This document shows positions 1 through 64,000 of a stretch of 64,000 nucleotides of DNA, in pieces. The stretch is from positions 1-64,000 of the forward strand of contig DASSCU010000056.1 in NCBI GenBank assembly GCA_035697485.1, given 5' to 3'. Source of the stretch: Actinomycetota bacterium (GTDB taxonomy: Bacteria > Actinomycetota > UBA4738 > HRBIN12). A program made the translations under genes and the position numbers. Numbering within the stretch: the stretch's first letter is position 1; each line of letters begins with the position of its first letter. Under the pieces are notes generated by a model. That model was not told the DNA's origin. It ran no database searches and was given only the letters and a program-made list of their open reading frames with translations.

Positions 1-168
1 CGCGTCCTCGAGCACCTTGAGGTGTCGCGAGATCGCCGGCTGCGACACGGTGAATGGCGCCGCGATCTCGGCGACCGACGCTTCCCCCTGCGTGAGCCGC
101 TCGAGGATCGCCCGTCGTGTGGGGTCCGCGAGGGCTCCGAACACCACATCTAGCTGATCCACCGGCAT
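1..168 (-). CDS. ArsR-family repressor, N-terminal part (cut by window edge)
   Basis: The first 56 codons of a small winged-helix repressor are visible, starting [10 protein letters not shown] with an [14 protein letters not shown] core and the recognition-helix motif [14 protein letters not shown]. This is the typical N-terminus of ArsR proteins that control SRPBCC (AHSA1-type) or similar genes. It is close in sequence to the ArsR at 27866-28207, which shares the MPVDQL start and the [10 protein letters not shown] segment, so the two are paralogs. No cysteine metal site appears in the visible part. The ATG is preceded by an AT-rich inverted repeat that is probably its operator. The C-terminus and any downstream operon partner lie outside the window. 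Confidence 0.85.
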
Positions 169-204
169 ATATAACACTCACTTTATAGAATAAGACGGTT
201 ATAG
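168..204 (-). promoter_or_regulatory. AT-rich putative operator/promoter of the ArsR gene
   Basis: In very GC-rich surroundings this stretch is mostly A/T. It holds the inverted arms TATAAC (170-175) and GTTATA (198-203), with an imperfect inner dyad CTTTAT/AATAAG (181-194). It lies directly upstream of the ArsR start at 168. By analogy with the clean palindromes of the two other ArsR genes here, it is likely the autoregulatory site. The role is inferred; the repeats are seen. Confidence 0.4.
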
Positions 205-230
205 AGCCTCGGGAGCGCTCCTGTCAAGCC

Positions 231-596
231 TTAGGAAGGCGCCTCGAGCTCGGCGATGCGGGCAGCGACCAACGTTCGTACGAGCGTCTCGGGCAGCAGG
301 GCGTCGGGCTGGAAGCGGATCGACCCCTTGCCGAGTTGGTAGCCCCGGAGCTCCTCGAGGTGTGCGTCCATGACGCCGGTGCTCATCAGGTAGAAGGCGC
401 AGTGCGCCTTGCCGGCGCCGTAGCTCACGAGCGGACGGCCGCGCAGCTTGAACGCGGGTACGCCGTAGCTGATCGCCTCGGTCGCAGCCGGTGCGGCATT
501 CGCGATCGTCCTTCGCAGGTGCTCGAGTGCGACCCGTTGATCCTCGGGGAGGTTCGCGAGGTACACGTCGATCGCCCGGTCGTCATCGTCGCTCAT
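231..596 (-). CDS. DUF1801 / YdhG-like protein
   Basis: This 121-residue protein matches the DUF1801 (YdhG/YjbR-like fold) family: an N-terminal helix rich in acid residues, the segment LEHLRRTIANAAPAATEAIS, the hallmark YGVPAFKLRGRPLVSYGAGK, and the C-terminal GKGSIRFQPDALLPETLVRTLV. Family members are small cytoplasmic proteins, some annotated as iron chaperones, but the biochemical role of this branch is not settled. The start at 596 is preferred over the ATG at 602, because GAGGAG lies about six bases before 596 and abuts 602. It sits downstream of a broken nitroreductase gene on the same strand. Confidence 0.8.
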   Translation of the reverse strand: MSDDDDRAIDVYLANLPEDQRVALEHLRRTIANAAPAATEAISYGVPAFKLRGRPLVSYGAGKAHCAFYLMSTGVMDAHLEELRGYQLGKGSIRFQPDALLPETLVRTLVAARIAELEAPS

Positions 597-626
597 GATC
601 ATCTCCTCGAGTGGCAGCGGTGCGGG

Positions 627-1064
627 TCACTCTGTGATCGGCTGCAGCACAACGACGGGGATCCGTCGCTCGGTGCGGCGTTGGTACCGCTCGTACTCGG
701 GCCAGATCCCGACCATCGTGGCCCACGATCGCGTGCGGGTCCGGCCGGTCGCGATCGACGCCATCGCCCGGAATCGTTCGGCGCCCACCTGCAGGTAGAC
801 CTCCGGTTCGTCGACGAGGTTCAAGAACCACCACGGACGGGTGGCCTTGCCGCCCGCCGACGCGACGACGACCAACCGGTCGTAAATCAGCGCGGTCCGG
901 CGCAAAGTCCCGGTGCGACGGCCGCGCGGGTGGTGAGCAGCAGGGTGTCGACGCCGTGCCAGCGGTGACCCCGTTTTCCCGTCCGACTCGACGTAGCCGC
1001 CCACATGGCGCGCGACCCAGCCGGTCGGGCTGTCGTGGACGTCGTCCCGCTCGCGCGACGTCAT
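627..1064 (-). pseudogene. F420-type deazaflavin-dependent nitroreductase, double frameshift
   Basis: The C-terminal two thirds reads as a Ddn-like F420H2-dependent reductase: RTALIYDRLVVVASAGGKA, WWFLNLVDEPEVYLQVGAERF, WATMVGIWPEYERYQRRTER and the end IPVVVLQPITE. The expected core motif (a WHGVDTLLLTTR-like segment that precedes GRRTGTLRRTA) is found only in another frame, at about 926-967. The two shifts cancel, so the annotated frame stays open but encodes nonsense in the middle. A few residues normally present between TALIY and VVVAS are also missing. The ATG overlaps the TGA of the upstream cyclase gene (ATGA at 1061-1064), so the pair was one operon. It is either a damaged gene or has two base errors. 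Confidence 0.7.
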
Positions 1065-2716
1065 CGTGGTGACCTCGACACGGAGAGCAGCTCGAACGCA
1101 TCCGTGGGCTCCGACTTGCCCTTGAGGTCCGCGGCGCCCAGCGGCCGGACGTTGATCACGACGCCGGGCTCGTCGTTGACCTCGTCGAGGGTGCGCCCAC
1201 CGATCGTGATGTGCCCCGGCATCGAGAGCGACTGCAGACGAGCGGCGACGTTCGTTGTGTCGCCGATCGCGGCGAACGAGCGTTGCGTTCCGGCTCCCAC
1301 GTTGCCGATGGCCACGACGCCCGTGTTCACGCCCACGCGGAAGCGAGGCCAGTCGTGACCTGCCCTGACGCGATCGGATCGGTCGCGGACCGCGATCGCC
1401 GCCCGCACCGCTCTGGTGGCGTGGTCGGGCTGATCGCCGAGCGCGTTGAAGATCGTGAGGATCGCATCGCCGGCGAATCGCTCGATGTAGCCGCCCTCGT
1501 CGTCGACGACGCGGGGGACGACCGCTCCCCAGTAGGCGTTCAGCATCTCGATCACCTCACCTGCGGGTCTTCCTTCGGAGAAAGCGGTGAATCCTGCGAG
1601 GTCGGCGAAGAGAACGGTCACGTCACGCTCGTGACCTCCCAGGCGAGCCAGGCTCGGGTCGGTATCGAGACGCTCTGCAAGCTGCGGACCGACGTATCGA
1701 CGCAGCAATCCGTCGACGCGCGCCAACTCATGGGCGGCGTCGATCATCACCGAGATCTCGTGAGCGGTGAACCCCTGCTCCCGGAGTGCCCGGGTTGTCT
1801 CGGTCGTCGTGCCGGTCGCCTCGGCGCGGACGAGGTCGATCATCGCGGCCGACTGCCGGCGATCGAGCCGCTCGAGGGTGCGATCGAGGTAGATGCCGCC
1901 GAACGTGCCCGCCGTCGAACGGCCCAGGCGGTACTCGCGCCGGACGGCCACCACGACCGTGGCGAACGCGACCGCCATCAGCACGTGCCATTCCCACCAC
2001 GAGGCTCGCCATGCCCGGCCGAACGCCATCGCGACCAGGGCCTCGGCGAGCAATACGAAGGCCACGGCCACCGCGAGCGGCAGGGGCTGCCCGCGTCGAC
2101 GGAAGATGCCGACGTACCGCCACGCCGCGAACGCGTACGCGGCCACGCCGAGCGGCAACAAGGCCAGCAGCCACGGAGCCCGCTCCGACTCAATCACCTG
2201 CGAGAGCGGAGGCACCTCGGCGATCGATGCACCCGCCCAGGCCAGGAGCACCGCAGCCAGCCCGACCCGCATCGGCGTCTGCCAACGGCGCAGGGCCGCC
2301 TCGGTACGGTCGTCCATCTCGATCGACGACGCGGCGGCGAACCCCGACGCCAGGAGCAACCCGACCGGCGTGGCGAGCACGAAGCCCCCGTTCGGCCCGG
2401 CAAGCACGACCCCCGGTGTGGCCACGGCGTGCAGCGCCAGGAACCCCGCGCTCGCCAGCAGCACCATCGACACGAGGAAGAGCCGCTCGTCGCCGCTGCG
2501 GCGGGCGACCTCGCTGACGATCAGGCCCAGCCCGACGTTCACCACCGCGATCCCGACGACGAGCCAGAAGTGCGACGGGTGGTGCTCCCAGTGGACGTCG
2601 AGCGCCGGGATGCCAAGCAGCAGCGCGAGCCCGACGAGAGGGATCGCGAGGGCTAGCGCGAGGAACCACCCCGGGGGCCCCACGGCGCGAGTTCGCTCGG
2701 CCATCCTCCGCATCAT
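1061..2716 (-). CDS. membrane-bound class III adenylate/guanylate cyclase
   Basis: The protein has about eight hydrophobic segments in the first 260 residues, a linker helix ending LLRRYVGPQLAERL, and a C-terminal class III cyclase catalytic domain (about residues 360-545). Visible catalytic features are the two metal aspartates in FADLAGFTAF and FAGDAILTIFN, and the transition-state Asn/Arg in DTTNVAARLQ. The purine-specifying lysine usually found in the KFxGD position is an arginine here (ERFAGD), so substrate choice, or even activity, is uncertain. It probably makes cAMP or cGMP in response to a membrane or lipid cue. It is translationally coupled to the downstream nitroreductase gene. A second cyclase of different architecture lies at 34731-36002. 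Confidence 0.88.
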   Translation of the reverse strand: MMRRMAERTRAVGPPGWFLALALAIPLVGLALLLGIPALDVHWEHHPSHFWLVVGIAVVNVGLGLIVSEVARRSGDERLFLVSMVLLASAGFLALHAVATPGVVLAGPNGGFVLATPVGLLLASGFAAASSIEMDDRTEAALRRWQTPMRVGLAAVLLAWAGASIAEVPPLSQVIESERAPWLLALLPLGVAAYAFAAWRYVGIFRRRGQPLPLAVAVAFVLLAEALVAMAFGRAWRASWWEWHVLMAVAFATVVVAVRREYRLGRSTAGTFGGIYLDRTLERLDRRQSAAMIDLVRAEATGTTTETTRALREQGFTAHEISVMIDAAHELARVDGLLRRYVGPQLAERLDTDPSLARLGGHERDVTVLFADLAGFTAFSEGRPAGEVIEMLNAYWGAVVPRVVDDEGGYIERFAGDAILTIFNALGDQPDHATRAVRAAIAVRDRSDRVRAGHDWPRFRVGVNTGVVAIGNVGAGTQRSFAAIGDTTNVAARLQSLSMPGHITIGGRTLDEVNDEPGVVINVRPLGAADLKGKSEPTDAFELLSVSRSPR

Positions 2717-2887
2717 GCGTTCAGGGATCGGATCGGCTCAAGTCGCCAGAACGACCTCGTGCACAGGACCGTCGGTGCGATGGGGGCCCGGAACGCGTTG
2801 GGTACTCGACGCCCTCGAGATGCCTGGTTGGGAGACCAACGTTTATCTCCCTCGGCCGTGACGGTCGCCCTTCGCGGTCCCCCAACG

Positions 2888-3442
2888 TCAGCCCGGTGGG
2901 GCTCCGAAGGCCCGGAAGGGCTCCGGCTCGTACGTCGCGAGGGACTCGGTCCAATCGGGAAGCACCCCGGCGATCGCGGGATCGTCGACGACGAGCCAGG
3001 CCAGATGGCGGAACGCGTGTTCGATCACCTGCGTGACGCCGATATCGTCGGGAGGAGCGAGCGCGTCGCCCCGGGCGAGATCGCTTCGGGCGACCGGTTC
3101 CTCGATCAGGTATTCGCTCGGGTCGTCGGGAGCATGGACCACCGCGAGGTAGGTGAGTACGAGCCGGTCCTGCTCGTGGCGCCACGACGTGGAGTGCACC
3201 ACGATCGGCTCGAGCCCGTACCGTCGCGCGGCCTCCAGCACGACCGCGCCGGGCTCGTTCCCGGGGCCCCATCCGAGCCGCAGGCTCGGGGCGTGCACCG
3301 GGCGGAGGTTCATGATCCGGACGCCGTGTCGGCAGACGAACAGCGCCTCGAGCGACTGCGCCACGATCGAGGGCGACCACACCACGTCGGTGAGCGGCGG
3401 CGCGAGCCCCACGAGCGGTTCGAGGTCGCGATCGCCGACCAC
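2888..3442 (-). CDS. hypothetical protein, 184 aa
   Basis: I do not recognise the family. The product is soluble with no signal peptide or membrane helix. The N-terminal half contains SIVAQSLEALFVCRHGVRIM and RPVHAPSLRLGWGPGNEPGAVVLEAARRYGLEPIVVHSTSWR, cut here into two motifs, followed by a strand-like DRLVLTYLAVV and an acidic C-terminus ending FRAFGAPPG. Coding sense is supported by the amino-acid pattern and by a GTG start with GGAGGT about ten bases upstream. The GTG directly abuts the stop codon of the DUF1059-like gene at 3443-3595, so the two are probably co-translated. Confidence 0.55.
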   Translation of the reverse strand: MVGDRDLEPLVGLAPPLTDVVWSPSIVAQSLEALFVCRHGVRIMNLRPVHAPSLRLGWGPGNEPGAVVLEAARRYGLEPIVVHSTSWRHEQDRLVLTYLAVVHAPDDPSEYLIEEPVARSDLARGDALAPPDDIGVTQVIEHAFRHLAWLVVDDPAIAGVLPDWTESLATYEPEPFRAFGAPPG

Positions 3443-3595
3443 CTACGTGACCTCCACGGCGATGGCCAGGATCTCCTCCCTGGTCGACTCGGTGCCGTGG
3501 GCCTCACGCCCGTGGGCCTGCACCTGCGCTACGACCTCGTCGTCGGTGCCCCGGCACTGCCATCCGCACATGCACGTGACTTCCTTCACGCTCAT
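3443..3595 (-). CDS. small DUF1059-like protein (50 aa)
   Basis: Translation from ATG at 3595 gives a 50-residue protein that begins MSVKEVTCMCGWQCRG and continues with a TDDEVVAQVQAHGREAHG helix and a TREEILAIAVEV tail. The CxCGW motif, the two histidines in HGREAH and the TREE ending are the hallmarks of the DUF1059 small-protein family. The Cys/His pattern could hold a metal, but this is unproven. A GAGGGGGAG stretch lies immediately before the ATG. It heads a two-gene unit with the 184-residue hypothetical protein. Confidence 0.7.
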   Translation of the reverse strand: MSVKEVTCMCGWQCRGTDDEVVAQVQAHGREAHGTESTREEILAIAVEVT

Positions 3596-3671
3596 CTCCC
3601 CCTCGCGCCAAGCCTCGCACGGGCGGGGCGGCAGGGTCCACCGAGGGCGATCGAGCTCGAAGGAAGGTGGG

Positions 3672-3938
3672 TCAGACGTGCCACATCGAGGCGTCGTCGA
3701 GCTGGTCGTCGTCGGCGGGGGCGGTGCGACCCGATGACATGATCCACGCGCCGGTCCATCCGATGATCGCGCCGCCGGTCGCGAGTCCGATCGCTGCGAC
3801 GACCGATGTCGTCCAACCGTCGGATCCTGTCCGGTGCACCATCACGGCGAACGCGAACCCGGCGGACATGACCAACATCAGGGCGCCGACCACCCAGAGC
3901 AGCACAGCCAGCGAGATGGTGAGGAGGCGGCGTCCCAT
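3672..3938 (-). CDS. small membrane protein, two helices
   Basis: An 88-residue protein with two strongly hydrophobic segments: residues 5-35, starting LTISLAVLLWVVGALMLVM, and about 45-68, starting VVAAIGLATGGAIIGW. A short polar C-terminus rich in aspartate follows (DDDQLDDASMWHV). No family is recognised. It is likely a cytoplasmic-membrane protein with both ends on one side. It lies upstream of, and in the same direction as, the DUF1059-like gene, about 76 bases away. Confidence 0.5.
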   Translation of the reverse strand: MGRRLLTISLAVLLWVVGALMLVMSAGFAFAVMVHRTGSDGWTTSVVAAIGLATGGAIIGWTGAWIMSSGRTAPADDDQLDDASMWHV

Positions 3939-4286
3939 GAGCGCAACGTTGCCTCACCGACGGTGCGCCGAAACTCGGCCGAACGGCGGTACTTCCTCGG
4001 CCGGAAGTCTCGTTCCCCCGCTCCCTAGCTGTCCGGGATCGTCAGCAGCGGAGTTGGCCGTCCTCTCGTCTGATCGTCAGGCCTTCCTCGGGAACGGGTC
4101 GTTCGGAGCCGCTCCGGGCGTTGGGGATGTCTGCGGCTCCACCCTGGAACACCGGCCAGGTTCGCGCAAACCTCATGTCGGACTCGCAGCCTGTCAGGCG
4201 GGGCCGGGCGGTCAGGCGGATGCCGCATGATCCGGAGAGCTGCATCGATCGAGTCTGTGAGGAGGGTGGACTAGGCTCGACCTTCA
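3939..4286. other. intergenic region without a convincing gene
   Basis: This 348-base gap lies between divergent genes. A 44-codon minus-strand frame at 4042-4176 (start MRFARTWPVFQGGAADIP) is the only candidate. It has no ribosome-binding site and no recognised homology, so it is not called. The gap must hold the promoters for the small membrane protein (leftward) and PAP2 (rightward). No clear -10/-35 pair or palindrome was seen. Confidence 0.4.
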
Positions 4287-4943
4287 GTGTCAAGGTCCGA
4301 AGGTTCTCGTCGCCCCATCGCGGGTTCCGCCAAGGCCCAAGCCGCGATCGTCGTCTCCGGTTGCTTCGTTCTGCTGCTGACGGGACTGCTCGCGCGGGGC
4401 GGCGTGAGCGAGGCCGAACGGGTGGTCTTCCAAGCGGTGAACGAGTTGCCCGAGAGCCTCCACCCGTTCATCTGGCCGTTGATGCAGTACGGCACGTTCA
4501 TCACGATCCCGGTGTTGGCGGTGGTGGCGTTCTGCTTCCGACGCTTCCGTCTGGGGATCGCGCTCTTGCTCGCCGGCGTCGGTGTGTACCTGATCGCTTT
4601 GCTCGTGAAGGCCACCGTCGAGCGGCAGCGCCCGGGCAGCCTGCTGGACGGGGTCGAGGCCCGCGAGTCGTTCGCTCCCGAGAGCCTGGGCTACCCCTCG
4701 GGCCATGCGTCGGTGGCGGCGGCGCTCACCGTGGTGGCTACGGCCTACCTCCCTCGGCGATGGGCGGTGGCGGCGGCGGGAGTGGCCGTCGTCGTGATGT
4801 TCGGCCGGATGTACATGGGCGCCCACCTGCCCCTGGACCTGATCGGCGGTGCGGCTCTGGGCGCGATCGCCGGCGGTGTCGTCAACCTCGTGATCTCGCC
4901 CGACCGGCCGTCGAAGGCCCCGCTCGAGCGAACAGCAAGGTGA
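4287..4943 (+). CDS. PAP2-family membrane phosphatase
   Basis: This 218-residue integral membrane protein carries the full three-part acid phosphatase signature. The parts are KATVERQRP (K108...RP116), PSGH (137-140) and the RMYMGAHLPLD block, with Arg174, His180 and Asp184. Such enzymes remove phosphate from lipid phosphates such as phosphatidate or undecaprenyl pyrophosphate, with the active site facing outside. Five to six hydrophobic helices are visible. GTG at 4287 is the likely start; a ribosome-binding site is weak. Its 3' end overlaps convergently with the frameshifted gene at 4882-5200. Confidence 0.9.
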   Translation: MSRSEGSRRPIAGSAKAQAAIVVSGCFVLLLTGLLARGGVSEAERVVFQAVNELPESLHPFIWPLMQYGTFITIPVLAVVAFCFRRFRLGIALLLAGVGVYLIALLVKATVERQRPGSLLDGVEARESFAPESLGYPSGHASVAAALTVVATAYLPRRWAVAAAGVAVVVMFGRMYMGAHLPLDLIGGAALGAIAGGVVNLVISPDRPSKAPLERTAR

Positions 4944-5200
4944 TCGATCCGTCGGTCGGACCCGTCTGCCGGGTGTATCCGAAGGCGGCATCCGATGCCT
5001 CGGCCGCAGCCTCCAGTTCGGAGGAGACGAACGGGCTCGGGGAGGCCCCGCGCCCACGGGCCCACGAGTCCGACCGCGATCATCTCGCCCAGCAACCGGA
5101 AGAACGTCTCGTCGTCGGCCTCGGGTTGCCACGCCTCGGGTGGCGCCTCCGTGCGCATGAACGCGTGGGCGCCCAGCCCGTGCTCGACGACGATCTTCAC
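4882..5200 (-). pseudogene. small hypothetical gene with one-base frameshift
   Basis: From GTG at 5200 the frame reads KIVVEHGLGAHAFMRTEAPP, continues with EAWQPEADDETFFRLLGEMI and reaches GLVGPWARG. After about 5050 the coding pattern continues in the +1 frame as PSPFVSSELEAAAEASDAAF, then GYTRQTG and ITLLFARAG, and stops at 4882-4884. The span is 3n+1 bases, as expected for one extra base. The original frame beyond the break turns into arginine-rich nonsense. Family unknown; the intact product would be about 105 residues and soluble. Either a true frameshift mutation or a base error near 5050-5060. Confidence 0.5.
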
Positions 5201-5235
5201 TGAGGGCAGCCTACGAGGGCGCCTCGACGCTGCAT

Positions 5236-5691
5236 CTACAGCGCCATGCCTCGGGGGTCCGTCGTCTCGGGCCTGGTCTCGCGGGCACCGGAGAACGGAT
5301 GGGGATCGTCCTGAGCGTACGTGACGGCGAAGTGGTCGGTCAGCCATCCGAGGATCGCGAAGAGTCCGCCGACGTGCAGGTTCCGGGGGTAGTCGAATCC
5401 GAGTGCCCGCGCCGAGATCGCCCCGAAGAAGAAGTAGATCAGGGGGAACGCGATGGCGTTGGGTACGAAGTGACGGATCGTATGCGTGAGCGGAGGGAGG
5501 CGGTCGTCCTTGCGCAGCAGACTGATGCCCTCGGGCAGGAAGAACAGAGGCAGCGTGGTGATCACCCAGTCGGGCCAGAACGGCAACAGGAACGCCAGCG
5601 CGAGGAGCGAGATGGAGGTCACCCCCCACATCAGGAGCCAGAGCCTGCTCCACGCCTCGGGGACTCGGGTGGTGAATCCGCCGGCCGACAT
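5236..5691 (-). CDS. hypothetical membrane protein, 151 aa
   Basis: The product has three to four hydrophobic segments: LWLLMWGVTSISLLALAFLL, WVITTLPLFFLPEG, NAIAFPLIYFFFGAISA and GGLFAILGWLTDHFAV. A polar C-terminus ends TTDPRGMAL. No family is recognised with confidence. The ATG at 5691 is chosen because GGGAGATGCC lies immediately upstream, whereas the longer open frame upstream is arginine-rich and overlaps the NUDIX gene. It follows the NUDIX gene on the same strand after 50 bases and may be in its operon. Confidence 0.6.
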   Translation of the reverse strand: MSAGGFTTRVPEAWSRLWLLMWGVTSISLLALAFLLPFWPDWVITTLPLFFLPEGISLLRKDDRLPPLTHTIRHFVPNAIAFPLIYFFFGAISARALGFDYPRNLHVGGLFAILGWLTDHFAVTYAQDDPHPFSGARETRPETTDPRGMAL

Positions 5692-5741
5692 GGCATCTCC
5701 CTTCGGGGTTCGGTCCTCGAAGCGAGGGTAAGGGAGGCCAC

Positions 5742-6212
5742 CTACTCGCGCTCGACGTCCGTCATCAGCCGGTCGACGAACGTGACCTGACCTCGGAGCA
5801 GCTTGCGCCGAGCGGTGTCCGGGTCGAACCACTCCGCCCGGTCGACCTCGGGGAACTCGGCGGTCCGGCCCGAGCGGGGCGGCCACTCCATCGTGAAGGT
5901 GTTGCTCGCGACGCCGGCGACGTCGAGGTCACCCTCGAGCGCCCAGGCGCTCACCTGCTTCCCGCCGGGCTGGCGCAGCTCGCCGAGGAAGGTCGCCCCG
6001 CTCGTATCGGGCGGATCGGTCCCGAGCTCCTCGCCGAACTCGCGGAGCGCGTGCTCGAACGGATCGTCGCCCTCGTCGTACTCGCCCTTGGGAACCGACC
6101 AGGCGCCCTCGTCCTTCTTCGCCCAGTACGGGCCGCCGGGGTGCACGAGCAGGACCTCGACGGCACCGCCTTGGCGGCGATACAAGAGCAACCCAGCGCT
6201 GCGTTTCGGCAT
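5742..6212 (-). CDS. NUDIX hydrolase
   Basis: The 156-residue protein starts MPKRSAGLLLYRR, typical of a NUDIX subfamily that hydrolyses nucleoside-diphosphate-linked compounds. The NUDIX box spans about residues 43-65, with the core REFGEELG. The first conserved acid of the box is Asp instead of Glu (GEYDEGD); the metal-binding EE pair is intact. The PYWAKKDEGAWSVPKGE segment before the box is normal for the group. Substrate cannot be predicted. It is the first gene of a leftward pair with the membrane protein at 5236-5691. Confidence 0.88.
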   Translation of the reverse strand: MPKRSAGLLLYRRQGGAVEVLLVHPGGPYWAKKDEGAWSVPKGEYDEGDDPFEHALREFGEELGTDPPDTSGATFLGELRQPGGKQVSAWALEGDLDVAGVASNTFTMEWPPRSGRTAEFPEVDRAEWFDPDTARRKLLRGQVTFVDRLMTDVERE

Positions 6213-6342
6213 CCCACCCCCCCGTCGGCTGGCCCGACGTCTACCGTCCTACCACGGGGGCCGTCCACCGTGGAGGTTCGGGCGCGCCCGGTGCTGGGTA
6301 ACCCACGCACGAGGGCCGCCGGCCCTGTGGGGGTGATGGTCC

Positions 6343-6615
6343 ATGGCGAGTAGGAAGCAGGTCAGCGCAGCGAAGCGGAACATCGGGAAGGCCACTGCTG
6401 CGGCGAAGCGCAAGCGGACGATCTCCAAGCTCCCGAAGTCGGTGCGCAGGGACCTCGGTCGCAATGCGGCCGCCGCGCGTGGACGTGGCGGCGAGCCCGG
6501 GCACCGTCTCGAGGACCGGACCCGCGCCCAACTCTACGAACGAGCCAAGGAACGGAACATCGAGGGTCGTTCGAAGATGGGGAAGCGCGAGCTGATCGAC
6601 GCCCTCCGCTCCTGA
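6343..6615 (+). CDS. basic protein with Rho-N/SAP-like C-terminal domain
   Basis: The 90-residue product has a lysine/arginine-rich N-terminal half (MASRKQVSAAKRNIGKATAA, KRKRTISKLP) that should bind nucleic acid. The C-terminal RAQLYERAKERNIEGRSKMG plus KRELIDALRS has the helix-extended-loop-helix pattern of Rho-N and SAP-like domains. It probably acts as a nucleoid- or RNA-associated protein. Similar small proteins are common in actinobacteria, but the role is unknown. It stands alone, convergent with the VOC gene at 6638. Confidence 0.7.
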   Translation: MASRKQVSAAKRNIGKATAAAKRKRTISKLPKSVRRDLGRNAAAARGRGGEPGHRLEDRTRAQLYERAKERNIEGRSKMGKRELIDALRS

Positions 6616-6637
6616 CCGGGATCACGTCCCGGAACGG

Positions 6638-6997
6638 TCAGCCCATCGGGCTCATCAGCTGGAAGAAGTTGCCATCGGGGTCCGCGAACGTGCAGATCGA
6701 GCCCTCCATGTCCTCGCCGCCGGCGGTGTACGGCTCTGCCACCACCGTCGCCCCGGCGGCGACGAACCGATCGAACTCGGCCTTCACGTCGGGAGTCTCG
6801 ATGTTCCAGATCATCCGGCCCGGTTCGGCGTTCGAGCCGTGCACCTGGTCGTGCGGCCCGACCGTCATCCAGCCCGCGCCGATCTGCCAACCTGTGTACC
6901 CGCCGTCGTCCCAGCCCGGGTCGCCGAAGAGCTTCGTGTAGTACTCCGCGAGGCGCTTCGGATCCTCCGACCCGATCAGGATGCTGTTCAGGTTCAT
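6638..6997 (-). CDS. VOC-family protein
   Basis: A 119-residue single-unit vicinal-oxygen-chelate protein. It has the typical start MNLNSILIGSEDPKRLAEYY, the central MIWNIETPDVKAEFDRFVAAG and the end FADPDGNFFQLMSPMG. Family members bind metal through His/Glu residues and act as glyoxalases, dioxygenases or antibiotic-binding proteins. The present protein resembles the many uncharacterised actinobacterial VOC proteins. Substrate cannot be assigned. AAGGAGAAGGAC precedes the ATG. Confidence 0.82.
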   Translation of the reverse strand: MNLNSILIGSEDPKRLAEYYTKLFGDPGWDDGGYTGWQIGAGWMTVGPHDQVHGSNAEPGRMIWNIETPDVKAEFDRFVAAGATVVAEPYTAGGEDMEGSICTFADPDGNFFQLMSPMG

Positions 6998-7354
6998 GTC
7001 CTTCTCCTTCCGTCGTGCCGTCGGACTGTCGACGACGGCCGGGGTCGGAAACTCATCGCTGCTCGCGAGCTTCGGACTCCTTCACGTGTTGCCACCCTAG
7101 ATCACATCGTGGATGAGGAGGTCGTGTCGAGGCGCCGTGTATCGTTCTCGGTGCTCGCCCTCGACGATCGCTATCGCGTTCGTGCGCGGCGTCGTCGCCA
7201 TTGGCCTGGCGCCGCTCCTCACGCTCGACGGTTCCGGCCGTGTGGACGTCGCCTCGATCTGCGCGCGATGGAGTGACGCTTGACCGGGTCGGCCCCCGGG
7301 TGTAGGCAGGAGCGTTGCCCCCGTGGTGCTTCGTCGCGAGGAGGGGGTTCGGCG
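6998..7354. other. intergenic region, possible decayed sequence
   Basis: No gene can be supported in these 357 bases. A plus-strand frame ending at about 7282 contains a hydrophobic run (IAIAFVRGVVAIGLAPLLTL) that could be the tail of a lost membrane protein, but nothing else supports it. The region separates the leftward VOC gene from the rightward DUF4242 gene. It presumably carries the promoters of both. Confidence 0.35.
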
Positions 7355-7603
7355 ATGCCGGAGTTCATGGACGTCCATCGGGGTATGGAGGGCATCACGC
7401 CCGAGGGACTGGCGGAAGCCCACAGGGCGGATCTCGCGATCCAGGAAGACGAAGCGGTGGACTTCAAGCACGCGTGGGCCGATCCCCAGACCGGTCTCGT
7501 GTGGTGCCTCTCCGAGGCGCCCAGCAAGGAAGCGGTGATGAAGATCCACGAGCGGGCCGGTCACCCGACCGACGAGGTGTACCCCGTTCCGGTCCAGGCT
7601 TAG
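7355..7603 (+). CDS. DUF4242 / SCO4226-type nickel-binding protein
   Basis: This 82-residue protein starts MPEFMDVHRGMEGITPEGLA and continues with AHRADLAIQ and FKHAWADPQTGLVWCLSEAP. It then has the helix SKEAVMKIHERAGHPTDEVY. This is the pattern of the SCO4226/DUF4242 family, small ferredoxin-fold proteins for which a Streptomyces member was reported to bind nickel. The conserved histidines and cysteine are present. The start is set by AGGAGGG about 14 bases upstream. Physiological role unknown. Confidence 0.8.
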   Translation: MPEFMDVHRGMEGITPEGLAEAHRADLAIQEDEAVDFKHAWADPQTGLVWCLSEAPSKEAVMKIHERAGHPTDEVYPVPVQA

Positions 7604-7686
7604 TCGCCGCTCGCTCGCCGTTTCCGCGAGCCTGGTTCCTGCTGAAGTGCGATCTCCTTCCGGGGAAGCGCCCGTACGATCGGTGC

Positions 7687-8331
7687 ATGAGGAACGCGAC
7701 TTCGTCGGACGACCGTGACGATGCCAACCGACGTCGACGCCGTCAGTATGCCGAGGAGGCGGCGACCTACGATCGCGACGCCGACCGAAGCGAGCGCTGG
7801 CTGCTCGGGACCGATCATCGTCCATGGGCATGCTCACGGACGACTGGCCGCACCCTCGAGGTCGCGATCGGCACCGGCCTGAACCTGCCCCATTACCCGC
7901 CCGGCGTGCGCGTCACCGGCATCGATCTCACGCCGGAGATGCTCGCGGTCGCCCGGCGCCGGTCGGCCGATCTCGGTCGGTCGGTCGACCTCACCGAGGG
8001 AGATGCGCAGGCACTCCCGTTCGCCGATTCCACGTTCGACACGGTGATCTGCACGTACGCGATGTGCAGCGTGCCCGACGAACGCGCGACGGTGCTGGAG
8101 ATGCAGCGGGTGCTCAAGCCGGGAGGCCGGCTAATCCTCCTCGATCACATCCGGAGCAGCGTGGCGCCCCTGTACTGGCTGCAGCGCCTGATGGAGTTGG
8201 CGCCGTCTCGGAACCGGGACGAGCTCACCCGTCGCCCGCGTGAGCACGTCGAAGCCGCAGGCTTCACGATCGAGGAGAGCGACCGTCTCCGCGCGGGCGT
8301 GGTCGAACGGCTCGTCGCTCGCAAGCGGTGA
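7687..8331 (+). CDS. class I SAM-dependent methyltransferase
   Basis: The 214-residue protein contains the Rossmann methyltransferase motifs in order: LEVAIGTGLNLPHYP (motif I), VTGIDLTPEMLAVARRR (acidic loop), EGDAQALPFADSTFDTV and LKPGGRLILLDHIRS. It is most like UbiE/phosphatidylethanolamine-type small-molecule methyltransferases. The substrate is unknown. The N-terminus is charged and lacks a signal. It lies about 80 bases after the DUF4242 gene on the same strand. Confidence 0.88.
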   Translation: MRNATSSDDRDDANRRRRRQYAEEAATYDRDADRSERWLLGTDHRPWACSRTTGRTLEVAIGTGLNLPHYPPGVRVTGIDLTPEMLAVARRRSADLGRSVDLTEGDAQALPFADSTFDTVICTYAMCSVPDERATVLEMQRVLKPGGRLILLDHIRSSVAPLYWLQRLMELAPSRNRDELTRRPREHVEAAGFTIEESDRLRAGVVERLVARKR

Positions 8332-8352
8332 TCCTCGCGAACTCGGTGCGGC

Positions 8353-9354
8353 TCACGTGCCGAGGAGCTCGTCGAGGCGTATCAATACCGGCCACGCTCC
8401 GTCGGTCCAGTTCGCGATGACCGTGTGGGTGATCGACCGGGTCGGGTCGTGCGTGCTGCAGAACGACACGCCGGCGTCGTATCCCTCGAGCCACACGACG
8501 TCGGTCGACTCGTGCAGGTGGAAGCCGAGTCCGTAACGCCTCGACTCCTCCGGCCAATCGCTCCGAGGGCGCACCATCTCGGCCACGCGGTCGCTCGAGA
8601 CGATCCGCCCGGCGAACAACGCAGCCCAGAAGGCGCTGAGATCGGCCGCGGTCGAGTAGATGCCGCCGTCGCCGGTACCGAGCACGGGCAGGTGGAAGAT
8701 GTTCGTCCTCGGTCCGTCGGCCGTCAGGTACCCGAGCGCGGCGTCGCTCGGAAGCTCGTCGGATCGCAAGAACCCCGTGTCGGTCATCCCGGCCGGCTCG
8801 CAGACCCGACGCCGCACGAGCTCGTGGAACGGCACCCGGCTCGCACGTTCGGCGATCAGCGCGAGCACCACGTACCCACCGTTGTTGTAGGCGAACCGCT
8901 CGTTCGGCGCGGACACGGTCTCGTGCCCGTCGAGGACCACGAGGAACTGCTCGGTCATGGCGAGTTCATGTACCGAGACCGGCATCACGTAGTCCGTGAC
9001 GTTCACGGTGCTCTCGTCGAAGTAGTCGCCGATGCCGGAGCGATGCGCGAGCAGGTGTTCCACGGTCACGGCATCGTCGATCAGCGGGAGGTCGTCGCCG
9101 AGCAGCGAACGTGCCGTCGTGTCGAGCGCGAGTGAACCCTCCTCGATCAGGCTCATAATCGTCAGCGCCGTGAAACCCTTCGTGCCGCTCGCGATCGCGA
9201 ACCCAGTGTCAACCGTGTTGTCGATCGCGTGAGCTCGATCTGCGAACCCGTACGCCCTCACGAACTCGGTGGCGCCCGCCCGGTCCACACGTACGACGCC
9301 GGAGAACCCGGCATCCCGGACAACCGAGTCGATCGCGTCCTCGAGCGGTTGCAT
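8353..9354 (-). CDS. serine hydrolase, beta-lactamase fold (class C/EstB type)
   Basis: The protein carries the SxxK nucleophile motif SGTK at residues 56-59, the YxN-type motif in FAYNNGGYVVLALIAER (about 150), and the LLAHRSGIGDYF loop. It lacks a signal peptide, which suggests a cytoplasmic esterase or peptidase and not a secreted beta-lactamase. It is the last gene of a tight leftward operon: RibD-C protein, GNAT acetyltransferase, this gene, with gaps of 7 and 12 bases. Its role in that operon is unknown. Confidence 0.87.
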   Translation of the reverse strand: MQPLEDAIDSVVRDAGFSGVVRVDRAGATEFVRAYGFADRAHAIDNTVDTGFAIASGTKGFTALTIMSLIEEGSLALDTTARSLLGDDLPLIDDAVTVEHLLAHRSGIGDYFDESTVNVTDYVMPVSVHELAMTEQFLVVLDGHETVSAPNERFAYNNGGYVVLALIAERASRVPFHELVRRRVCEPAGMTDTGFLRSDELPSDAALGYLTADGPRTNIFHLPVLGTGDGGIYSTAADLSAFWAALFAGRIVSSDRVAEMVRPRSDWPEESRRYGLGFHLHESTDVVWLEGYDAGVSFCSTHDPTRSITHTVIANWTDGAWPVLIRLDELLGT

Positions 9355-9366
9355 CGATCGAACCTA

Positions 9367-9858
9367 TCAACCGCGACGAGACCGTCGGAGCGAACGCTCG
9401 TAGACGAGCTCGTCGGTGATCGGCGTCCCGTCGTCGCCCTCGAGCGGGATCGCCGGCTTGATCCGTCGGCTCCTCGTCACCGCGCCCTCGCGTACGCCGA
9501 CGAGCTCGAAGCCGAGCGACGCGTAGAACGCCTGCGCCACGCGGTTCTCGTTCGTCGTCACGGCGCGACACCGTGCGCATCCGCGCGAGCGTGCCGCTCC
9601 TTCGAGGGCATCGACGAGCGCCGTCCCGATGCCTTCCCTCGGCCGGATCCCGTCGATCACCCCGATCTCCGCGATGTCGCCGACCACCCGGAGCGCTGCG
9701 TAGCCGACGCGCTCGTCGTCGATCGTCGCGATGAACCCGGGGAGTTCCGCCGGACGGTACGATTCGCCGTCCACGACCTGTTCTTGACCGCCCCATCGCT
9801 CATCGAGCAGGGCACGGATCCACGGCAGGTCCTCCGGACCGGCGTCACGCACCAGCAT
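9367..9858 (-). CDS. GNAT-family N-acetyltransferase
   Basis: A 163-residue acetyltransferase with the acetyl-CoA loop PREGIGTALVDALEGAARSRG and the later AVTTNENRVAQAFYASLGFE, the usual motif B of GNAT enzymes. The start MLVRDAGPEDLPWIRALLDE is also typical. The acceptor is unknown. It is sandwiched between a RibD-C reductase and a serine hydrolase in one operon. Confidence 0.87.
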   Translation of the reverse strand: MLVRDAGPEDLPWIRALLDERWGGQEQVVDGESYRPAELPGFIATIDDERVGYAALRVVGDIAEIGVIDGIRPREGIGTALVDALEGAARSRGCARCRAVTTNENRVAQAFYASLGFELVGVREGAVTRSRRIKPAIPLEGDDGTPITDELVYERSLRRSRRG

Positions 9859-9865
9859 CCGAGCG

Positions 9866-10429
9866 TCACCTCGTGCCGGTCACGCGGTAGCGCAGGTAGA
9901 CCATGTCGTTGCCGAACCGGCGTTCGTCCAGCAGCTCGAGACCCAGGTGCACGCCGTCGGGGAGCGATCGCGTGCCGCCTCCCACGACGACGGGTGCGAG
10001 GAAGAGGTGACACTCGTCGACCAATCCGGCCGTCAACGCCTGGGCGGCGAGCTCCGGACCGCCCACCGAGAGGTCACGCTCGGCCGATGCCTTCATCCGC
10101 CGAACACCGTCGGGGTCGAAGGCTCGCTCGATGTGCGTGTGGGCGGTGGAGATGTCGTCGAGGGTCGTCGAGTACACGACCTTGCCGGCGGCCCGCCAGA
10201 TCGCCGCGAACTCACGGATGGACGGCGGCTGCCCAGCGAGATCCATCGTCTCCCAGGCGGTCATCACCTCGTACATGCGTCGCCCGTAGAGGTAGGTGCC
10301 GACCGACCGCTCGAGGTCGTTGATGAACCCGTGCACCTCCTCGTCGGGCACACCCCAGTCGAAGTTGCCGTGCTCGTCGGCGACGTAGCCGTCGAGCGAC
10401 ATGATCGTCAGGTAGGTCAGCGCGGCCAT
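9866..10429 (-). CDS. dihydrofolate reductase-family protein (RibD C-terminal fold)
   Basis: The 187-residue product begins MAALTYLTIMSLDGYVADEH and holds YLYGRRMYEVMTAWE, KVVYSTTLDD, LSVGGPELAAQAL and LFLAPVVVGGGTRSLP. These are the conserved blocks of the RibD_C/DHFR-like NADPH-binding family. Such proteins are NADPH-dependent reductases of mostly unknown substrate in actinobacteria. GGAGGGATCC precedes the ATG. It leads the operon with GNAT and serine hydrolase genes. Two full paralogs follow at 10602-11174 and 11308-11910. Confidence 0.87.
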   Translation of the reverse strand: MAALTYLTIMSLDGYVADEHGNFDWGVPDEEVHGFINDLERSVGTYLYGRRMYEVMTAWETMDLAGQPPSIREFAAIWRAAGKVVYSTTLDDISTAHTHIERAFDPDGVRRMKASAERDLSVGGPELAAQALTAGLVDECHLFLAPVVVGGGTRSLPDGVHLGLELLDERRFGNDMVYLRYRVTGTR

Positions 10430-10446
10430 GGATCCCTCCGAGATAC

Positions 10447-10515
10447 CTATCGACGTTCGAGCGTGATGACGAACTTGCCGAGGTCGACGTGCGCGGTCTG
10501 GACGATCGCCTGCAT
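10447..10515 (-). pseudogene. 22-codon remnant of an MDR-type oxidoreductase gene
   Basis: The minus strand reads MQAIVQTAHVDLGKFVITLERR then stop, written here as two motifs: the start MQAIVQ and the end GKFVITLERR. The start resembles the N-terminus, and the end the C-terminus, of zinc-independent alcohol dehydrogenases such as those at 23427-25366 (start MKALVQ; end GKVAITV). This suggests an internal deletion that removed nearly the whole gene. The frame is short, so chance cannot be excluded. Confidence 0.35.
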
Positions 10516-10601
10516 CGGTCGCTCCTGCCTGTGCGCGGCCTAGCGTTCGCGTCGATGATATGAGGTGCGCCCGGAGCGGGCGCGACCCTCCGCCATCGAC
10601 G

Positions 10602-11174
10602 TCAGGCGGGCTCGTGATCGAGCATGACCACACCGCCCGAGAACATCGTCGATTCGGCCAGACGAAGCGAGACGGGTTCCCTCGTCGGGGCGAAGAGCGG
10701 GATGCCCTCGCCGAGCGCCACCGGCGCGACGAGTGTGCGGTAGTGGTCGATCACGCCGAGTTCCGCCAGACGCGAGCGCAGTGCGGGCCCGCAGATCAGG
10801 AGCAGATCGCTGCCGGGCCTGTTCTTCAGTCGGACGAGCGCCCCGGCGAGGTCGTCGGCGATCACGGTCGTGCGCCCGGACCCGCTCTCATCGAGCGTCG
10901 TCGAGACGACGATGCGCTCCATGCGCGCGAAGATCCCGGCGAACTCGCGCGTCGGCTCGGTCGCGGCCGGATCGACCTCGTCGAGCCGGTCCCAGTACGT
11001 CACGAACGCCTCGTACACGGTGCGACCGAAGACGATGCCGTCCATCGATCCGAAGTAGGTGTTGGCGAAGCGCATCAACTCGTCGTCCATGGGCACCCAG
11101 TCCAGCCCTCCGTCGCGGTCGGCGATGAACCCGTCGAGCGACGTGAACATGTGCGAGATCAACCTTCGCGTCAC
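10602..11174 (-). CDS. dihydrofolate reductase-family protein (RibD C-terminal fold)
   Basis: The 190-residue protein has MFTSLDGFIADRDGGLDW near its start, then GIVFGRTVYEAFVTYW, RIVVSTTLDESG, LLLICGPALRSRLAEL and TLVAPVALGEGIPLF. All are RibD_C/DHFR-fold blocks. The GTG at 11174 is chosen since GGAGGG lies six bases upstream; the longer frame upstream is not protein-like. It is divergent from the paralog at 11308 and shares a 133-base promoter region with it. The reduced substrate is unknown. Confidence 0.86.
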   Translation of the reverse strand: MTRRLISHMFTSLDGFIADRDGGLDWVPMDDELMRFANTYFGSMDGIVFGRTVYEAFVTYWDRLDEVDPAATEPTREFAGIFARMERIVVSTTLDESGSGRTTVIADDLAGALVRLKNRPGSDLLLICGPALRSRLAELGVIDHYRTLVAPVALGEGIPLFAPTREPVSLRLAESTMFSGGVVMLDHEPA

Positions 11175-11307
11175 GCTTCCCTCCGTCGAGTCGTCCGTCA
11201 CACCATCTGACGACCCTCGCGACCGGGACTCATCGGCGAGTCGACGACCCAACCCAGGATCGTCAGCCCACGACGCCCTCCGAGCCTCCTCTGGCTAGTC
11301 TGACGTC

Positions 11308-11910
11308 ATGGGCATCACGCAGTTCTACACGGCCACGAGCATCGACGGGTTCATCGCCGACGAGGCGAACTCCCTCGAGTGGCTCTTCCAGGTGCCGGCG
11401 GGCGACGACGATGTGGGCCACGAGACGCGGTTCGCAGCGTTCTTCGAGCGGGTCGGCGCGATGGTGATGGGCTCGACGACCTACGAGTGGGTGTTGGCGA
11501 ACGATCAGCTGCTCGAACAGCCCGAGAAGTGGCGCGGCTACTACGGCGCGACGCCCTGCTGGGTGTTCACGACCCGCGAGCTGCCTGCGATCGACGGGGC
11601 CGACCTGCGGTTCGTGCAGGGCGACGTAGGCCCGATCCACGCCGACATGGTCGAGGCCGCCGGCGGCGGAAACGTCTGGATCGTCGGCGGGGGCGACCTG
11701 GCCGGCCAGTTCGCCGACGCGGACCTGCTCGACGAGATCCAGCTCAGCATCGCGCCGGTCACGCTCGGTGGGGGCGCCCCGCTGCTGCCCAGGCGCCTGC
11801 TTGCCTCGGACCTCTCGCTCGTTAGCCTCGAGCGTCAGGGGCAGTTCGTGTCTGCCACGTACCGCGTCACCCGAGCCGAGGGCCAGGAGTCGGGCCAGCT
11901 CACCCCTTGA
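11308..11910 (+). CDS. dihydrofolate reductase-family protein (RibD C-terminal fold)
   Basis: The 200-residue protein has ATSIDGFIADEANSLEWLF, AMVMGSTTYEWVL, PCWVFTTRELP, NVWIVGGGDLAGQFADADLL and LSIAPVTLGGGAPLLPRR. These are the NADPH-binding and substrate-pocket blocks of the RibD_C family. It is the third such gene in 2 kb and runs opposite to the other two. A VOC gene follows 65 bases downstream and may be co-transcribed. Confidence 0.87.
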   Translation: MGITQFYTATSIDGFIADEANSLEWLFQVPAGDDDVGHETRFAAFFERVGAMVMGSTTYEWVLANDQLLEQPEKWRGYYGATPCWVFTTRELPAIDGADLRFVQGDVGPIHADMVEAAGGGNVWIVGGGDLAGQFADADLLDEIQLSIAPVTLGGGAPLLPRRLLASDLSLVSLERQGQFVSATYRVTRAEGQESGQLTP

Positions 11911-11975
11911 CCGTTCCTCGACGGAGGCTGGAGGGTAGGACGTCGAGCAGCTGATGGACGGAAAGGGGAGACGTT

Positions 11976-12359
11976 ATGCGCAAGGTCGTGCACTTCGAGA
12001 TCCCGGTCGATGACGTCGAGCGCGCGAAATCGTTCTACGGGTCGGTCTTCGACTGGGACCTGAACACGATGCCGGTCGGAGAGGGTGAGTACACGATCGC
12101 GACGACCACCCCTGTCGACGACTCGATGATGCCGACCGAACGAGGGGCGATCAACGGCGGCTTGATGGAGCGTTCGGACCACACCCCGTCGCCGGTCATC
12201 ACGATCGAGGTCGACGACATCGAGCAGTCGTTGAAGGAGGTCGAGGCGGAGGGCGGCAGCACGGTGACACCGAGGACCGCGATCCCCGGGATGGGCGCGT
12301 TCGGCTACTTCAAGGACCCGGAGGGCAACGTCATGGGTCTGTGGGAAACGAGCGCCTGA
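11976..12359 (+). CDS. VOC-family protein
   Basis: A 127-residue glyoxalase-fold protein of the single-domain type: start MRKVVHFEIPVDDVERAKSF, then YGSVFDWDL, central SPVITIEVDDIEQSLKEVEA, and end FGYFKDPEGNVMGLWETSA. The conserved His near the N-terminus and Glu/Asn near the C-terminus suit metal binding. AAAGGGGAG precedes the ATG. Substrate unknown. It may share a transcript with the RibD_C gene upstream. Confidence 0.84.
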   Translation: MRKVVHFEIPVDDVERAKSFYGSVFDWDLNTMPVGEGEYTIATTTPVDDSMMPTERGAINGGLMERSDHTPSPVITIEVDDIEQSLKEVEAEGGSTVTPRTAIPGMGAFGYFKDPEGNVMGLWETSA

Positions 12360-12371
12360 CGCCGGCCCCGG

Positions 12372-13019
12372 TCAGATCGGCCGGATGCTCGACGCGCCCG
12401 ACACCGTGGACCGTTCCACGGTCGGAGTGCCCGCGTATCGCACCGTCGATGCGCCTGACGCCCCAGCGGACAGCCGGCCGGAGACCGTCACGTCGGCGGT
12501 GGAGGCTCCCGACGCGTCGATCGTGAGGTCCCCGACCGAGAGTTCGTCGGCGTACAGGTGGCTCGCACCGCTCACGGTGACCTCGAGCGTGCCGGCGGCT
12601 CCCGAGAGCGTCGCCGTCGACGTTCCCGAGAGCTCGAGGTGCCCTCGTCCGACCTCCAGATCGGCGGTGAGCTCGCTCGAGCCGGACAGCGTGAGCTCGA
12701 CGCGCTCGGCCTCGTCCCGGCCCTCCACACGGACCTGTGAGGCGCCGGACGCCGTCACGCGATCGAGGGTCGGTACGATGACGTCGACCTCGAGCGTCGC
12801 GTGGGTCACTGCGGTGCCGAACCGCAGCCCGACGCGCAGTGTGCCCTCGTGCACGCCCACATCGACGGCATCGAGCAGGTTGTCGTCGACGCGCAGCGTC
12901 GCCGACTCGGGCGACCCGATCACGACCCGTGCGGTGAAGTGGTCCGAGGCCTCGATCGCGCTGAACGGCGTGACCTCGATCGGTGCCGACGTGACGGCGC
13001 CGGATCCCTTCTTCCTCAT
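12372..13019 (-). CDS. DUF2807 (head-GIN) beta-helix protein
   Basis: The 215-residue product consists of repeating short strands with SGAS/SGSS/SGTS turns (TASGASQVRVEG, LSGSSELTADL, VSGASHLYADEL, SGASTADVTVSG), the signature of DUF2807 putative adhesin-like domains that form a right-handed beta-helix. Unusually for the family, no signal peptide, lipobox or membrane helix precedes the domain: the N-terminus is MRKKGSGAVTSAPIEVTPF. It is therefore predicted cytoplasmic or exported by an unknown route. A strong GAGGAGGGAG site precedes the ATG. Confidence 0.8.
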   Translation of the reverse strand: MRKKGSGAVTSAPIEVTPFSAIEASDHFTARVVIGSPESATLRVDDNLLDAVDVGVHEGTLRVGLRFGTAVTHATLEVDVIVPTLDRVTASGASQVRVEGRDEAERVELTLSGSSELTADLEVGRGHLELSGTSTATLSGAAGTLEVTVSGASHLYADELSVGDLTIDASGASTADVTVSGRLSAGASGASTVRYAGTPTVERSTVSGASSIRPI

Positions 13020-13142
13020 CGTGCTCCCTCCTCGTCAGGCCTGCAGCGTCTGCTCGAGCATCGTGCAGGGGGACGCACGTCCACGTCCAGCCGACGAGGA
13101 ACGCACGAGCCGGGATGAGATCAGGCCCCCATGGCGCCGGAC

Positions 13143-13343
13143 TCAGGCGAACATCTGAGGGGCGTCGCTCGGCATGACGGTCTGCCCGAACGGCCAGAGG
13201 GCGAGCAGGCTCAGCTTGAACGACTGCACGCCGAACGGGATGCCGATGATCGTGATGCACAGCACGAGTCCGGCGATCGAGTAGCCGATCGCGAGCCAGA
13301 TGCCTGCGAGCACGAACCACAGGATGTTCCCGATCATCTTCAC
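13143..13343 (-). CDS. YccF-domain membrane protein (short form)
   Basis: A 66-residue membrane protein, MKMIGNILWFVLAGIWLAIG, followed by the typical LCITIIGIPFGVQSFKLSLL and the ending LWPFGQTVM. This is one YccF unit; many YccF proteins are longer and have two. The function of the family is unknown. It lies 12 bases after the DinB gene on the same strand, so the two are probably co-transcribed. Confidence 0.85.
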   Translation of the reverse strand: MKMIGNILWFVLAGIWLAIGYSIAGLVLCITIIGIPFGVQSFKLSLLALWPFGQTVMPSDAPQMFA

Positions 13344-13355
13344 GAGCGCATCGTG

Positions 13356-13808
13356 TCAGGAACGGCCGAGCGCCGCCTCGACGTCGTCGAGGTGCTCGCC
13401 GCGGTGCGACGCGCGCACGGCGTAGAGCGGACTGTCGGGGTCCTGCGGCCAGAGCCGGTCGAGCGGAAGCGTCGCCACCCGCGCGTCGGTGTCCTCGGCG
13501 ATCTGCAGCGCCAGCCGCGCCAGCTCACCCGGCGGCACCGCGTGGATCAGCGCCCGGGAGGCATCGTTGATCCAGTCGACGTCCTCCGGGTCGGTGTCGG
13601 AGGCCGCGAACGGCACGCCGCGGTCGAGCTTGTCGCAGAGCGCGAGCATCCGGGCGTCCCAGAACGCGATGTGGCCGAGCACGCCGGCGACGGTCCAGTA
13701 CTCGTTGACCGGCCGTCGCAGCTCGTCCTCACTCAGGTCGTCGACGAGCGAGCGCATGCGCTCGAGCTCGCGCGCGTTCTCTTCGATGTATGAGCGGTCC
13801 TGGGACAT
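13356..13808 (-). CDS. DinB/YfiT-like four-helix protein
   Basis: The 150-residue protein has the four-helix pattern of DinB-like putative metalloenzymes: start MSQDRSYIEENARELERMRS, NEYWTVAGVLGHIAFWDARM (first metal His) and the C-terminal VRASHRGEHLDDVEAAL (second and third His). The family includes mycothiol-dependent maleylpyruvate isomerase and thiol transferases, so a mycothiol-linked role is possible in an actinobacterium. It lies upstream of the YccF gene in a leftward pair and is divergent from the PAS gene. Confidence 0.8.
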   Translation of the reverse strand: MSQDRSYIEENARELERMRSLVDDLSEDELRRPVNEYWTVAGVLGHIAFWDARMLALCDKLDRGVPFAASDTDPEDVDWINDASRALIHAVPPGELARLALQIAEDTDARVATLPLDRLWPQDPDSPLYAVRASHRGEHLDDVEAALGRS

Positions 13809-13886
13809 CGTTCGTGACGATACCCTCTCGGATCCCCGGAGAAGCGTCTGGCATCGCGTACGGCGTTCCATCTACGCTTCGCCGCG

Positions 13887-15038
13887 ATGACCACGACGCC
13901 CGATGCAGCGGTCGGCACCCCCGAGGACCAACGACGTTTCTACGAGACGCTCGTCGAGGCGAGTCCGACGGCCATCGTCACGTGCGACCCGACGTTCAAC
14001 GTCACCGAGTGGAACCCGGCCGCGGAGCGCTTGTTCGGGTGGACGCATGCGGAAGCGCTGGGTCGCCACATCGACGAGTTGGTGGGTCAGCACGATGCGA
14101 TCAGCAACGAAGCCGCCTCGCTGAACGGCCGGGTCCTCGATGGTCGCGTCGAGCTCGTGACCCGCCGAAGCAAGAAGGACGGGACCCTCGTCGACGTTGC
14201 GATCCGCTCCGTGCCGATCACGATCGACGACCGGCTCGTCGGTGCGTTCGCCCTCTACGAGGACGTCGGCGAGCTCGTGCGTCCGCGGCGCTTCTGCGAA
14301 GAGCTCGTCGAGACGAGCCCTACAGCGATCATCAAGGTGGACAGGAACTTCGACGTGACCCTTTGGAATCCGGCCGCTGAGACGCTCTTCGGCGACTCGA
14401 CCGACGAGGCGGTCGGCACGCAACTCGACGACATGGTCGCAACGACCCCCGAGCTTCATGCCGAGGCGACGTCATGGACCCATGAGGCATGGGGACGTAC
14501 GTCGTTCCGCCGGATCGGTCGGCGAACCCGCAGGGACGGGTCGTTGGTCGACGTCGAGATCCTCGCGATCCGAGAGGAGCAGGAGGACGAACCGAGCGGC
14601 TTCTACATCCTGTATCACGACGTGACCGAGCTCGAGCAGACACGGCGTCGTGGTCGACCCTCCACCGGTCGCGTTGGAGCTCGCAACTTGGGCTGTGGCA
14701 CGCTTCGAGGTCGCCGGTCTCGAGCTGCCGCCGACCGAGGTGCACTTCCACGAAGGGAACGAGGGGTGCCGAGGCTTCCTCGGCTACGCGCAGGCCGGCC
14801 GCGTCGACCTGTGCGTGGCGCCTCGAGATGGAAGCCGGCCCGCAGCGCCTCGTGCTGCACGAGTTCGCCCACGCGTGGGAGGAGGCCACCCTCGACGATC
14901 CGTGCCGCGAGCGGTTCCTGCGGATCCGGGGCCTCGAAGCGTGGGCCGATGACGACGTCGAGTGGAAGCAGCGTGGCATCGAGCAGATCGCCGAGATCGT
15001 GGCCTGGAGCCTCGCCGAGGGCGCGATGGCGCCGATGA
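13887..15038 (+). CDS. tandem PAS-domain sensor protein, C-terminus out of frame
   Basis: Two PAS domains are clear. One spans about residues 15-125, with RRFYETLVEASPTAIVTCDP, VTEWNPAAERLFGW and ALYEDVGELV. The other spans about 132-252, with EELVETSPTAIIKVDRNFD, LWNPAAETLFG and GFYILYHDVTELEQTRR. Past about position 14645 the frame is arginine-rich and is the shadow of the metalloprotein read in the other frames. The real PAS protein therefore ends or is truncated near residue 253, and no output domain (kinase, GGDEF, cyclase) follows. It was probably a signalling protein that lost its effector by deletion at this junction. Confidence 0.75.
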   Translation: MTTTPDAAVGTPEDQRRFYETLVEASPTAIVTCDPTFNVTEWNPAAERLFGWTHAEALGRHIDELVGQHDAISNEAASLNGRVLDGRVELVTRRSKKDGTLVDVAIRSVPITIDDRLVGAFALYEDVGELVRPRRFCEELVETSPTAIIKVDRNFDVTLWNPAAETLFGDSTDEAVGTQLDDMVATTPELHAEATSWTHEAWGRTSFRRIGRRTRRDGSLVDVEILAIREEQEDEPSGFYILYHDVTELEQTRRRGRPSTGRVGARNLGCGTLRGRRSRAAADRGALPRRERGVPRLPRLRAGRPRRPVRGASRWKPARSASCCTSSPTRGRRPPSTIRAASGSCGSGASKRGPMTTSSGSSVASSRSPRSWPGASPRARWRR

Positions 15039-15109
15039 TCGGCGGCGACCGCGACCCTCGGGTCCTTACCGAGGCATTCGACCTCGTGCGGAGCGCCTGC
15101 GGACCGTGA
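14650..15109 (+). pseudogene. HEFAH metallopeptidase-like hypothetical gene, frameshifted
   Basis: From GTG 14650 the protein reads VDPPPVALELATWAVARFEV, LPPTEVHFHEGNEGCRGFLG and AGRVDLCVA. At about 14820 the coding pattern moves to another frame as LEMEAGPQRLVLHEFAHAWE, then RFLRIRGLEAWADDDVEWKQ and a normal C-terminus ending FDLVRSACGP. HEFAH is a zinc-protease HExxH motif, with further acidic residues downstream that could be the third ligand. The span is 3n+1 bases, as expected for a single indel. The family is not recognised. The start abuts the broken end of the PAS gene, so its own N-terminus could also be lost. Confidence 0.6.
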
Positions 15110-15115
15110 CGCCGT

Positions 15116-15544
15116 TCAGTCGCCAGCCGGAGCGTTCAACAGCAGCAGAGTTCCGGCGACCGCGATCGCCACGCACACGATCTGCGCCCAGAAACCGACC
15201 CCCATCGGGAACGCGTCGAAGCCGAAGATGTTCAGCGCGGAGCCGATCGTGATGGTCGCCCAGGTGGCGACTGCTGCGACGAGCCCATGCAGAGCGGCAC
15301 CACGGCGTCGGTCCATGAGCAGCATGAGATCCAGGATCACGATGAGCAGCGGCGGACCGAAGGTCATCAGGATGCCGCCTGCGACGGTCAGACCTGACGC
15401 CGTTCCTTGTCCCGTCAGCAGGTCGAAGTACGTGAGGCCCAGCTCCGTCGGGCCGGTCTGCTCACCGTAGAAGTCGAGTGTGACCGTCGAGGCTGCATAC
15501 CCGACCATCGCGCCGAGCACGAGCGCGTGTCCGAGCTTCCTCAT
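15116..15544 (-). CDS. hypothetical membrane protein, 142 aa
   Basis: Four hydrophobic segments are visible: LGHALVLGAMVGYAASTVTL, GLTVAGGILMTFGPPLLIVI, GLVAAVATWATITIGSALNI and WAQIVCVAIAVAGTLLLLNA. No motif identifies a family. The ATG at 15544 is followed by MRKLGHALVL. It is convergent with the metallopeptidase-like gene and divergent from the serine hydrolase at 15765. Function unknown. Confidence 0.6.
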   Translation of the reverse strand: MRKLGHALVLGAMVGYAASTVTLDFYGEQTGPTELGLTYFDLLTGQGTASGLTVAGGILMTFGPPLLIVILDLMLLMDRRRGAALHGLVAAVATWATITIGSALNIFGFDAFPMGVGFWAQIVCVAIAVAGTLLLLNAPAGD

Positions 15545-15764
15545 GGAGGCATCCTTCCGCTGGGCATGCTGCCAGGCAAGAGCGTTAGCTCGGACCCTGA
15601 CATCAGGTTCCGCTTGGCGCCTGGCGTGACTCGACGGCCGCGGGTCCCGGAGGTCCCGCGCCGACCGGGCCCGACGCTCCTGTCGACCGCTGCCCCGCCT
15701 TGGCAGGGTGGAGGTGGCTGCCGGGCACGCCGCCCTTGCGGTGCTCGGCGACGGAAGGGAGGGC

Positions 15765-17255
15765 ATGATGGTCTCCTCACGTACCCGTACCACGATCGAA
15801 CCTGCACGCTCCGAGGTCGTCGCTCTCGACCGGAGGATCGGGGAGATCCTCAACCGATGGCCGGCCGTCGGTCTGGCCGTCGGCGTGGTGAGCGACGGCT
15901 CGCTCACGTCGTTCTCCGCGAACGGCGTCGCCGACATCGCCGCTCGCACGCCGATCACCGAGGACACCGTCTTCCGGATCGCCTCGATCACCAAGACGGT
16001 GACGGCGGTCGCCGTGCTGCAGCTATGGGAGCAGGGCCTGGTCGACATCGACGCGCCCGCGAACGAGTACCTGCGCGCCTATCGACTCGTTCCCGCCGAT
16101 CCTGCCTGGCGACCGGCGACCCTGCGGCATCTGCTCACGCACACCGCCGGCATCCCCGAGGTGGTGCCCGCTCGAAGGGCTTTCCGCCCCGACTTCGGTG
16201 AGAGCGTGAAGGTCGGCGACCGGCTGCCCTCGCTCGCGGAGCACTACCGCGGCCGACTGCGCCTCGTGGCCGAGCCCGGGACCAGGTTCCGCTACGGCAA
16301 CCACGGGTTCGCCACCCTCGGACAGATCGTCGAGGACGTGAGCGGGGAACCGCTCGACCGCTACGTCCGCCGGCACGTTTTCGACCCACTCGGCATGGAT
16401 CACACCGACCTGCTTCGGTCCGAGCGCGTCACGCCATGGCTCGCGACCGGGTACGAGATGGGTCGCGCCGGCCCGAAGGCCGTTTCTCCACGGGAGGCCG
16501 TGACCGCCGGCGCCGCGTCCGTCTACTCGACGCCGAGCGACATGGCTCGCTACCTGGCGGCGCTGCTCGGCGGTGGTGCCAATGACCACGGCTCGATGCT
16601 CGAGCCGGCGACGGTCGCGATGATGTTCGAGCCGCAGTACCGGCCCGACCCCCGCATCCCGGGCATCGGGCTCGCGTTCTGGCGTGTCGACCTGGGTGAT
16701 GGCCACCCGGCCGTCGAGCACCAGGGCACCCTGCCGGGATTCCACTCGCAGGTCTTCCTCGCCCCCGACGACGGGGTGGCGGTGATGGCGTTCACGAACG
16801 GCTCGTGGCGCCCGGACTTCTGGCTGCCTTTCGAGACCTCGAGCGTGCTCAGGCAGATCGTGGGCGTGCCCGAGGACGCGATCCAAACCGACGTGCCGCG
16901 CCGACCCGAGACGTGGGGCGAGCTGTGCGGCTGGTACGCCCTCGAGGGACCGCTCAGCGACGTGCGCATGCGCGGCATGTTCGGGGCGGGCGCCGAGGTC
17001 TTCGTGCGGCGAGGCGAGCTGACGATCCGAACCCTGACCCCGATTCCGACGCTGTACCGGGGCTACCCGCTGTATCCGGACGACCCGGAGGACCCGCTCG
17101 TGTTCCGGCTCGATCTCGCACGGGTCGGGCTCGGGTCGATGCGGGTGGTGTTCGCTCGTGACGACGGGAAGGTCTCGCGCGTGCACCTCGAGGTCATGCC
17201 GCTGACGCTCATCAAGCGACCGTGGCCTCGGACCCTGCGATGGGCACGACGATGA
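15765..17255 (+). CDS. serine hydrolase, beta-lactamase fold with C-terminal extension
   Basis: The 496-residue protein has the class C-type catalytic set: SITK (SxxK) in FRIASITKTVTAVAVLQLWE, the YGN motif in FRYGNHGFATLGQIVEDVSG, and the HQG motif in VEHQGTLPGFHSQVFLAP. About 130 residues after the hydrolase domain form a second, lipocalin-like beta region (WYALEGPLSDVRMRGMFGAG onward). No signal peptide is evident, so it may be a cytoplasmic esterase or transesterase. GGAAGGGAGGG precedes ATG 15765. Its TGA overlaps the ATG of the WS/DGAT gene (ATGA at 17252), so the two are co-translated and likely act in lipid-ester metabolism. Confidence 0.88.
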   Translation: MMVSSRTRTTIEPARSEVVALDRRIGEILNRWPAVGLAVGVVSDGSLTSFSANGVADIAARTPITEDTVFRIASITKTVTAVAVLQLWEQGLVDIDAPANEYLRAYRLVPADPAWRPATLRHLLTHTAGIPEVVPARRAFRPDFGESVKVGDRLPSLAEHYRGRLRLVAEPGTRFRYGNHGFATLGQIVEDVSGEPLDRYVRRHVFDPLGMDHTDLLRSERVTPWLATGYEMGRAGPKAVSPREAVTAGAASVYSTPSDMARYLAALLGGGANDHGSMLEPATVAMMFEPQYRPDPRIPGIGLAFWRVDLGDGHPAVEHQGTLPGFHSQVFLAPDDGVAVMAFTNGSWRPDFWLPFETSSVLRQIVGVPEDAIQTDVPRRPETWGELCGWYALEGPLSDVRMRGMFGAGAEVFVRRGELTIRTLTPIPTLYRGYPLYPDDPEDPLVFRLDLARVGLGSMRVVFARDDGKVSRVHLEVMPLTLIKRPWPRTLRWARR

Positions 17256-18661
17256 CGGGTGCAGGCGCGACGCGGCGGCTGAGCTCGTTCGACCTGATGT
17301 TCCTACGGCTCGAGACGCCCGAGTGGCCGTGCCACTTCGGCGGTCTCACCGTCATGGAGGGCCAAGCCCTGCTGGACGTCGAGGGCCGTCTGCGGATGTC
17401 GGAGATCACCGACCGGGTTGAGCGTCGTCTCCCGCTCGTGCCTCAGTTGCGTCGGCGCCTGCACGTTCCCGGGCTGCTCGGCGGACGGCCGCTGTGGGTC
17501 GACGATCCCGCGTTCGCGCTCGAACGGCATGTGCACCAGGCGTCCGTGCCCGCTCCCGGGGGCGACCGGGAAGTCCTCGAGACGGCGGCTCAGGTCTCCA
17601 TGCGACGGCTGGACCGCCGCCGTCCGCTCTGGGAGTTGTGGTTCTTCACCGGCCTGCGGGAGGGTCGGGTCGCCGCGATGCTGAAGCTGCACCACTCGGT
17701 CGCCGACGGCATGGCGGCCGTCACGATCATGGGCTCGCTCTTCGACCTCGAGCCCGATGTGCCCGATCCCGCGCCGGCCACATGGGTCCCCGAACCGGTG
17801 CCGTCCGAGCGTGCCCTTCGCGCCGAAAACCTCGCCGCCAAGACCGATGCCGTCCGCAGGCTCGTCGCCGACGCGGCGCGGCCGGGCTCAGGGTCGCGGA
17901 TGCTGGCATCGGCCGGAAGGGCCCTCCGCATCGCCCGCTCGTACGCCGGTGCGAACCCGAAGCTGCACGCGCCGTCCACCTCGCTCAACCGGGTCGTCGG
18001 CGCCGGTCGGAGGATCGGGGTCGTCAGGCTGGACCTGGCCGCCGTGAAGGACGCGGCGCACGCGCACGGCGCCAAGGTGAACGACGTGGTGCTCGATCTG
18101 TGGTCCGGCGGGCTCCGCCGTCTGTTGGCGACGCGCGGCGAGGCCACGGACGTCGAGTTGATCACCAGCATCCCGGTGTCGCTGCGTTCGGATGCCGAGC
18201 CGCGGACCGTCGACAACCGCTCCGGGTGGGTCGCGTTCGCGCTGCCGACGCCGGACGTGGACCCGAGCCGCCGGCTCGACGAGATCGCCAGAAGGACGCG
18301 GAGGGTGAAGGCGACCCAGCCACCGGCGGCGATCGCCGGCTTCATGGCCGCGTTGGCCGCCACCCCGCTCGCTCGTGCGTACACGACGCACCAGCGCACG
18401 GGCAACGTGGTCGTCACCAACGTGCCGGGGCCGCCGGTGCCGATGTACATGCTCGGCGCCCGTGTCGAGGAGATCCTGCCGATCGTCGAGCTCGTGGGCA
18501 ACGTCGGCCTGGTCCTCTGCGCCTTCTCCTACGCGGGACAGCTCGGCCTGGTCGTCACCGCGGACGCCAGCGGCTTCCCTGACCTCGACGTGCTCGTCGA
18601 CGGGATGGAACGTGACTGGGATGCCCTGGTGACCCGACGGGCCGCTGAGAGCGTGCGCTGA
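17252..18661 (+). CDS. wax ester synthase / diacylglycerol acyltransferase (WS/DGAT)
   Basis: The 469-residue protein has the acyltransferase motif HHSVADG at about residues 147-153 (catalytic His148), the PLW motif in RRPLWELWFF, the NDVVLDLWSGGLRRLL block and the NVPGPP motif near the C-terminus. It uses acyl-CoA to make triacylglycerols or wax esters on the inner face of the membrane. ATG 17252 overlaps the previous stop and gives the family-typical start RRLSSFDLMFLRLETPEWP; in-frame starts at 17222 and 17240 are possible. It is coupled to the serine hydrolase and followed by an alpha/beta hydrolase, which fits a storage-lipid cluster. Confidence 0.92.
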   Translation: MTGAGATRRLSSFDLMFLRLETPEWPCHFGGLTVMEGQALLDVEGRLRMSEITDRVERRLPLVPQLRRRLHVPGLLGGRPLWVDDPAFALERHVHQASVPAPGGDREVLETAAQVSMRRLDRRRPLWELWFFTGLREGRVAAMLKLHHSVADGMAAVTIMGSLFDLEPDVPDPAPATWVPEPVPSERALRAENLAAKTDAVRRLVADAARPGSGSRMLASAGRALRIARSYAGANPKLHAPSTSLNRVVGAGRRIGVVRLDLAAVKDAAHAHGAKVNDVVLDLWSGGLRRLLATRGEATDVELITSIPVSLRSDAEPRTVDNRSGWVAFALPTPDVDPSRRLDEIARRTRRVKATQPPAAIAGFMAALAATPLARAYTTHQRTGNVVVTNVPGPPVPMYMLGARVEEILPIVELVGNVGLVLCAFSYAGQLGLVVTADASGFPDLDVLVDGMERDWDALVTRRAAESVR

Positions 18662-18694
18662 TGCGGAAGGGTACCGCGATACCCTCGCAAGGCC

Positions 18695-19483
18695 GTGCCG
18701 TATGCCACCAACCCCGTGGACGACGTTCCGATCTACTTCGAGGACCGCGGAGGTTCCGGAGCTCCCGTCGTCGTCTACACCGGGTTCCTCGATCCCATCG
18801 AGGTCGCACAGACATCAGGTGTGGCGATGGCACTCGGCGACGAGTTCCGGCTGATCTTCGCCGATCACCGAGGGCACGGGCGTTCGGGTGCGCCGCACGA
18901 GCCGGAGGCGTACGCGCTGCCCACGCGGGTCGCCGACCACGTCGCCGTCCTCGACGAGCTCGGTCTCGATCGTGCCCACGTGCTCGGCTTCTCGTGGGGC
19001 GCTCGCCTCGGCTTCGCGATCGGCGAACTCACACCCGAGCGGGTGCGTGCGCTGGTGCTCTGCGGCAATCAGCCGTACGAGTGGGATCTGACGACTCCGA
19101 TCGCCCAGGCGGTCGCCGCAGCTGCGGAAGCCGCCCGCAGCCGCGGCATGGAGGGCTTCGTCGAGACGTTCGAGGCAGGCGTCGGTGTTCGCTTCCCCGA
19201 GCCGGCACGCACGCTCGAACTGCAGAACGATCCGGACGCGATCCTCGCCGCATGGGAGTCGGTCTTCGCCGAAGGGTCCATCGCCGACCATCTCTCCCGA
19301 TGGCGGGTGCCGTGCTTGATCTACGTCGGAGAAGCCGACGAGATGCGCGACGCGGCCCGTTGTGCAGCCGAGGAGATCCGGACTGCCACGTTCCTCTCGC
19401 TGCCCGGCCACACCCACCTCTCGTCCGAAGGCGAGATCGAGCCGGTGCTCGAACCGATCCGTCGGCTCCTGCGGTCCCATTGA
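18695..19483 (+). CDS. alpha/beta-fold hydrolase
   Basis: The 262-residue protein has the fold's landmarks: oxyanion region VVVYTGFLD, LIFADHRGHGRSGAP, the nucleophile elbow GFSWG, the acid in YVGEADEM and the catalytic His in LPGHTHLSSEG. It starts with GTG at 18695, 33 bases after the WS/DGAT stop. It may act on lipid esters together with its two upstream neighbours, but substrate specificity cannot be read. Confidence 0.87.
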   Translation: MPYATNPVDDVPIYFEDRGGSGAPVVVYTGFLDPIEVAQTSGVAMALGDEFRLIFADHRGHGRSGAPHEPEAYALPTRVADHVAVLDELGLDRAHVLGFSWGARLGFAIGELTPERVRALVLCGNQPYEWDLTTPIAQAVAAAAEAARSRGMEGFVETFEAGVGVRFPEPARTLELQNDPDAILAAWESVFAEGSIADHLSRWRVPCLIYVGEADEMRDAARCAAEEIRTATFLSLPGHTHLSSEGEIEPVLEPIRRLLRSH

Positions 19484-19559
19484 CCCGGATACGTTAGGTC
19501 GCGTGCCCGCCGACCGGTTCGAGAGGCTGCGCTCGTTGCTCGAGGGTCTTGTGGCCGAG

Positions 19560-20255
19560 TCAGCCTGTCGCGACGCCGCCGATGATGTCTGCGAGCTCCT
19601 TCGGGCGTGACCACATCGGCCAGTGGCTCGTCGGCAGGTCGACCCAGGTGAGGTTGCGCACCTCGTTCAGACCCGCGAGCCAGGCATAGCCTTCCTTGGC
19701 GGCGTCCATGTACTGCTCGGAGGTGTATCCCGTGCAGATCAGCGTGCTCTGCACGTCGAGGCGGGCGTCGTTCGTGAGCTCGACCGCTTCGCGGATCACC
19801 CCGCCCGGCTCGGGCACGGCGCGACGCCGGAACGTCTCGAGCTGCTCCTCGGTGAGGTCGTCGAGGTTCTCCTCCTCCGCGAGCTCCTCCCACTGCAGGG
19901 GCTTCTCCGGGGCTTCGAAGTCGGGGTCCAACGCGCCCTTGCCCGGCGCCGTGTCGACGTAGACCATCGTCGAGATCAGCTCCGGGACGCGGTCGCTCGC
20001 GGCGTAGCCGGAGAACCCCGTGCCGCTGTGCACGGCGAGCACGACCGGCTCTCCGGCCGCCCGCACCGCGTCGCAGATCGCCTCCACGTGGTCGGACAGC
20101 GTGATCGACGATCGGTCGTCGTCGGCCGACCCGAGGCCGGGCAGCGTCAGCGCGGTGACGTCGTGGCCGTCTGCCCGCAGCAGTCCGGCGACCTCGTCCC
20201 ACGCCCACGCGCCGAGCCAGAAGCCGGGAACCAAGATGATCGGTGTGTTCGACAT
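19560..20255 (-). CDS. alpha/beta-fold hydrolase (EstC/salicylate-esterase-like)
   Basis: The 231-residue protein begins MSNTPIILVPGFWLGAWAWD, then LTLPGLGSADDD, the nucleophile region VLAVHSGTGFSGYAASD, and the late catalytic histidine in LPTSHWPMWSRPKELADII. This resembles the small esterases related to plant methyl-salicylate esterases. It runs toward the alpha/beta hydrolase at 18695 and is divergent from nothing obvious. A short frame at 19502 on the other strand (PADRFERLRSLLEGLVAES) may be a remnant of another gene overlapping its 3' end. Confidence 0.86.
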   Translation of the reverse strand: MSNTPIILVPGFWLGAWAWDEVAGLLRADGHDVTALTLPGLGSADDDRSSITLSDHVEAICDAVRAAGEPVVLAVHSGTGFSGYAASDRVPELISTMVYVDTAPGKGALDPDFEAPEKPLQWEELAEEENLDDLTEEQLETFRRRAVPEPGGVIREAVELTNDARLDVQSTLICTGYTSEQYMDAAKEGYAWLAGLNEVRNLTWVDLPTSHWPMWSRPKELADIIGGVATG

Positions 20256-20306
20256 GCTTCGACCCTAGGGGCCGTCACCGACAACCGTCCAGCGGCCCTG
20301 AGCTCG

Positions 20307-21289
20307 TCAGACGAGCCGCCGACGGATCCACCAGACGGTCGCCGCCGCCAGCACCAGCGCGAGCCCGAGGAAGATCGCGGTCTCGATCGCCTGGAAGGTC
20401 CAGAAGCGGCTCGCGGGATGGAACAGCTCCAGGTTGTACGCGTCGCGACCGACGTCGGCGTAACAGGCGGGGTCCGGCACGGGGCAGATACGCTGCCCGC
20501 CCGCGGCCCGTTCGCCGTTCGCCCTGATCACGACCCCGACCCCGGGACCGCCGCCTCCGTACAGCCAGTCGCCGAGCAGGCGGTTGGGGACCCGCTCGGT
20601 CACCACGGGGTACGTGCGTCCGAGCCCTCCATGAAGCGTGGGCGCCAGAGGACGGCCACCCCGAAGCGCACGACGACGAAGACGACCGCGGAGAGCGCCA
20701 TCGCCCGCACGGTCCGCCCCGAGACGGCTCCGACGAAGGCGGCGAGGAGCGTCGCGAACACCGCGTATCCGATCGGTACCAACCCCTGCTGGTCGTAGAT
20801 CAACCATTGGAAGCGGTCGCCGGTGGCCGCGTTCAGCGGGCCGTACCACCACGTCGCGACCCACGTGAGCACGCACATCGACACCGCGGCGACGAGCGCG
20901 ACGAACGCCAGTTGCGTCCACGCCCAGCGCCGCCGGCTCACGCCCTGGGTCCAGACCAGCGAGACCGTGTCGTCCTCGAGCTCGCGCGCGATCGCGGGCG
21001 CTCCCCAGAACATGCCGACGATCAACGGCACGAACGTGAACAGCGCGAGGCCCAGCAAGCGCATCGGGAAGAAGCGGGCCGCGAACGCCTGCGCCTCGTC
21101 CTGGCAGCCGCCGGCAGCCGGCACCCATCGAGCCCCGTCGAGGTCCGCGATGCACGCGGCCAGCCCGCCGTCGTGGAACGTGCCCCACATCGAGCGCCCC
21201 GTGAGGAACAGCAGCGCCGACGCCACGAGCAGCGCGACCCCCGTCGCGATCACCGCGCCACGTCGGCGCCGCCACGCGAGCCAGATCAC
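20307..21289 (-). pseudogene. ABC transporter permease with one-base frameshift
   Basis: The GTG at 21289 overlaps the ATPase stop (GTGA), and the frame encodes a membrane protein with segments AVIATGVALLVASALLFLTG, LALFTFVPLIVGMFWG and FVALVAAVSMCVLTWVATWW. It reaches LWRPRFMEG and then stops early. One base earlier the reading continues as LGRTYPVVTERVPNRLLGDW and ends with a last helix, AIETAIFLGLALVLAAATVW, followed by WIRRRLV. Restoring one G in the GGG run near 20630 gives a full permease of about 327 residues. It forms the export channel of a YtrA-type operon. Deletion or base error in a homopolymer. Confidence 0.75.
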
Positions 21290-22167
21290 GCCGGTCCTTC
21301 CGGCCCCGGGAGCGTCCCCGCCCCGGGTTCGCTGAGGTAGGCGAGCACCAGTTCCTCGAGCGAGATCGGTTCGGCCGACCATCCCGGCGCGTGCACCGGT
21401 CCGGCCGAGCGCACGACGAGCGTGCGCTGGCGGTCGGAGCGCCGTGAGGAGACGATCGTGGCGTCGGGCTGGGGGGCGTCGGCCGGTCCGACGATGACCG
21501 CGTGCGTCGCGAGCAGGTCGTCGACGTCGCCGAGCACCTGCACCCGCGAGTCGGACAAGATGACGAGGTAGTCGCAGCGGTTCTCCAGGTCGGCGATCAG
21601 GTGCGAGGAGAGCAGCACGGTGAGCTCGCGTGTGGCGACCTCGCCCATCAGCTCCGAAAGGAACGTCCGCCGCGCGAGCGGGTCGAGGCTCGCGACAGGC
21701 TCGTCGAGCACGAGCAGGTCCGGGCGTTTCGCGAGGGCGATCGTGAGCGCGACCTGGGCCTGCTGGCCACCCGACAGCTCGCCGACGCGGCGATCGAGTG
21801 GGATCGAGAGCTTGCCGAGTCGCGCCGTGGCCGACGGTTGATCCCAGGCGTCGCCGTTGAGGCGCCGGCCCATCTCGAGGTGGTCCGCGACAGAGAGGTC
21901 GCGATACAGAGGCGTCTCCTGCGCGACGAACCCGACGCGGGCCAGCGACGCGGAGTCGTCACGCGGTACGTGACCGAACACCGTGACGGAACCGCGGGTC
22001 GGCCGTCGCAGCCCGACGGCGAGGCGCATCAGCGTGGTCTTGCCGGCGCCGTTCGGTCCCACCACCGCGGCCACGCGCGCGCTCGGCACCGCGAGCGTGC
22101 AGTCGCGCAGCGCCCAGGTACGGCCGTAGCGCTTCGTGAGGCCGGTCGTCTCCAGGGCCGTCGTCAC
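21286..22167 (-). CDS. ABC transporter ATP-binding protein
   Basis: The 293-residue ATPase has Walker A GPNGAGKTT, the signature LSGGQQAQVALTIALAKRP, and Walker B LLVLDEPVASLDP. It energises export with the adjacent permease. The start overlaps the GntR stop (ATGA at 22164-22167), and the stop overlaps the permease start, so the three genes form one tightly coupled operon. The regulator-ATPase-permease order is that of YtrA operons, which respond to cell-envelope antibiotics in other Gram-positives; the cargo here is unknown. Confidence 0.92.
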   Translation of the reverse strand: MTTALETTGLTKRYGRTWALRDCTLAVPSARVAAVVGPNGAGKTTLMRLAVGLRRPTRGSVTVFGHVPRDDSASLARVGFVAQETPLYRDLSVADHLEMGRRLNGDAWDQPSATARLGKLSIPLDRRVGELSGGQQAQVALTIALAKRPDLLVLDEPVASLDPLARRTFLSELMGEVATRELTVLLSSHLIADLENRCDYLVILSDSRVQVLGDVDDLLATHAVIVGPADAPQPDATIVSSRRSDRQRTLVVRSAGPVHAPGWSAEPISLEELVLAYLSEPGAGTLPGPEGPA

Positions 22168-22556
22168 GCGGCACCCTCGGTCTCGAACGCGTGCAGCGTG
22201 GTGCCGAACAGGGCCTCGATGTCCTCGGGCTCCAGCCCCGCGGCCCGAGCCTTCTGCAGCCAGGCGCGCAGCTCACGGCGGAGCAGGGCGTGGCTGGCGA
22301 GCGAAGGCCCGGCGAGCGACCCCACCACGAACGTCCCCTGGCCGGGTCGTCCCTCCACGAGACCCTCGTGCTCGAGTTGTCGATAGGCCTTGAGCACCGT
22401 ATTCGGGTTGATGGACACAGACTCGGCAACCTCGCGCACGGCGGGGAGCCGATCGCCCGGTTCCAGGAGCCCCGTACGGAGCGCCCGCCTGACCTGCTCC
22501 ACGAGCTGCAGGTACGGGACGACGTTGGAACGACCGTCGAGCCTGAGATCGATCAC
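22164..22556 (-). CDS. GntR-family regulator, YtrA subfamily
   Basis: The 130-residue protein has the GntR winged helix (YLQLVEQVRRALRTGLLEPG, DRLPAVREVAESVSINPNTV, LKAYRQLEHEGLVEGRPGQG) followed by only a short helical tail. That length, and its place in front of an ABC operon, define the YtrA type, which uses the small C-terminus for dimerisation. It likely represses its own operon through the dyad at 22578-22599. The start codon is preceded by CGGAGGG. Confidence 0.9.
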   Translation of the reverse strand: MIDLRLDGRSNVVPYLQLVEQVRRALRTGLLEPGDRLPAVREVAESVSINPNTVLKAYRQLEHEGLVEGRPGQGTFVVGSLAGPSLASHALLRRELRAWLQKARAAGLEPEDIEALFGTTLHAFETEGAA

Positions 22557-22577
22557 GCGAACCCTCCGGTATCTCTA

Positions 22578-22599
22578 TTGTCCTAGCATCATAAGACAA
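22578..22599 (-). promoter_or_regulatory. candidate YtrA operator (TTGTC-N12-GACAA)
   Basis: Inverted arms TTGTC (22578-22582) and GACAA (22595-22599) flank a 12-base centre in a short AT-rich patch, 21 bases upstream of the GntR start. A well-spaced dyad in front of an autoregulated GntR gene is the expected operator. The dyad is seen; the function is inferred. Confidence 0.45.
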
Positions 22600-22629
22600 C
22601 TAGGCCGGTCGGGCGGTGGGTGGTGAGTT

Positions 22630-23310
22630 TCAGGATCGCAGCTTGAGGCGCTCGATGCCGTCGAGCATCAGGTCGAGGGCGAACTCGAACTCGAACTGGT
22701 CGTCGCATCCCGCTCCCACGACCGACCTGTCGTCGTGGGAGATCGTCGTGAAGATCTCGTGGATGAAGGGGTACGTGCCTGCCACCGCCTCCCACATCGC
22801 CGCCTCGGCCTCGGGGTCGACGTCGGTGGTGTCGTTGAACAGCTCCTGGGTGAACCCGAAGGTCCGACTGCCCATCGCGTGCAGCACGTGGTGGGTGAGA
22901 TCGAGCGAGAAACCCCCGGTGCGGAGCATCCCGATCATCGAGTCCATGTAGGCGAGCACGACCGGCGTGGGCTTCGTGCGCGACTCCATCACCTTCGACG
23001 CCCACGGGTGACGCATGAGCGCGCGGCGAGCCGAAAGGATCCGTACCCGCATCGCCGTCTTCCAGTCGGCTCCATCGAGCGGCGGATCGATCTCGCCGAT
23101 CACGACGTCGACCAGACCACTCAACAGCTCGTCCTTGTTGGCAACGTGCCGGTACAGCGCCATCGGCACGACGTCGAGGGCCTGCGCGAGCTTCCGCATG
23201 CTCAACGCCTCGACGCCGCCCTGATCGGCCAGGGCCACGGCGGTGTCCAGCACCCGTTCCCTCGTCAGCGGCGCCCGGGTCCGGGCGCCGGCCTGGATCT
23301 CGGTGCTCAT
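22630..23310 (-). CDS. TetR-family regulator (TetR_C-type ligand domain)
   Basis: The 226-residue protein has the TetR DNA-binding helices (RERVLDTAVALADQGGVEAL, SMRKLAQALDVVPMALYRHV, ANKDELLSGLVDVV) and an all-helical C-terminal domain resembling the tetracycline-repressor C-terminal family. ATG 23310 is used; the longer upstream frame runs through the operator DNA and is not coding. It is divergent from the tandem MDR oxidoreductase genes at 23427 and most likely represses them via two 15-bp palindromes in the shared promoter. Confidence 0.9.
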   Translation of the reverse strand: MSTEIQAGARTRAPLTRERVLDTAVALADQGGVEALSMRKLAQALDVVPMALYRHVANKDELLSGLVDVVIGEIDPPLDGADWKTAMRVRILSARRALMRHPWASKVMESRTKPTPVVLAYMDSMIGMLRTGGFSLDLTHHVLHAMGSRTFGFTQELFNDTTDVDPEAEAAMWEAVAGTYPFIHEIFTTISHDDRSVVGAGCDDQFEFEFALDLMLDGIERLKLRS

Positions 23311-23345
23311 CGCGCCCTCACCTCCCACGGGGTCCGACTTGACAA

Positions 23346-23395
23346 GTGTACGCCGTACACGTACGCTGCGCACCCGGTCAGTGTACGGCGTACAC
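23346..23395. promoter_or_regulatory. paired 15-bp TetR operators
   Basis: GTGTACGCCGTACAC (23346-23360) and GTGTACGGCGTACAC (23381-23395) are each perfect 6-bp dyads around a 3-base centre. Each is the exact reverse complement of the other. Centres are 35 bp apart. They lie midway between the divergent TetR gene and the MDR genes, so TetR binding could block both promoters. The match is seen; the binding is inferred from position and symmetry. Confidence 0.85.
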
Positions 23396-23426
23396 ACACA
23401 CAGGATGGTCAGCGGAGGGGATCTAG

Positions 23427-24395
23427 ATGAAGGGGATCACGCAGGATACGTACGGTTCGACCGACGTGCTGGAGTTCAGGGACGTCGCCGAGCCCCGGGT
23501 GGGGGAGCGCGACGTGCTGGTCCAGGTGAAAGCGGCCGGCGTCGAGATCGGCGCGTGGCACGTCATGGCAGGGAAGCCGTACCTGCTCCGCCTGATGGGA
23601 TTCGGACTGCGCAAGCCCAAGGTCCCAGTGCGGGGCCGCGACGTCGCCGGCGTCGTCGAGGCCGTCGGGTCGAGCGTCACTCGCTTCCAGCCGGGCGACG
23701 AGGTGTTCGGCACCGCCGACGGCTCCTTCGCGGAGTACGCGTCGGTGCCCGAGGCACGGCTCGCGCCGAAGCCGGCGAACCTCACGTTCGAGCAGGCGGC
23801 GGTCGTCCCGATCTCGGGCGGCACCGCGCTCCAGGCCCTGCGCAAGGGCAACGTTCAGGCGGGGCAGAAGGTGTTGGTCGTCGGCGCGTCCGGCGGCGTG
23901 GGGTCGTTCGCCGTCCAACTCGCGAAGGCGTTCGGCGCCAAGGTCACCGGCGTGGCGAGCACGGCGAAGATGGACTTCGTGCGGTCGCTCGGCGCCGACG
24001 ACGTGATCGACTACACACATGAGGACTTCGCAGACGGAACGCGCCACTGGGACCTGATCCTCGACATGGGGGGTCTCCGTTCACTGTCCGATCTGCGACG
24101 CGCGCTCACACCCAACGGCACGCTGGTGATCGTGGGCGGCGAGGGGGGTGGGAAGTGGCTCGGTGGATTCGGGCGCAGCCTCCGCTCGGGCTTCGTGTCG
24201 ATGTTCGTCTCGCAGCGCCTGACGATGTTGGCGTCGAAGGAGCGCGGCGAGGACTTCGACGCGCTTCGCGAGCTGATCGAGGCCGGGAGGGTCACTCCGA
24301 TCATCGACCGCACCTTCCCGCTGGCCGACGCCCCCGAGGCGATCCAGTACGTCGTGGAAGGTCGTGGCCGCGGCAAGGTGGCGATCACGGTATGA
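23427..24395 (+). CDS. zinc-independent MDR alcohol dehydrogenase / quinone reductase-like
   Basis: The 322-residue protein starts MKGITQDTYGSTDVLEFRDV and has the MDR GroES-like domain without the usual zinc cysteine/histidine set. It then has the NADPH Rossmann motif VVGASGGVGSFAVQLAKAFG and DDVIDYTHEDFADG. It likely reduces quinones or alkenals with NADPH. GGAGGGGATCTAG precedes the ATG. It shares a transcript with its paralog at 24392 (ATGA overlap) under TetR control, a typical response to toxic small molecules. Confidence 0.86.
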   Translation: MKGITQDTYGSTDVLEFRDVAEPRVGERDVLVQVKAAGVEIGAWHVMAGKPYLLRLMGFGLRKPKVPVRGRDVAGVVEAVGSSVTRFQPGDEVFGTADGSFAEYASVPEARLAPKPANLTFEQAAVVPISGGTALQALRKGNVQAGQKVLVVGASGGVGSFAVQLAKAFGAKVTGVASTAKMDFVRSLGADDVIDYTHEDFADGTRHWDLILDMGGLRSLSDLRRALTPNGTLVIVGGEGGGKWLGGFGRSLRSGFVSMFVSQRLTMLASKERGEDFDALRELIEAGRVTPIIDRTFPLADAPEAIQYVVEGRGRGKVAITV

Positions 24396-25366
24396 AGGCG
24401 CTCGTGCAGGATCGCTACGGCTCGGCGGACGTGCTGGAGTTCAGAGACATCGAGGAACCCGTGGTCGGCGACGACGACGTGCTCGTGCGGGTGCACGCCG
24501 CAGGGTGTGGTCCCGACGTGTGGCACGTGATGACCGGCATGCCGTACATGGCCCGCGTCGCGATCGGGGTCCGCCGACCGAGGGTCGCCGTCCGAGGCTG
24601 GGACGTCGCGGGCACGGTCGAGGCGGTCGGCGCGAACGTCACCCGCTTCGAGCCCGGCGACGACGTGATGGGCACCGCCGAGCAGGGCTCGTTCGCCGAG
24701 TTCGCGGCCACCCGGGCGGACAAGCTCGTCCTGAAGCCGGCCGGGCTCAGCTTCGAGCAGGCAGCGGCCCTTCCGATCTCCGGCATCACCGCCCTTCGGG
24801 CCGTGCGTGACGAGGGGAAGGTGCAACCCGGCCAGACCGTGCTGGTGATCGGCGCCTCCGGTGGCGTGGGATCGCTCGCCGTGCAGATCGCCAGGTCGCT
24901 CGATGCGCAGGTCACCGGCGTGTGCACCACCTCGAAGGTAGACCTAGTCCGCTCGATCGGGGCGGACGACGTGATCGACTACACCCACGAGGACTTCGCA
25001 GACGGGTCGCGGCGCTGGGACGTGATCATCGATACCGCCGGCCGACGCCCGCTGTTGCAGCTGCGCCGCGCCCTCACCCCGAAGGGCGCCCTCGTGATCG
25101 TAGGCGGCGACGGGGGCGGACCGTGGACCGGAGGCTTCTTCCGCGGGATGCTCCGCGCCCCCGTGGTGTCACTGTTCGTGGGGCAGCGGCTCCGCGGCCT
25201 GGCCACGCAGATCGAGCAGGAGGATCTCGTCACCCTCGCCGAGCTCGTCGAAGCCGGCTCGGTCGTGCCGGTGATCGACCGGACCTACCCGCTGATCGAG
25301 GCTCCCGACGCGATCCGCCACCTGGCGCAGGGTCACGCCGCCGGCAAGATCGTGATCATCGTGTAG
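24392..25366 (+). CDS. zinc-independent MDR alcohol dehydrogenase / quinone reductase-like
   Basis: A close tandem paralog of the gene before it: start MKALVQDRYGSADVLEFRDI, Rossmann motif LVIGASGGVGSLAVQIARSL, then GADDVIDYTHEDFADGS and the end GHAAGKIVIIV. The ATG overlaps the previous TGA. The DYTHEDFADG block is identical in both copies, which suggests recent duplication or strong constraint. Its end overlaps the convergent ECF41 gene by 11 bases. Confidence 0.87.
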   Translation: MKALVQDRYGSADVLEFRDIEEPVVGDDDVLVRVHAAGCGPDVWHVMTGMPYMARVAIGVRRPRVAVRGWDVAGTVEAVGANVTRFEPGDDVMGTAEQGSFAEFAATRADKLVLKPAGLSFEQAAALPISGITALRAVRDEGKVQPGQTVLVIGASGGVGSLAVQIARSLDAQVTGVCTTSKVDLVRSIGADDVIDYTHEDFADGSRRWDVIIDTAGRRPLLQLRRALTPKGALVIVGGDGGGPWTGGFFRGMLRAPVVSLFVGQRLRGLATQIEQEDLVTLAELVEAGSVVPVIDRTYPLIEAPDAIRHLAQGHAAGKIVIIV

Positions 25367-26267
25367 CGACATCCGTGTGCGAGCATGGTGGCGTCACGCG
25401 CCGCAGCTTCTGCGGGTTCACGACGGCCTGGATCGCGGCGACCTTCCCGTCGACGATCTCGAGGATCATCGTGCTCACGACCGGGCCGCCAGGCACGTAG
25501 GCGACGGCCCCCGGCTGTCCGTTCACCCAAGTGAGCGCGACCTCGATTCCCTGCCGCTGGGCAGTGCGTCCGAGGCCCAGCAGGAAGCGCGCGACGCGCA
25601 GCGGTCCCTCGACCGGCGTTCGCACGGCGCCGGCGCCACCGCCGTCGCCGACCATGACGACGTCGTCGGACAGCATCTGCAGCAGGCCGTCGAGGTCGCC
25701 GTCGCCCACGGCGGTGAAGAACCGTTCCGTGAGCTCCCGCTTTCGCTCCGGCGACGGATCGAAACGCGGACGCCGCGCTTCGGTGTGCTTGCGCGCCCGC
25801 ACGGCGATCTGCCGCGTGTTCGCGGGCGACTTCCCGACGAAGGCCGCGACCTCCTCGAAGTCGAACCCGAACACGTCGTGCAGCAGGAAGACCGCGCGCT
25901 CGACCGGCGACAGCGTCTCGAGCACGACGAGGAACGCGATCGACAGCGACTCCAGGTCCTCGGCGCGCTCTTCGAGGGAGGGCTCGTCGGCGACCAGCGG
26001 CTCGGGAAGCCACGTTCCCACGTAGCGCTCCCGGCGCACGCGGGCCGAGCGCAGGTGGTCGATCGAGAGCCGCGTCGCCACTTCGGCCAGGAACGCCTTC
26101 GGCTCCCGGATCTCGCCTCCGTCCGCCAGCAGTCGGTGCGCGCGCAGGAACGTCTCCTGCACGATGTCCTCGGCGTCGCCGACCTCGCTCACCATCCGGT
26201 AGGCGATCGAGAACAGCAGCGGTCGGTACCGCTCCAGCTCCTCGACGTCGATCGGTGCTCCGTTCAT
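25356..26267 (-). CDS. sigJ: ECF41-group sigma factor with SnoaL-like C-terminal domain (SigJ type)
   Basis: Residues about 8-75 are sigma region 2 (YRPLLFSIAYRMVSEVGDAE, DIVQETFLRAHRLL) and about 105-165 region 4 (LSPVERAVFLLHDVFGFDFE). The rest is a SnoaL-like domain. ECF41 hallmarks are present: a WLPEPLV segment in the linker, a DGGG motif in the SnoaL domain (VGDGGGAGAV) and a late NPQKL motif equivalent to NPDKL. No anti-sigma gene is adjacent; in this group the fused domain itself controls activity. The gene is preceded by TGTCACA-N16-CGTC, so it should autoregulate. The symbol follows actinobacterial SigJ naming. Confidence 0.9.
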   Translation of the reverse strand: MNGAPIDVEELERYRPLLFSIAYRMVSEVGDAEDIVQETFLRAHRLLADGGEIREPKAFLAEVATRLSIDHLRSARVRRERYVGTWLPEPLVADEPSLEERAEDLESLSIAFLVVLETLSPVERAVFLLHDVFGFDFEEVAAFVGKSPANTRQIAVRARKHTEARRPRFDPSPERKRELTERFFTAVGDGDLDGLLQMLSDDVVMVGDGGGAGAVRTPVEGPLRVARFLLGLGRTAQRQGIEVALTWVNGQPGAVAYVPGGPVVSTMILEIVDGKVAAIQAVVNPQKLRRVTPPCSHTDVATR

Positions 26268-26277
26268 CGCCTTCCCA

Positions 26278-26304
26278 GACGTGATGGCGCCCTCCCATGT
26301 GACA
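26278..26304 (-). promoter_or_regulatory. ECF41-type promoter of the sigma gene
   Basis: On the minus strand, TGTCACA (26298-26304) is followed after exactly 16 bases by CGTC (26278-26281). This equals the promoter consensus I recall for ECF41 sigma factors. Transcription would start only about five bases before the ATG at 26267, so the sigma mRNA is leaderless or nearly so. It indicates autoregulation. Confidence 0.85.
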
Positions 26305-26320
26305 CGTAGTGGTGCTCGGC

Positions 26321-26347
26321 TGTCACACGATCGATCCATACCCCGTC
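26321..26347 (+). promoter_or_regulatory. ECF41-type promoter of the divergent epimerase-fold gene
   Basis: TGTCACA (26321-26327) and CGTC (26344-26347) are separated by exactly 16 bases, the same as in the opposite promoter. Transcription would begin near 26354, giving a leader of about 35 bases with GGAGGAGG before the ATG at 26391. This marks the downstream gene as a direct ECF41 target. Confidence 0.85.
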
Positions 26348-26390
26348 TCCACGGGTGACAGACACCGAACAGGCTCGGAGGAGGAGCGTC

Positions 26391-27332
26391 ATGAGGGTAT
26401 TCGTCGCGGGAGCATCCGGGGCGATCGGCAGCCGGCTCGTCCCGGCACTCGTGAGGAGCGGCCACCAGGTCGTCGGCACGACGCGCACGCCGGCGAAGAC
26501 CGAGCGGCTCCGACAGCTCGGCGCTCACCCCGTCGTCGTCGATGCGCTCGACGAGGTCGCGGTGAAGGACGCGGTCGCCAAGGCAGCACCCGACGTCGTC
26601 GTGCACGAGCTGACGGCGATCCCCGACGCGGTCGATCCTCGGAAGCTCGACCAACAGTTCGCTCTCACCAACCGGCTTCGCACCGAGGGTACGGACCACC
26701 TGCTCGAGGCCGCCCGCTCGGTGGGCGTGCGTCGGTTCGTCGCGCAGAGCTTCGCCTCGTGGGTCTACGCGCGAACCGGCGGTCCGGTCAAGGTCGAGTC
26801 GGACCCGATCGAGACCGATCCGCCGGCGAGCGTGCGGCAGACGCTTGCCGGCATCCTGCACGTCGAGCGCACGCTCGCCGAGGCGACCGACCTCGAGGGC
26901 GTCGCGCTGCGATACGGGGGCTTCTACGGGCCGGGGACGTCCCTCGGCGAGGGCGGCCCGGTGCTGGACATGGTGCGCAAGCGGCGCTTCCCCATCGTGG
27001 GCAGCGGCAGCGGCGTCTGGTCGTTCGTGCACATCGACGACGCGGCCGCCGCGACGGCCGCCGCGATCGAGCGCGGCGCTCCGGGCATCTACAACGTGAC
27101 CGACGACGATCCCGCGTCGGTGGCGACGTGGCTGCCGGAGCTCGCCGACGCGATCGGCGCGCCGGCGCCGCGCCGGGTTCCGACATGGCTGGCGAGGTTG
27201 CTCGTCGGCCCCACGGGCGTGGCGATGATGACCGACCTGCGCGGCGCGTCGAACGCAAAGGCGAAGCGCGAGCTCGGGTGGCAGCCGCAGTACGCGTCGT
27301 GGCGGGAAGGGTTCCGTACCGGGTTGGAGTGA
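26391..27332 (+). CDS. NAD(P)-dependent epimerase/dehydratase-fold oxidoreductase
   Basis: The 313-residue extended-SDR protein has the dinucleotide motif VAGASGAIGSRLVPALVRSG at the N-terminus, a VVDALDEVAVKDAV segment and a C-terminal substrate domain (GVWSFVHIDDAAAATAAAIE). ECF41 genes are classically paired with an oxidoreductase, carboxymuconolactone decarboxylase or epimerase-type gene, and this is that partner. A GTG at 26355 is in frame and near the predicted transcription start, but ATG 26391 has the strong ribosome-binding site. Substrate unknown. Confidence 0.87.
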   Translation: MRVFVAGASGAIGSRLVPALVRSGHQVVGTTRTPAKTERLRQLGAHPVVVDALDEVAVKDAVAKAAPDVVVHELTAIPDAVDPRKLDQQFALTNRLRTEGTDHLLEAARSVGVRRFVAQSFASWVYARTGGPVKVESDPIETDPPASVRQTLAGILHVERTLAEATDLEGVALRYGGFYGPGTSLGEGGPVLDMVRKRRFPIVGSGSGVWSFVHIDDAAAATAAAIERGAPGIYNVTDDDPASVATWLPELADAIGAPAPRRVPTWLARLLVGPTGVAMMTDLRGASNAKAKRELGWQPQYASWREGFRTGLE

Positions 27333-27357
27333 CCTGCTGAGGGGCGTCTTCCTCGTG

Positions 27358-27873
27358 TCAGGTGTCGCTGTCGTGCCTGGCCTTGAGCTCCTCGGCCAGG
27401 TGGTCGGCGAGGCGGTCGAAGAAGATCAGCGATCCTCGCATCGCGCGGGAGTACTCGTCGGCCGGCATGGTGCCGCGCTGCGTGAACGTCATCTCGGTGC
27501 GGCCGTCGAGGTCGCGGAACTCGGCCCGCAGCACCTCAGGGGGACCCTCCACGGCCTCGCCGGCGACTTCGAGCACGAGCTCGACGACCTCGGGTTCCAC
27601 CACCTCGCGGAACGTGCCTGAGAACGGGATCTCGATGCGCTCGGGGCCGTGGATCATCATGGCGCTCCACGCGCCGCCCGGCCGTGGATCCATCGAGGCG
27701 GTCTCGAGCGGGATCGACGACCCGTGCTCGCCGAACCATGTCGCGAACCGTGCCGGCTCGGTCCAGGCCTTGAAGACCAGCTCACGCGGGGCATCGAAGA
27801 CCCGGACGATCACGATGCCGTCGGCGTCGCTCTTCGCCGAGACCACGCCTTCGGGAGGGGTCGGTTCAGTCAT
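27358..27873 (-). CDS. SRPBCC (AHSA1-like) ligand-binding protein
   Basis: The 171-residue START-fold protein has the signature FDAPRELVFKAWTEPARFAT, then WFGEHG, a GGAWSAMMIHGPER strand, FREVVEPEVVELVLE and the C-terminal helix SLIFFDRLADHLAEELKA. Its start lies inside the end of the ArsR gene (8-base overlap), so the pair is translated together. ArsR-SRPBCC pairs are common in actinobacteria; the SRPBCC partner binds an unknown hydrophobic ligand. Confidence 0.88.
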   Translation of the reverse strand: MTEPTPPEGVVSAKSDADGIVIVRVFDAPRELVFKAWTEPARFATWFGEHGSSIPLETASMDPRPGGAWSAMMIHGPERIEIPFSGTFREVVEPEVVELVLEVAGEAVEGPPEVLRAEFRDLDGRTEMTFTQRGTMPADEYSRAMRGSLIFFDRLADHLAEELKARHDSDT

Positions 27874-28207
27874 CTCGCGCTCCTTCCTGATCGCGGGCGT
27901 TCCGCAAGTGCTCGTCGAGGCGGTCGAAGCTCTCGTCCCAGAAGCGCCGGTCCTGGACCCAATCGATGACCTGCCCGAGCGGTTCGCGCCGCAGACGGCA
28001 CGGCCGCCATTGCGCCGAGTGGGTCCGCGAGATCAGTCCTGCCCGCTCGAGCACCTTGAGGTGCTTCGAGACCGCCTGCAAGGAGATCGGGAACGGCTCG
28101 GCCAACTCGCCGACGCTCGCCTCCCCGTCGGCCAGGCGCTCCAGGATCGCGCGCCGCGTGGGATCCGCGAGGGCGGACAACGTGGCGCTGAGCTGATCGA
28201 CCGGCAT
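27866..28207 (-). CDS. ArsR-family repressor of an SRPBCC operon
   Basis: The 113-residue winged-helix protein has [20 protein letters not shown], then ILERLADGEASVGELAEPFP and the recognition helix SLQAVSKHLKVLERAGLI. It lacks the metal-binding cysteines of arsenic or zinc sensors, as is usual for the SRPBCC-linked ArsR branch. A perfect 9-bp palindrome lies 16 bases upstream of its start and is the expected operator. A paralog with the same N-terminus is at 1-168. Confidence 0.9.
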   Translation of the reverse strand: MPVDQLSATLSALADPTRRAILERLADGEASVGELAEPFPISLQAVSKHLKVLERAGLISRTHSAQWRPCRLRREPLGQVIDWVQDRRFWDESFDRLDEHLRNARDQEGARDD

Positions 28208-28222
28208 CGTGGCTTCTCAAGG

Positions 28223-28244
28223 TATTCAACCGAGTGGTTGAATA
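28223..28244 (-). promoter_or_regulatory. ArsR operator, perfect 9-bp inverted repeat
   Basis: TATTCAACC (28223-28231) and GGTTGAATA (28236-28244) are exact inverted repeats around GAGT. The site is AT-rich in GC-rich surroundings and sits between the ArsR start and its likely promoter. ArsR sites of this branch are known to have a TTCAACC-like core. Binding is inferred. Confidence 0.8.
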
Positions 28245-28416
28245 TAACGGCCCACGAACGCGCACGTCAACCCCAGAGCTCTCACGCTGCTGCAGCGCTC
28301 GAGCCTTCACGCCCGCGTGTATTGCTCGTGTGGCTGCCCCTCTGCGAAACTCCGGCGACGCCCCGGTCCCTCACGGAAGGTCTCTTCAGGTCCGGCGGCG
28401 TCCGAAGGAGGGGCCG

Positions 28417-28571
28417 ATGCAGGTCGAGCGAGCGCTCGTCGTGGACGACGATCCGTTGAATCGACGTGTCCTGGCGCGCAGTCTGAACGAGCCGGCTTCG
28501 AAGCTACCGGTGTCGAGGATGGGGAGTCGGCGCTCGCCGCGATGGTCGAGGATCCACCCGACGTCGTGCTC
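28417..28571 (+). pseudogene. response-regulator receiver fragment
   Basis: From ATG 28417, with GAAGGAGGGG upstream, the frame reads MQVERALVVDDDPLNRRVLA plus RSL, the start of a receiver domain with the acidic DDD pocket. Near 28487 it shifts by one base and continues as ERAGFEATGVEDGESALAAM and VEDPPDVVL. Just where the phosphoacceptor aspartate should appear, the sequence changes into a cysteine synthase. Only the first 50 or so residues of the regulator remain. Confidence 0.6.
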
Positions 28572-29062
28572 GTTCCAGCTCTCGGGAACCCCGCCGCTCA
28601 CGAGGACACGGCCGCGGAGAACTGGGAGCAATCCGGCGGCGACGTCGACGTCTTCTGCGAGTTTGCCGGCACCGGCGGCACGTTCGCCGGCATGGCCCGG
28701 TTCCTCAAGGCTCAGGATCCTTCGATCGCCTGCTACATCGTCGAGCCCGCGGGGGCCGCGGTGCTGGCCGGCGAGCCGCTCACCGAGCCGGGTCACCGCA
28801 TCCAGGGCGGCGGCTACTCGATGCCAGCCTGCCGCTGCTCGACCCTGCGCTGGTCGACGGGTTCCTCCAGGTTCCCGACACCGACGCGATCGACGCCGCT
28901 CGACGACTTGCGCGGGCAGAGGGCATCTTCGCCGGCTTGTCGTCGGGCGCGGTCGTGAGCGCGGCGGAGCGGTTACTCGCCGGCGCCCACCCGGGAGCGA
29001 CGATCGCCGTCGTCCTCGCCGACTCCGGCATGAAGTACCTCAGCACCGATCTGTGGGACTGA
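28572..29062 (+). pseudogene. cysteine synthase (CysK-type) C-terminal fragment
   Basis: The reading continues from the receiver as ALGNPAAHEDTAAENWEQSG, GTGGTFAGMARFLKAQDPS (the PLP phosphate-binding GTGGT loop) and CYIVEPAGAAVLAG. At about 28825 it shifts frame to LPLLDPALVDGFLQVPDTDA, EGIFAGLSSGAVVSAAERLL and the end MKYLSTDLWD. The N-terminal half, including the PLP lysine, is missing. The fragment is fused to a response-regulator start, so this is a chimeric dead gene or a misassembly. Confidence 0.65.
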
Positions 29063-29087
29063 GCTGTGGAGGCTGCCGTCACGATGC

Positions 29088-29423
29088 CTACCGTTTCGCA
29101 GGCAGCGTCCGGGCGTATCCTGCGCCGACCCGTACCCACTTCTCGAGCTGGCGCTTCGTGCGGACGGCCTCGTCGTCCACGCGCAGCCAGCCCTGCATCT
29201 GCCGACCGCGCATCTCCATGGGTCGGACGCCCGTCGACGTGAGCAGGCCATCGGAGGTCGCCGGGTCTGCACGGACCAACAGGCCGCCTTGGCCGCTCGC
29301 GGCGACGGCCATGTTGCCGCCGATCAGGAAGGCCAGGCCACCGAACATCTTCTTCTCGGTCAGGTCGGCTTCACCCCCGAGCAGAGCTCGGATGCGGGCG
29401 GCGAGGTGCTCGTCGTACGCCAT
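29088..29423 (-). CDS. TfoX N-terminal-domain protein
   Basis: The 111-residue protein reads MAYDEHLAARIRALLGGEAD, EKKMFGGLAFLIGGNMAVAA, LLVRADPATSDGLL and WLRVDDEAVRTKRQLEKWVR. This is the TfoX_N fold (KKMFGG motif) found in the competence regulator TfoX/Sxy and in many stand-alone bacterial proteins. The stand-alone form has no proven role. A 22-base stretch of its 3' part recurs at 31653-31674. Confidence 0.88.
   Translation of the reverse strand: MAYDEHLAARIRALLGGEADLTEKKMFGGLAFLIGGNMAVAASGQGGLLVRADPATSDGLLTSTGVRPMEMRGRQMQGWLRVDDEAVRTKRQLEKWVRVGAGYARTLPAKR
29145..29166. repeat. 22-bp repeat shared with 31653-31674 (first copy)
   Basis: The 22 bases starting gagctggcgcttcgtgcg are identical at 29145-29166 and 31653-31674. 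The first copy encodes the VRTKRQL part of the TfoX-like protein on the minus strand. The second lies in non-coding DNA, in the same orientation, and reads RVRTKRQLKR before a stop, so it is probably a remnant of a second TfoX gene. Confidence 0.6.
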
Positions 29424-29433
29424 GAACCCGATG

Positions 29434-29739
29434 CTACCTCCACCTGCTATGGCCTCGGATCGTCAGCTCGAGCACCGTCTCCGCCTCCTCGACCTCACAC
29501 TGATCGAGTAGCACGATGATCGAGAGCCCGAGCACGATCGAAATCAGGGCGCGAGCTTCCGTCTCCGGCGCCCCTCCATCGGTCAGCTGCTGCGAGAGGA
29601 AGGCGTGCAGCCCTCGCTCCGCCTCGAAGAACTCCTCACCGCGCAGCCGAGCATCGGTCACTGCCGCCGCGGCGAACGAGTGGTACAGGCTCAGCGTCGT
29701 GTGGTGCGTGGCGATCGGCGTCGTGGGCTACATCTGGGC
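29434..29739 (-). pseudogene. C-terminal remnant of a TetR-like regulator
   Basis: The minus-strand frame reads ATHHTTLSLYHSFAAAAVTD, then RLRGEEFFEAERGLHAFLSQ, TEARALISIVLGLSIIVLLD and the end ELTIRGHSRWR. The pattern of amphipathic helices with a hydrophobic dimerisation helix is like a TetR C-terminal domain. A TAG sits upstream in frame, and no helix-turn-helix is present. It is most likely a truncated regulator; identification rests on pattern only. Confidence 0.4.
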
Positions 29740-29809
29740 GATGAAGCTCTACGAGCGCGGTCCCGCCCGGTCAGCTGCGTGAGGATCGGTGGCACAGGGT
29801 CGACGAGGG

Positions 29810-30964
29810 TTAGCCGGCCTCGGTGCTCGCCTGGAACGCCGCCATGCCGTAGAAGTCGCCGACCGAGACGTCGAGGACGCGCGCCGAGGCATCGCCGATC
29901 GAGTATTCGACGATCTGACGGCGTCCAGCGAGCTGTCCTCCCGTGAGGTAGACGGTGTCGCCCGACGGCGCCCAATCGAGGAACACGTAGGGCGTCGGCA
30001 CGATCGCCTCGTCCACGAGATCGGTCCGGCCCGTGGCCAGATCGATCAGCGCGAGCTGACGCTCGGCGTCCTCCCCGTCCCCCAGGCGGACGGCGACCGC
30101 GAGGCTGGTCCCGTCCGGCGAGAACACCCCATGGAGTGCTTCGAAGCCGGTGGCGTCGGCCGGAGGCTGGACGGTCCTCGTTCCGCCCGAGCGTAGATCT
30201 TTCACGAGCAGCGAGCGGCATGCGCCGTCGCACCACGCGAAGAGTGCTCCGTCCCATGCGACGGGGAGCTGACCCGGTAACCGATCGACCTCCCGGCCGG
30301 TCCACGGGTCCCACACGACCAGCTCGCCTCGTTCCTGGAACACGAGGTTCCCGTCGACGGCGGCGACGGGCCAGGCGCCGTCGGGGGGACGCGTGTCCGG
30401 TACGGTCACCCGACCGTCGATCGCCACCTCGCGGACCGCGGTCAACCTGCCGTCGTCCTGCGACCCCTCGACGATACCGACCCAGACGCGGTCGGGCGCG
30501 GACGACGGGATGAAGAACAACGAATCGCGCACGAGCACGTCGAAGCCCGGGTCGGCGCCGGGGTGCAGGACGAGCGTTCGGTACGCCCACGCGACCAGGG
30601 CGTCGTCCCGTCGCACGATGCGGTGGGGCGCGTCGCCCGGTGGCAACTCCGGCATCGGCAGGTGCTGCACCGTCTCCTTGGTGGGATCGACCACCCAGGC
30701 CTCCCCGTCACCCGCGAGGAACAGCCGGTCTCCGAGCGTGTCCGGGGCGGGCGAGGCGGCGATCGTGGCGCGATCCCCCTCGCGATCGGCCGCCACCCAC
30801 GCGCCGACGATCACGAAGACGGCCACGGTGATGCCGAGCACGCCGGCGCCGACCCTGCGACGACGTGCCCGCGTGTCGGCCCGTGCCCGCACTTCGTCGA
30901 TGGGCGCGGGCGCCGGCTCGAGGTCGTCGAGGTCGCGGTGCATCCGCTCGATCAGATCATCCAT
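29810..30964 (-). CDS. single-pass membrane protein with beta-propeller, partner of ECF sigma
   Basis: The 384-residue protein has a cytoplasmic N-terminus (MDDLIERMHRDLDDLEPAPA), one membrane helix at about 39-60 (GAGVLGITVAVFVIVGAWVA) and an extracellular repeat region of four-strand blades. Two are LFLAGDGEAWVVDPTKETVQ and FSPDGTSLAVAVRLGDGED; the last is WAPSGDTVYLTGGQ. It overlaps the sigma gene by 8 bases. By arrangement it is the likely sensor/anti-sigma partner. It lacks a recognisable zinc anti-sigma motif, so direct sigma binding is inference. Confidence 0.7.
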   Translation of the reverse strand: MDDLIERMHRDLDDLEPAPAPIDEVRARADTRARRRRVGAGVLGITVAVFVIVGAWVAADREGDRATIAASPAPDTLGDRLFLAGDGEAWVVDPTKETVQHLPMPELPPGDAPHRIVRRDDALVAWAYRTLVLHPGADPGFDVLVRDSLFFIPSSAPDRVWVGIVEGSQDDGRLTAVREVAIDGRVTVPDTRPPDGAWPVAAVDGNLVFQERGELVVWDPWTGREVDRLPGQLPVAWDGALFAWCDGACRSLLVKDLRSGGTRTVQPPADATGFEALHGVFSPDGTSLAVAVRLGDGEDAERQLALIDLATGRTDLVDEAIVPTPYVFLDWAPSGDTVYLTGGQLAGRRQIVEYSIGDASARVLDVSVGDFYGMAAFQASTEAG

Positions 30965-31481
30965 CGTCGCTCTCCTCCGGGATCAGCCGTGCGCGAAGCT
31001 CCCGCCGGGCTCGATGCACCCGGCTGCGCACCGACACCGGCGTGATGTGCAGGATGCGCGCCGCTTCGTCGGAGCTCATCCCGAGCCAGTCGACGAGCAT
31101 GAACGCCTCGCGTAGTCGGACCGAGAGCGCCGAGATCGCGTCGGCGAGGTCCCGGCGGGCGGGATCGATCTCCTCATCGCGCATGGCTGCGCCGAGCGTG
31201 CGCAACCGTCTGGCTCGCACGGCGAGCGACCGGAGCCGGTGGCGGTTGAGGTTCGTCGCCGCCCGGTAGAGGTAGCCGCCCGGCGACGCCATCGCCGACA
31301 CCCGGTCCCAGCGCTCGTACACCCTGACCATCGCCTCCTGCGCGAGCTCCTGCGCCTCGTCGACGTCCGGCACGAGCAGGAACATCGCCCGCACCAGGCT
31401 CGGGAACTCCGCTCGATAGAAGTCCTCGAAGTCCGGCGGCGCCTCGACGTCGTCGCGTCGCTCCGCTCTCACCTTCGTCAC
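30957..31481 (-). CDS. ECF sigma factor (SigE-like)
   Basis: The 174-residue protein has region 2 (FEDFYRAEFPSLVRAMFLLV, ELAQEAMVRVYERWDRV) and region 4 (LSVRLREAFMLVDWLGMSSD, EAARILHITPVSVRSRVHRA), with no extra C-terminal domain. GTG 31481 is chosen; the frame is open further upstream, but that part is not sigma-like. It is followed, with overlap, by the membrane beta-propeller gene. This arrangement is typical of an ECF factor held by a membrane partner. Confidence 0.87.
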   Translation of the reverse strand: MTKVRAERRDDVEAPPDFEDFYRAEFPSLVRAMFLLVPDVDEAQELAQEAMVRVYERWDRVSAMASPGGYLYRAATNLNRHRLRSLAVRARRLRTLGAAMRDEEIDPARRDLADAISALSVRLREAFMLVDWLGMSSDEAARILHITPVSVRSRVHRARRELRARLIPEESDDG

Positions 31482-31652
31482 ATGAAACCAACCCCCGGGA
31501 CGGGGCGAACGTTGCATGCGCTCCTGCAACGAGAGCGCACGACGGGTGACTTCGGCGCGTACCTGAGTCAGAGGCACGAGCGTTCGCGGACCACGATCGA
31601 GGACATGAAGCTCTCCAAGGAGCTTCGCGAGGTGCGCTCTCACTCAACGCTT

Positions 31653-31674
31653 GAGCTGGCGCTTCGTGCGGACG
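31653..31674. repeat. 22-bp repeat shared with 29145-29166 (second copy)
   Basis: An exact copy of 22 bases of the TfoX-like coding sequence lies in the gap between the ECF sigma gene and the VOC gene. On the minus strand it reads VRTKRQL followed by a stop, so this 225-base gap probably contains the tail of a lost TfoX paralog. Nothing else is recognisable in the gap. Confidence 0.5.
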
Positions 31675-31706
31675 CGCTATCCGTTCGCGCTCGCTAGCAT
31701 CGACGC

Positions 31707-32096
31707 ATGGTCTCCCAGATCTCGCACACGACGTTCGATTGCCTCGACGCCTTCGCGCTGTCGACGTTCTGGAAGGAGGTGTTGGGGTTCGCAGATGTGC
31801 CAGGCGATCCGAACGAGCCTGGAGACGAGGAGTGCATGATCGTCGGGACCGGAGGAGGGCCCAGGCTCTTGTTCGTCGAGGTCCCCGAGGGCAAGGGATC
31901 GAAGAACCGTGTGCACTTCGACCTGGAACCGACCGACCGGGACCGCGATGACGAGATCGAGCGGGTCGTCGCCCTCGGTGCGACACCGCTGCACGACCTC
32001 CGGAAGGAGGATGGGAGCGGCTGGCTGGTCCTCGCCGATCCCGAAGGCAACGAGTTCTGCATCCTCCGTAGTCGAGCTGAGCGCGAACGGGCTTGA
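31707..32096 (+). CDS. VOC-family protein
   Basis: A 129-residue glyoxalase-fold protein of the actinobacterial 'VOC family' type: start MVSQISHTTFDCLDAFALST, FWKEVLGFADV, RLLFVEVPEGKGSKNRVHFD, LEPTDRDRDDEIERVVALGA and WLVLADPEGNEFCILRS. The NRVHFDL and DPEGNEFC blocks are its usual signature. Substrate unknown. It is convergent with the AraC-DinB gene. Confidence 0.87.
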   Translation: MVSQISHTTFDCLDAFALSTFWKEVLGFADVPGDPNEPGDEECMIVGTGGGPRLLFVEVPEGKGSKNRVHFDLEPTDRDRDDEIERVVALGATPLHDLRKEDGSGWLVLADPEGNEFCILRSRAERERA

Positions 32097-32165
32097 AGCG
32101 ACCGGTGGATCAACCGTCGCAGAGGCCTGGGCTCGAGGACCCCGGCTCGAGGAGGTGTCGGCGGC

Positions 32166-33086
32166 TCAGCTCGCGTCGGCCACCCAGTACAGCGGGTCGC
32201 CCGCACCGAGGTCGGTGATCCCGGCGTCGATCAGCGCCCCCGCAACGAGCGTGCGGCGGTGGGCGGCGAACGTCAGTACGTGGGCGATCATGCCGCCATA
32301 TGTCATGACCACAACGGGCTCGCACAGAGCGTCGACGAACGTCTCGTCGAGACGTCCGTGCTCGACGGTCTCGCCGACCGTCTCGAGGAAGGCCGTGCCC
32401 TCAATCGCGAGCCGTGCGCGCATCGACTCGATCGACTCGCCGCGCTCGACGTCGAAGTCGTAGGGGCGGGCGTCGATCGTCGCGTTCCACATCGCCATCT
32501 GCCCGACGAGGCGGGAGAGCAGCGACCGCATCGTCGGATCGTCGTCGACGCCCTCGACCGAGATCGTGATCGGCGCGTCGAGACGCTCGTCGCTCAGCGT
32601 GGCGGCCCGGTCGATCATCTCGCCGACCAGCCAGACGTGATGCCGCACCATCGTCTGCAACAGATCCATCGTTCCCACCTTCCCGCGTGCCGGGAACCTC
32701 AGGCGTCCCGGCGGATGGAAGTGCACGTCGCTCGGAGCGTCGAGCTGGAACCGCATCGGATGCCGCCGCCACACGGTGGGAGACGTCCCGTAGGCACGGG
32801 CGAACGCCCGGGTGAACGCCTCATGCGAGGAGTACCCGGCCTCCACCGCGACGTCGAGCACGGTCCGGTCGGTCGTCACGAGCCGGTAGGCCGCGCGTTC
32901 GAGGAGCACGCGTCGGCGGAGCGCGGCCGGGGGCTCGCCGGCCGCGGCGGAAATCATCCGGTCGAAATGGAACCGGGACAGATGCAGCCGGGCGGCGAGC
33001 TCATCGCCCGAGGCATCGTGGTCGTCGAGGCTCTCCGCGAGCACGTCGATGAACGCAGCGAATGTGTCGGTGAGCAAGGTGCTCAT
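32166..33086 (-). CDS. AraC-type regulator fused to a DinB-like domain
   Basis: Residues 1-115 form an AraC/XylS DNA-binding module: LHLSRFHFDRMISAAAGEPP, RRRVLLERAAYRLVTTDRTV and GYSSHEAFTRAFARAYGTSP. The remaining 190 residues are a DinB/YfiT-like four-helix domain (LLQTMVRHHVWLVGEMIDRA, MTYGGMIAHVLTFAAHRRTL) with conserved histidines that may bind metal. The domain may sense a small thiol or metal. The start overlaps the stop of the LLM gene upstream (ATGA, 33083-33086), so the two share a transcript. Confidence 0.85.
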   Translation of the reverse strand: MSTLLTDTFAAFIDVLAESLDDHDASGDELAARLHLSRFHFDRMISAAAGEPPAALRRRVLLERAAYRLVTTDRTVLDVAVEAGYSSHEAFTRAFARAYGTSPTVWRRHPMRFQLDAPSDVHFHPPGRLRFPARGKVGTMDLLQTMVRHHVWLVGEMIDRAATLSDERLDAPITISVEGVDDDPTMRSLLSRLVGQMAMWNATIDARPYDFDVERGESIESMRARLAIEGTAFLETVGETVEHGRLDETFVDALCEPVVVMTYGGMIAHVLTFAAHRRTLVAGALIDAGITDLGAGDPLYWVADAS

Positions 33087-33916
33087 GCCAGGTTCGGCGG
33101 TCCAGCCTCGAGTCGGTCCCGTACTTGTGTCAGACGCTCCAGCGCGTGGTGCGGCATCTCCCATCGCGTCTCGAGCCACCACGTGCATCCGGCATCAGCC
33201 CATGGAGCCACGATGTCCTTCGCTTCGCGAGGGTCGCCGGCCGGTGTCTCACCCTCCCCGATCACGTCGAAGTCCTCGGACACGCCGCGTTCCGTGAGCC
33301 ACGCGCGCAGGTCGCGGATGTCGCTCGGCGACGTCTCGCCCTCTTCGAGGTCGAATTGCGGCACGATGCCGTCACAGCGGACTACCCGCGCCATCGACCT
33401 CTCACGCGGCCAGAGCCCCACCACCCATATCGGGATGCGTTGCTGAACCGGCCGAGCGACGCGCATCTGCTCGTCACGACCGAGCTCAAACGCGTACCAG
33501 CGACCCCGGTAGCTCGTGCCGCCGTCCAACAGCGTACGGATCAGGTCGATGCCCTCGTCGAGCCGCCCGGCCCGCTCACGCAGATCGGTCGGTTCGCCCG
33601 TTGAGGGTAGGTCGGGCGCTACCGCACCGAGCCCGACGGTGAGGAGGGACCGGCCCTCGGAGAGCTGGTCGAGCGTGGCGACCTGGCTTGCCACCTTCCA
33701 GGGCCGTCGCCAGGGCAGCGGGGTGAGGAGGGTTCCGAGCCGTATCCGCGAGGTTCGGGTCGCGATCGCCGAGAGGAGCCCCCACGCGTCGACGCCGTAG
33801 GCGGCCTCCCAGACGAAGACTCCGTCCCAGCCCGCCTCTTCGGCGACCTGCGCGAGGTCGAGCTGCTCTCTCGCAGTGCCGCCCGGAAGGATCACGCCCA
33901 TCCGCATGGTCGCCAT
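33083..33916 (-). CDS. LLM-class flavin/F420-dependent oxidoreductase
   Basis: The 277-residue TIM-barrel protein reads MRMGVILPGGTAREQLDLAQ, EEAGWDGVFVWEAAYGVDAW, TSRIRLGTLLTPLPWRRPWK, LDQLSEGRSLLTVGLGAVAP. This is the bacterial luciferase/F420 reductase pattern. In actinobacteria many such enzymes use F420. The substrate is unknown. It is coupled to the AraC-DinB gene, which may regulate it. Confidence 0.88.
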   Translation of the reverse strand: MATMRMGVILPGGTAREQLDLAQVAEEAGWDGVFVWEAAYGVDAWGLLSAIATRTSRIRLGTLLTPLPWRRPWKVASQVATLDQLSEGRSLLTVGLGAVAPDLPSTGEPTDLRERAGRLDEGIDLIRTLLDGGTSYRGRWYAFELGRDEQMRVARPVQQRIPIWVVGLWPRERSMARVVRCDGIVPQFDLEEGETSPSDIRDLRAWLTERGVSEDFDVIGEGETPAGDPREAKDIVAPWADAGCTWWLETRWEMPHHALERLTQVRDRLEAGPPNLA

Positions 33917-34064
33917 GATGCCGCAGCCGGTTCGGTCGTGACTTGATCGCGTTTGCGGTCTTCGGCACCGAGGATCTACCGACTTCTTCAACCGCGGTGT
34001 CGCAGATCCGCGTTCGGCCGCAGCATGCCGCTGCACGTACCGTCGCGCGTGGCCGCGATCCGAC

Positions 34065-34658
34065 CTAGAGGGCCACATGCCGTAGCACGAGGTCCAGTGG
34101 CCCCGGCACGTCCGCGAGGTCGAGCGCCTCGACGAGGTAGGTGGCGTACGCTTCCTTCCGCCCGCTCCTCGTCCCCATGAAACGCCGGAGCTGCGCCTCG
34201 ATCGGACGACCTCGCTGGGCTGGCTGGCGCTGCAACGTGCGAAACGTCGAGAGATCCCCGCGGGCCTCCAGGATCGCCTCGACACTCGTCGCACCGAGGG
34301 CGCGGATCAGCTCGTCCTCGAGGTCCGCCTCGCAGACGAAGAAGCCGAGGCGCTCGAGATCGGCTCGCGTCGGGCCGAGAGTAAGCCCGGCCCGCTCGAG
34401 GGCGCGCCGGTAGTCGTCCTCCTCTGGCGCGTCCACGAGCCCCGCCAGCCGAAGGTCGAGCCCGGCCGGGCCGAACCGGTCGACCGCGTACCGCACGTTC
34501 TTCGATCCCCCCATCGCGACGATCGCGACGCCCTCTGAGGCCAGATCGCGGCCGCGTCTCGCGGCGAGGGTTTCGAGGGCGCGGCGGTCGCTCACGCCTT
34601 CGACGAGCACGATCGTGCGTGCGGACGCATCGATCGCGGCGAACCTCCAGGCGTGCAT
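34065..34658 (-). CDS. stand-alone TOPRIM-domain protein (OLD-like)
   Basis: The 197-residue protein carries a TOPRIM fold: TIVLVEGVSDRRALETLAA (catalytic Glu), GLVDAPEEDDYRRAL (DxD-like acidic block) and FFVCEADLEDELIRALG. These match the nuclease part of OLD-family proteins but without the ATPase domain. ATP-less OLD TOPRIM proteins occur widely in actinobacteria, and their role is unknown. The start could also be GTG 34676. It lies downstream of the cyclase gene on the same strand. Confidence 0.75.
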   Translation of the reverse strand: MHAWRFAAIDASARTIVLVEGVSDRRALETLAARRGRDLASEGVAIVAMGGSKNVRYAVDRFGPAGLDLRLAGLVDAPEEDDYRRALERAGLTLGPTRADLERLGFFVCEADLEDELIRALGATSVEAILEARGDLSTFRTLQRQPAQRGRPIEAQLRRFMGTRSGRKEAYATYLVEALDLADVPGPLDLVLRHVAL

Positions 34659-34730
34659 CTGGACCACGCTACCCACGGTGCGAGCGCGCGACGCACTGAG
34701 CCGCGCGATGGGCCCCCGCCGAGGACGGGG

Positions 34731-36002
34731 TCACCGTGCACTGACGAGATACCAGGTCTCCATCTCGCCTTTGCCCTTGACCTCGATCGTTCCCCGTCGT
34801 CGGCAGACGAACGCATCCCCCAACAGCTCGTACGTGGCACGTGTGATCTGGATCTCGCCGGGGGTGCCGTTGGACTCCATGCGGCTCGCCGTGTTCACGG
34901 CATCCCCCCACAGGTCGTAGAGGAAGCGCTTCGTGCCGATCACGCCGGCCGTGACCGGTCCGGTGTTGATGCCGATCCGCAACTCGAGCCCGTCGTGGCC
35001 GGCGGTCGCCGACCCCGCGACCGAGTCCCGCATGTCCAGCGCCAGCAGGGCGGCCCGGCGCGCATGATCGGCGCAAGGATCCGGTACGCCCGCCGCGGCC
35101 ATGTACGCATCGCCGATCGTCTTGATCTTCTCGAGCCCGTGTCGTTCAACGAGCGTGTCGAATCGCGAGAACAGCTGATCGAGGGTGCCCACGACCTCGG
35201 CCGGTGTCAGGCGCTGCGACAGGGGCGTGAAGTCCACGACGTCGGCGAAGACGATCGTGGCTGACTCGACGTGATCGGCGATCGACCCTGCGCCGGCTTT
35301 CAGGCGCTCCGCGATCGCGCTCGGCAACACGTTCGTGAGCAGCGCCTCGGACCGGCCCTGCTCGGCCCGCAGCGCCGTCAGCGCCGCGTTGCGTTGGGAG
35401 GCGAAGCTCGCGAGCACCGTGAACGCGACCGCGCCGGTGCCGACCACGTTGAGCGCCAGCATCGTCGTCGTGAACCACGTCGGCACGTCGATGTCGGTGA
35501 AGAACACCTCGCCCGCGACGCCCAGGAGCACGAAGGCTGCCACGAACCCCATGAACCACCAGAGGGCCCGACGCACCTCGAGGAACACGAGCGCCCCGAG
35601 GGGAGCCAGCATGCCCCACAGCCCGACCCCTCCCGAGGGCAGGAACCCGCCCGACACCATCTGTCCGAGCGTCGTCATGAGGAGCACGTCCAGGAGCTGC
35701 GTGGTGAGGAACGGTCCGAACGTCCTGGTCCTCGAGAAGACCACCAACGAGCCGAGCGAGATCGCGAAGTAGACGAATGGAAGCACCCCGACCCATGAGC
35801 CGAAGGCGAGGTACGAGGCGCCCCACACAAGGGACACGGGCAGGATCAGCACCGCGAGCAGCACGAGGAGCGCCTTCTTCTGACGCAGGTCGTCGTCGTC
35901 CCTGGGATCGGCTCCGATCCCGGCGAGCCGAGCCGTCAGCCCAGCCACCCAACCGTTACTCGGTTGGCCTCCCGATCCGGACCGGCTCTGCGGCACCTCC
36001 AC
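34731..36002 (-). CDS. membrane-anchored class III adenylate cyclase
   Basis: About 423 residues from GTG 36002: six membrane helices (LLVLLAVLILPVSLVWGASY, FVYFAISLGSLVVF and further) lead into a coiled linker. The catalytic domain (about 240-415) contains ATIVFADVVDFTPLSQRL, KIKTIGDAYMAAAGVPDP and LYDLWGDAVNTASRME. Both metal aspartates, the substrate lysine (KTIGD), the LWGD aspartate and the Asn/Arg pair are all present, so ATP is the expected substrate. The frame is open to 36140, but the neighbouring broken gene ends at 36035, which favours 36002. Confidence 0.88.
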   Translation of the reverse strand: MEVPQSRSGSGGQPSNGWVAGLTARLAGIGADPRDDDDLRQKKALLVLLAVLILPVSLVWGASYLAFGSWVGVLPFVYFAISLGSLVVFSRTRTFGPFLTTQLLDVLLMTTLGQMVSGGFLPSGGVGLWGMLAPLGALVFLEVRRALWWFMGFVAAFVLLGVAGEVFFTDIDVPTWFTTTMLALNVVGTGAVAFTVLASFASQRNAALTALRAEQGRSEALLTNVLPSAIAERLKAGAGSIADHVESATIVFADVVDFTPLSQRLTPAEVVGTLDQLFSRFDTLVERHGLEKIKTIGDAYMAAAGVPDPCADHARRAALLALDMRDSVAGSATAGHDGLELRIGINTGPVTAGVIGTKRFLYDLWGDAVNTASRMESNGTPGEIQITRATYELLGDAFVCRRRGTIEVKGKGEMETWYLVSAR

Positions 36003-36034
36003 CGACGCATCGTACGGAGAGGGCCTGCGGGCAG

Positions 36035-36506
36035 CTACGACATCGGTACCGGAAGTCGCTCGTCGACGCCATCCGCGAGGATGAAGCGGGCCGCCGCGGT
36101 CGCCTGGTAGAGGCGGTGCCTGCGGGGAGGGTGACGTCATTGCGCCCCCACTCGGCGAGTCCCTGCGCTATCGACTCGCGCGAGAAGCTCTCGATCGGTC
36201 GAGGTCGTCGCCCGCGATCTCGCTCGCCGCGGCCTCCACGTATACGGCCTGGCGGTGCTCGGGCGTCGTTCGGGAGTCATAGATCACGATCGCGACGTCG
36301 GGACGCGAGGCGATGTTCCGCGAGTGCCGGGTCGTCGCCGACGAGACCCACAGGAAGCGCCTGTGGTCGGGACTCGCGAACCACACGGGCGTCGCCCAGG
36401 GCGTTCCCACCTCGTCGGCCGTGGCCAGGGTCATGAAGCGGTTCGCGTCGATCACCGATCGCAAGATCTTGAGGCGATCCTCGTGGAGCTGATGGGGCCG
36501 GCTCAT
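36035..36506 (-). pseudogene. pyridoxamine 5'-phosphate oxidase-fold protein, two frameshifts
   Basis: The N-terminal 100 residues are a normal PNPOx-like split barrel: ILRSVIDANRFMTLATADEV, TPWATPVWFASPDHRRFLWV, NIASRPDVAIVIYDSRTTPE and AVYVEAAASEIAGDDLDRS. Then the frame ends early. The coding pattern continues in a second frame (IESFSRESIAQGLAEWGRND, VTLPAGTA, to about 36115) and a third (YQATAARFILADGVDERLPV), stopping at 36035. The intact protein would be about 157 residues, normal for this family of flavin or F420 oxidoreductases. Either the gene is dead or two bases are wrong. Confidence 0.7.
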
Positions 36507-36525
36507 CGTGATCGGCTCCGCATGA

Positions 36526-36933
36526 TCAGCCGGTCGCAGGACGGTAGCGCAGCCACAGGACGCCTGACCGGAACGGGGTCGACGCGACGAGCTCGAGGCG
36601 CACCGGGCCCACGCCGTCGAAGATCCTCGGGCCCTCCGCCGAGATGAACGGGTTGATCCAGAACCAGAACTCGTCGACCGTACTCTGGCGGGTCAGCGTG
36701 TGCGCGAGCTCCCCGCATCCGGACACGATCAGGTTTCCGCGGTGCTCTGCCTTCAGGGCAGGGATGGCCTCGTCGAGGCCGCCCGAGATCAGGCTGGCAC
36801 TCCACTCCAGCGGCTCGGTCAGCGTCCTCGACGCGACGTACTTCGGCATCGGGTTGATCCGCTCGGCGAGGCGAGCCATCGTCGGATCGTCGGCGAGCTG
36901 CGGCCACACGGCCGCAAGGCCCTCGTATGCCGG
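36526..36933 (-). pseudogene. dihydrofolate reductase-family protein lacking its N-terminus
   Basis: The frame starts abruptly as AYEGLAAVWPQLADDPTMAR, continues LAERINPMPKYVASRTLTEP and GNLIVSGCGELAHTL, and ends with FRSGVLWLRYRPATG. This is the RibD_C/DHFR pattern from the middle onward. The first 55-60 residues, including the NADPH-binding start seen in the three paralogs at 9.8-11.9 kb, are missing. The upstream membrane gene ends with TAG in the same frame directly before the fragment, so a deletion probably joined the two. Confidence 0.65.
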
Positions 36934-37410
36934 CTAGAGCGCGACCAGCGCCGCGAGGAAGAGCCCGAACGCCACCCACGTCGCCGCGAGCTGGATCCAG
37001 TTGATCGTGAAGTACTTCCTCCGTCCGGCTTCCCAGTCCGCGGGCAACGCGTCGGGGTCCCAGGCCAGGATCACGTCGTAGAGCGGTTCCTTCCACACGT
37101 TGGAGACAACGTACACCCCGACGATCACGAGCCCGAGGCCGATCGCGGTGAGCACGAACGAGGTGGAGCTCGCATCGCCCCAGAGCATGATGAGCGCGAC
37201 GATCGGCGCGACGGCCATCCCGATCGCGCAGACGTAGTTGAACCAGGCCTTCCTGCCGACCGGAAGGAAGGCCCGCATGAAGCCCAGGAAGCCCGGGCCG
37301 TCCATCGCCGCGAGCATCTTGTGCATCACCAAGGTCAACACGCCCAGGAGGCCAGACCATAGCCCCGAGAACACGACCCCTGCTGCGAGCGCCCACTCCT
37401 CACCCGTCAT
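36934..37410 (-). CDS. hypothetical membrane protein (DUF1772-like)
   Basis: The 158-residue protein has four membrane helices: EEWALAAGVVFSGLWSGLLG, WFNYVCAIGMAVAPIVALIM, FVLTAIGLGLVIVGVYVVSN and INWIQLAATWVAFGLFLAAL. The third loop holds VWKEPLYDVILAWDPDALPA and the polar WEAGRRKYFT before the last helix, a layout like DUF1772/anthrone-oxygenase-type membrane proteins. Assignment is tentative. A deletion may have removed DNA directly after its stop. Confidence 0.55.
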   Translation of the reverse strand: MTGEEWALAAGVVFSGLWSGLLGVLTLVMHKMLAAMDGPGFLGFMRAFLPVGRKAWFNYVCAIGMAVAPIVALIMLWGDASSTSFVLTAIGLGLVIVGVYVVSNVWKEPLYDVILAWDPDALPADWEAGRRKYFTINWIQLAATWVAFGLFLAALVAL

Positions 37411-37499
37411 GCACGACCACCCCCCTTTTGTTGCGCCACAGCCTATGCGGACGACCCGGAGCTGTGAAGGCGGGGGCCGAGATGTCCTGGTCCCGGGTG

Positions 37500-37530
37500 G
37501 CCCTCGACGCTCTGTCGTCTGCTCGAGGGC
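37500..37530. repeat. 8-bp hairpin upstream of the arsenic-type operon
   Basis: GCCCTCGA (37500-37507) and TCGAGGGC (37523-37530) are exact inverted repeats with a 15-base loop. A TTTA run follows on the plus strand. It sits just before the predicted promoter of the monooxygenase gene. It could insulate that operon from upstream transcripts or act as a regulator site; no function is proven. Confidence 0.4.
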
Positions 37531-37536
37531 TTTACA

Positions 37537-37565
37537 TTGACATCCCTCGGTTTAATCGATAGACG
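37537..37565 (+). promoter_or_regulatory. candidate promoter for a leaderless mono-oxygenase/ArsR transcript
   Basis: TTGACA (37537-37542) and TAGACG (37560-37565) are separated by 17 bases in an AT-rich patch that contains TTTAATCGATAG. The predicted start of transcription falls at or next to the ATG at 37573, and no ribosome-binding site precedes it, so the mRNA is likely leaderless. The ArsR encoded downstream probably binds over this patch. Confidence 0.5.
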
Positions 37566-37572
37566 TAGATAT

Positions 37573-38685
37573 ATGCGAAGCTCGGCTCCTTCACGAGAGC
37601 CCGACGCTCCCGTGATCGTCGTGGGCGCCGGCCAGTCGGGACTCGCGGCCGCGCGGGCGTTGCGCACGCACGGGATGCAGACTCTGGTCCTCGAAGCCGA
37701 CGAACGACCGGCGGGGTCCTGGCCCCGCTACTACGACAGCCTGCGCCTCTTCTCGCCCGCGGAGTTCAGCTCGATGCCGGGCATGCCGTTCCCGGGAGAG
37801 CCGGGCCGCTACCCCACGCGCGACGAGGTGGCCGACTACCTCGAGCGGTACGCGACGGAGATCGACGTCGAGATCCGGTTCGACACCCGCGTGGAAACCG
37901 TCCACCAGGACGGCCGAGGGTTCGTCGTGCTCGCGGCCGACGGACGATCGTTCCGCGCCTCGGGCATCGTGGCGGCCAGCGGATCGTTCTCGAACCCGTA
38001 CCGACCGACGTTGACCGGCGAGGAGAGCTTCACGGGGGATCTCGTGCACGTCGCCGACTACCGTAGCCCCGCCCCGTACGTCGGCCGACGGGTCGTCGTC
38101 GTCGGTGCCGGTGACTCAGCGGCGCAGGTCGCGGCCGAACTCGCAACGCTGGCGACCGTCACGCTCGCCTCGCGACATCCGGTGCGGTTCATCCCCCAGC
38201 GCCTCCGAGGCGAAGACGTGCACTACTGGCTGCGCGAGACGGGGTTCGACGCGCTCCCCGCAGTCTGGCTCAACACGATCACCGATGGGGCCGTGATCAC
38301 CGACAGCGTGGGGTTCGAGCAAGCCCTGGCCGAGGACCGCCTCGATCAGCGGCCGATGTTCGTCGCCCTCGATGGAGACCAGGTGAAGTGGAGCGACGGG
38401 CAGCGCGAGCGGGTCGAGGCGATCATCCTCGCCACCGGATACCGACCCAGCGTCGACTACCTGCGCGAACTCGGCGCCCTCGACGTTGACGGAGCGCCGA
38501 TCCACGTCGGCGGCATCTCCACCACGCATCCCGGTTTGGTGTACGTCGGGCTCGAGCTCCAACGCTCCTATGCCTCCAACACGCTGCGGGGTGTCAGCGA
38601 CGACGCCGACGCCGTGATCGCGCCCCTGGTCGCCTGGGTGCTTGATGCACCGGCTTTGGTCGGTCTGCCGAAGAGAGGAGGTTGA
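37573..38685 (+). CDS. flavin-dependent monooxygenase, ArsO-like
   Basis: The 370-residue protein has two dinucleotide motifs: VIVVGAGQSGLAAARALRTH (FAD) and VVVVGAGDSAAQVAAELATL (NADPH). Between them is a GSWPRYYDSLRLFSPAEFSS segment typical of ArsO/CzcO-like flavoproteins, and ATGYRPSVDYLRELG lies near the end. ArsO-type enzymes are found in arsenic-resistance operons. The next gene, an ArsR with a CVCEL motif, is co-directional with a 4-base gap, so an arsenic role is likely but not proven; no arsenite pump or arsM is nearby. Confidence 0.82.
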   Translation: MRSSAPSREPDAPVIVVGAGQSGLAAARALRTHGMQTLVLEADERPAGSWPRYYDSLRLFSPAEFSSMPGMPFPGEPGRYPTRDEVADYLERYATEIDVEIRFDTRVETVHQDGRGFVVLAADGRSFRASGIVAASGSFSNPYRPTLTGEESFTGDLVHVADYRSPAPYVGRRVVVVGAGDSAAQVAAELATLATVTLASRHPVRFIPQRLRGEDVHYWLRETGFDALPAVWLNTITDGAVITDSVGFEQALAEDRLDQRPMFVALDGDQVKWSDGQRERVEAIILATGYRPSVDYLRELGALDVDGAPIHVGGISTTHPGLVYVGLELQRSYASNTLRGVSDDADAVIAPLVAWVLDAPALVGLPKRGG

Positions 38686-38689
38686 GCCG

Positions 38690-39043
38690 ATGCCTGTCAG
38701 CCTGGAGCTCACCCCGAAGGTCAAGCGTCTCCCGGGCGAGCCGACGTCGGCACCGGTCGTTTACCCGGACGTGCATCGCGAGGAGGCGGCAGCCATCGCC
38801 GAGGTCGCCAAGGCATTGAGTGATCCGGTCCGTGTGCAGCTGATCGACGTGCTGCGGAAGCACGCAGGGAAGGTGTGCGTGTGCGAACTGGTCCCCCTGT
38901 TCGACCTCTCCCAGTCCACCGTCTCCCATCACCTCAAGGTGCTGCGGCAGGCCCGCTTGGTCGGCTCGGAGCGCCAGGGACTGTGGGCCTACTATTACGT
39001 AGTCCCTGAACGGCTGCAGGAGCTGTCCACCTGGCTCGCCTGA
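38690..39043 (+). CDS. arsR: ArsR metalloid-responsive repressor
   Basis: The 117-residue winged-helix protein contains KVCVCELVPLFDLSQSTVSH followed by HLKVLRQARLVG. The CVCEL motif at the start of the recognition region is the classic arsenite/antimonite-binding site of ArsR (CxC). The C-terminus (WAYYYVVPERLQELSTWLA) is typical. AGGAGG lies ahead of the ATG. It is the second gene of the monooxygenase operon and probably represses it until As(III) or a thiol-reactive metalloid binds. Confidence 0.87.
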   Translation: MPVSLELTPKVKRLPGEPTSAPVVYPDVHREEAAAIAEVAKALSDPVRVQLIDVLRKHAGKVCVCELVPLFDLSQSTVSHHLKVLRQARLVGSERQGLWAYYYVVPERLQELSTWLA

Positions 39044-39134
39044 TGGCTCCGCGCGAATCGTGGTCCGTCATGTATCGGGGCGACCGACGAACGCCCGACT
39101 CGACTTAAGGCAGGAAGGCGAGCACCATCGTTCG

Positions 39135-42100
39135 ATGGCTGACGGGTCGCTACGCGTACCCGACGGGTCGGCTGTGACCGAACCGAAGGATCGACCCCGT
39201 CTCTTCGTCGGTCGGGAGCGAGAGCTCGCCGAGCTCCGAGCCGCGCTCGCGGAAGCCGATCGGGGGCGCGGTGGTGTGTTCTTGCTCGGGGGCGAGCCCG
39301 GCATCGGGAAGAGTCGCCTCATGGAGGTCGTCGCCCACCTGGCGCAGGAGTCGGGGTGGCTCGTCCTGACCGGGCGCTGCTGGGACGGGGGCGGCGCCCC
39401 CGCGTACTGGCCGTGGGTGCAGATCGTCCGGGCGGCGGGGGGCGAGTTGGACGAGCTGGTGGTCTCGTCACCTCCTGGCAGCGCCGACCCGCTGGCTCCC
39501 GACGTTGCCCGCTTCCAACTGTTCGATGCGGTGGCCCGATTCCTCGAGGAGCGTGCCCGGACAACCCCTCTTCTCGTGCTGCTCGACGACCTGCACGCCG
39601 CGGACGAGCCGTCGCTGCACCTGCTTAGGTTCATCGCGTCGTCGGCCGACGATCGCCGTGTCGTGGTCGTCGGCGCCTATCGAGAGGGCGAATTGGGCAC
39701 CCTGCAACGGGCCGAGCTGTTCGGCGAGGTCGCCCGGCTCGGCTGGCGGATCCCCTTGCGGGGCCTGTCGAAGCCCGAGGTCGCCTCGTTCCTGACCCAC
39801 GTCGCCGGCGAGGAGCCCAGTGACCAGGTGGTCGAGCGGGTCCGGGCGGTGACCGGGGGGAATCCGTTCTTCCTCGGCGAGATCGGTCGGGAGCTCGCGT
39901 CGCACGGCAATCTTCACGCCGTCGACGAAGGGGCGATGCGACGGCTGCCAGAAGAGGTCCGCGCCTTCATACGGCGTCATTTCGCCGCCCTGTCTCCCGA
40001 GGCCGTGTCGACCTTGCGCGTGGCGGCTGTGCTCGGACGAGATCTCGACCTGAAGATCCTGACCGAAGCCAGCTCGCTGAACCTCGAGCGGCTCGCCAGC
40101 GTGCTCGACGAGGCGGTGCGGGTCGGGGTGCTGTCCGAGGATGCCCGCGACGCCGGACAGTATTCCTTCGCGCACGACCTAGTCCGGGAGACGCTGTACG
40201 AAGACCTGTCGCCCGCGACCCGCATGGAGCTCCACCTGCACGCCGCCCGGGTCTTCGAGCGGGTGTACCGAGAGGATCTGGGACCACATCTGACCGCGAT
40301 CGCACATCACTTCGCGCAGGCAGCCCCCCTGGGCGACGTCGCTCCAGCGGTCGACTACTCGCTCCGGGCCGCGGCCCGGGCGATCGACGTGCTCGCGTAT
40401 GAGGATGCGGCGGCGCTCCTCGAGCGGACGCTGCCGCTCCTGCCTCCGGAGGCCGACTCGGCGCGTCGCCGGGCCGAGATCCTGATCCGTCTGGGTGATG
40501 CGAGGACGAGGGCCGGCGACACCGAGGGTGGAAGGGCGTGCTACGAGCAGGTCGCGGTGATCGCGCGCGACCTGGGCGATCCCACGATGTTGGCGGACGC
40601 GGCGCTCGCCCACGCCTCGAGGGCGTATCCTGCCCGCCTCGGGCTCGGCACGTTGATCGTGGCGTCGATCTTCGATCCCGGAACGAGGAGCGTCGCCTTG
40701 CTGGAAGAGGCGGTGCGGGCGCTGCCGGCCGAGGATTCCTCTCTCCGCGCCAGGACGTTGGCCCGCCTCGCGACCGAGCTCTACCAGTTCCATCAGACGG
40801 AGCGCTTGGATGCACTCTCGCATCAGGCGCTGGATATGGCCCTTCGAGTCGGTGATCCGAAGGCGCTCGTCGAGGCGTTGCACGGCCGACACTGGGCGAC
40901 CCTGTCGCCCGACTCCATCGTGCAGCGGCTCGCCAATGCCCAGGAGATGTTGTTGGTGGCGACGGGCGCAGCGAACGAAGAAGCGGCGTTCCTCGCTCGT
41001 CACGCGAGGGTGCACTGCCACCTCGAGCTCTGCGACATGCCGGGACTCGACGGCGAACTCTCGGCGATGGAGCAGCTGTCGGCACGGATCCAGCAGCCGT
41101 TCTACCTCTGGCACGTCGCGGCCCTGCACGGGATGCGCGCCCTGCTCCAGGGCCGAACGGTCGACGCCGAGCGGATCGTCGGGGAGGCGCTCGAGATCGG
41201 TAGGGTCCGTGAGAGCGAGTACGTCACATACATGCACGAGGATGCGCAGATCCTCGCGATCCGCTGGACGCAGGGACGCATGGAGGAGGTCCGGGACCGT
41301 GTCAGCGACCACGGGGAGCGCTATCCGGACATCCCTCGATGGCGAAACGTGCTCCTCGCGGCCGAGCTCGGCGACGACCGCGCGGCTCGAGCCGAGGTGG
41401 AGCGGCACGCTCGACACGGCTTCGCGGACCTTCCCCGGGACGGGCTGTGGCTTCTGCACATGTGTGGGCTCGCCCAGGCCGCGGCGTTGATCGGTGACGA
41501 GCGCCGTGCCGCGCTCCTGTACGACTTACTCCTTCCGTTCGTCGACCGGAACGCGATCTCCATCTCCACCCTGGCCTTCGGGCCCGTAGCGATGCGCCTC
41601 GGATCGCTCGCTTCGTCGCTCGGTCGATGGGAGCGAGCGGAACAGCATTTCGACGAAGCGGCGGAGCGGTGCGAGGCGCTGGGCGCACGTGCGGTGATGG
41701 CGATGCTCCTCGTGGAGCGGGCGCGCATGTGGCTCGCCCGAGCCGGACCCGAGGACGCCGATCGGGCTCGCGCGGCGCTCGATGCGAGTCTCTCGATCTC
41801 CGAGGACCTCGATCTTGCCGGCATCGCGGAGCGCGCTCGGGCGGCCCTGCCTGGCCCGAGCGGGTCGGTCGACCAGGATGACGCTGCTGCGCCGGAACCG
41901 ACGTCGCAATTCCTCCGGGAGGGGCAGTACTGGACCATCCGTCATCGAGACGAGATGGCCAGGCTGCCGGACCGCAAGGGCATGCGATACCTCGCCGAGC
42001 TGCTCCGCGCCCCGGGACGCGAGGTGCACGTCCTCGAACTGTTGCGTCTGGCAGAGCCAGGTGCACCGAGCCGAGCGGAGGCCGGCCTCGAGTCCAGCGA

Positions 42101-42473
42101 TGCCTTTCCCGCCGACGCGATCCTCGACCCCAGAGCCAAGCGGGAGTACCGGCAACGGCTGCTCGACCTCGAGGAGGATCTCGCGGAGGCCGAGTCGATG
42201 CACGACGTGGAGCGCGTGGGCAGGTCCAAGCTGGAGATCGACGCGATCACGCACGAGCTGGTCAGCGCCGCCGGGCTGGGAGGGCGAGACCGACGCATGC
42301 CCACTCCCGCCGAACGGGCCCGGGTCAGCGTCACGAAGGCGATCCGAGGCGCGGTCAGGGCCATCGCGGCGGACTGCCCGGAGCTCGGCAGCCACCTCGA
42401 AGCCTCGGTCCGCACGGGACGGCTGTGCTCGTACTCGCCCCCGGCCGAGGTCGCGCCGGTCTGGAAGCAGTGA
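39135..42473 (+). CDS. large AAA/TPR signalling ATPase (LuxR/MalT-like without HTH)
   Basis: About 1112 residues. It starts with PRLFVGRERELAELRAAL, Walker A (GEPGIGKS, about 53-60) and a Walker B LLVLLDDLHAAD. A long middle part made of alpha-helical TPR-like repeats follows (for example ARRRAEILIRLGDARTRAGD and AEQHFDEAAERCEALGARA). The last 200 residues form a distinct module: RLPDRKGMRYLAELLRAPGR, AKREYRQRLLDLEEDLAEAE, TPAERARVSVTKAIRGAVRA, HLEASVRTGRLCSYSPP. This module ends many actinobacterial signalling ATPases and may bind DNA. The ligand is unknown. A GTG at 39174 is also possible. Confidence 0.8.
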   Translation: MADGSLRVPDGSAVTEPKDRPRLFVGRERELAELRAALAEADRGRGGVFLLGGEPGIGKSRLMEVVAHLAQESGWLVLTGRCWDGGGAPAYWPWVQIVRAAGGELDELVVSSPPGSADPLAPDVARFQLFDAVARFLEERARTTPLLVLLDDLHAADEPSLHLLRFIASSADDRRVVVVGAYREGELGTLQRAELFGEVARLGWRIPLRGLSKPEVASFLTHVAGEEPSDQVVERVRAVTGGNPFFLGEIGRELASHGNLHAVDEGAMRRLPEEVRAFIRRHFAALSPEAVSTLRVAAVLGRDLDLKILTEASSLNLERLASVLDEAVRVGVLSEDARDAGQYSFAHDLVRETLYEDLSPATRMELHLHAARVFERVYREDLGPHLTAIAHHFAQAAPLGDVAPAVDYSLRAAARAIDVLAYEDAAALLERTLPLLPPEADSARRRAEILIRLGDARTRAGDTEGGRACYEQVAVIARDLGDPTMLADAALAHASRAYPARLGLGTLIVASIFDPGTRSVALLEEAVRALPAEDSSLRARTLARLATELYQFHQTERLDALSHQALDMALRVGDPKALVEALHGRHWATLSPDSIVQRLANAQEMLLVATGAANEEAAFLARHARVHCHLELCDMPGLDGELSAMEQLSARIQQPFYLWHVAALHGMRALLQGRTVDAERIVGEALEIGRVRESEYVTYMHEDAQILAIRWTQGRMEEVRDRVSDHGERYPDIPRWRNVLLAAELGDDRAARAEVERHARHGFADLPRDGLWLLHMCGLAQAAALIGDERRAALLYDLLLPFVDRNAISISTLAFGPVAMRLGSLASSLGRWERAEQHFDEAAERCEALGARAVMAMLLVERARMWLARAGPEDADRARAALDASLSISEDLDLAGIAERARAALPGPSGSVDQDDAAAPEPTSQFLREGQYWTIRHRDEMARLPDRKGMRYLAELLRAPGREVHVLELLRLAEPGAPSRAEAGLESSDAFPADAILDPRAKREYRQRLLDLEEDLAEAESMHDVERVGRSKLEIDAITHELVSAAGLGGRDRRMPTPAERARVSVTKAIRGAVRAIAADCPELGSHLEASVRTGRLCSYSPPAEVAPVWKQ

Positions 42474-42553
42474 ACGGCCCCACGGAACGATCGTTCCGTC
42501 GCGATTCACGCCTACCCGGTAGCGGCAGTGGCAACGGCGAGGGAGGATGAGCG

Positions 42554-43948
42554 ATGGGCTCGGTTCGATCGGTGACGCGCGAAGCGGCTGAGGAGCTCCC
42601 CGGTCTCGCCGGGCGGCTCGTCGGCCCGGAGGACGCAGGGTACGACGACGCACGCACCGTCTACAACGGCATGATCGACAAGCGGCCGGCGGTGGTCGCA
42701 CGATGCGCCAGCGCCCGCGACGTCGCCGACGTCATCGCCTTCGCTCGCACGCACGACCTCCTCCTGGCCGTGCGGGGGGGTGGTCACAACGGCGCGGGCC
42801 TGGGCACGTGCGACAACGGCGTCGTGATCGATCTCTCACCGCTCAAGGGGGTCGAGGTCGACCCGGGGAAGGGCACCGTCCGGGTGGCCGGTGGCTCGAC
42901 GTGGGGTGAGGTCGACGCCGCGACCGGCGAGCACGGGCTCGCCACGCCGAGCGGCATCATCTCGACGACCGGAGTCGGAGGGCTGACGCTGGGCGGTGGC
43001 CTCGGCCATCTGACGCGCAAGTGCGGACTCACGATCGACAACCTGCTGGAGGCCGAGGTCGTGTTGGCGAACGGCAAGTCGGTGCGGGCCAGCGCCGACG
43101 AGCATCCCGACCTGTACTGGGCGATCCGGGGCGGCGGCGGCAACTTCGGCGTCGTGACCTCCTTCCTCTTCCGTCTCCACGAGGTGGGCACGGTGATCGG
43201 CGGCCCGACGTTCTGGCCCGTCGAGGACGGAGCGGAGGTGCTTTCGGTGTACCGGGAGTTCCTGCCCGACGCTCCCCGAGACCTGAACGGGTTCTTCGCC
43301 TTCCACACCGTTCCTCCGGGACCGCCGTTCCCCGAGGAGATCCACCTGCGCAAGGTGTGCGGCGTGGTCTGGTGCTTCGTCGGCTCTGAGGAGGCGGCCG
43401 CGACGGCGATGGCGCCCTTGCTCGAGTCGCTTCCCGAGCCGCTCATGCACGGCGTCGCCGCGATGCCGCACGCAGCGCTCCAGGGCGCCTTCGACGCCCT
43501 GTACCCGCCGGGCGACCAGTGGTACTGGCGGGCGGACTTCGTCGACGAGATCCCCGACGAGGCCGTGAAGATCCACGCTCGGTACGGCGCCGAGATGCCG
43601 ACGATGAAGTCGACGATGCACATGTACCCGATCGATGGTGCCGCTCACGACGTCGGCGCGGCCGACACCCCGTGGGGGTACCGGGACGCGACCTGGGGTT
43701 CCGTGTTCGCGGGAGTCGATCCGGACCCGTCGAACGTGGGCCAGATCTCGGACTGGAGCATCGCCTACTTCGAGGCGCTGCACCCCTACTCGGCCGGGGG
43801 AGCGTACGTGAACATGATGATGGACGAGGGGGAGGATCGCGTCCGCGCGAGCTACGGCGACAACTACGATCGGCTCGTCCAGATCAAGGCCGAGTACGAC
43901 CCGGACAACGTCTTCCGCGTCAATCAGAACATCCCACCCGCCGCGTGA
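42554..43948 (+). CDS. FAD-linked oxidase, berberine-bridge/PCMH type
   Basis: The 464-residue flavoprotein has the FAD-binding domain with RGGGHNGAGLGTCDNGVVID (the His of RGGGHN is the usual covalent FAD site), TGVGGLTLGGGLGHLTRKCG and GGGGNFGVVTSFLFRLHEVG. The C-terminal berberine-bridge block ends YDRLVQIKAEYDPDNVFRVN plus QNIPP. Such enzymes oxidise sugars, alcohols or alkaloid-like compounds with O2. No signal peptide is seen, so it is cytoplasmic. Substrate unknown. Confidence 0.9.
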   Translation: MGSVRSVTREAAEELPGLAGRLVGPEDAGYDDARTVYNGMIDKRPAVVARCASARDVADVIAFARTHDLLLAVRGGGHNGAGLGTCDNGVVIDLSPLKGVEVDPGKGTVRVAGGSTWGEVDAATGEHGLATPSGIISTTGVGGLTLGGGLGHLTRKCGLTIDNLLEAEVVLANGKSVRASADEHPDLYWAIRGGGGNFGVVTSFLFRLHEVGTVIGGPTFWPVEDGAEVLSVYREFLPDAPRDLNGFFAFHTVPPGPPFPEEIHLRKVCGVVWCFVGSEEAAATAMAPLLESLPEPLMHGVAAMPHAALQGAFDALYPPGDQWYWRADFVDEIPDEAVKIHARYGAEMPTMKSTMHMYPIDGAAHDVGAADTPWGYRDATWGSVFAGVDPDPSNVGQISDWSIAYFEALHPYSAGGAYVNMMMDEGEDRVRASYGDNYDRLVQIKAEYDPDNVFRVNQNIPPAA

Positions 43949-44110
43949 GGGAATCCGCGGGCCGCCGCCCAGTCCGAGAAACCGGTCGAGGACGAACACG
44001 AGGATCTGCCGCGCGGTGTTGGTCTGACGTATCGACACGATGTCCGCGCGTCCTCGAAGCTTGTTGTCGATGGGATCGGATGCAAGGGGGCAATCGCGAC
44101 CACGTTCGCC

Positions 44111-44797
44111 TTGATCCACGGTGCGGGCGACTCGGGGTGGTACTGGCATCTCGTGGAGGAGGAGCTCCGCGCGCTCGGTCACGACACAGTCGCGCCCGAT
44201 CTGCCGGTCGACGGCTCGCCGACATTGGTGGAGTGCGCCGACGCGGTGGTGCAGGCCGTCGGGAACCCGTCGGGACCCGTCGCCGTCGTCGCGCAATCGT
44301 TCGGCTCGTTCATCGGCCCGCTCGTCGCCGAGCGCCTGCCCACGCAGGTGCTGGTCCTCGTCGCCGGAATGGTGCCCGCGCCGGGGGAGCCGCCCGACGC
44401 ATGGTGGGACAACACCGGTTACGCCGACGCCGTGCGCGAGCGGGCCGCGGTCGACGGAGGGCTGACGGGCAACGAGGATCCCTTCATCAGCTTCTTCCAC
44501 GACGTGCCCCGCCCGCTCGCCGAGGAGGCGATGCGGCGTGAGCGCCACGGCTCCATCGTCGGTCTCGACGCGCCCTGGCCCATGGACGCCTGGCCGGCGG
44601 TGACCACGAGGTTCGTGCTGTGCTCCGAGGACCGGTTCTTCCCGCCCGCGTTCAGCCGCCGAGTCGTCGCCGAGCGGCTCGGCATCGCGCCGGACGAGAT
44701 CGAGAGCGGTCACTGCGTCGCCCTCAGCCGGCCCGCCCATCTCGCGCTGATGTTGCACGGCTACGTCACCGACCGCTCGGGGATGTCATCGGCGTGA
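44111..44797 (+). CDS. alpha/beta hydrolase, start codon uncertain
   Basis: The 228-residue protein has LIHGAGDSGWYWHLVEEELR (oxyanion region), the nucleophile loop VVAQSFGSFIGPLVAE, the acid in VLCSEDRFFP and the late His in ESGHCVALSRPAHLAL. TTG 44111 is the first standard start, but homologs begin a few residues earlier with a TTFALIHG segment. Here that ATG position reads GCG (44096-44098), with AAGGGGG just upstream. A mutated or misread start codon is likely. The stop overlaps the start of the GNAT gene (GTGA). Confidence 0.72.
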   Translation: MIHGAGDSGWYWHLVEEELRALGHDTVAPDLPVDGSPTLVECADAVVQAVGNPSGPVAVVAQSFGSFIGPLVAERLPTQVLVLVAGMVPAPGEPPDAWWDNTGYADAVRERAAVDGGLTGNEDPFISFFHDVPRPLAEEAMRRERHGSIVGLDAPWPMDAWPAVTTRFVLCSEDRFFPPAFSRRVVAERLGIAPDEIESGHCVALSRPAHLALMLHGYVTDRSGMSSA

Positions 44798-45402
44798 CCG
44801 GAGCCCCCGACCTGAGCCTCACGATCCTGCCCGCCAACGAGGCGAGCTGGCAGGACCTGCAGGCGATCTTCGGCACGCGCGGCGATCCGCGGAGATGCTT
44901 CTGCCAACGGTACAAGATGGCCCCGCGCGAGTCGTGGGCGTCGGTCGGTGCGGAGGAGCTCGCTGCCCGGCTCCTCGAGCAGACCGAGTGCGGGCACCCG
45001 AGGTCGTCGACGACGAGCGGCCTCGTCGCCGACCTCGACGGCGAGCCCGTCGGCTGGTGCGCGGTGGAGCCGCGCACCGCCTACCCGCGCATGCTGCGCA
45101 ACATGCGCGTGCCCTGGGAGGGCCGCACGGAGGACAAGGACGACGAGAGCGTGTGGGCCCTGACCTGCTTCGTCGTGCGCGCTGGCTTCCGGAAGCGGGG
45201 CATCACCCACGAGCTCGCGCGCGCCGCCGTCGACTTCGCGCGGGACCGGGGTGCCCGCGCTCTCGAGGGCTACCCGATCACCACGAAGGACGTGATCCTG
45301 TCCGAGCTCCACGTCGGCACGGTCGGGGCGTTCGAGGCTGCGGGGTTCCCCCAGGTCAGCCGACCGACCCTCCGGCGGGCCGTGATGCGCATCGACTTCT
45401 GA
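44794..45402 (+). CDS. GNAT-family N-acetyltransferase
   Basis: The 202-residue protein starts from GTG 44794, overlapping the hydrolase stop. It has CFCQRYKMAPRESWASVGAE, PVGWCAVEPRTAYPRMLR, the motif A strand VWALTCFVVRAGFRKRGITH, and ALEGYPITTKDVIL with VGTVGAFEAAGFPQVSR. This is the GNAT fold of an actinobacterial family related to uncharacterised acetyltransferases. It is co-translated with the upstream hydrolase. Confidence 0.85.
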   Translation: MTGAPDLSLTILPANEASWQDLQAIFGTRGDPRRCFCQRYKMAPRESWASVGAEELAARLLEQTECGHPRSSTTSGLVADLDGEPVGWCAVEPRTAYPRMLRNMRVPWEGRTEDKDDESVWALTCFVVRAGFRKRGITHELARAAVDFARDRGARALEGYPITTKDVILSELHVGTVGAFEAAGFPQVSRPTLRRAVMRIDF

Positions 45403-45493
45403 CTCCCTATCGACGCTTGTGACCGCCGCGAGCTGTAGGACACCCTTCGGTACACTCGCTGGCATCCCTGACCTGCGGAAACGGAGTTCCTAG

Positions 45494-47113
45494 ATGTCAC
45501 GAGTGATCCTGATCGCGTGGGACGGCGCCGACTGGCGCATCCTCGACCCCCTGCTCGAGCAGGGCGCCTTGCCCAACCTGCAGGCACTGATCGACCGAGG
45601 GCAGCGCGATGTGCTGCGCAGCACGGTCCCCACGCACAGCTGGTCAGCCTGGCCGAGCTTCCTCACCGGGGTCGACCCGGTGGACCACGGCGTCTACGAC
45701 ATCCTCGAGACGGTGCCGGGCACGCACAAGCAGTACCCGGTGACCTACAAGTCGATCAAGGCGCGCACGTTCCTCGACGACCTGACGGCCGCGAAGAAGA
45801 AGCAGCTGCTGCTCGACGTGCCGCTCACCTTCCCGCCGCCAGCGATCGAGGGCAGCCTCGCGGCCGGCGGGGTGCTGCCCAAGGGACGCCAGTTCACGAT
45901 GCCGGGCGACCTGCCAGAACAGCTGCAGAAGGCCGGGCTCGAGTGGCCGATCAACGGCATGAGCTGGACGACCTATCACAACAAGCCCGATGCCTACCTC
46001 GACGAGGCCTTCGAGGTCACGGGCAAGCGCATCAAGGCGTCGGAGTGGCTGATGGACAACACGGACTGGGACCTGATGGCGAGCGTCTGGGTCTCGATCG
46101 ACCGCACGCAGCACTGCCTCAGCAACTACGTGGCGCCCGACCACCCCGACTACGCGGCGAACAAGGACACGCGCATCGGCAAGAAGGTGGCCGACATCTT
46201 CCGTCAGACCGACGATGCGATCGGCTCGTTCGTGAGTCGCGCCCGCGGCGACGACATCATCCTGTTCATCAGCGACCACGGCTTCCAGTCGTGCACGCGC
46301 GCGGTCAACATGGATCGCCTGCTGCACGAGTTCGGCTACCTCGACTTTTCCGCGAGCAATGCCGTGTTCGGTCCGATGCAGTGGGGACCCGTGCGCAAGG
46401 TCGCGCGAAAGGTCTACGACACGCTGGGCCTGCACGGGAAGGTCGCCCTGCCGCAGTCGGTGAACTGGGCGAAGACCCGGGCGTACACGACGATCCGCTC
46501 GACCGGCGAGGGGGTCTCGATCAACCTGGCCGGTCGCGACGTCGACGGCATCGTCGACCCCGGCGACTACGACGAGGTGCGCGACGAGCTGATGGACCGG
46601 CTCGGCTCCTACGTCGACCCGAAGACCGGCAAGACCCCGGTGAAGTCGATCGCGAAGCGCGAGGACGTTTTCCCGAGCGGCAAGTTCGCCGAGCAGGCGC
46701 CCGACATCATGATGGTGCCGAACGAGGGCTACTCGCTTACGCACGCGAAGAGCGCGCTCGAGGACGCCGACTGGGTGAGCGGCGACCACCGCATGGAAGG
46801 CGTGATCGTTGCGGTCGGTCCGCAGGTCAAGCCGTTCGAGCGCACGCCCAGCTTGATCGACATGGCTCCGACGCTCGTGGCGGCGTTGGATGCCCCGACC
46901 GCGGTGAAGCCGACCGGACGCGTGTTGCACGAGATCGTGGGCGCGGCGGATATCACCGAGCGCGAGGTGGCCGAGAGCGACCTCGGGTCCACGGCGCAGG
47001 GCCCGGCGATCCCCGGCATGACGATCCCCGGCATGGGGGGCGAGAGCGCGGTCAACGAGACCGAGGCCGATGAGATGGAAGAGCACCTGCGAGGGCTCGG
47101 CTACATCGAGTAG
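45494..47113 (+). CDS. alkaline-phosphatase-superfamily phosphodiesterase/pyrophosphatase
   Basis: The 539-residue protein reads MSRVILIAWDGADWRILDPL (first metal Asp), STVPTHSWSAWPSFLTGVDP (nucleophile region), ASVWVSIDRTQHCLSNYVAP, and FISDHGFQSCTRAVNMDRLL (metal Asp/His). This is the type I phosphodiesterase/nucleotide pyrophosphatase family with two metal sites. The C-terminus has PGMTIPGMGG repeats before an acidic end. No signal peptide or membrane helix is present, so it is cytoplasmic. Substrate unknown; a GGAG site precedes the ATG. Confidence 0.85.
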   Translation: MSRVILIAWDGADWRILDPLLEQGALPNLQALIDRGQRDVLRSTVPTHSWSAWPSFLTGVDPVDHGVYDILETVPGTHKQYPVTYKSIKARTFLDDLTAAKKKQLLLDVPLTFPPPAIEGSLAAGGVLPKGRQFTMPGDLPEQLQKAGLEWPINGMSWTTYHNKPDAYLDEAFEVTGKRIKASEWLMDNTDWDLMASVWVSIDRTQHCLSNYVAPDHPDYAANKDTRIGKKVADIFRQTDDAIGSFVSRARGDDIILFISDHGFQSCTRAVNMDRLLHEFGYLDFSASNAVFGPMQWGPVRKVARKVYDTLGLHGKVALPQSVNWAKTRAYTTIRSTGEGVSINLAGRDVDGIVDPGDYDEVRDELMDRLGSYVDPKTGKTPVKSIAKREDVFPSGKFAEQAPDIMMVPNEGYSLTHAKSALEDADWVSGDHRMEGVIVAVGPQVKPFERTPSLIDMAPTLVAALDAPTAVKPTGRVLHEIVGAADITEREVAESDLGSTAQGPAIPGMTIPGMGGESAVNETEADEMEEHLRGLGYIE

Positions 47114-47139
47114 GCGCGGGGCGGTCGCGACGGATCGAC

Positions 47140-47886
47140 TCAGCCGCGCTCGGCGGTCCAGCACCAGAACGTCGCCACCGTCTCGTAGCCCATCCGCTCG
47201 TAGACCGGCCTGCCCATCGAGCTCGCCTGCAGGTTCGCCGGCAGATCGGGCCGGAACATCGTGGCGACCCACGAGAGCGCCTCCCCGTACCCGCGTCCAC
47301 GGAACTCCTGCGCCGTCGCCACCGCGTAGACGCCGACGAATCCATGGCTGACCGACGCGGCGGCGATGCTGGCCGGGTTCCCCTCGGCGCGGCCGAGCCA
47401 CACCCTGAACGTGTCGCTCTGCAGCGCCGGTGTGATCAGACCTTCTGTGGCGGCCGCGGGCGTGCCGAACACGCTCAGCAGCGACGACGCCTCGGCCGCC
47501 GAGGCGTCGTCGGAGACCTCCACGATCTCGAGCTCGGGGGGTGCTGGCCTCGGCTCGCCTCCCGGGGCGCGGGTCATCATCGGCACGCTCCACGGCTCGA
47601 ACCCGAACCCGCCGAGGCCGGGCGTGGGCCACAGGCTCCAGACCTGGAACGGGCCGCCGGGGGAGCCGTCGAAGAAGGCACGCATGCGCTCGACGACATC
47701 GGGGACGGCCTCATCGGTCAATGGCGTGAGCACCGACGCGTGGTTTGGCGGCAACGAGACCGGCAGCCCCAAGTCGGCCAGCACGAGGTCGTCCCAGGCG
47801 CGCCACGGGCGGCCGACCCCGGCGGCCCATGCTCGATACGCCTCGGCGCAGTTCGCCGCCGCGCCCGCGAGCGGATCGTCGCTCAT
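47140..47886 (-). CDS. GNAT-family N-acetyltransferase
   Basis: The 248-residue protein has a variable N-terminal half with WAAGVGRPWRAWDDLVLADL and a C-terminal GNAT domain: LSVFGTPAAATEGLITPALQ, GNPASIAAASVSHGFVGVYA and the acetyl-CoA loop EFRGRGYGEALSWVATM. This layout is seen in actinobacterial two-part acetyltransferases. The acceptor is unknown. It faces the phosphodiesterase gene convergently. Confidence 0.83.
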   Translation of the reverse strand: MSDDPLAGAAANCAEAYRAWAAGVGRPWRAWDDLVLADLGLPVSLPPNHASVLTPLTDEAVPDVVERMRAFFDGSPGGPFQVWSLWPTPGLGGFGFEPWSVPMMTRAPGGEPRPAPPELEIVEVSDDASAAEASSLLSVFGTPAAATEGLITPALQSDTFRVWLGRAEGNPASIAAASVSHGFVGVYAVATAQEFRGRGYGEALSWVATMFRPDLPANLQASSMGRPVYERMGYETVATFWCWTAERG

Positions 47887-47943
47887 GTCCGCCGAGCCTA
47901 CCCGGGACGGGAGGGAGCCGAGCCCCCCCGTCCTCGCTCGGGT

Positions 47944-48267
47944 TCACATCACCGGGAAGGTCTCGTAGACCTCGATCTCGCCGCCACCCTGCAGCACCGG
48001 ACAGTCCTTGGCGAGCGTGGTCGCCGCGTCGAGCGAGTCTGCCCGCAGGATCGAGTAGCCCGTGACGATGCCGGACGTGGGCACGTCGTCGATCGATCCG
48101 TCGCTCGCGACACGTTTCGCCGTCTCGGTGAACGGGTTGCCGCCGTCCTTGACGGCATCGCCCAGCGTGCCGAACCAGGACGTCCAGGCGTCCATGGCCT
48201 TCGTGCGGCCCTCCTCGGTCTCGGGCATGTCGCCACCGCCCCGGTACAGCAGCACGAAGTCCGCCAT
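47944..48267 (-). CDS. YCII/DGPF-related protein
   Basis: The 107-residue protein reads MADFVLLYRGGGDMPETEEG, WTSWFGTLGDAVKDGGNPFT, IVTGYSILRADSLDAATTLA and GGGEIEVYETFPVM. It is of the YCII/DGPF family (SgaA-like ferredoxin fold). Such genes often lie beside ECF sigma genes, but none is adjacent here. Role unknown. GAGGAGGGAACG precedes the ATG. Confidence 0.84.
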   Translation of the reverse strand: MADFVLLYRGGGDMPETEEGRTKAMDAWTSWFGTLGDAVKDGGNPFTETAKRVASDGSIDDVPTSGIVTGYSILRADSLDAATTLAKDCPVLQGGGEIEVYETFPVM

Positions 48268-48509
48268 CGTTCCCTCCTCGTCGTCGTGCGCGGCCTCCGT
48301 TGTCCGCGCTCCACCCCCACGACGAACGGGATCCGGCGATATCGACATCGCCGCCGGCAGTACGCCTTCATCGCGCGCGCCTCGGCCAGGTCGCCGAGGT
48401 CGAGCACGACGCGCCACCCGATCCACTCCGGCAGCCACGCACTGACCGGTACCTTCGCAGCCTCGTCCTTGCCGCAGATCGGCGAGGTATGGTCCCCGCC
48501 GGCCAGCAT
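48268..48509 (-). other. possible remnant frame upstream of the YCII gene
   Basis: A minus-strand frame starting MLAGGDHTSPICGKDEAAKV and containing PVSAWLPEWIGWRVVLDLGD and LAEARAMKAYCRRRC fills part of the gap before the YCII gene, then runs on out of frame over it. The composition is more protein-like than a random shadow, but no family is recognised and no ribosome-binding site is clear. It may be a decayed gene or non-coding. Confidence 0.25.
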
Positions 48510-48566
48510 CGAAGGGTCGCCATGACCGCGGCCGTGACGGTGTTCAGCGCCTTCAGGAGGCGCGAC

Positions 48567-49481
48567 TCACCCGCCAGCCAGCACCTCGACGAGCCCATCG
48601 ATGAATCTCGGGAGGGCGCTGCCGTCGGGGTCGTGATCGGGGTTGAGCTCGCCGATCGTCAGCGACGCCGCACCGGCGTGTGACCAGATCGTGCGCAGCG
48701 CCGCGACGGTCGCCTCGAAGGTCAAGCCTTCGTTCCGGTTGGCGTTCTCGGAGAGCGGAAGGCTGACGAAGTCGATCACGTCGACGTCGAGGTGCACGGC
48801 GAAGCGATCGACCCGTGGCGCGAACGACTCCAACGCGCGCCGTGCGGCTGCCACTGGCTCGGCCTGGACCTCCTCGACCGGTGTGCGGTCGATGCCGAGC
48901 CGAGCGATGTGCTCACGCTCGCCGTCCATGCCCGGGCCGTGCGCGAAGAGCCAGAGCTCCTCGGGGCGAAGCAAAGGCATGCGCTCGAACGCTTTCGTGA
49001 GCCTCGGATCGGCTCCGGCCACACCGAGCGCGTGGGCCATGCCCATCGAGTCCATCGCGCCCCAGGTCACCCGGTCGGGCTCGTTGAGGTCGGCGTGCAA
49101 GTCGAAGTACAGGAGCCCGACGCGATCGCCGTATCGCGTTTGCAGACCGGCGACGGTGCCGAGCTCGATCGTGCAGTCCCCGCCGAGCACGAGCGGGGTT
49201 CCCGTCGTGTTCGCGACGCGGTCGGCCGTCTCGAGCGCGACGTCGCGGACCGCCTCGACGTGTTGGGCGAGCGGGTGGTCGGTGTCGGGGACCCATCGGC
49301 GCACGTCGCCGTCGCCGAGATCGCGCACGTCGATGCCGGCGCCGCCGAGGCGCTCGATCAGGCCCCCTGCGCGCAGCGCCGACGGTGCTCGCTCCTGGCC
49401 GGGTGCGAACGCGCCCATGCTGCTGGGCACGCCCACGACGTCGATCGTTCGCGCGTGTTCGTCCATCCGGGCCATCACCAT
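48567..49481 (-). CDS. arginase/agmatinase-superfamily protein
   Basis: The 304-residue protein has the ureohydrolase blocks LGGDCTIELGTVAGLQ, YFDLHADLNEPDRVTWGAM (DxHxD) and VHLDVDVIDFVSLPLSENAN (DxDxxD). The first block normally reads GGDHS; here the manganese-binding His is Cys (GGDCT), a variant seen in some actinobacterial members. It could bind a single or different metal and act on an amidine other than arginine. ATG 49481 has AAGGGAGGGGCG upstream. It is divergent from the CGNR regulator. Confidence 0.82.
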   Translation of the reverse strand: MVMARMDEHARTIDVVGVPSSMGAFAPGQERAPSALRAGGLIERLGGAGIDVRDLGDGDVRRWVPDTDHPLAQHVEAVRDVALETADRVANTTGTPLVLGGDCTIELGTVAGLQTRYGDRVGLLYFDLHADLNEPDRVTWGAMDSMGMAHALGVAGADPRLTKAFERMPLLRPEELWLFAHGPGMDGEREHIARLGIDRTPVEEVQAEPVAAARRALESFAPRVDRFAVHLDVDVIDFVSLPLSENANRNEGLTFEATVAALRTIWSHAGAASLTIGELNPDHDPDGSALPRFIDGLVEVLAGG

Positions 49482-49499
49482 CGCCCCTCCCTTCGTCGT

Positions 49500-49532
49500 T
49501 ACCACTGAACCTTAGACAGTGGTAGCGTTACC
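49500..49532. promoter_or_regulatory. CGNR/arginase divergent operator
   Basis: TACCACTG (49500-49507) and CAGTGGTA (49517-49524) are exact inverted arms around nine bases. Overlapping this is GGTA-GCGT-TACC (49521-49532). The sites lie between the divergent arginase-like gene and the CGNR gene, immediately upstream of the arginase start. They are the likely binding site of the CGNR protein. Confidence 0.65.
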
Positions 49533-49590
49533 TGTCAAATCGATACGGTGGTTGCTGCTCGGACTCGCGGTCGCGCATACTGAGCGCGAG

Positions 49591-50157
49591 ATGACCGCAG
49601 ACCTCAGCACCGCGAGTGCGGCCCCCGGCGATCTCGAGTTCGTGCGGCGGTTCGTGAATACCCTGGACATCGAGGGCGGCACGGACGAGTTCGCGACGCC
49701 CTCGGAGGCGGCCGCGTGGCTGGACGATCGGGGATCGACACTCCGCGTCGACCGAGCCGGGCTCGAGCAGCTCGTCGAGGTCCGTGAGGCGCTCCGTGAT
49801 CTCGTGTGGGCTCGCGGGACCGAGGCCGAGGGTGATGCCGTTGCGGCCGTCGACGCGATCGCTCGGCGTCACCCTGTGGTGGTGCGGCTGTCGACGCCCG
49901 CGGTGCTCGCACCCTCATCGCGATCGGGTGTGGACGCCGTCATCGAGCGGATCCTCGGGCTCGTCGCGGCGGCGAGGATCGACGGATCGTGGGATCGCAT
50001 GAAGACCTGCGCGAACGACGGGTGCCGCTGGCTCTACTTCGATCACTCACGGAACCGCTCCCGAACTTGGTGCACGATGGATCTCTGCGGCAGTCGCGCC
50101 AAGATGCGCGCCTATCGCAGCCGCGGCCGCGAGGCGGCGAGCACCGTGCGACCATAG
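49591..50157 (+). CDS. CGNR zinc-finger-type regulator
   Basis: The 188-residue protein has an N-terminal DUF1470/ABATE region (LEFVRRFVNTLDIEGGTDEF, ATPSEAAAWLDDRG) and ends with the CGNR zinc knuckle: CANDGCRWLYFDHSRNRSRT, WCTMDLCGSRAKMRAYRSR. The four cysteines are intact, though the motif reads CGSR and not CGNR. Family members are putative transcriptional regulators of unknown ligand. It is divergent from an arginase-like gene and upstream of adenosine deaminase, hinting at nitrogen or nucleoside control. Confidence 0.85.
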   Translation: MTADLSTASAAPGDLEFVRRFVNTLDIEGGTDEFATPSEAAAWLDDRGSTLRVDRAGLEQLVEVREALRDLVWARGTEAEGDAVAAVDAIARRHPVVVRLSTPAVLAPSSRSGVDAVIERILGLVAAARIDGSWDRMKTCANDGCRWLYFDHSRNRSRTWCTMDLCGSRAKMRAYRSRGREAASTVRP

Positions 50158-50241
50158 GCGTGTCGCGCGAACGGCCGGAACGCACCGTCCGCGCCTCTGT
50201 CGTCAGGGCGTGAGGTCTTCTCGTGCTGGCATGATGGGCGT

Positions 50242-51315
50242 GTGACCACTCCCACGCTCCAGTCGATCCTCGCCGCGCCGAAGGTGCTGCTGCACGACCA
50301 CCTCGACGGGGGCCTCCGACCGGCGACGATCGTCGAGCTCGCCGACCAGACGGGCTACGAGGATCTCCCGACGTCCCACGTCGACGAGCTCACCGCCTGG
50401 ATGCGTCGAGGGGCCGATCGGCACGATCTCGTGCTGTACCTCGAGACGTTCCGACACACGGTGGGGGTGATGCAGACGCCCGAGGCGCTCGCCCGGACGG
50501 CCCGCGAGTGCGCGGAGGATCTCGCCGCCGACGGCGTCGTCTACGCCGAGGTGCGATTCGCCCCTGAGCAGCATCTCGAGCGTGGCTTGACGCTCGACGA
50601 GGTGGTCGAGGCCACGCTCGACGGTTTCGAGCAGGGGTCACGGGGCCGGCCGATCACGGTACGAACGCTGCTCATCGCGATGCGCACGGCCGCACACAGC
50701 CTCGAGATCGCGGAGCTGGCCGTGCGCTGGCGCGACCGAGGGGTGGTCGGCTTCGACATCGCGGGCGCGGAGGCAGGGTTCCCGCCAACGCGTCACCTCG
50801 ACGCCTTCGAGCACGTGCGCCGGCAGAACTTCCACCTCACGATCCACGCCGGGGAGGCGTTCGGACTGCCGTCGATCTGGGAGGCGCTGCAACTCTGCGG
50901 CGCGGAGCGGCTTGGCCACGGCGTTCGCATCGTCGACGACATCGACACGAGCGGCGACGCGCCGAGGCTCGGGCATCTCGCCGCGCTCGTGCGGGACAAG
51001 CGCGTGCCGCTCGAGCTCTGCCCGACGAGCAACGTGCACACGGGCGCCGCGGTATCGATCGCCGAGCATCCGATCGCGCTGCTCGCCGACCTACGGTTCC
51101 GCGTCACCGTGAACACCGACAACCGGTTGATGTCGGGCATCTCGATGTCGACGGAGATGCTCGGGCTCGTCGATGCCCTCGGTTGGGGGTGGGATCAGCT
51201 CCGCTGGGTCACGATCAACGCGATGAAGTCCGCGTTCCTGCCGTTCGACGAGCGACTCGCGATCATCGACGGCGTGATCAAGCCGGGATACGCCGCCCTT
51301 CAGCCCTCCTGGTGA
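50242..51315 (+). CDS. add: adenosine deaminase
   Basis: The 357-residue enzyme has the metal and substrate motifs of adenosine deaminase: [17 protein letters not shown] (metal His18 and His20), [28 protein letters not shown] (HAGE), [24 protein letters not shown] and [10 protein letters not shown]. It converts adenosine and deoxyadenosine to inosine in purine salvage. It lies about 85 bases after the CGNR gene on the same strand and 48 bases before RidA. Confidence 0.9.
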
Positions 51316-51363
51316 GCCCCGGCTCCCAGGCATCGGCATGACCCGCATCCGTAGAATCCCTCC

Positions 51364-51756
51364 GTGACCGTCGTGCGCAGGACCGTCGAGGGGTTGGCCG
51401 AACCGCCGGGCTACTCGCACCTCGCTGTTGCGACGGGGGCCACGCACGTCTTCACCGCCGGGGCCGTGCCGCTCGACGAGCACGGCGGGATCGTCGGCCC
51501 CGACGATCCCGAGATGCAGACCGAGCAGGTGATCGCGAACCTCTTGTGGCAGCTCGAAGCGGGCGGTGCAGGGCCGGACGACGTCGTGAAGACGACGGTC
51601 TACGTCGCGGGCGGCTCACACGAGACGCAAGGGCGCGTCTGGCAGGTCGTGCAGCGGTCTCCGATCGCGTCGGCCCCCTCGACCCTCCTCGGCGTGGCTC
51701 TGCTCGGCTACCACGGGCAGCTGGTCGAGATCGAGGCCGTCGCCGTCATCGGCTGA
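51364..51756 (+). CDS. RidA-family protein
   Basis: The 130-residue protein follows the RidA/YjgF pattern: VATGATHVFTAGAVPLDEHG, TEQVIANLLWQLEAGGAGPD, DVVKTTVYVAGGSHETQG and the PSTLLGVALLGYHGQLVEIE end. RidA proteins hydrolyse reactive imines or enamines. The conserved Arg of canonical RidA (usually in RS-TVGV) is not obvious, as the segment reads SAPSTLLGV, so this may be a non-deaminase subgroup. It may share a transcript with adenosine deaminase. Confidence 0.85.
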   Translation: MTVVRRTVEGLAEPPGYSHLAVATGATHVFTAGAVPLDEHGGIVGPDDPEMQTEQVIANLLWQLEAGGAGPDDVVKTTVYVAGGSHETQGRVWQVVQRSPIASAPSTLLGVALLGYHGQLVEIEAVAVIG

Positions 51757-51852
51757 TCCTCGACCTCCGCCTCCGGCGGGTTGAGCCGCGCCATCGGTGG
51801 GTATGGGCCTTTCGTCCAACGAGGAAAGTCCAACGAGGAAAGGGAGGGCCCG

Positions 51853-52314
51853 ATGCAGGGACCCAAGAAGGTCGCAGACGCCGGCAAGGAAGCCGGGAAG
51901 AAGGTGCTCGCGACCGACACGGCGCAAGGCGTCGTCGAGGCCGTGGTCGACAAGCTCGAGGAGATCGCCGTCGACAAGGCCGACGACGTCGCCGCTACCG
52001 TGAAGGATCGCGCAGCGAAGGCTGGTGGCCGTTCGCCGAAGCGCACGACCGCCAAGAAGTCCTCCGCAAAGAACTCCTCCGCCAAGAAGTCCACGGGCCG
52101 GAAGAAGTCCACGGGCCGGAAGAAGTCCACGAGGGCCAAGAAGTCGACGACGGCTAAAAAGTCGACGACGGCGAGGAGATCGCCGGCCAAGAAGTCCACG
52201 GGTCGGAAGAAGTCCACGACGGCCAAGAAGTCGACGACGGCGAGGAGATCGCCGACCAAGAAGTCGACGGGCAGGAAGTCGACCCCGAAGAAGACCCCCG
52301 CGACGAAGCGCTGA
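51853..52314 (+). CDS. histone H1-like / lysine-repeat DNA-binding protein
   Basis: The 153-residue protein has an ordered-looking N-terminal 60 residues (DAGKEAGKKVLATDTAQGVV, DKLEEIAVDKADDVAATVKD) followed by a low-complexity tail made of KKSTGRKKST, KKSTTAKKST and ARRSPAKK units. Lysine/arginine/serine/threonine tails like this occur in bacterial histone H1-like proteins and in actinobacterial HU extensions. It probably coats or compacts DNA. The tail is coded by near-exact DNA repeats, so its length may vary between strains. Confidence 0.8.
   Translation: MQGPKKVADAGKEAGKKVLATDTAQGVVEAVVDKLEEIAVDKADDVAATVKDRAAKAGGRSPKRTTAKKSSAKNSSAKKSTGRKKSTGRKKSTRAKKSTTAKKSTTARRSPAKKSTGRKKSTTAKKSTTARRSPTKKSTGRKSTPKKTPATKR
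52087..52290. repeat. short tandem repeats coding the lysine-rich tail
   Basis: The DNA contains repeating 18- to 24-base units, for example gtccacgggccggaagaa twice in tandem and gtcgacgacggc units several times. They translate in one frame to KKSTGR, KKSTTA and ARRSPxKK motifs. The spacing is in multiples of three and the units code protein, so this is not a CRISPR array. Replication slippage could change the copy number. Confidence 0.75.
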
Positions 52315-52317
52315 CGT

Positions 52318-52551
52318 CTACCGAGTGGTGCGGACCGTGCGGACGAGCGGCCGCACCACTCGGTACACGGCGTACGCCGTGAGCATCAACCCGATAAACG
52401 CTTCGACCTGTTCCCGTGAGAATCGCGTGCGTCGGGCGACCGGTCGCGCGATCGCGCGCCCCGCTGCTCCCCGCCACCCGGTGAGCGCCGCCTCCCCGAA
52501 CGTTGCGAGCCGTTGTCCGTTGCCGTCATGTATCGTCATGCCTCTCGTCAT
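52318..52551 (-). CDS. small hypothetical protein, 77 aa
   Basis: The frame from ATG 52551 reads MTRGMTIHDGNGQRLATFGE and AALTGWRGAAGRAIARPVA. It has one short hydrophobic segment near the end (VEAFIGLMLTAYAVYRVVRP). The second ATG at 52539 is equally plausible. No family is recognised. It may be a membrane-peripheral or one-helix protein. It is convergent with the H1-like gene, stop to stop within four bases. Confidence 0.45.
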   Translation of the reverse strand: MTRGMTIHDGNGQRLATFGEAALTGWRGAAGRAIARPVARRTRFSREQVEAFIGLMLTAYAVYRVVRPLVRTVRTTR

Positions 52552-52606
52552 ACCCGCTCGCCGTCGTGCCGAACCTTGACGCGCATGTCGCGCATCGCAC
52601 ATCTTT

Positions 52607-52642
52607 CCGTTCGAGGGCGCCGCCCCGTTCGAGGGCGCCGCC
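52607..52642. repeat. exact 18-bp tandem duplication
   Basis: The unit ccgttcgagggcgccgcc occurs twice back to back (52607-52624 and 52625-52642), upstream of the small hypothetical gene. It looks like a recent slippage duplication in non-coding DNA between that gene and the MarR gene. No role is evident. Confidence 0.75.
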
Positions 52643-52679
52643 GCGGACAGCGCCGGCGGCACGTTCATGCATCACGTGG

Positions 52680-53156
52680 TCATGGCCGGGGTGCGCGGAA
52701 CTCGTTCCACAGGCTCCCCTCGGGTTCGGGCAGCTTCTCGAGCTCGTGCAGCAGCGAGCCGAGCGTGGCGGCGTCGAGCGCTGTGAGCGCCGCGGGAGGC
52801 TGGGACAGGTGCTCGAGCAGTTCCCGACGGAACGCCACACCCTTCGGCGTGAGGGCGACGGTCTTCACCCGACGATCCGACGGCAGCGTGCGCCGCTCGA
52901 CGAACCCGTGCTCCTCGAGTCGATCGACCAGCCACGTCACCTGCGAGGCGTCGATCGAGAGCCCTTCCGCGATCGCGCCCATCGGCCGCGGTTCATCGTC
53001 GTCGAGGAAGCCGAGCGCCTTCAGGTGGCCGGGCGTCAGTCCCTGCTCCTGCAACAGACGGAAGTGCTCGCCGCGCTGGACATGGTCGATCGTGAAGCGC
53101 GCCATGCGCCGCCAGACTTCCTCGGCCAGCGCCTGCTTCGATCGGGCCGCGGTCAT
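52680..53156 (-). CDS. MarR-family repressor
   Basis: The 158-residue winged-helix protein has LTPGHLKALGFLDDDEPRPM, GAIAEGLSIDASQVTWLVDR, LEEHGFVERRTLPSDRRVKT and VALTPKGVAFRRELLEHLSQ. The DRR wing motif is typical of MarR. It is divergent from the DrrAB-type exporter and probably represses it, in the usual way for a drug-responsive MarR gene. Confidence 0.9.
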   Translation of the reverse strand: MTAARSKQALAEEVWRRMARFTIDHVQRGEHFRLLQEQGLTPGHLKALGFLDDDEPRPMGAIAEGLSIDASQVTWLVDRLEEHGFVERRTLPSDRRVKTVALTPKGVAFRRELLEHLSQPPAALTALDAATLGSLLHELEKLPEPEGSLWNEFRAPRP

Positions 53157-53169
53157 GGCGCGATGATAC

Positions 53170-53218
53170 TTGAGATCTCACAACGTTGGTGCACCCTCAA
53201 TATTTGACATAGCTCAAT
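53170..53218. promoter_or_regulatory. MarR/DrrAB shared operator-promoter region
   Basis: TGAGATCTCA (53171-53180) is a perfect 10-bp palindrome extended by T on the left. It lies beside the MarR start. CTCAA occurs again at 53196-53200 and 53213-53217, around TATTTGACATAG. These AT-rich dyads are likely MarR sites over the divergent promoters. Binding is inferred. Confidence 0.55.
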
Positions 53219-53239
53219 CATCGTGGGAGGGTCAGGCGC

Positions 53240-54205
53240 ATGAGCCGGCCGGCGATCGTCGTGGAAGGCCTCGAGAAGCGCTTCGGCGATGTGCCCGCCC
53301 TCGACGGCGTGAACCTGCAGGTCGACGAGGGCACGATCTTCGGGCTTCTCGGGCCCAACGGCGCGGGCAAGACCACGGCCGTGCGCGTGCTCGCGACGAT
53401 CCTGCGCCCGGACGCCGGACGCGCCGAGGTGCTCGGTCGCGACGTCGTCCACGAGCCGGCGGCCGTACGTCGACGCATCGGGCTCGCCGGTCAGTACGCG
53501 GCCGTGGACCCGAACCTCACCGGCCGCGAGAACCTGCGGATGGTGGGCATCCTCGGTCAGTTGCCGCGGGCCGCGATCGCACCGCGCGCCGACGCGCTGC
53601 TTCGGCGCTTCTCGCTCGCCGATGCGGCCGACCGCCCGCTCCGTACGTACTCGGGCGGCATGCGTCGACGTCTCGACATCGCCGCGTCGCTGGTGCCGGA
53701 GCCGCCCGTGCTGTTCCTCGACGAGCCCACGACGGGACTCGACCTGACGAGCCGCAACGAGCTCTGGGACATGATCCGCGAGCTCGTCGGCGAGGGCACC
53801 ACCGTGCTGCTCACGACGCAGTACCTGGAGGAGGCCGACCAACTCGCCGGTCGGGTCGCCGTGATCGACGGCGGCCACGTGATCGCGAACGACTCGCCCG
53901 CCCGGCTCAAGGCGAACCTCGGCGACACCGTGGTCGAGATGGACTTCGCCGACGATGCGCTCGCCGAGCGCGCGCGCATGTTGCTCGGTGGCGATGGGCT
54001 CGGCACGGTCGAGCGTGAACACCGCACGGTGAAGGTCTCGTCGAACCGTGGCGCGCACGTGCTGGTCGATGTCCTGCGACGGTTCGATGGCGACGGCATC
54101 GAGCCCGACACGCTCTCGGTGCGTGAGCCGAGCCTCGACGATGTGTTCCTTGCGCTCACGGGTCATCGCGCAGTGACGGAGGGATCGGAGGGAGGAGACG
54201 CGTGA
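53240..54205 (+). CDS. DrrA-type ABC transporter ATPase
   Basis: The 321-residue ATPase has Walker A GPNGAGKTTAVRVLATIL, the signature YSGGMRRRLDIAASLVPEPP and Walker B LFLDEPTTGLDLTS. A C-terminal extension ends with LSVREPSLDDVFLALTGHRA, typical of DrrA (daunorubicin resistance). It drives export of a hydrophobic drug or lipid. Its stop overlaps the permease GTG (GTGA). Confidence 0.93.
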   Translation: MSRPAIVVEGLEKRFGDVPALDGVNLQVDEGTIFGLLGPNGAGKTTAVRVLATILRPDAGRAEVLGRDVVHEPAAVRRRIGLAGQYAAVDPNLTGRENLRMVGILGQLPRAAIAPRADALLRRFSLADAADRPLRTYSGGMRRRLDIAASLVPEPPVLFLDEPTTGLDLTSRNELWDMIRELVGEGTTVLLTTQYLEEADQLAGRVAVIDGGHVIANDSPARLKANLGDTVVEMDFADDALAERARMLLGGDGLGTVEREHRTVKVSSNRGAHVLVDVLRRFDGDGIEPDTLSVREPSLDDVFLALTGHRAVTEGSEGGDA

Positions 54206-55023
54206 GCGTTCCCGCCGTCGAGACCCGGATGGATGTCGCCCTCGACCGCCATATCCCGATGGGGGTGGTCCGCGACACGGCCGCGATCATCCAGCGGAAC
54301 CTGATCGCCTATCGGCGGGTCCCGCAACTGCTCGTGTTCTCGACGATCCAGCCCGTGGTGTTCGTGGTGATGTTCCGGTACGTGTTCGGCGGCGCGCTCT
54401 CGGCCGCGCTGCCGCCCGGCGTCCCGTACGTCGACTACCTGATGCCCGGCATCTTCGTGCAGACCGTGGTCTTCGGTGCGATCGCCACGGCGATCGGGCT
54501 TGCGACCGACATGAAGAGCGGCCTGATGGAACGGTTCCACGCGCTCCCGATGGCCCGATCCGCGGTGCTCAGCGGTCGAACGCTCGCCGACACCGTGCGC
54601 AACGTGTTCGTCGTCGCGCTGATGATGGCCGTCGGGTTCCTCGTGGGTTGGCGCGTCCACACCGACGTCTGGGGTCTCCTCGCCGGCGCGGGGCTCGTGG
54701 TCCTGTTCGGGTTCTCGATGTCCTGGCTGTTCGCGACGGTGGGTCTCGCGGTCGGCGACCCGGAGACGGCCCAAGCGGCCTCGTTCCCCGTGCTCGCGCC
54801 GCTCGTGTTCGCCTCGTCGGCGTTCGTGCCGGTCGAGACGATGCCTGAATGGCTCCAGACCTTCGCCGAGCATCAGCCGGTATCCGTCACGGCCTCGGCC
54901 GTGCGGGCCCTCACGCTCGGAGGCCCCGCGGCGGGTGATGTGATCGCCTCGATCGTCTGGAGCGTGGGGTTGATCGCGATCTTCGGCACGATCTCCGTGC
55001 GCCTCTACCGTCGGGCGGTCTGA
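54202..55023 (+). CDS. DrrB-type ABC-2 permease
   Basis: The 273-residue protein has six membrane helices in the ABC-2 pattern: LLVFSTIQPVVFVVMFRYVF, YLMPGIFVQTVVFGAIATAI, VFVVALMMAVGFLVGWRVHT, LAGAGLVVLFGFSMSWLFAT, then SFPVLAPLVFASSAFVPVET and a last helix near the end. VPYVDYLMPGIF and the FVPVETMP loop are typical of DrrB. It starts at GTG 54202 within the ATPase stop. Confidence 0.92.
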   Translation: MSVPAVETRMDVALDRHIPMGVVRDTAAIIQRNLIAYRRVPQLLVFSTIQPVVFVVMFRYVFGGALSAALPPGVPYVDYLMPGIFVQTVVFGAIATAIGLATDMKSGLMERFHALPMARSAVLSGRTLADTVRNVFVVALMMAVGFLVGWRVHTDVWGLLAGAGLVVLFGFSMSWLFATVGLAVGDPETAQAASFPVLAPLVFASSAFVPVETMPEWLQTFAEHQPVSVTASAVRALTLGGPAAGDVIASIVWSVGLIAIFGTISVRLYRRAV

Positions 55024-55036
55024 GGCAGGGCCTCGT

Positions 55037-55057
55037 CCGTTCCCAGCCCGTTCCCAG
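55037..55057 (+). promoter_or_regulatory. tandem 10-bp repeats, candidate response-regulator box
   Basis: CCGTTCCCAG occurs at 55037-55046 and again at 55048-55057, exactly 11 bp apart. Direct repeats with one helical turn spacing are the usual binding pattern of OmpR-family response regulators, and such a gene lies in the operon that begins right after. This is most likely its autoregulation site. Confidence 0.6.
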
Positions 55058-55123
55058 GCGTGCGTGCTCTCCTGGACGCGGGACGCCTCAGAAGGAGCGT
55101 CCATGAGAGAGGAGGTGATCGCG

Positions 55124-55498
55124 ATGCCGACGCACGACATCGGTCCCGGATTCCGCGACGGTATCGAGCGAGGCTTCGACGGCGGGTTCCACTGGTTCGG
55201 CATCGTGCCCCTGCTGCTCTTCGCGGCGCTGATCGGCGTGATCGTGTGGGCGGTGATTCGGCTCACGCGAGAGGGCGGCGCCAGCGCCCTCGTCGGCGCC
55301 GGGGCCACCGGCGGCGCGATGGCCGCGCCGATGCCCGTCGCCCGGCCCGACGGTGCCATCGAGGAACTGCGGCTCCGCTACGCTCGCGGCGAGATGACGC
55401 GGGAGGACTACACGCAGCGGTTCGCGGACCTCGGAGGCGACCCGGCCGCTCGCGAACCGGCGACCGCTCCGCCCGAGACCCCGCCGGACGCCGCGTGA
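55124..55498 (+). CDS. SHOCT-domain membrane protein
   Basis: The 124-residue protein has one membrane helix (FGIVPLLLFAALIGVIVWAV), a glycine/alanine-rich linker and the SHOCT motif AIEELRLRYARGEMTREDYT plus QRFADL at the C-terminus. SHOCT domains are short and often found in bacterial envelope proteins. ATG 55124 is chosen because AGGAGGT is seven bases upstream. The stop overlaps the response-regulator start (GTGA), so it belongs to the two-component operon. Confidence 0.82.
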   Translation: MPTHDIGPGFRDGIERGFDGGFHWFGIVPLLLFAALIGVIVWAVIRLTREGGASALVGAGATGGAMAAPMPVARPDGAIEELRLRYARGEMTREDYTQRFADLGGDPAAREPATAPPETPPDAA

Positions 55499-56247
55499 GC
55501 GACGCGGGCACGCGCGGCGACGCGGGCACGCGCGGCGGCGCGGCGGAGCCCTCGACCGATGGCCTCGCCCGCGTGCTCGTGGTCGACGACGAGTCGAACA
55601 TCACCGATCTGGTCTCGACAGCGCTCCGGTACGAGGGGTTCGACGTCGCCACCGCGCGTGACGGGCGTGAGGCGCTCTCGACCGTCGAGGCGTTCCGGCC
55701 GGACCTGATCGTGCTCGACGTGATGCTTCCCGACGCCGACGGCTTCGAGGTGCAGCGCAAGCTGCTCGAGCGTGGCCGACCGACCCCCGTGGTGTTCCTC
55801 ACGGCGCGCGACGCCACCGAGGACAAGGTGCGCGGCCTCACGATCGGGGGCGACGACTACGTGACGAAACCCTTCAGCCTCGAGGAGCTCGTCGCCCGTA
55901 TCCGCTCCGTGCTGCGGCGGACCCAAGGAGAGACGCCCGCAGGGGATCGGCTGCGCTTCGCCGATCTCGAGATGGACGAGGGCTCCCACGAGGTGTGGCG
56001 TGGCGAGCTGCCGATCGAGCTCACGGTCACCGAGTTCAGCCTGTTGCGTTACCTGCTCGTGAACGCCCGGCGGGTGCTCTCGAAGGCCCAGATCCTCGAC
56101 CACGTGTGGCAGTACGACTTCGGCGGCGACCCCGCGATCGTGGAGACCTACATCAGCTACCTGCGTAAGAAGGTCGACGTCGTCGAGCCCCACCTGATCC
56201 ACACGGTGCGCGGGGTGGGCTATGTGTTGCGCCTGCCCCGGGAGTAG
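55495..56247 (+). CDS. OmpR-family response regulator
   Basis: The 250-residue protein has a short leader with a repeated DAGTRG unit, then a receiver domain: VLVVDDESNITDLVSTALRY, phospho-acceptor Asp75 in LIVLDVMLPD and YVTKPF. The C-terminal winged helix is of OmpR type (LTVTEFSLLRYLLVNARRVL, VETYISYLRKKVD, HTVRGVGYVLRLP). It probably binds the 11-bp repeats in front of the operon. The partner kinase follows three bases after its stop. Confidence 0.92.
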   Translation: MSDAGTRGDAGTRGGAAEPSTDGLARVLVVDDESNITDLVSTALRYEGFDVATARDGREALSTVEAFRPDLIVLDVMLPDADGFEVQRKLLERGRPTPVVFLTARDATEDKVRGLTIGGDDYVTKPFSLEELVARIRSVLRRTQGETPAGDRLRFADLEMDEGSHEVWRGELPIELTVTEFSLLRYLLVNARRVLSKAQILDHVWQYDFGGDPAIVETYISYLRKKVDVVEPHLIHTVRGVGYVLRLPRE

Positions 56248-56250
56248 CGC

Positions 56251-57654
56251 GTGTCGCTGCGCGCTCGCCTGCTGCTCGTGACCGTCGGCCTGGTGGCAGC
56301 TGGGCTCGTGGTGGCGAACGTGGCCACGTTCCATTTCACGAGGACTTTCCTGGTGCAACGCGTGGACGATCAGCTCGCGGCCGCCCGGCCGTTCGCGGCC
56401 CAAGCCTTGATCGACCGCGGACCGTTCGGCGCGCCGCCGCCGGGGGTCGCCGTGCCACCCGGCACCTACGCGGAGTTCCGCGACGAGCGCGGCACCGTGA
56501 TCGCCGCGACGACGTTCGGGTTCGAGGAGGAGGCGCCCCCGCCGCTGGCAGCCGAGCTGCCACCACCGACCGCGGGCGAGGACGGCGACGAGCGCACGGT
56601 GGCGTTCACGGTGCGAGAGGGTCGCTCGGCGTGGCGCGCGCTCGCGACCACCCTGCAGGGTGCGGGCACGCTCGTCGTCGCCGTTCCGCTCACGGAGACC
56701 ACCGCGACGCTCCGCCAGCTCCTCGGGGTCGAGCTCGTGGCCAGCGTGCTCGTGCTCGCCGCGGCCGCCGGCTTCGCGTTCTGGCTCGTGCGTATCGGGC
56801 TGAAGCCTCTCGCCGACATGGGGGAGACGGCCGATGCGATCGCCGCCGGCGACCTCTCACGGCGCGTCGGCACGGCGGACCCCCGGACCGAGGTCGGTCG
56901 CCTCGGCATGACCCTCAACGGCATGCTGGCGCAGATCGAGGCCGCGTTCGGGCAGCGGAAAGAGAGCGAGGATCGCCTGCGCCGGTTCGTCGCCGATGCG
57001 TCGCACGAGCTGCGGACGCCGCTCACGTCGATCCGCGGCTACGCGGAGCTGTTCCGCCGGGGTGCCGATCAACGTCCCGAGGACCTCGCGAGGTCGATGG
57101 CGGCGATCGAGGCCGAGGCCGCCCGTATGGGTGTGCTCGTCGACGACCTGTTGCTCCTCGCGAGGCTCGATCAGGGTCGTCCGCTCGAACTCGAGCCGGT
57201 CGATTTCGGGGGGGTGGCGACCGAGGCCGTCGACGCCGCCCGGGCCGTCGATCCCGATCGCGAGGTCTCGCTCGAGATCGACGGCGACGTCGAGATCGTG
57301 GGCGACGCCGGGAAGCTGCGGCAGGTCGTCGACAACCTGCTCGACAACGTCCGCGAGCACACCCCGACGGGCACACCCGCGGGTGTGCGGGTGGCGCGCG
57401 AGGGCGACGACGTGACCCTCACGGTGGCCGACGAGGGCCCGGGGCTCACCCCGGAAGGTCACGTGCGCGTGTTCGAGCGCTTCTACCGAGACGACGGCGC
57501 CAGGTCGCGGGAGACCGGTGGCGCCGGCCTCGGCCTGGCGATCGTGGCCGCGATCGCCGAGGCGCACGGTGGCGACGTCCGCGTGGACGACGTGGATGCC
57601 GGGGCAGCGTTCACCGTGCGGCTGCCGGTGCGTGGGTCCCCACCGCCCCCTTGA
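56251..57654 (+). CDS. sensor histidine kinase
   Basis: The 467-residue protein has two membrane helices (LLLVTVGLVAAGLVVANVAT; VELVASVLVLAAAAGFAFWL) around an extracytoplasmic domain rich in prolines. A HAMP segment follows (GLKPLADMGETADAIAAGDL), then the phospho-acceptor DASHELRTPLTSIRGYAELF and the ATPase motifs VVDNLLDNVREHTPTGTPAG and GAGLGLAIVAAIAEAHGGDV. It phosphorylates the regulator encoded just before it. The stimulus is not known. GTG 56251 is the start. Confidence 0.92.
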   Translation: MSLRARLLLVTVGLVAAGLVVANVATFHFTRTFLVQRVDDQLAAARPFAAQALIDRGPFGAPPPGVAVPPGTYAEFRDERGTVIAATTFGFEEEAPPPLAAELPPPTAGEDGDERTVAFTVREGRSAWRALATTLQGAGTLVVAVPLTETTATLRQLLGVELVASVLVLAAAAGFAFWLVRIGLKPLADMGETADAIAAGDLSRRVGTADPRTEVGRLGMTLNGMLAQIEAAFGQRKESEDRLRRFVADASHELRTPLTSIRGYAELFRRGADQRPEDLARSMAAIEAEAARMGVLVDDLLLLARLDQGRPLELEPVDFGGVATEAVDAARAVDPDREVSLEIDGDVEIVGDAGKLRQVVDNLLDNVREHTPTGTPAGVRVAREGDDVTLTVADEGPGLTPEGHVRVFERFYRDDGARSRETGGAGLGLAIVAAIAEAHGGDVRVDDVDAGAAFTVRLPVRGSPPPP

Positions 57655-57669
57655 TGCCACACTGAGGCG

Positions 57670-58314
57670 ATGGCCGAGCCGGAACTCGTGGAGGTACCCG
57701 ATCGCGCCGCCTGGCGCCGGTGGCTGTCGCGTCGCCACCGCGGCGACGCCGGCATCTGGCTCGTGATCCACAAGAAGGGCTCGAGTGCCGGATCGCTCGT
57801 GTATGAGGACGCCGTGCTCGAGGCCCTTTGCTTCGGCTGGATCGACTCGAAGGCGAACGCACTCGACCCCGAGCGGTACAAGCTCTGGATGGCCCCTCGC
57901 AAGCCCAGGAGCACGTGGTCGGCCGTGAACAAGCGGCGCATCGAGTCCCTGCTCGCCGATGGGCTCATGACGAAGGCGGGCCTCGCGTCGATCGAGGCCG
58001 CCGAGGCCGACGGCTCGTGGAACGCCCTCGATCGCAGCGATGCGCTCGAGGTGCCCGACGACCTCGTCGCGGAGTTCCGACGCCACCGTGGTTCACGCGC
58101 CAACTGGGACGGGTTCCCCCCGGGCGTCCGCAAGCAGATCCTGGCGTGGATCTACTCCGCCAAGCGCGAGGAGACCCGAAGGAAGCGCGTGGCGGAGACG
58201 GCGAGCCTCGCCGCGCGGAACGAGCGCGCGAACCGGTGGAGCCTCACGACGACCGATCAGCCCGCCGCGCCGCCGAAGCGGTCGTCGAAGACGTGGGTCC
58301 AGCCGGGCTCGTAG
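57670..58314 (+). CDS. YdeI/OmpD-associated-like protein
   Basis: The 214-residue protein has the family start VEVPDRAAWRRWLSRRHRGD, AGIWLVIHKKGS, EDAVLEALCFGWIDSKANAL, YKLWMAPRKPRSTWSAVNKR and WDGFPPGVRKQILAWIYSAK. This is the YdeI/BOF-like family with no agreed activity; some members are linked to polymyxin or acid stress. Its end overlaps the convergent SRPBCC gene by 58 bases. Confidence 0.86.
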   Translation: MAEPELVEVPDRAAWRRWLSRRHRGDAGIWLVIHKKGSSAGSLVYEDAVLEALCFGWIDSKANALDPERYKLWMAPRKPRSTWSAVNKRRIESLLADGLMTKAGLASIEAAEADGSWNALDRSDALEVPDDLVAEFRRHRGSRANWDGFPPGVRKQILAWIYSAKREETRRKRVAETASLAARNERANRWSLTTTDQPAAPPKRSSKTWVQPGS

Positions 58315-58715
58315 TTCGCCCGATACGCCGCGCCGGCTTCCTCGCCGAGCCGCTCCCAGTGACGGTGGTGCAGGTCGACGCGGGTCGTGCCCTCGGTCGT
58401 CGGCGTGAACGTGACCTCCACCTCCGTGTACGGACGATCGGCGGGGCTGGGGTTCCAGTCGATCACCACCCTCGAGGGTGGGTCCCAGGTCGTCACGATG
58501 CCCCAGTCGGCCTCGACGCCGTTCGTGAGCACCTCGTAGATGCGTCCGCCCTCGCGTTCCTCGAACACGAGGCGCTCGGTCTTCGTGCCGTCGAACTCAT
58601 CGGACCGGCCGTGGGTGTCGAGGGGCCACCAGGTGCCCATCCCGGCCGTGAAGAGGTGGAACGCGTCGGCCGGCGCCCTCGACACCGTGATGCTGCGATG
58701 GATCGGATCGATCAT
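58257..58715 (-). CDS. SRPBCC-family (ATPase/AHSA1-like) protein
   Basis: The 152-residue START-fold protein reads ITVSRAPADAFHLFTAGMGT, WWPLDTHGRSDEFDGTKTER, IVTTWDPPSRVVIDWNPSPA and VEVTFTPTTEGTTRVDLHHR. It is the second gene of an ArsR-SRPBCC operon: the ArsR gene lies 43 bases upstream on the same strand. Ligand unknown; the family binds hydrophobic small molecules in a deep pocket. Confidence 0.87.
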   Translation of the reverse strand: MIDPIHRSITVSRAPADAFHLFTAGMGTWWPLDTHGRSDEFDGTKTERLVFEEREGGRIYEVLTNGVEADWGIVTTWDPPSRVVIDWNPSPADRPYTEVEVTFTPTTEGTTRVDLHHRHWERLGEEAGAAYRANYEPGWTHVFDDRFGGAAG

Positions 58716-58758
58716 CGGGTCGCTCCTTTCGTGGTGGCGGCCCTGGCGGTGGCCGCTG

Positions 58759-59100
58759 TCACGGCCCGGGTCGCGAGACCCGTTCCTCGTGGTCGAGGGT
58801 CGCGGCGTAGGCGCCGAGCGCGTCGTCCCACATCGTCTCCAACTCCGCGCGGAGGGCCTCGAGCCCCGTCGGGCGCACGGAGTAGAGGCGTCGCACGCCA
58901 TCGGGTCGGTCGATCACCAGGGCCGCCTCCTTCAGCACCCGCAGGTGTTGGGAGACCGCGGGCCGGCTCACCGGGAGCTGCGTGGCGATCTCGCCGACCG
59001 ATCGCTCGCCGGCCCGGAGCATTCGGAAGACCTGCCGACGCGTGGGGTCGCCGAGCGCGTCGAAGGCCACGTCTGCGGCCCCTGACGGTCTGGTCCACAT
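58759..59100 (-). CDS. ArsR-family repressor of an SRPBCC operon
   Basis: The 113-residue winged-helix protein has FDALGDPTRRQVFRMLRAGE, RSVGEIATQLPVSRPAVSQH and LRVLKEAALVIDRPDGVRRL. No metal cysteines are present. Its ATG at 59100 lies inside one arm of a perfect 12-bp palindrome, so the mRNA is probably leaderless and the repressor sits directly on its own start site. Confidence 0.9.
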   Translation of the reverse strand: MWTRPSGAADVAFDALGDPTRRQVFRMLRAGERSVGEIATQLPVSRPAVSQHLRVLKEAALVIDRPDGVRRLYSVRPTGLEALRAELETMWDDALGAYAATLDHEERVSRPGP

Positions 59101-59127
59101 ATCGGTAAGCTAACACTTACCGATATG
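59098..59127 (-). promoter_or_regulatory. ArsR operator overlapping its own start codon
   Basis: CATATCGGTAAG (59098-59109) and CTTACCGATATG (59116-59127) are exact inverted repeats around CTAACA. The first arm contains the complement of the ATG of the ArsR gene. On the minus strand a TAGCTT -10-like element lies inside the dyad, six to seven bases before the ATG, which fits a leaderless transcript. The dyad is seen; repression is inferred. Confidence 0.85.
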
Positions 59128-59181
59128 GGTGTGCAAGAGGGTGGACGTCCACGTGGGTCGACCGATCGAAGAACGTCGAGC

Positions 59182-60048
59182 TCAGCGGCCGACGAGCGTC
59201 GCCGGGGCGTGTCGGATCAGGCGGTCGCTGACCGAGCCCATCACCTTGGCGCGGAAGCGTCCGAGCCCACGGGCGCCCACGACCACCAGGTCGGCCTCGC
59301 GACGCTCGGCTCCCTCGAGCAGGGCGGCGGCGGCGCCGCCCGCCGAGACCTCGATCTCGACCTGGAACCCCGCCGCACGGAGCACGTCGGCGGCCGTCTC
59401 CGCGTGGCGGTTGGCGAGCACCATCTCGTCGTCGGCCACCTCGCGGCCAAGGACGGACTCGCCGGCCGGACCCCCGGGGGGAAGCGCGAGCGGGGCGGCC
59501 GCCGTGATCACGGCGACCGTGCAACGGGTGGGGTCGGCCACCGCGGCGAACGCCGCGATCGAGTGCTTCGCTCCCTCGGAGCCGTCGGCCCCCACGACGA
59601 CGCGCACGAGACCGCCGCCCTCGGGGGGGCGGTGCACCACGAGCACCGGACACGGCGAGCCCTGCAGCACCGAGCTGCTCACGCTGCCGAGCACCACGGA
59701 GTCGAGCCAGCTCTCCTTCCCGCTGCCGACGACGACGAGGCCGAAGCCCTCCGTCGCCGCGGAATGCACGATCTCGCTCGCCTCGTCTCCGTCCTCGACG
59801 CGCGCCTCGACCTGCTCGAAGCCTGCGTCACGCAGCACGTCAGCGGCCTGATTCGCGGCGCGCCGGGCGGCTGTATGTCCCTCCTCGGTGGAGAAATGCC
59901 CTGCCAGCTTGGCCTGGCGCATCGCGACGTCGAAATCGTTCACCGACATCACGACGACGCGGGTGCGTACCGGGTCGGCCAGCCGGGCGAGCATCGCGCC
60001 GGCGCGTTCCGACGGGGCCGTCCCGTCGGTCGCGAACAAGACGTTCAT
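59182..60048 (-). CDS. tandem universal stress protein
   Basis: The 288-residue protein has two Usp domains. The first starts MNVLFATDGTAPSERAGAML and has the nucleotide loop VVVGSGKESWLDSVVLGSVS. The second starts VRVVVGADGSEGAKHSIAAF and ends VVVGARGLGRFRAKVMGSVS. Both keep the ATP-type G-2x-G-9x-G loop. The start overlaps the terC stop (ATGA, 60045-60048), so the two are co-translated and under the same manganese-type leader. Confidence 0.9.
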   Translation of the reverse strand: MNVLFATDGTAPSERAGAMLARLADPVRTRVVVMSVNDFDVAMRQAKLAGHFSTEEGHTAARRAANQAADVLRDAGFEQVEARVEDGDEASEIVHSAATEGFGLVVVGSGKESWLDSVVLGSVSSSVLQGSPCPVLVVHRPPEGGGLVRVVVGADGSEGAKHSIAAFAAVADPTRCTVAVITAAAPLALPPGGPAGESVLGREVADDEMVLANRHAETAADVLRAAGFQVEIEVSAGGAAAALLEGAERREADLVVVGARGLGRFRAKVMGSVSDRLIRHAPATLVGR

Positions 60049-61058
60049 CGTGACTCCCGCGGGTCGTCGCCGCCCGGCACCTCGACGGATTCCACACCCG
60101 AACCGCCGAGCGCTTCGGGGTGAGCCTCAGCGAAGGCCCCGGCCTGCGCGCCCCTCGTCGAGCGGAGCGACGCGACGATCGAGACCGTGATCGCGACCGC
60201 GATGAACGTCAGCGACGCCCAGATCGGGATCTTGTACACGGTGCTCACGAGCATCTTGATGCCGACGTACACCAACACCACGGCGAGCCCGATCTTCAGG
60301 TACACGAAGCGGTGGATCATGCCGGCCAGCATGAAGTACAGCGCCCGCAGGCCGAGGATCGCGAACGCGTTCGACGTGAACACGATGAACGGATCGTCGG
60401 TGACCGCGAAGATCGCCGGGATCGAGTCGACCGCGAAGAGGATGTCGCTCGTCTCGATCAGCACCAGCACAGCCAGCAACGGAGTCGCGACGCGTCGTCC
60501 GGCATCGACGACCGTGAAGTGCTGCCCGTGGTACTCCGACGTCATCGGCACGACGCGCCGGAACAGCTTCAGCGCGGGGTTCCGCTCGGGGTGGACCTCC
60601 CCGTCGCGGTGCAGCGCCATCCGGATGCCCGTGAGCACCAGGAACGCGCCGAAGATGTAGATCGTGAAGTGGAACTGCTCGAGCAGGGCCGCCCCACCGG
60701 CGATGAACAGCGCACGGAAGACGAGCGCCCCGAGGATGCCCCAGAACAGCACGCGGTGTTGGTAGATCGCCGGCACGCCGAAGTACGTGAAGATCAACGC
60801 GAAGACGAAGATGTTGTCGACCGACAGGCTCTTCTCGATCAGGTAGCCCGCGAAGTACTCGCCCCCCGCCTGCGGACCGAGCCAGAAGTACACGAGCACA
60901 CCGAACGCGAGCCCGAGCGAGATCCAGAAGATGCTGAACTTCGTGGCTTCCTTGAACGTGTCCTCGTGCGCCTCCTTGTGGAAGACGAACAGGTCCAGCG
61001 CGAGCAACCCCAAGATGAGGGCGAGGAACCCCGCCCAGGCCCAGATGCCGACGTCCAC
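60045..61058 (-). CDS. TerC/Alx-family membrane protein
   Basis: The 337-residue protein has about nine membrane helices with the family blocks LSVDNIFVFALIFTYFGVPA, LIETSDILFAVDSIPAIFAV and VFTSNAFAILGLRALYFMLA. The acidic residues in these blocks are thought to bind cation. TerC/Alx proteins export manganese in some bacteria and are linked to tellurite resistance and protein secretion. A yybP-ykoY riboswitch lies in its leader, which fits a manganese role. Confidence 0.92.
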   Translation of the reverse strand: MDVGIWAWAGFLALILGLLALDLFVFHKEAHEDTFKEATKFSIFWISLGLAFGVLVYFWLGPQAGGEYFAGYLIEKSLSVDNIFVFALIFTYFGVPAIYQHRVLFWGILGALVFRALFIAGGAALLEQFHFTIYIFGAFLVLTGIRMALHRDGEVHPERNPALKLFRRVVPMTSEYHGQHFTVVDAGRRVATPLLAVLVLIETSDILFAVDSIPAIFAVTDDPFIVFTSNAFAILGLRALYFMLAGMIHRFVYLKIGLAVVLVYVGIKMLVSTVYKIPIWASLTFIAVAITVSIVASLRSTRGAQAGAFAEAHPEALGGSGVESVEVPGGDDPRESR

Positions 61059-61111
61059 GCTTCAGACTCCTCTTCGATCGCCGCCCTTGCGCGCGCGAGG
61101 GCGTCCGCCTG

Positions 61112-61214
61112 ACCGAAGGTCTCTCCGGTCCCCGGACGCGTGGCTCCGGCGACCGACGCCACCGGGCCGTGAGGCCGGGTTGACGGCGACGTCTGGGGGA
61201 TACTCCCCCTCGGT
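61112..61214 (-). promoter_or_regulatory. yybP-ykoY manganese riboswitch in the terC leader
   Basis: Read on the minus strand, the leader has ACCGAGGGGGAGTATCC at its 5' end, CCGTCAACCCGG in the middle and GGAGAGACCTTCGGT at its 3' end. These are the conserved blocks (GGGGAGUA, CGUCAA, GACCUU) of the yybP-ykoY family. The ends pair as a P1 stem (ACCGA with TCGGT). The element ends 54 bases before the terC ATG at 61058. This family senses Mn2+ and controls terC/alx-type exporters. Confidence 0.85.
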
Positions 61215-61320
61215 TGTCCCTCGAAGGTAACGCATCGACCCGCCGGGTGTCGCGGCGCGAACCTCCGCGTCAGGAAGTCCGAAACCTGCCAGCGCGGTGT
61301 CGTCCCAGCGCGCTATACCC

Positions 61321-62772
61321 ATGCCCGTGGACGGCTTCGAGGTCACGTACGCGGCGGTGAAGGCTCGTGAGCGGCGGCTCGACGGCCGCGTCTTCGTCGG
61401 TGTGACCTCGACCGGCATCTACTGCCGCCCGGTCTGCCCGGTGCCGATGCCCAAGCGGGAGCACGTCCGCTTCTTCCCCGCGGCGGCGGCAGCCGAGAGC
61501 GCGGGGTTCCGCGCGTGCCGCCGGTGCCGGCCCGAGGCGAGTCCGGATTCGCCCGACTGGGACGTGCGCGCCGACCTGGTAGGACGCGGCCTGCGCCTGA
61601 TCGCCGAGGGCGTGGTCGACCGTGAGGGCATCGACGGCCTGGCCTGCCGGCTGTCGGTGGGCAGTCGCCACCTCCACCGCTCGTTCGTGCAGGAGCTCGG
61701 CACGGGGCCGCTCTCGGTCGCACGGTCGCGACGGGCGGCGCTCGCGAACCAGCTCCTCGAGCAGACCGACCTGCTGAGCACGGACTTCGCGTTCGCCGCC
61801 GGGTTCTCCTCCTTGCGCTCGTACCACGACACCCTGCGGCGCGTGTACGGTCGCACACCGACCGAGATCCGCCGCCGGCGTCCCGACGACGTCCGATCCG
61901 AGGCGCCGGAGCTGCGGCTCGCCTTCCGGCCGCCCTTGGCCGCGGACCGGTTGCTCGCCTTCCTCGCGGCCCGCGCGATCCCGGGCGTCGAGAGCGTGGC
62001 GGGTGGTCGGTATTCGCGGGCGGTGCGATCGCCGGCCGGTCGACCGGTCGTACTCGAGGCCGAGCCCCATCCGGTCGAACCGGTCGTGGCGCTTCGGGTG
62101 GTCGGCGTCGGCGACGACGTTCCCCAGCTCGCGGCCGTCGTGCAGTCGGTGCGACGCCTGTTCGACCTCGACGCCGACCCGGAGGCGATCGACGCGCGGC
62201 TCTGCGCCGATCCCGCCCTCCGCCGGCTGGTGCGTTCGGCGCCCGGGACGCGACTGCCGGGGACTATCGACGGCTTCGAGCTCGCGGTTCGAGCGATCGT
62301 GGGCCAGCAGGTCTCGGTGGCCGGCGCCCGCACGACCCTCGGCCGCATCGCCGAGCGGTTCGGGGCGCCGCTGCCCTCGCCGGCTGGACCGATCGTGCGC
62401 CTGTTCCCGACGGCCGAGCGGCTCGCCGAGGCTCCCAGCGATGGGTTCGGCATGCCCGTGGCGCGGGCCGACGCGATCGTGGCCGTCGCCCGCTCGGTGG
62501 TGGACGGATCGCTCGATCTCTCGGGCAGCGGGGAGCTCGAGCCGACGCTCCGAGCCCTCGCGTCGATCCGCGGCGTGGGGGAGTGGACCACCTCGTACGT
62601 GGCGATGCGCGCGTTGCGCGACCCCGACGCGTTCCCAGCGGGAGACCTCGGGGTGCGCCACGGGTTCGCCGCGCTGGGGCTTGCCGACGATGTCGCCTCG
62701 ATCCGGGATCGCGCCGAGCGCTGGCGGCCGTGGCGGGCCTACGCGGCGATGCACCTCTGGCACGCCCGGTGA
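61321..62772 (+). CDS. Ada-type methyl-sensor / AlkA DNA glycosylase fusion
   Basis: The 483-residue protein starts with the Ada zinc domain (TSTGIYCRPVCPVPMPKREH with FRACRRCRPE: four cysteines, the methyl acceptor among them). An AraC-type HTH follows (LACRLSVGSRHLHRSFVQEL, FAFAAGFSSLRSYHDTLRRV), then an AlkA N-terminal domain and the HhH-GPD glycosylase motif LASIRGVGEWTTSYVAMRAL. The catalytic Asp is in FPAGDLGVRHGFAALG. It senses methyl phosphotriesters and removes alkylated bases. GTG 61297 upstream is an alternative start. Confidence 0.92.
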   Translation: MPVDGFEVTYAAVKARERRLDGRVFVGVTSTGIYCRPVCPVPMPKREHVRFFPAAAAAESAGFRACRRCRPEASPDSPDWDVRADLVGRGLRLIAEGVVDREGIDGLACRLSVGSRHLHRSFVQELGTGPLSVARSRRAALANQLLEQTDLLSTDFAFAAGFSSLRSYHDTLRRVYGRTPTEIRRRRPDDVRSEAPELRLAFRPPLAADRLLAFLAARAIPGVESVAGGRYSRAVRSPAGRPVVLEAEPHPVEPVVALRVVGVGDDVPQLAAVVQSVRRLFDLDADPEAIDARLCADPALRRLVRSAPGTRLPGTIDGFELAVRAIVGQQVSVAGARTTLGRIAERFGAPLPSPAGPIVRLFPTAERLAEAPSDGFGMPVARADAIVAVARSVVDGSLDLSGSGELEPTLRALASIRGVGEWTTSYVAMRALRDPDAFPAGDLGVRHGFAALGLADDVASIRDRAERWRPWRAYAAMHLWHAR

Positions 62773-62781
62773 TCGGCGTGG

Positions 62782-63102
62782 GCGCCTTACCTCCGGTTGC
62801 TGCGGGCCGGGCTGCTCGGGTCGCCCCTCACGATCTGGGCACAGACGATCCGCATGCGCCTCACACCCGAGGAGATGCGGGGCAGGGTCGTCGGCGTGCT
62901 GCGCACCCTGATGCAGTCGACCCCGCCGGTCGGCGGCGCCCTCGCGGGTGTGCTGCTCGGCGGCCCGGCGGTGGCCCTGCCGTTGCTCGTGATGAGCGGG
63001 GTGATGGCGGTCCGGGTTCGTCGGGCTCGTGACCCCCGGCCTCGCCCGCGACGGAGGGGAGAGCGTTCCCGCCGGCCGATATCGACTGTGTCGCAGCCCT
63101 AG
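62782..63102 (+). pseudogene. MFS transporter C-terminal remnant
   Basis: The frame reads YLRLLRAGLLGSPLTIWAQT, IRMRLTPEEMRGRVVGVLRT and ALAGVLLGGPAVALPLLVMS, the last two helices and the RxxxRGRV loop of a major-facilitator transporter. No N-terminal part or start exists, and the frame opens just after the AlkA stop. It ends in an arginine-rich tail. It is probably the leftover of a deleted exporter gene. Confidence 0.6.
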
Positions 63103-63122
63103 TCGTTGGACCCCTCCGGGGC

Positions 63123-63136
63123 GGACCAAATGGTCC
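63123..63136. promoter_or_regulatory. palindrome upstream of the permease gene
   Basis: GGACCA (63123-63128) and TGGTCC (63131-63136) form an exact dyad with an AA centre. A further TTGGACC lies about 10 bases upstream (63107-63113), pairing with GGTCCAA (63132-63138). The layout resembles DevR/DosR-type GGGAC-GTCCC boxes, but the match is partial. A regulator site for the permease gene is likely; its binder is unknown. Confidence 0.45.
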
Positions 63137-63205
63137 AAAGGGGGTGCGTCGAGCCTTCCTACGCTGGCCGTAGAAGGATCGGTGACGCGTGGAAGGCGGT
63201 GCGCC

Positions 63206-64000
63206 ATGAGCACCATTCGAGGTTCGATGACCGTTCGCCAGGCCGCTTTCATCGGAGTGGGTGCCATGGTCGGGGCCGGCATCTTCGCACTGCTCGGCGA
63301 GGCGGGCGCCGTCGCCGGCGCGGCGGTCTGGCTCTCATTCTTGATCGCCGGGGCGATCGCCGCTCTCCAGGGCTACTCGTGGGCAAAGCTCGGCACGAAG
63401 TTCCCGTCGGCGGGTGGTCTGCTCGAGTACGTCACCAGGGGGTTCGGCGAGGGTCACGTCTCCGGCGCGACGTGCTGGCTCACGTTCGGCTCGAACGTGA
63501 TCGTGACGGCGCTGGTTTCCGTCTCGTTCGGGAGCTACGCGGCGTCCATGTTCATCGGCGACGATGCGGCGGCGTGGTGGCCGAAGGTCTTCGCGGCGGT
63601 GCTGCTCGTCGGCATGCTGTGGATCAATATCGTCGGTTCGAAGGCGGTCGCCCGGGTGCAGAGCGTGATCGTGTGGATCGTCGTCGGCGCCCTGCTGTTG
63701 TTCTCAGCCGTCACGATCTGGAACATGGATCCCTCGCTGCTGTCGGTCTCGTCGTACCCGGGCGTGCGGGAGATCATGGCCAGCGTAGCGCTCACGTTCT
63801 TCGCGTTCCTGGGCTTCGGCGTGATCACGTTCACGGCCAAGGACCTGTCCGAGCCGACGCGGCAACTGCCGAGGGCGATGTACCTGGCCCTCGCGATCGC
63901 GACGGCGACCTACGTGGCCGTCGCCCTCGGGGTCTTCGGCACCCTGACGGTCGACGAGGTCATCGCCTCGGGTGGCACGGCGATCGCGGTCGCAGCCGAC
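63206..64000 (+). CDS. APC-superfamily amino-acid permease (5' part, cut by window end)
   Basis: The open frame from ATG 63206 runs off the window end after 265 codons. It starts MSTIRGSMTVRQAAFIGVGA, then the APC motif GAMVGAGIFALLGEAGAVAG, followed by membrane helices LSFLIAGAIAALQGYSWAKL and VFAAVLLVGMLWINIVGSKA. A FGVITFTAKDLSEPTRQLPR segment is conserved in amino-acid/polyamine antiporters. It imports or exchanges amino acids. The C-terminal part is outside the window. Confidence 0.9.
   Translation, partial: MSTIRGSMTVRQAAFIGVGAMVGAGIFALLGEAGAVAGAAVWLSFLIAGAIAALQGYSWAKLGTKFPSAGGLLEYVTRGFGEGHVSGATCWLTFGSNVIVTALVSVSFGSYAASMFIGDDAAAWWPKVFAAVLLVGMLWINIVGSKAVARVQSVIVWIVVGALLLFSAVTIWNMDPSLLSVSSYPGVREIMASVALTFFAFLGFGVITFTAKDLSEPTRQLPRAMYLALAIATATYVAVALGVFGTLTVDEVIASGGTAIAVAAD

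Follow-up and report, generated by a model that had tools for sequence, protein, structure and literature searches.

The region between an ECF41-type sigma factor gene and a divergently oriented gene for an epimerase-fold protein, located in the 64,000-nucleotide stretch analysed here (the window; GCA_035697485.1, contig DASSCU010000056.1), raises the question of which genes this sigma factor controls and where their messages begin. The original prediction placed the sequence TGTCACA-N16-CGTC on both strands between the two genes. Two exact copies were confirmed, facing outward. The locus contains the following features:

25356-26267, minus strand: gene for a stress-type sigma factor of the ECF41/SigJ type (303 aa, starting with ATG 26267; contains region 2, region 4 and SnoaL_2)
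26278-26304, minus strand: predicted ECF41 promoter toward the sigma gene (-35 TGTCACA 26298-26304, -10 CGTC 26278-26281); exact match, with an equivalent site in the closest family relatives
26305-26320: spacer of 16 bp separating both -35 elements (6-30 bp in other divergent loci)
26321-26347, plus strand: predicted ECF41 promoter toward the epimerase gene (-35 TGTCACA 26321-26327, -10 CGTC 26344-26347); exact match
26377-26384, plus strand: Shine-Dalgarno-like sequence GGAGGAGG ahead of the epimerase ATG 26391, as read from the sequence
26391-27332, plus strand: gene for a protein with an NAD(P)-dependent epimerase/reductase fold (313 aa; Pfam Epimerase, E 4e-26), the predicted target

The sigma factor carries the domains Sigma70_r2 and Sigma70_r4_2, both above the Pfam cut-offs, and a C-terminal SnoaL_2 domain (28.1 bits, Pfam cut-off 27). 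It also passes the NCBIfam model for SigJ (311.9 bits, cut-off 271). DGGG is located at residue 208 and NPQKL at residue 284; we take DGGG and NPxKL to be motifs of the ECF41 C-terminal extension. The sequence WLPEP was found at residue 86, in the linker that joins region 2 to region 4. A WLPEP linker motif and a C-terminal extension carrying three conserved motifs are the hallmarks of ECF41 factors (PMC3426412). With its sigma regions 2 and 4, the SnoaL-like extension, WLPEP, the promoter at the locus and the neighbouring epimerase gene, the protein affiliates with this group. The genome contains one close ECF41 gene, the next match being 32% identical over part of the protein.

With regard to a neighbouring anti-sigma factor gene, the adjoining open reading frames (ORFs) read as two dehydrogenase-type oxidoreductases, the epimerase and an AHSA1/ArsR-like pair. 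The tandem oxidoreductase genes (23427-24395 and 24393-25366, plus strand; named by reading) share 61% identity, and the second is convergent with the sigma gene, overlapping it by 11 bp. Their divergent neighbour is a TetR-like gene (22630-23397, minus strand; by reading). On the other side, the AHSA1-like and ArsR-like genes (27358-27873 and 27866-28207, minus strand; by reading) are a familiar combination, with a short overlap of a few bases. The stretch also contains another ECF-type sigma factor gene (30957-31643, minus strand), with 29% identity over part of the protein; the gene that follows it (29810-30964) may encode a membrane-anchored protein.

The motif, which the original prediction had matched to the ECF41 consensus, is identical with the ECF41 promoter published by Wecke et al. 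2012 (PMC3426412), where TGTCACA-n16-CGTC precedes COE genes (carboxymuconolactone decarboxylase, oxidoreductase or epimerase) and the sigma gene itself. Motif, gene pair and double promoter have already been described in that publication. The gene next to the sigma gene in the window falls within this scheme, as it carries the Pfam domain Epimerase (PF01370), one of those that define the epimerase class of Wecke et al. (PMC3426412). Since an ECF41 promoter lies ahead of both genes, the sigma factor probably activates itself and one enzyme. The autoregulation and single direct epimerase target originally proposed agree with the published pattern, in which a COE gene or operon was the only detectable ECF41 target and mutants showed no reproducible phenotype (PMC3426412).

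Within the window, the two copies were the only matches to TGTCACA-N14-18-CGTC, against 0.26 expected from shuffling, and at least two matches occurred in 3 of 100 shuffles. They were also the only exact N16 matches in the genome (3.41 Mb). Allowing spacers of N15-17 gave three genome matches, namely the promoter pair and one N17 site inside a subtilisin-like peptidase ORF on contig C24, and a scan with one mismatch gave 32 more. Further matches upstream of redox genes had been anticipated; neither the exact nor the one-mismatch genome scan yielded a convincing one, or a convincing third target. Four one-mismatch sites lay apparently ahead of possible starts, and three of these gave weak or spurious ORFs. 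The site L239 (-35 TTTCACA) precedes an ORF reading like another ECF sigma factor and was discarded on account of its altered -35 element and long spacing.

Where ECF41-linked epimerases were found, the epimerase-fold protein shares 48-64% identity with them in most of the loci. The nearest named model along its full length is that of the 3-diazoavenalumate reductase AvaA7 (NCBIfam DiazavRedAvaA7), an enzyme that swaps a diazo group for hydride from NADPH (PMC10777205). The score of 287.4 bits lies below the cut-off of 400, and hence the AvaA7 reaction cannot be claimed; a role as a hydride-transferring reductase is only a lead from sequence similarity. As start codon, an in-frame GTG at 26355, at the predicted transcription start site, was considered for a leaderless message. 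ATG 26391 was preferred because it follows a strong Shine-Dalgarno site and because the Rossmann fold begins at residue 1. No unusual fold was detected in the leader of the epimerase mRNA (z 0.98).

The position of the two transcription starts can be estimated from other ECF41 promoters. In the start-site map of Sinorhizobium meliloti (PMC3616915), a mapped transcription start follows the ECF41 motif at a distance of 9 nt. The promoter sequence printed in PMC6180224 ends with a G, 9 nt after CGTC, which in our reading is the transcription start. For the same genes, Wecke et al. give leaders of 22/23 nt in the text and of 31 and 32 in Table 5 (PMC3426412), and an offset of 9 nt would reconcile the two. 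Applying this 9-nt rule, a motif-to-start distance borrowed from distant bacteria, gives by analogy:

26268-26270, minus strand: predicted transcription start of the sigma gene, 8-10 nt after CGTC; leader of about 0-3 nt
26355-26357, plus strand: predicted transcription start of the epimerase gene; leader of about 34-36 nt

The starts suggested earlier (26272 on the minus and 26354 on the plus strand) hence shift by about 1-4 nt downstream. The near-leaderless sigma mRNA predicted with them gains support from the start mapped for another ECF41 promoter, as well as from a spacing of 8-12 nt that recurs in relatives. At this locus, 10 nt separate CGTC from the sigma ATG 26267, and with a start 9 nt after the motif as in S. 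meliloti the message would carry about 0-3 nt before this AUG. The purine-rich stretch GGGAAGG directly precedes the ATG; if transcription began earlier, some of it could remain for ribosome binding, although its spacing to the ATG is short.

The distance between motif and start codon was surveyed in 192 ECF41-type loci, composed of 80 named loci from GTDB genomes and loci of the organism's phylum. This phylum is probably Actinomycetota, as two loci of the phylum sample share 86-90% identity with a named Mycobacterium locus. A promoter faces the sigma gene in 35 of them. When these 35 loci were tallied by the 5-nt windows after CGTC in which they have an in-frame ATG, 16 loci had one at 8-12 nt and none at 3-7 or at 13-27 nt, and no later window exceeded 4 loci. 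Across the phylum, counts of ATG positions behind the bare motif were dominated by chance intragenic matches. In a second comparison, 111 promoter sites were sorted by the gene behind them via simple sequence patterns (20 stayed unsorted), and an in-frame ATG 8-12 nt after CGTC was present in 17/32 sigma genes versus 5/59 target genes (Fisher p ~4e-6, a value that disregards relatedness and overstates independence, since the 17 sigma loci belong to about seven groups at family level, comprising the window's family, Acrocarpospora, Massilia and four single families). The first ATG of target genes is mostly located 19-56 nt after CGTC. Four mycobacterial targets, carboxymuconolactone-decarboxylase-like by reading (L214, L215, L216 and L225), have their ATG exactly 8 nt after CGTC and are likely leaderless judging from this position, which makes the distinction between sigma and target genes a tendency. 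On sequence grounds, leaderless sigma messages look like a recurrent ECF41 design. It appears moderately probable that the ECF41 promoter of the sigma gene commonly abuts the ATG (8-12 nt after the -10 element) and yields a leaderless message in about seven lineages from Actinomycetota to Massilia, with most targets having Shine-Dalgarno leaders, so that self-amplification and output would differ in translation initiation. A limited literature search, including passages of the S. meliloti start-site map (PMC3616915), retrieved no description linking ECF41 sigma genes to leaderless messages.

Two other observations were made around the start sites. A suspected TGAC element turned out to be mostly an artefact of choosing loci by their ATG. 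ECF41 sigma genes with long leaders (L115, L122, L125, L127, L130, L137 and similar ones) share the sequence TAGAG where transcription would be expected to begin, about 8-13 nt after CGTC.

In the organism's small family, the closest homologues of the sigma factor (52-55% identity) are encoded in five loci in four genomes; in one of them, L167 (G016:C2), the sigma gene apparently has a frameshift near residue 70, due to either a mutation or an error in the assembly. The outward-facing promoter pair is kept in the window and in all five homologous loci if the -35 element is read as TGTCAC[AG]. The gap from -35 to -35 measures 16 bp in the window and 24, 11, 12, 30 and 11 bp in the relatives; a locus from another family has 6 bp. 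Divergent arrangement and 16-base spacer are hence conserved, and the gap between the promoters is variable. Four of the six family loci have something other than an epimerase gene on the divergent side, namely predicted small ORFs with Pfam scores below cut-off. The divergent ECF41-type promoter of L135, L167 and L213 faces a protein of 64-85 aa with hydrophobic segments, resembling a small membrane protein, and that of L096 faces a protein of 104 aa whose similarity to MerR regulators is confined to their C-terminal part. In two of the former three loci, a comparable MerR-tail reading follows close behind the small protein. The occurrence of such genes under the divergent promoter in close relatives suggests that the output of the ECF41 module can be exchanged.

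We assign a probability of about 0.87 to the locus being a divergent ECF41 unit with two active promoters, autoregulation, one redox target and a leaderless or near-leaderless sigma mRNA, as judged from motifs, genes and their conservation. The main competing explanation, which we regard as unlikely, is that ECF41 uses the epimerase promoter alone and that most transcription of the sigma gene comes from a different promoter, giving a normal leader, with the second motif being minor. Many ECF41 genes do lack a motif of their own: it faces the sigma gene in 35/192 loci of our survey, and among 55 published divergent <ECF< >COE> loci the sigma-gene promoter was present in 36 and the COE promoter in 41 (PMC3426412). 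In our case, however, both motifs are exact and outward pairs are kept in the closest relatives, and ATG 26267 is the only in-frame start codon in the interval that begins 12 nt before the end of the -10 element and extends 90 nt beyond it.

A start of the sigma protein at a codon other than ATG 26267, with an ordinary leader, is less probable still. Relatives such as L135 and L096 have later ATG/GTG starts behind Shine-Dalgarno-like stretches, but the gene in the window lacks any further in-frame ATG, GTG or TTG ahead of conserved region 2, and the sequence MERRS at the upstream start is common to two relatives despite synonymous codon changes. Finally, the two -35 elements form an inverted repeat, and TGTGACA-N16-TGTCACA might be read as the dyad operator of a dimeric regulator. 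This we consider highly improbable, as relatives differ in the gap between the elements (6 to 30 bp) but have a constant spacing of 16 to CGTC, and targets in operon-type loci are preceded by single, non-dyad copies.

In the divergent unit that we favour, the SnoaL-like C-terminal domain would hold the activity of the sigma factor in check until a signal arrives. The active factor would then guide RNA polymerase to both outward-facing TGTCACA-N16-CGTC promoters, leading to more sigma factor and more of one redox enzyme. The sigma mRNA, starting about 0-3 nt from its AUG, would be translated in leaderless or near-leaderless mode, and the enzyme mRNA would have a Shine-Dalgarno site within a leader of about 35 nt. 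ECF41 factors are widespread, and this locus adds a clean minimal unit of one sigma gene and one target with precise start predictions; the relatives suggest a general difference in translation between ECF41 sigma and target messages. Beyond the published pattern, the analysis contributes a corrected start prediction, the probable recurrence of leaderless sigma messages and a hint of an exchangeable divergent target.

Compared with known systems, the divergent locus appears to be an ordinary member of the described ECF41 group, with the less-noted twist of a predicted sigma message almost without leader. It shares with Ecf41Bli and Ecf41Rsp (PMC3426412) the promoter, the adjacent COE gene, WLPEP, the C-terminal extension and the occurrence of divergent double-promoter loci. 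The targets tested in that group were carboxymuconolactone decarboxylases, whereas the target here is an epimerase-fold enzyme. SigJ of Mycobacterium tuberculosis (PDB: 5xe7) resembles the sigma factor in sequence and domain order along its length (E 7e-48), with an alignment that covers the C-terminal extension. RpoE9 of S. meliloti has the same promoter motif and one target (PMC3616915, PMC6180224). There, the COE and sigma genes likely form one operon read from the COE promoter and a separate sigma-gene promoter is not described, unlike at the present locus, where the sigma gene has its own copy of the motif.
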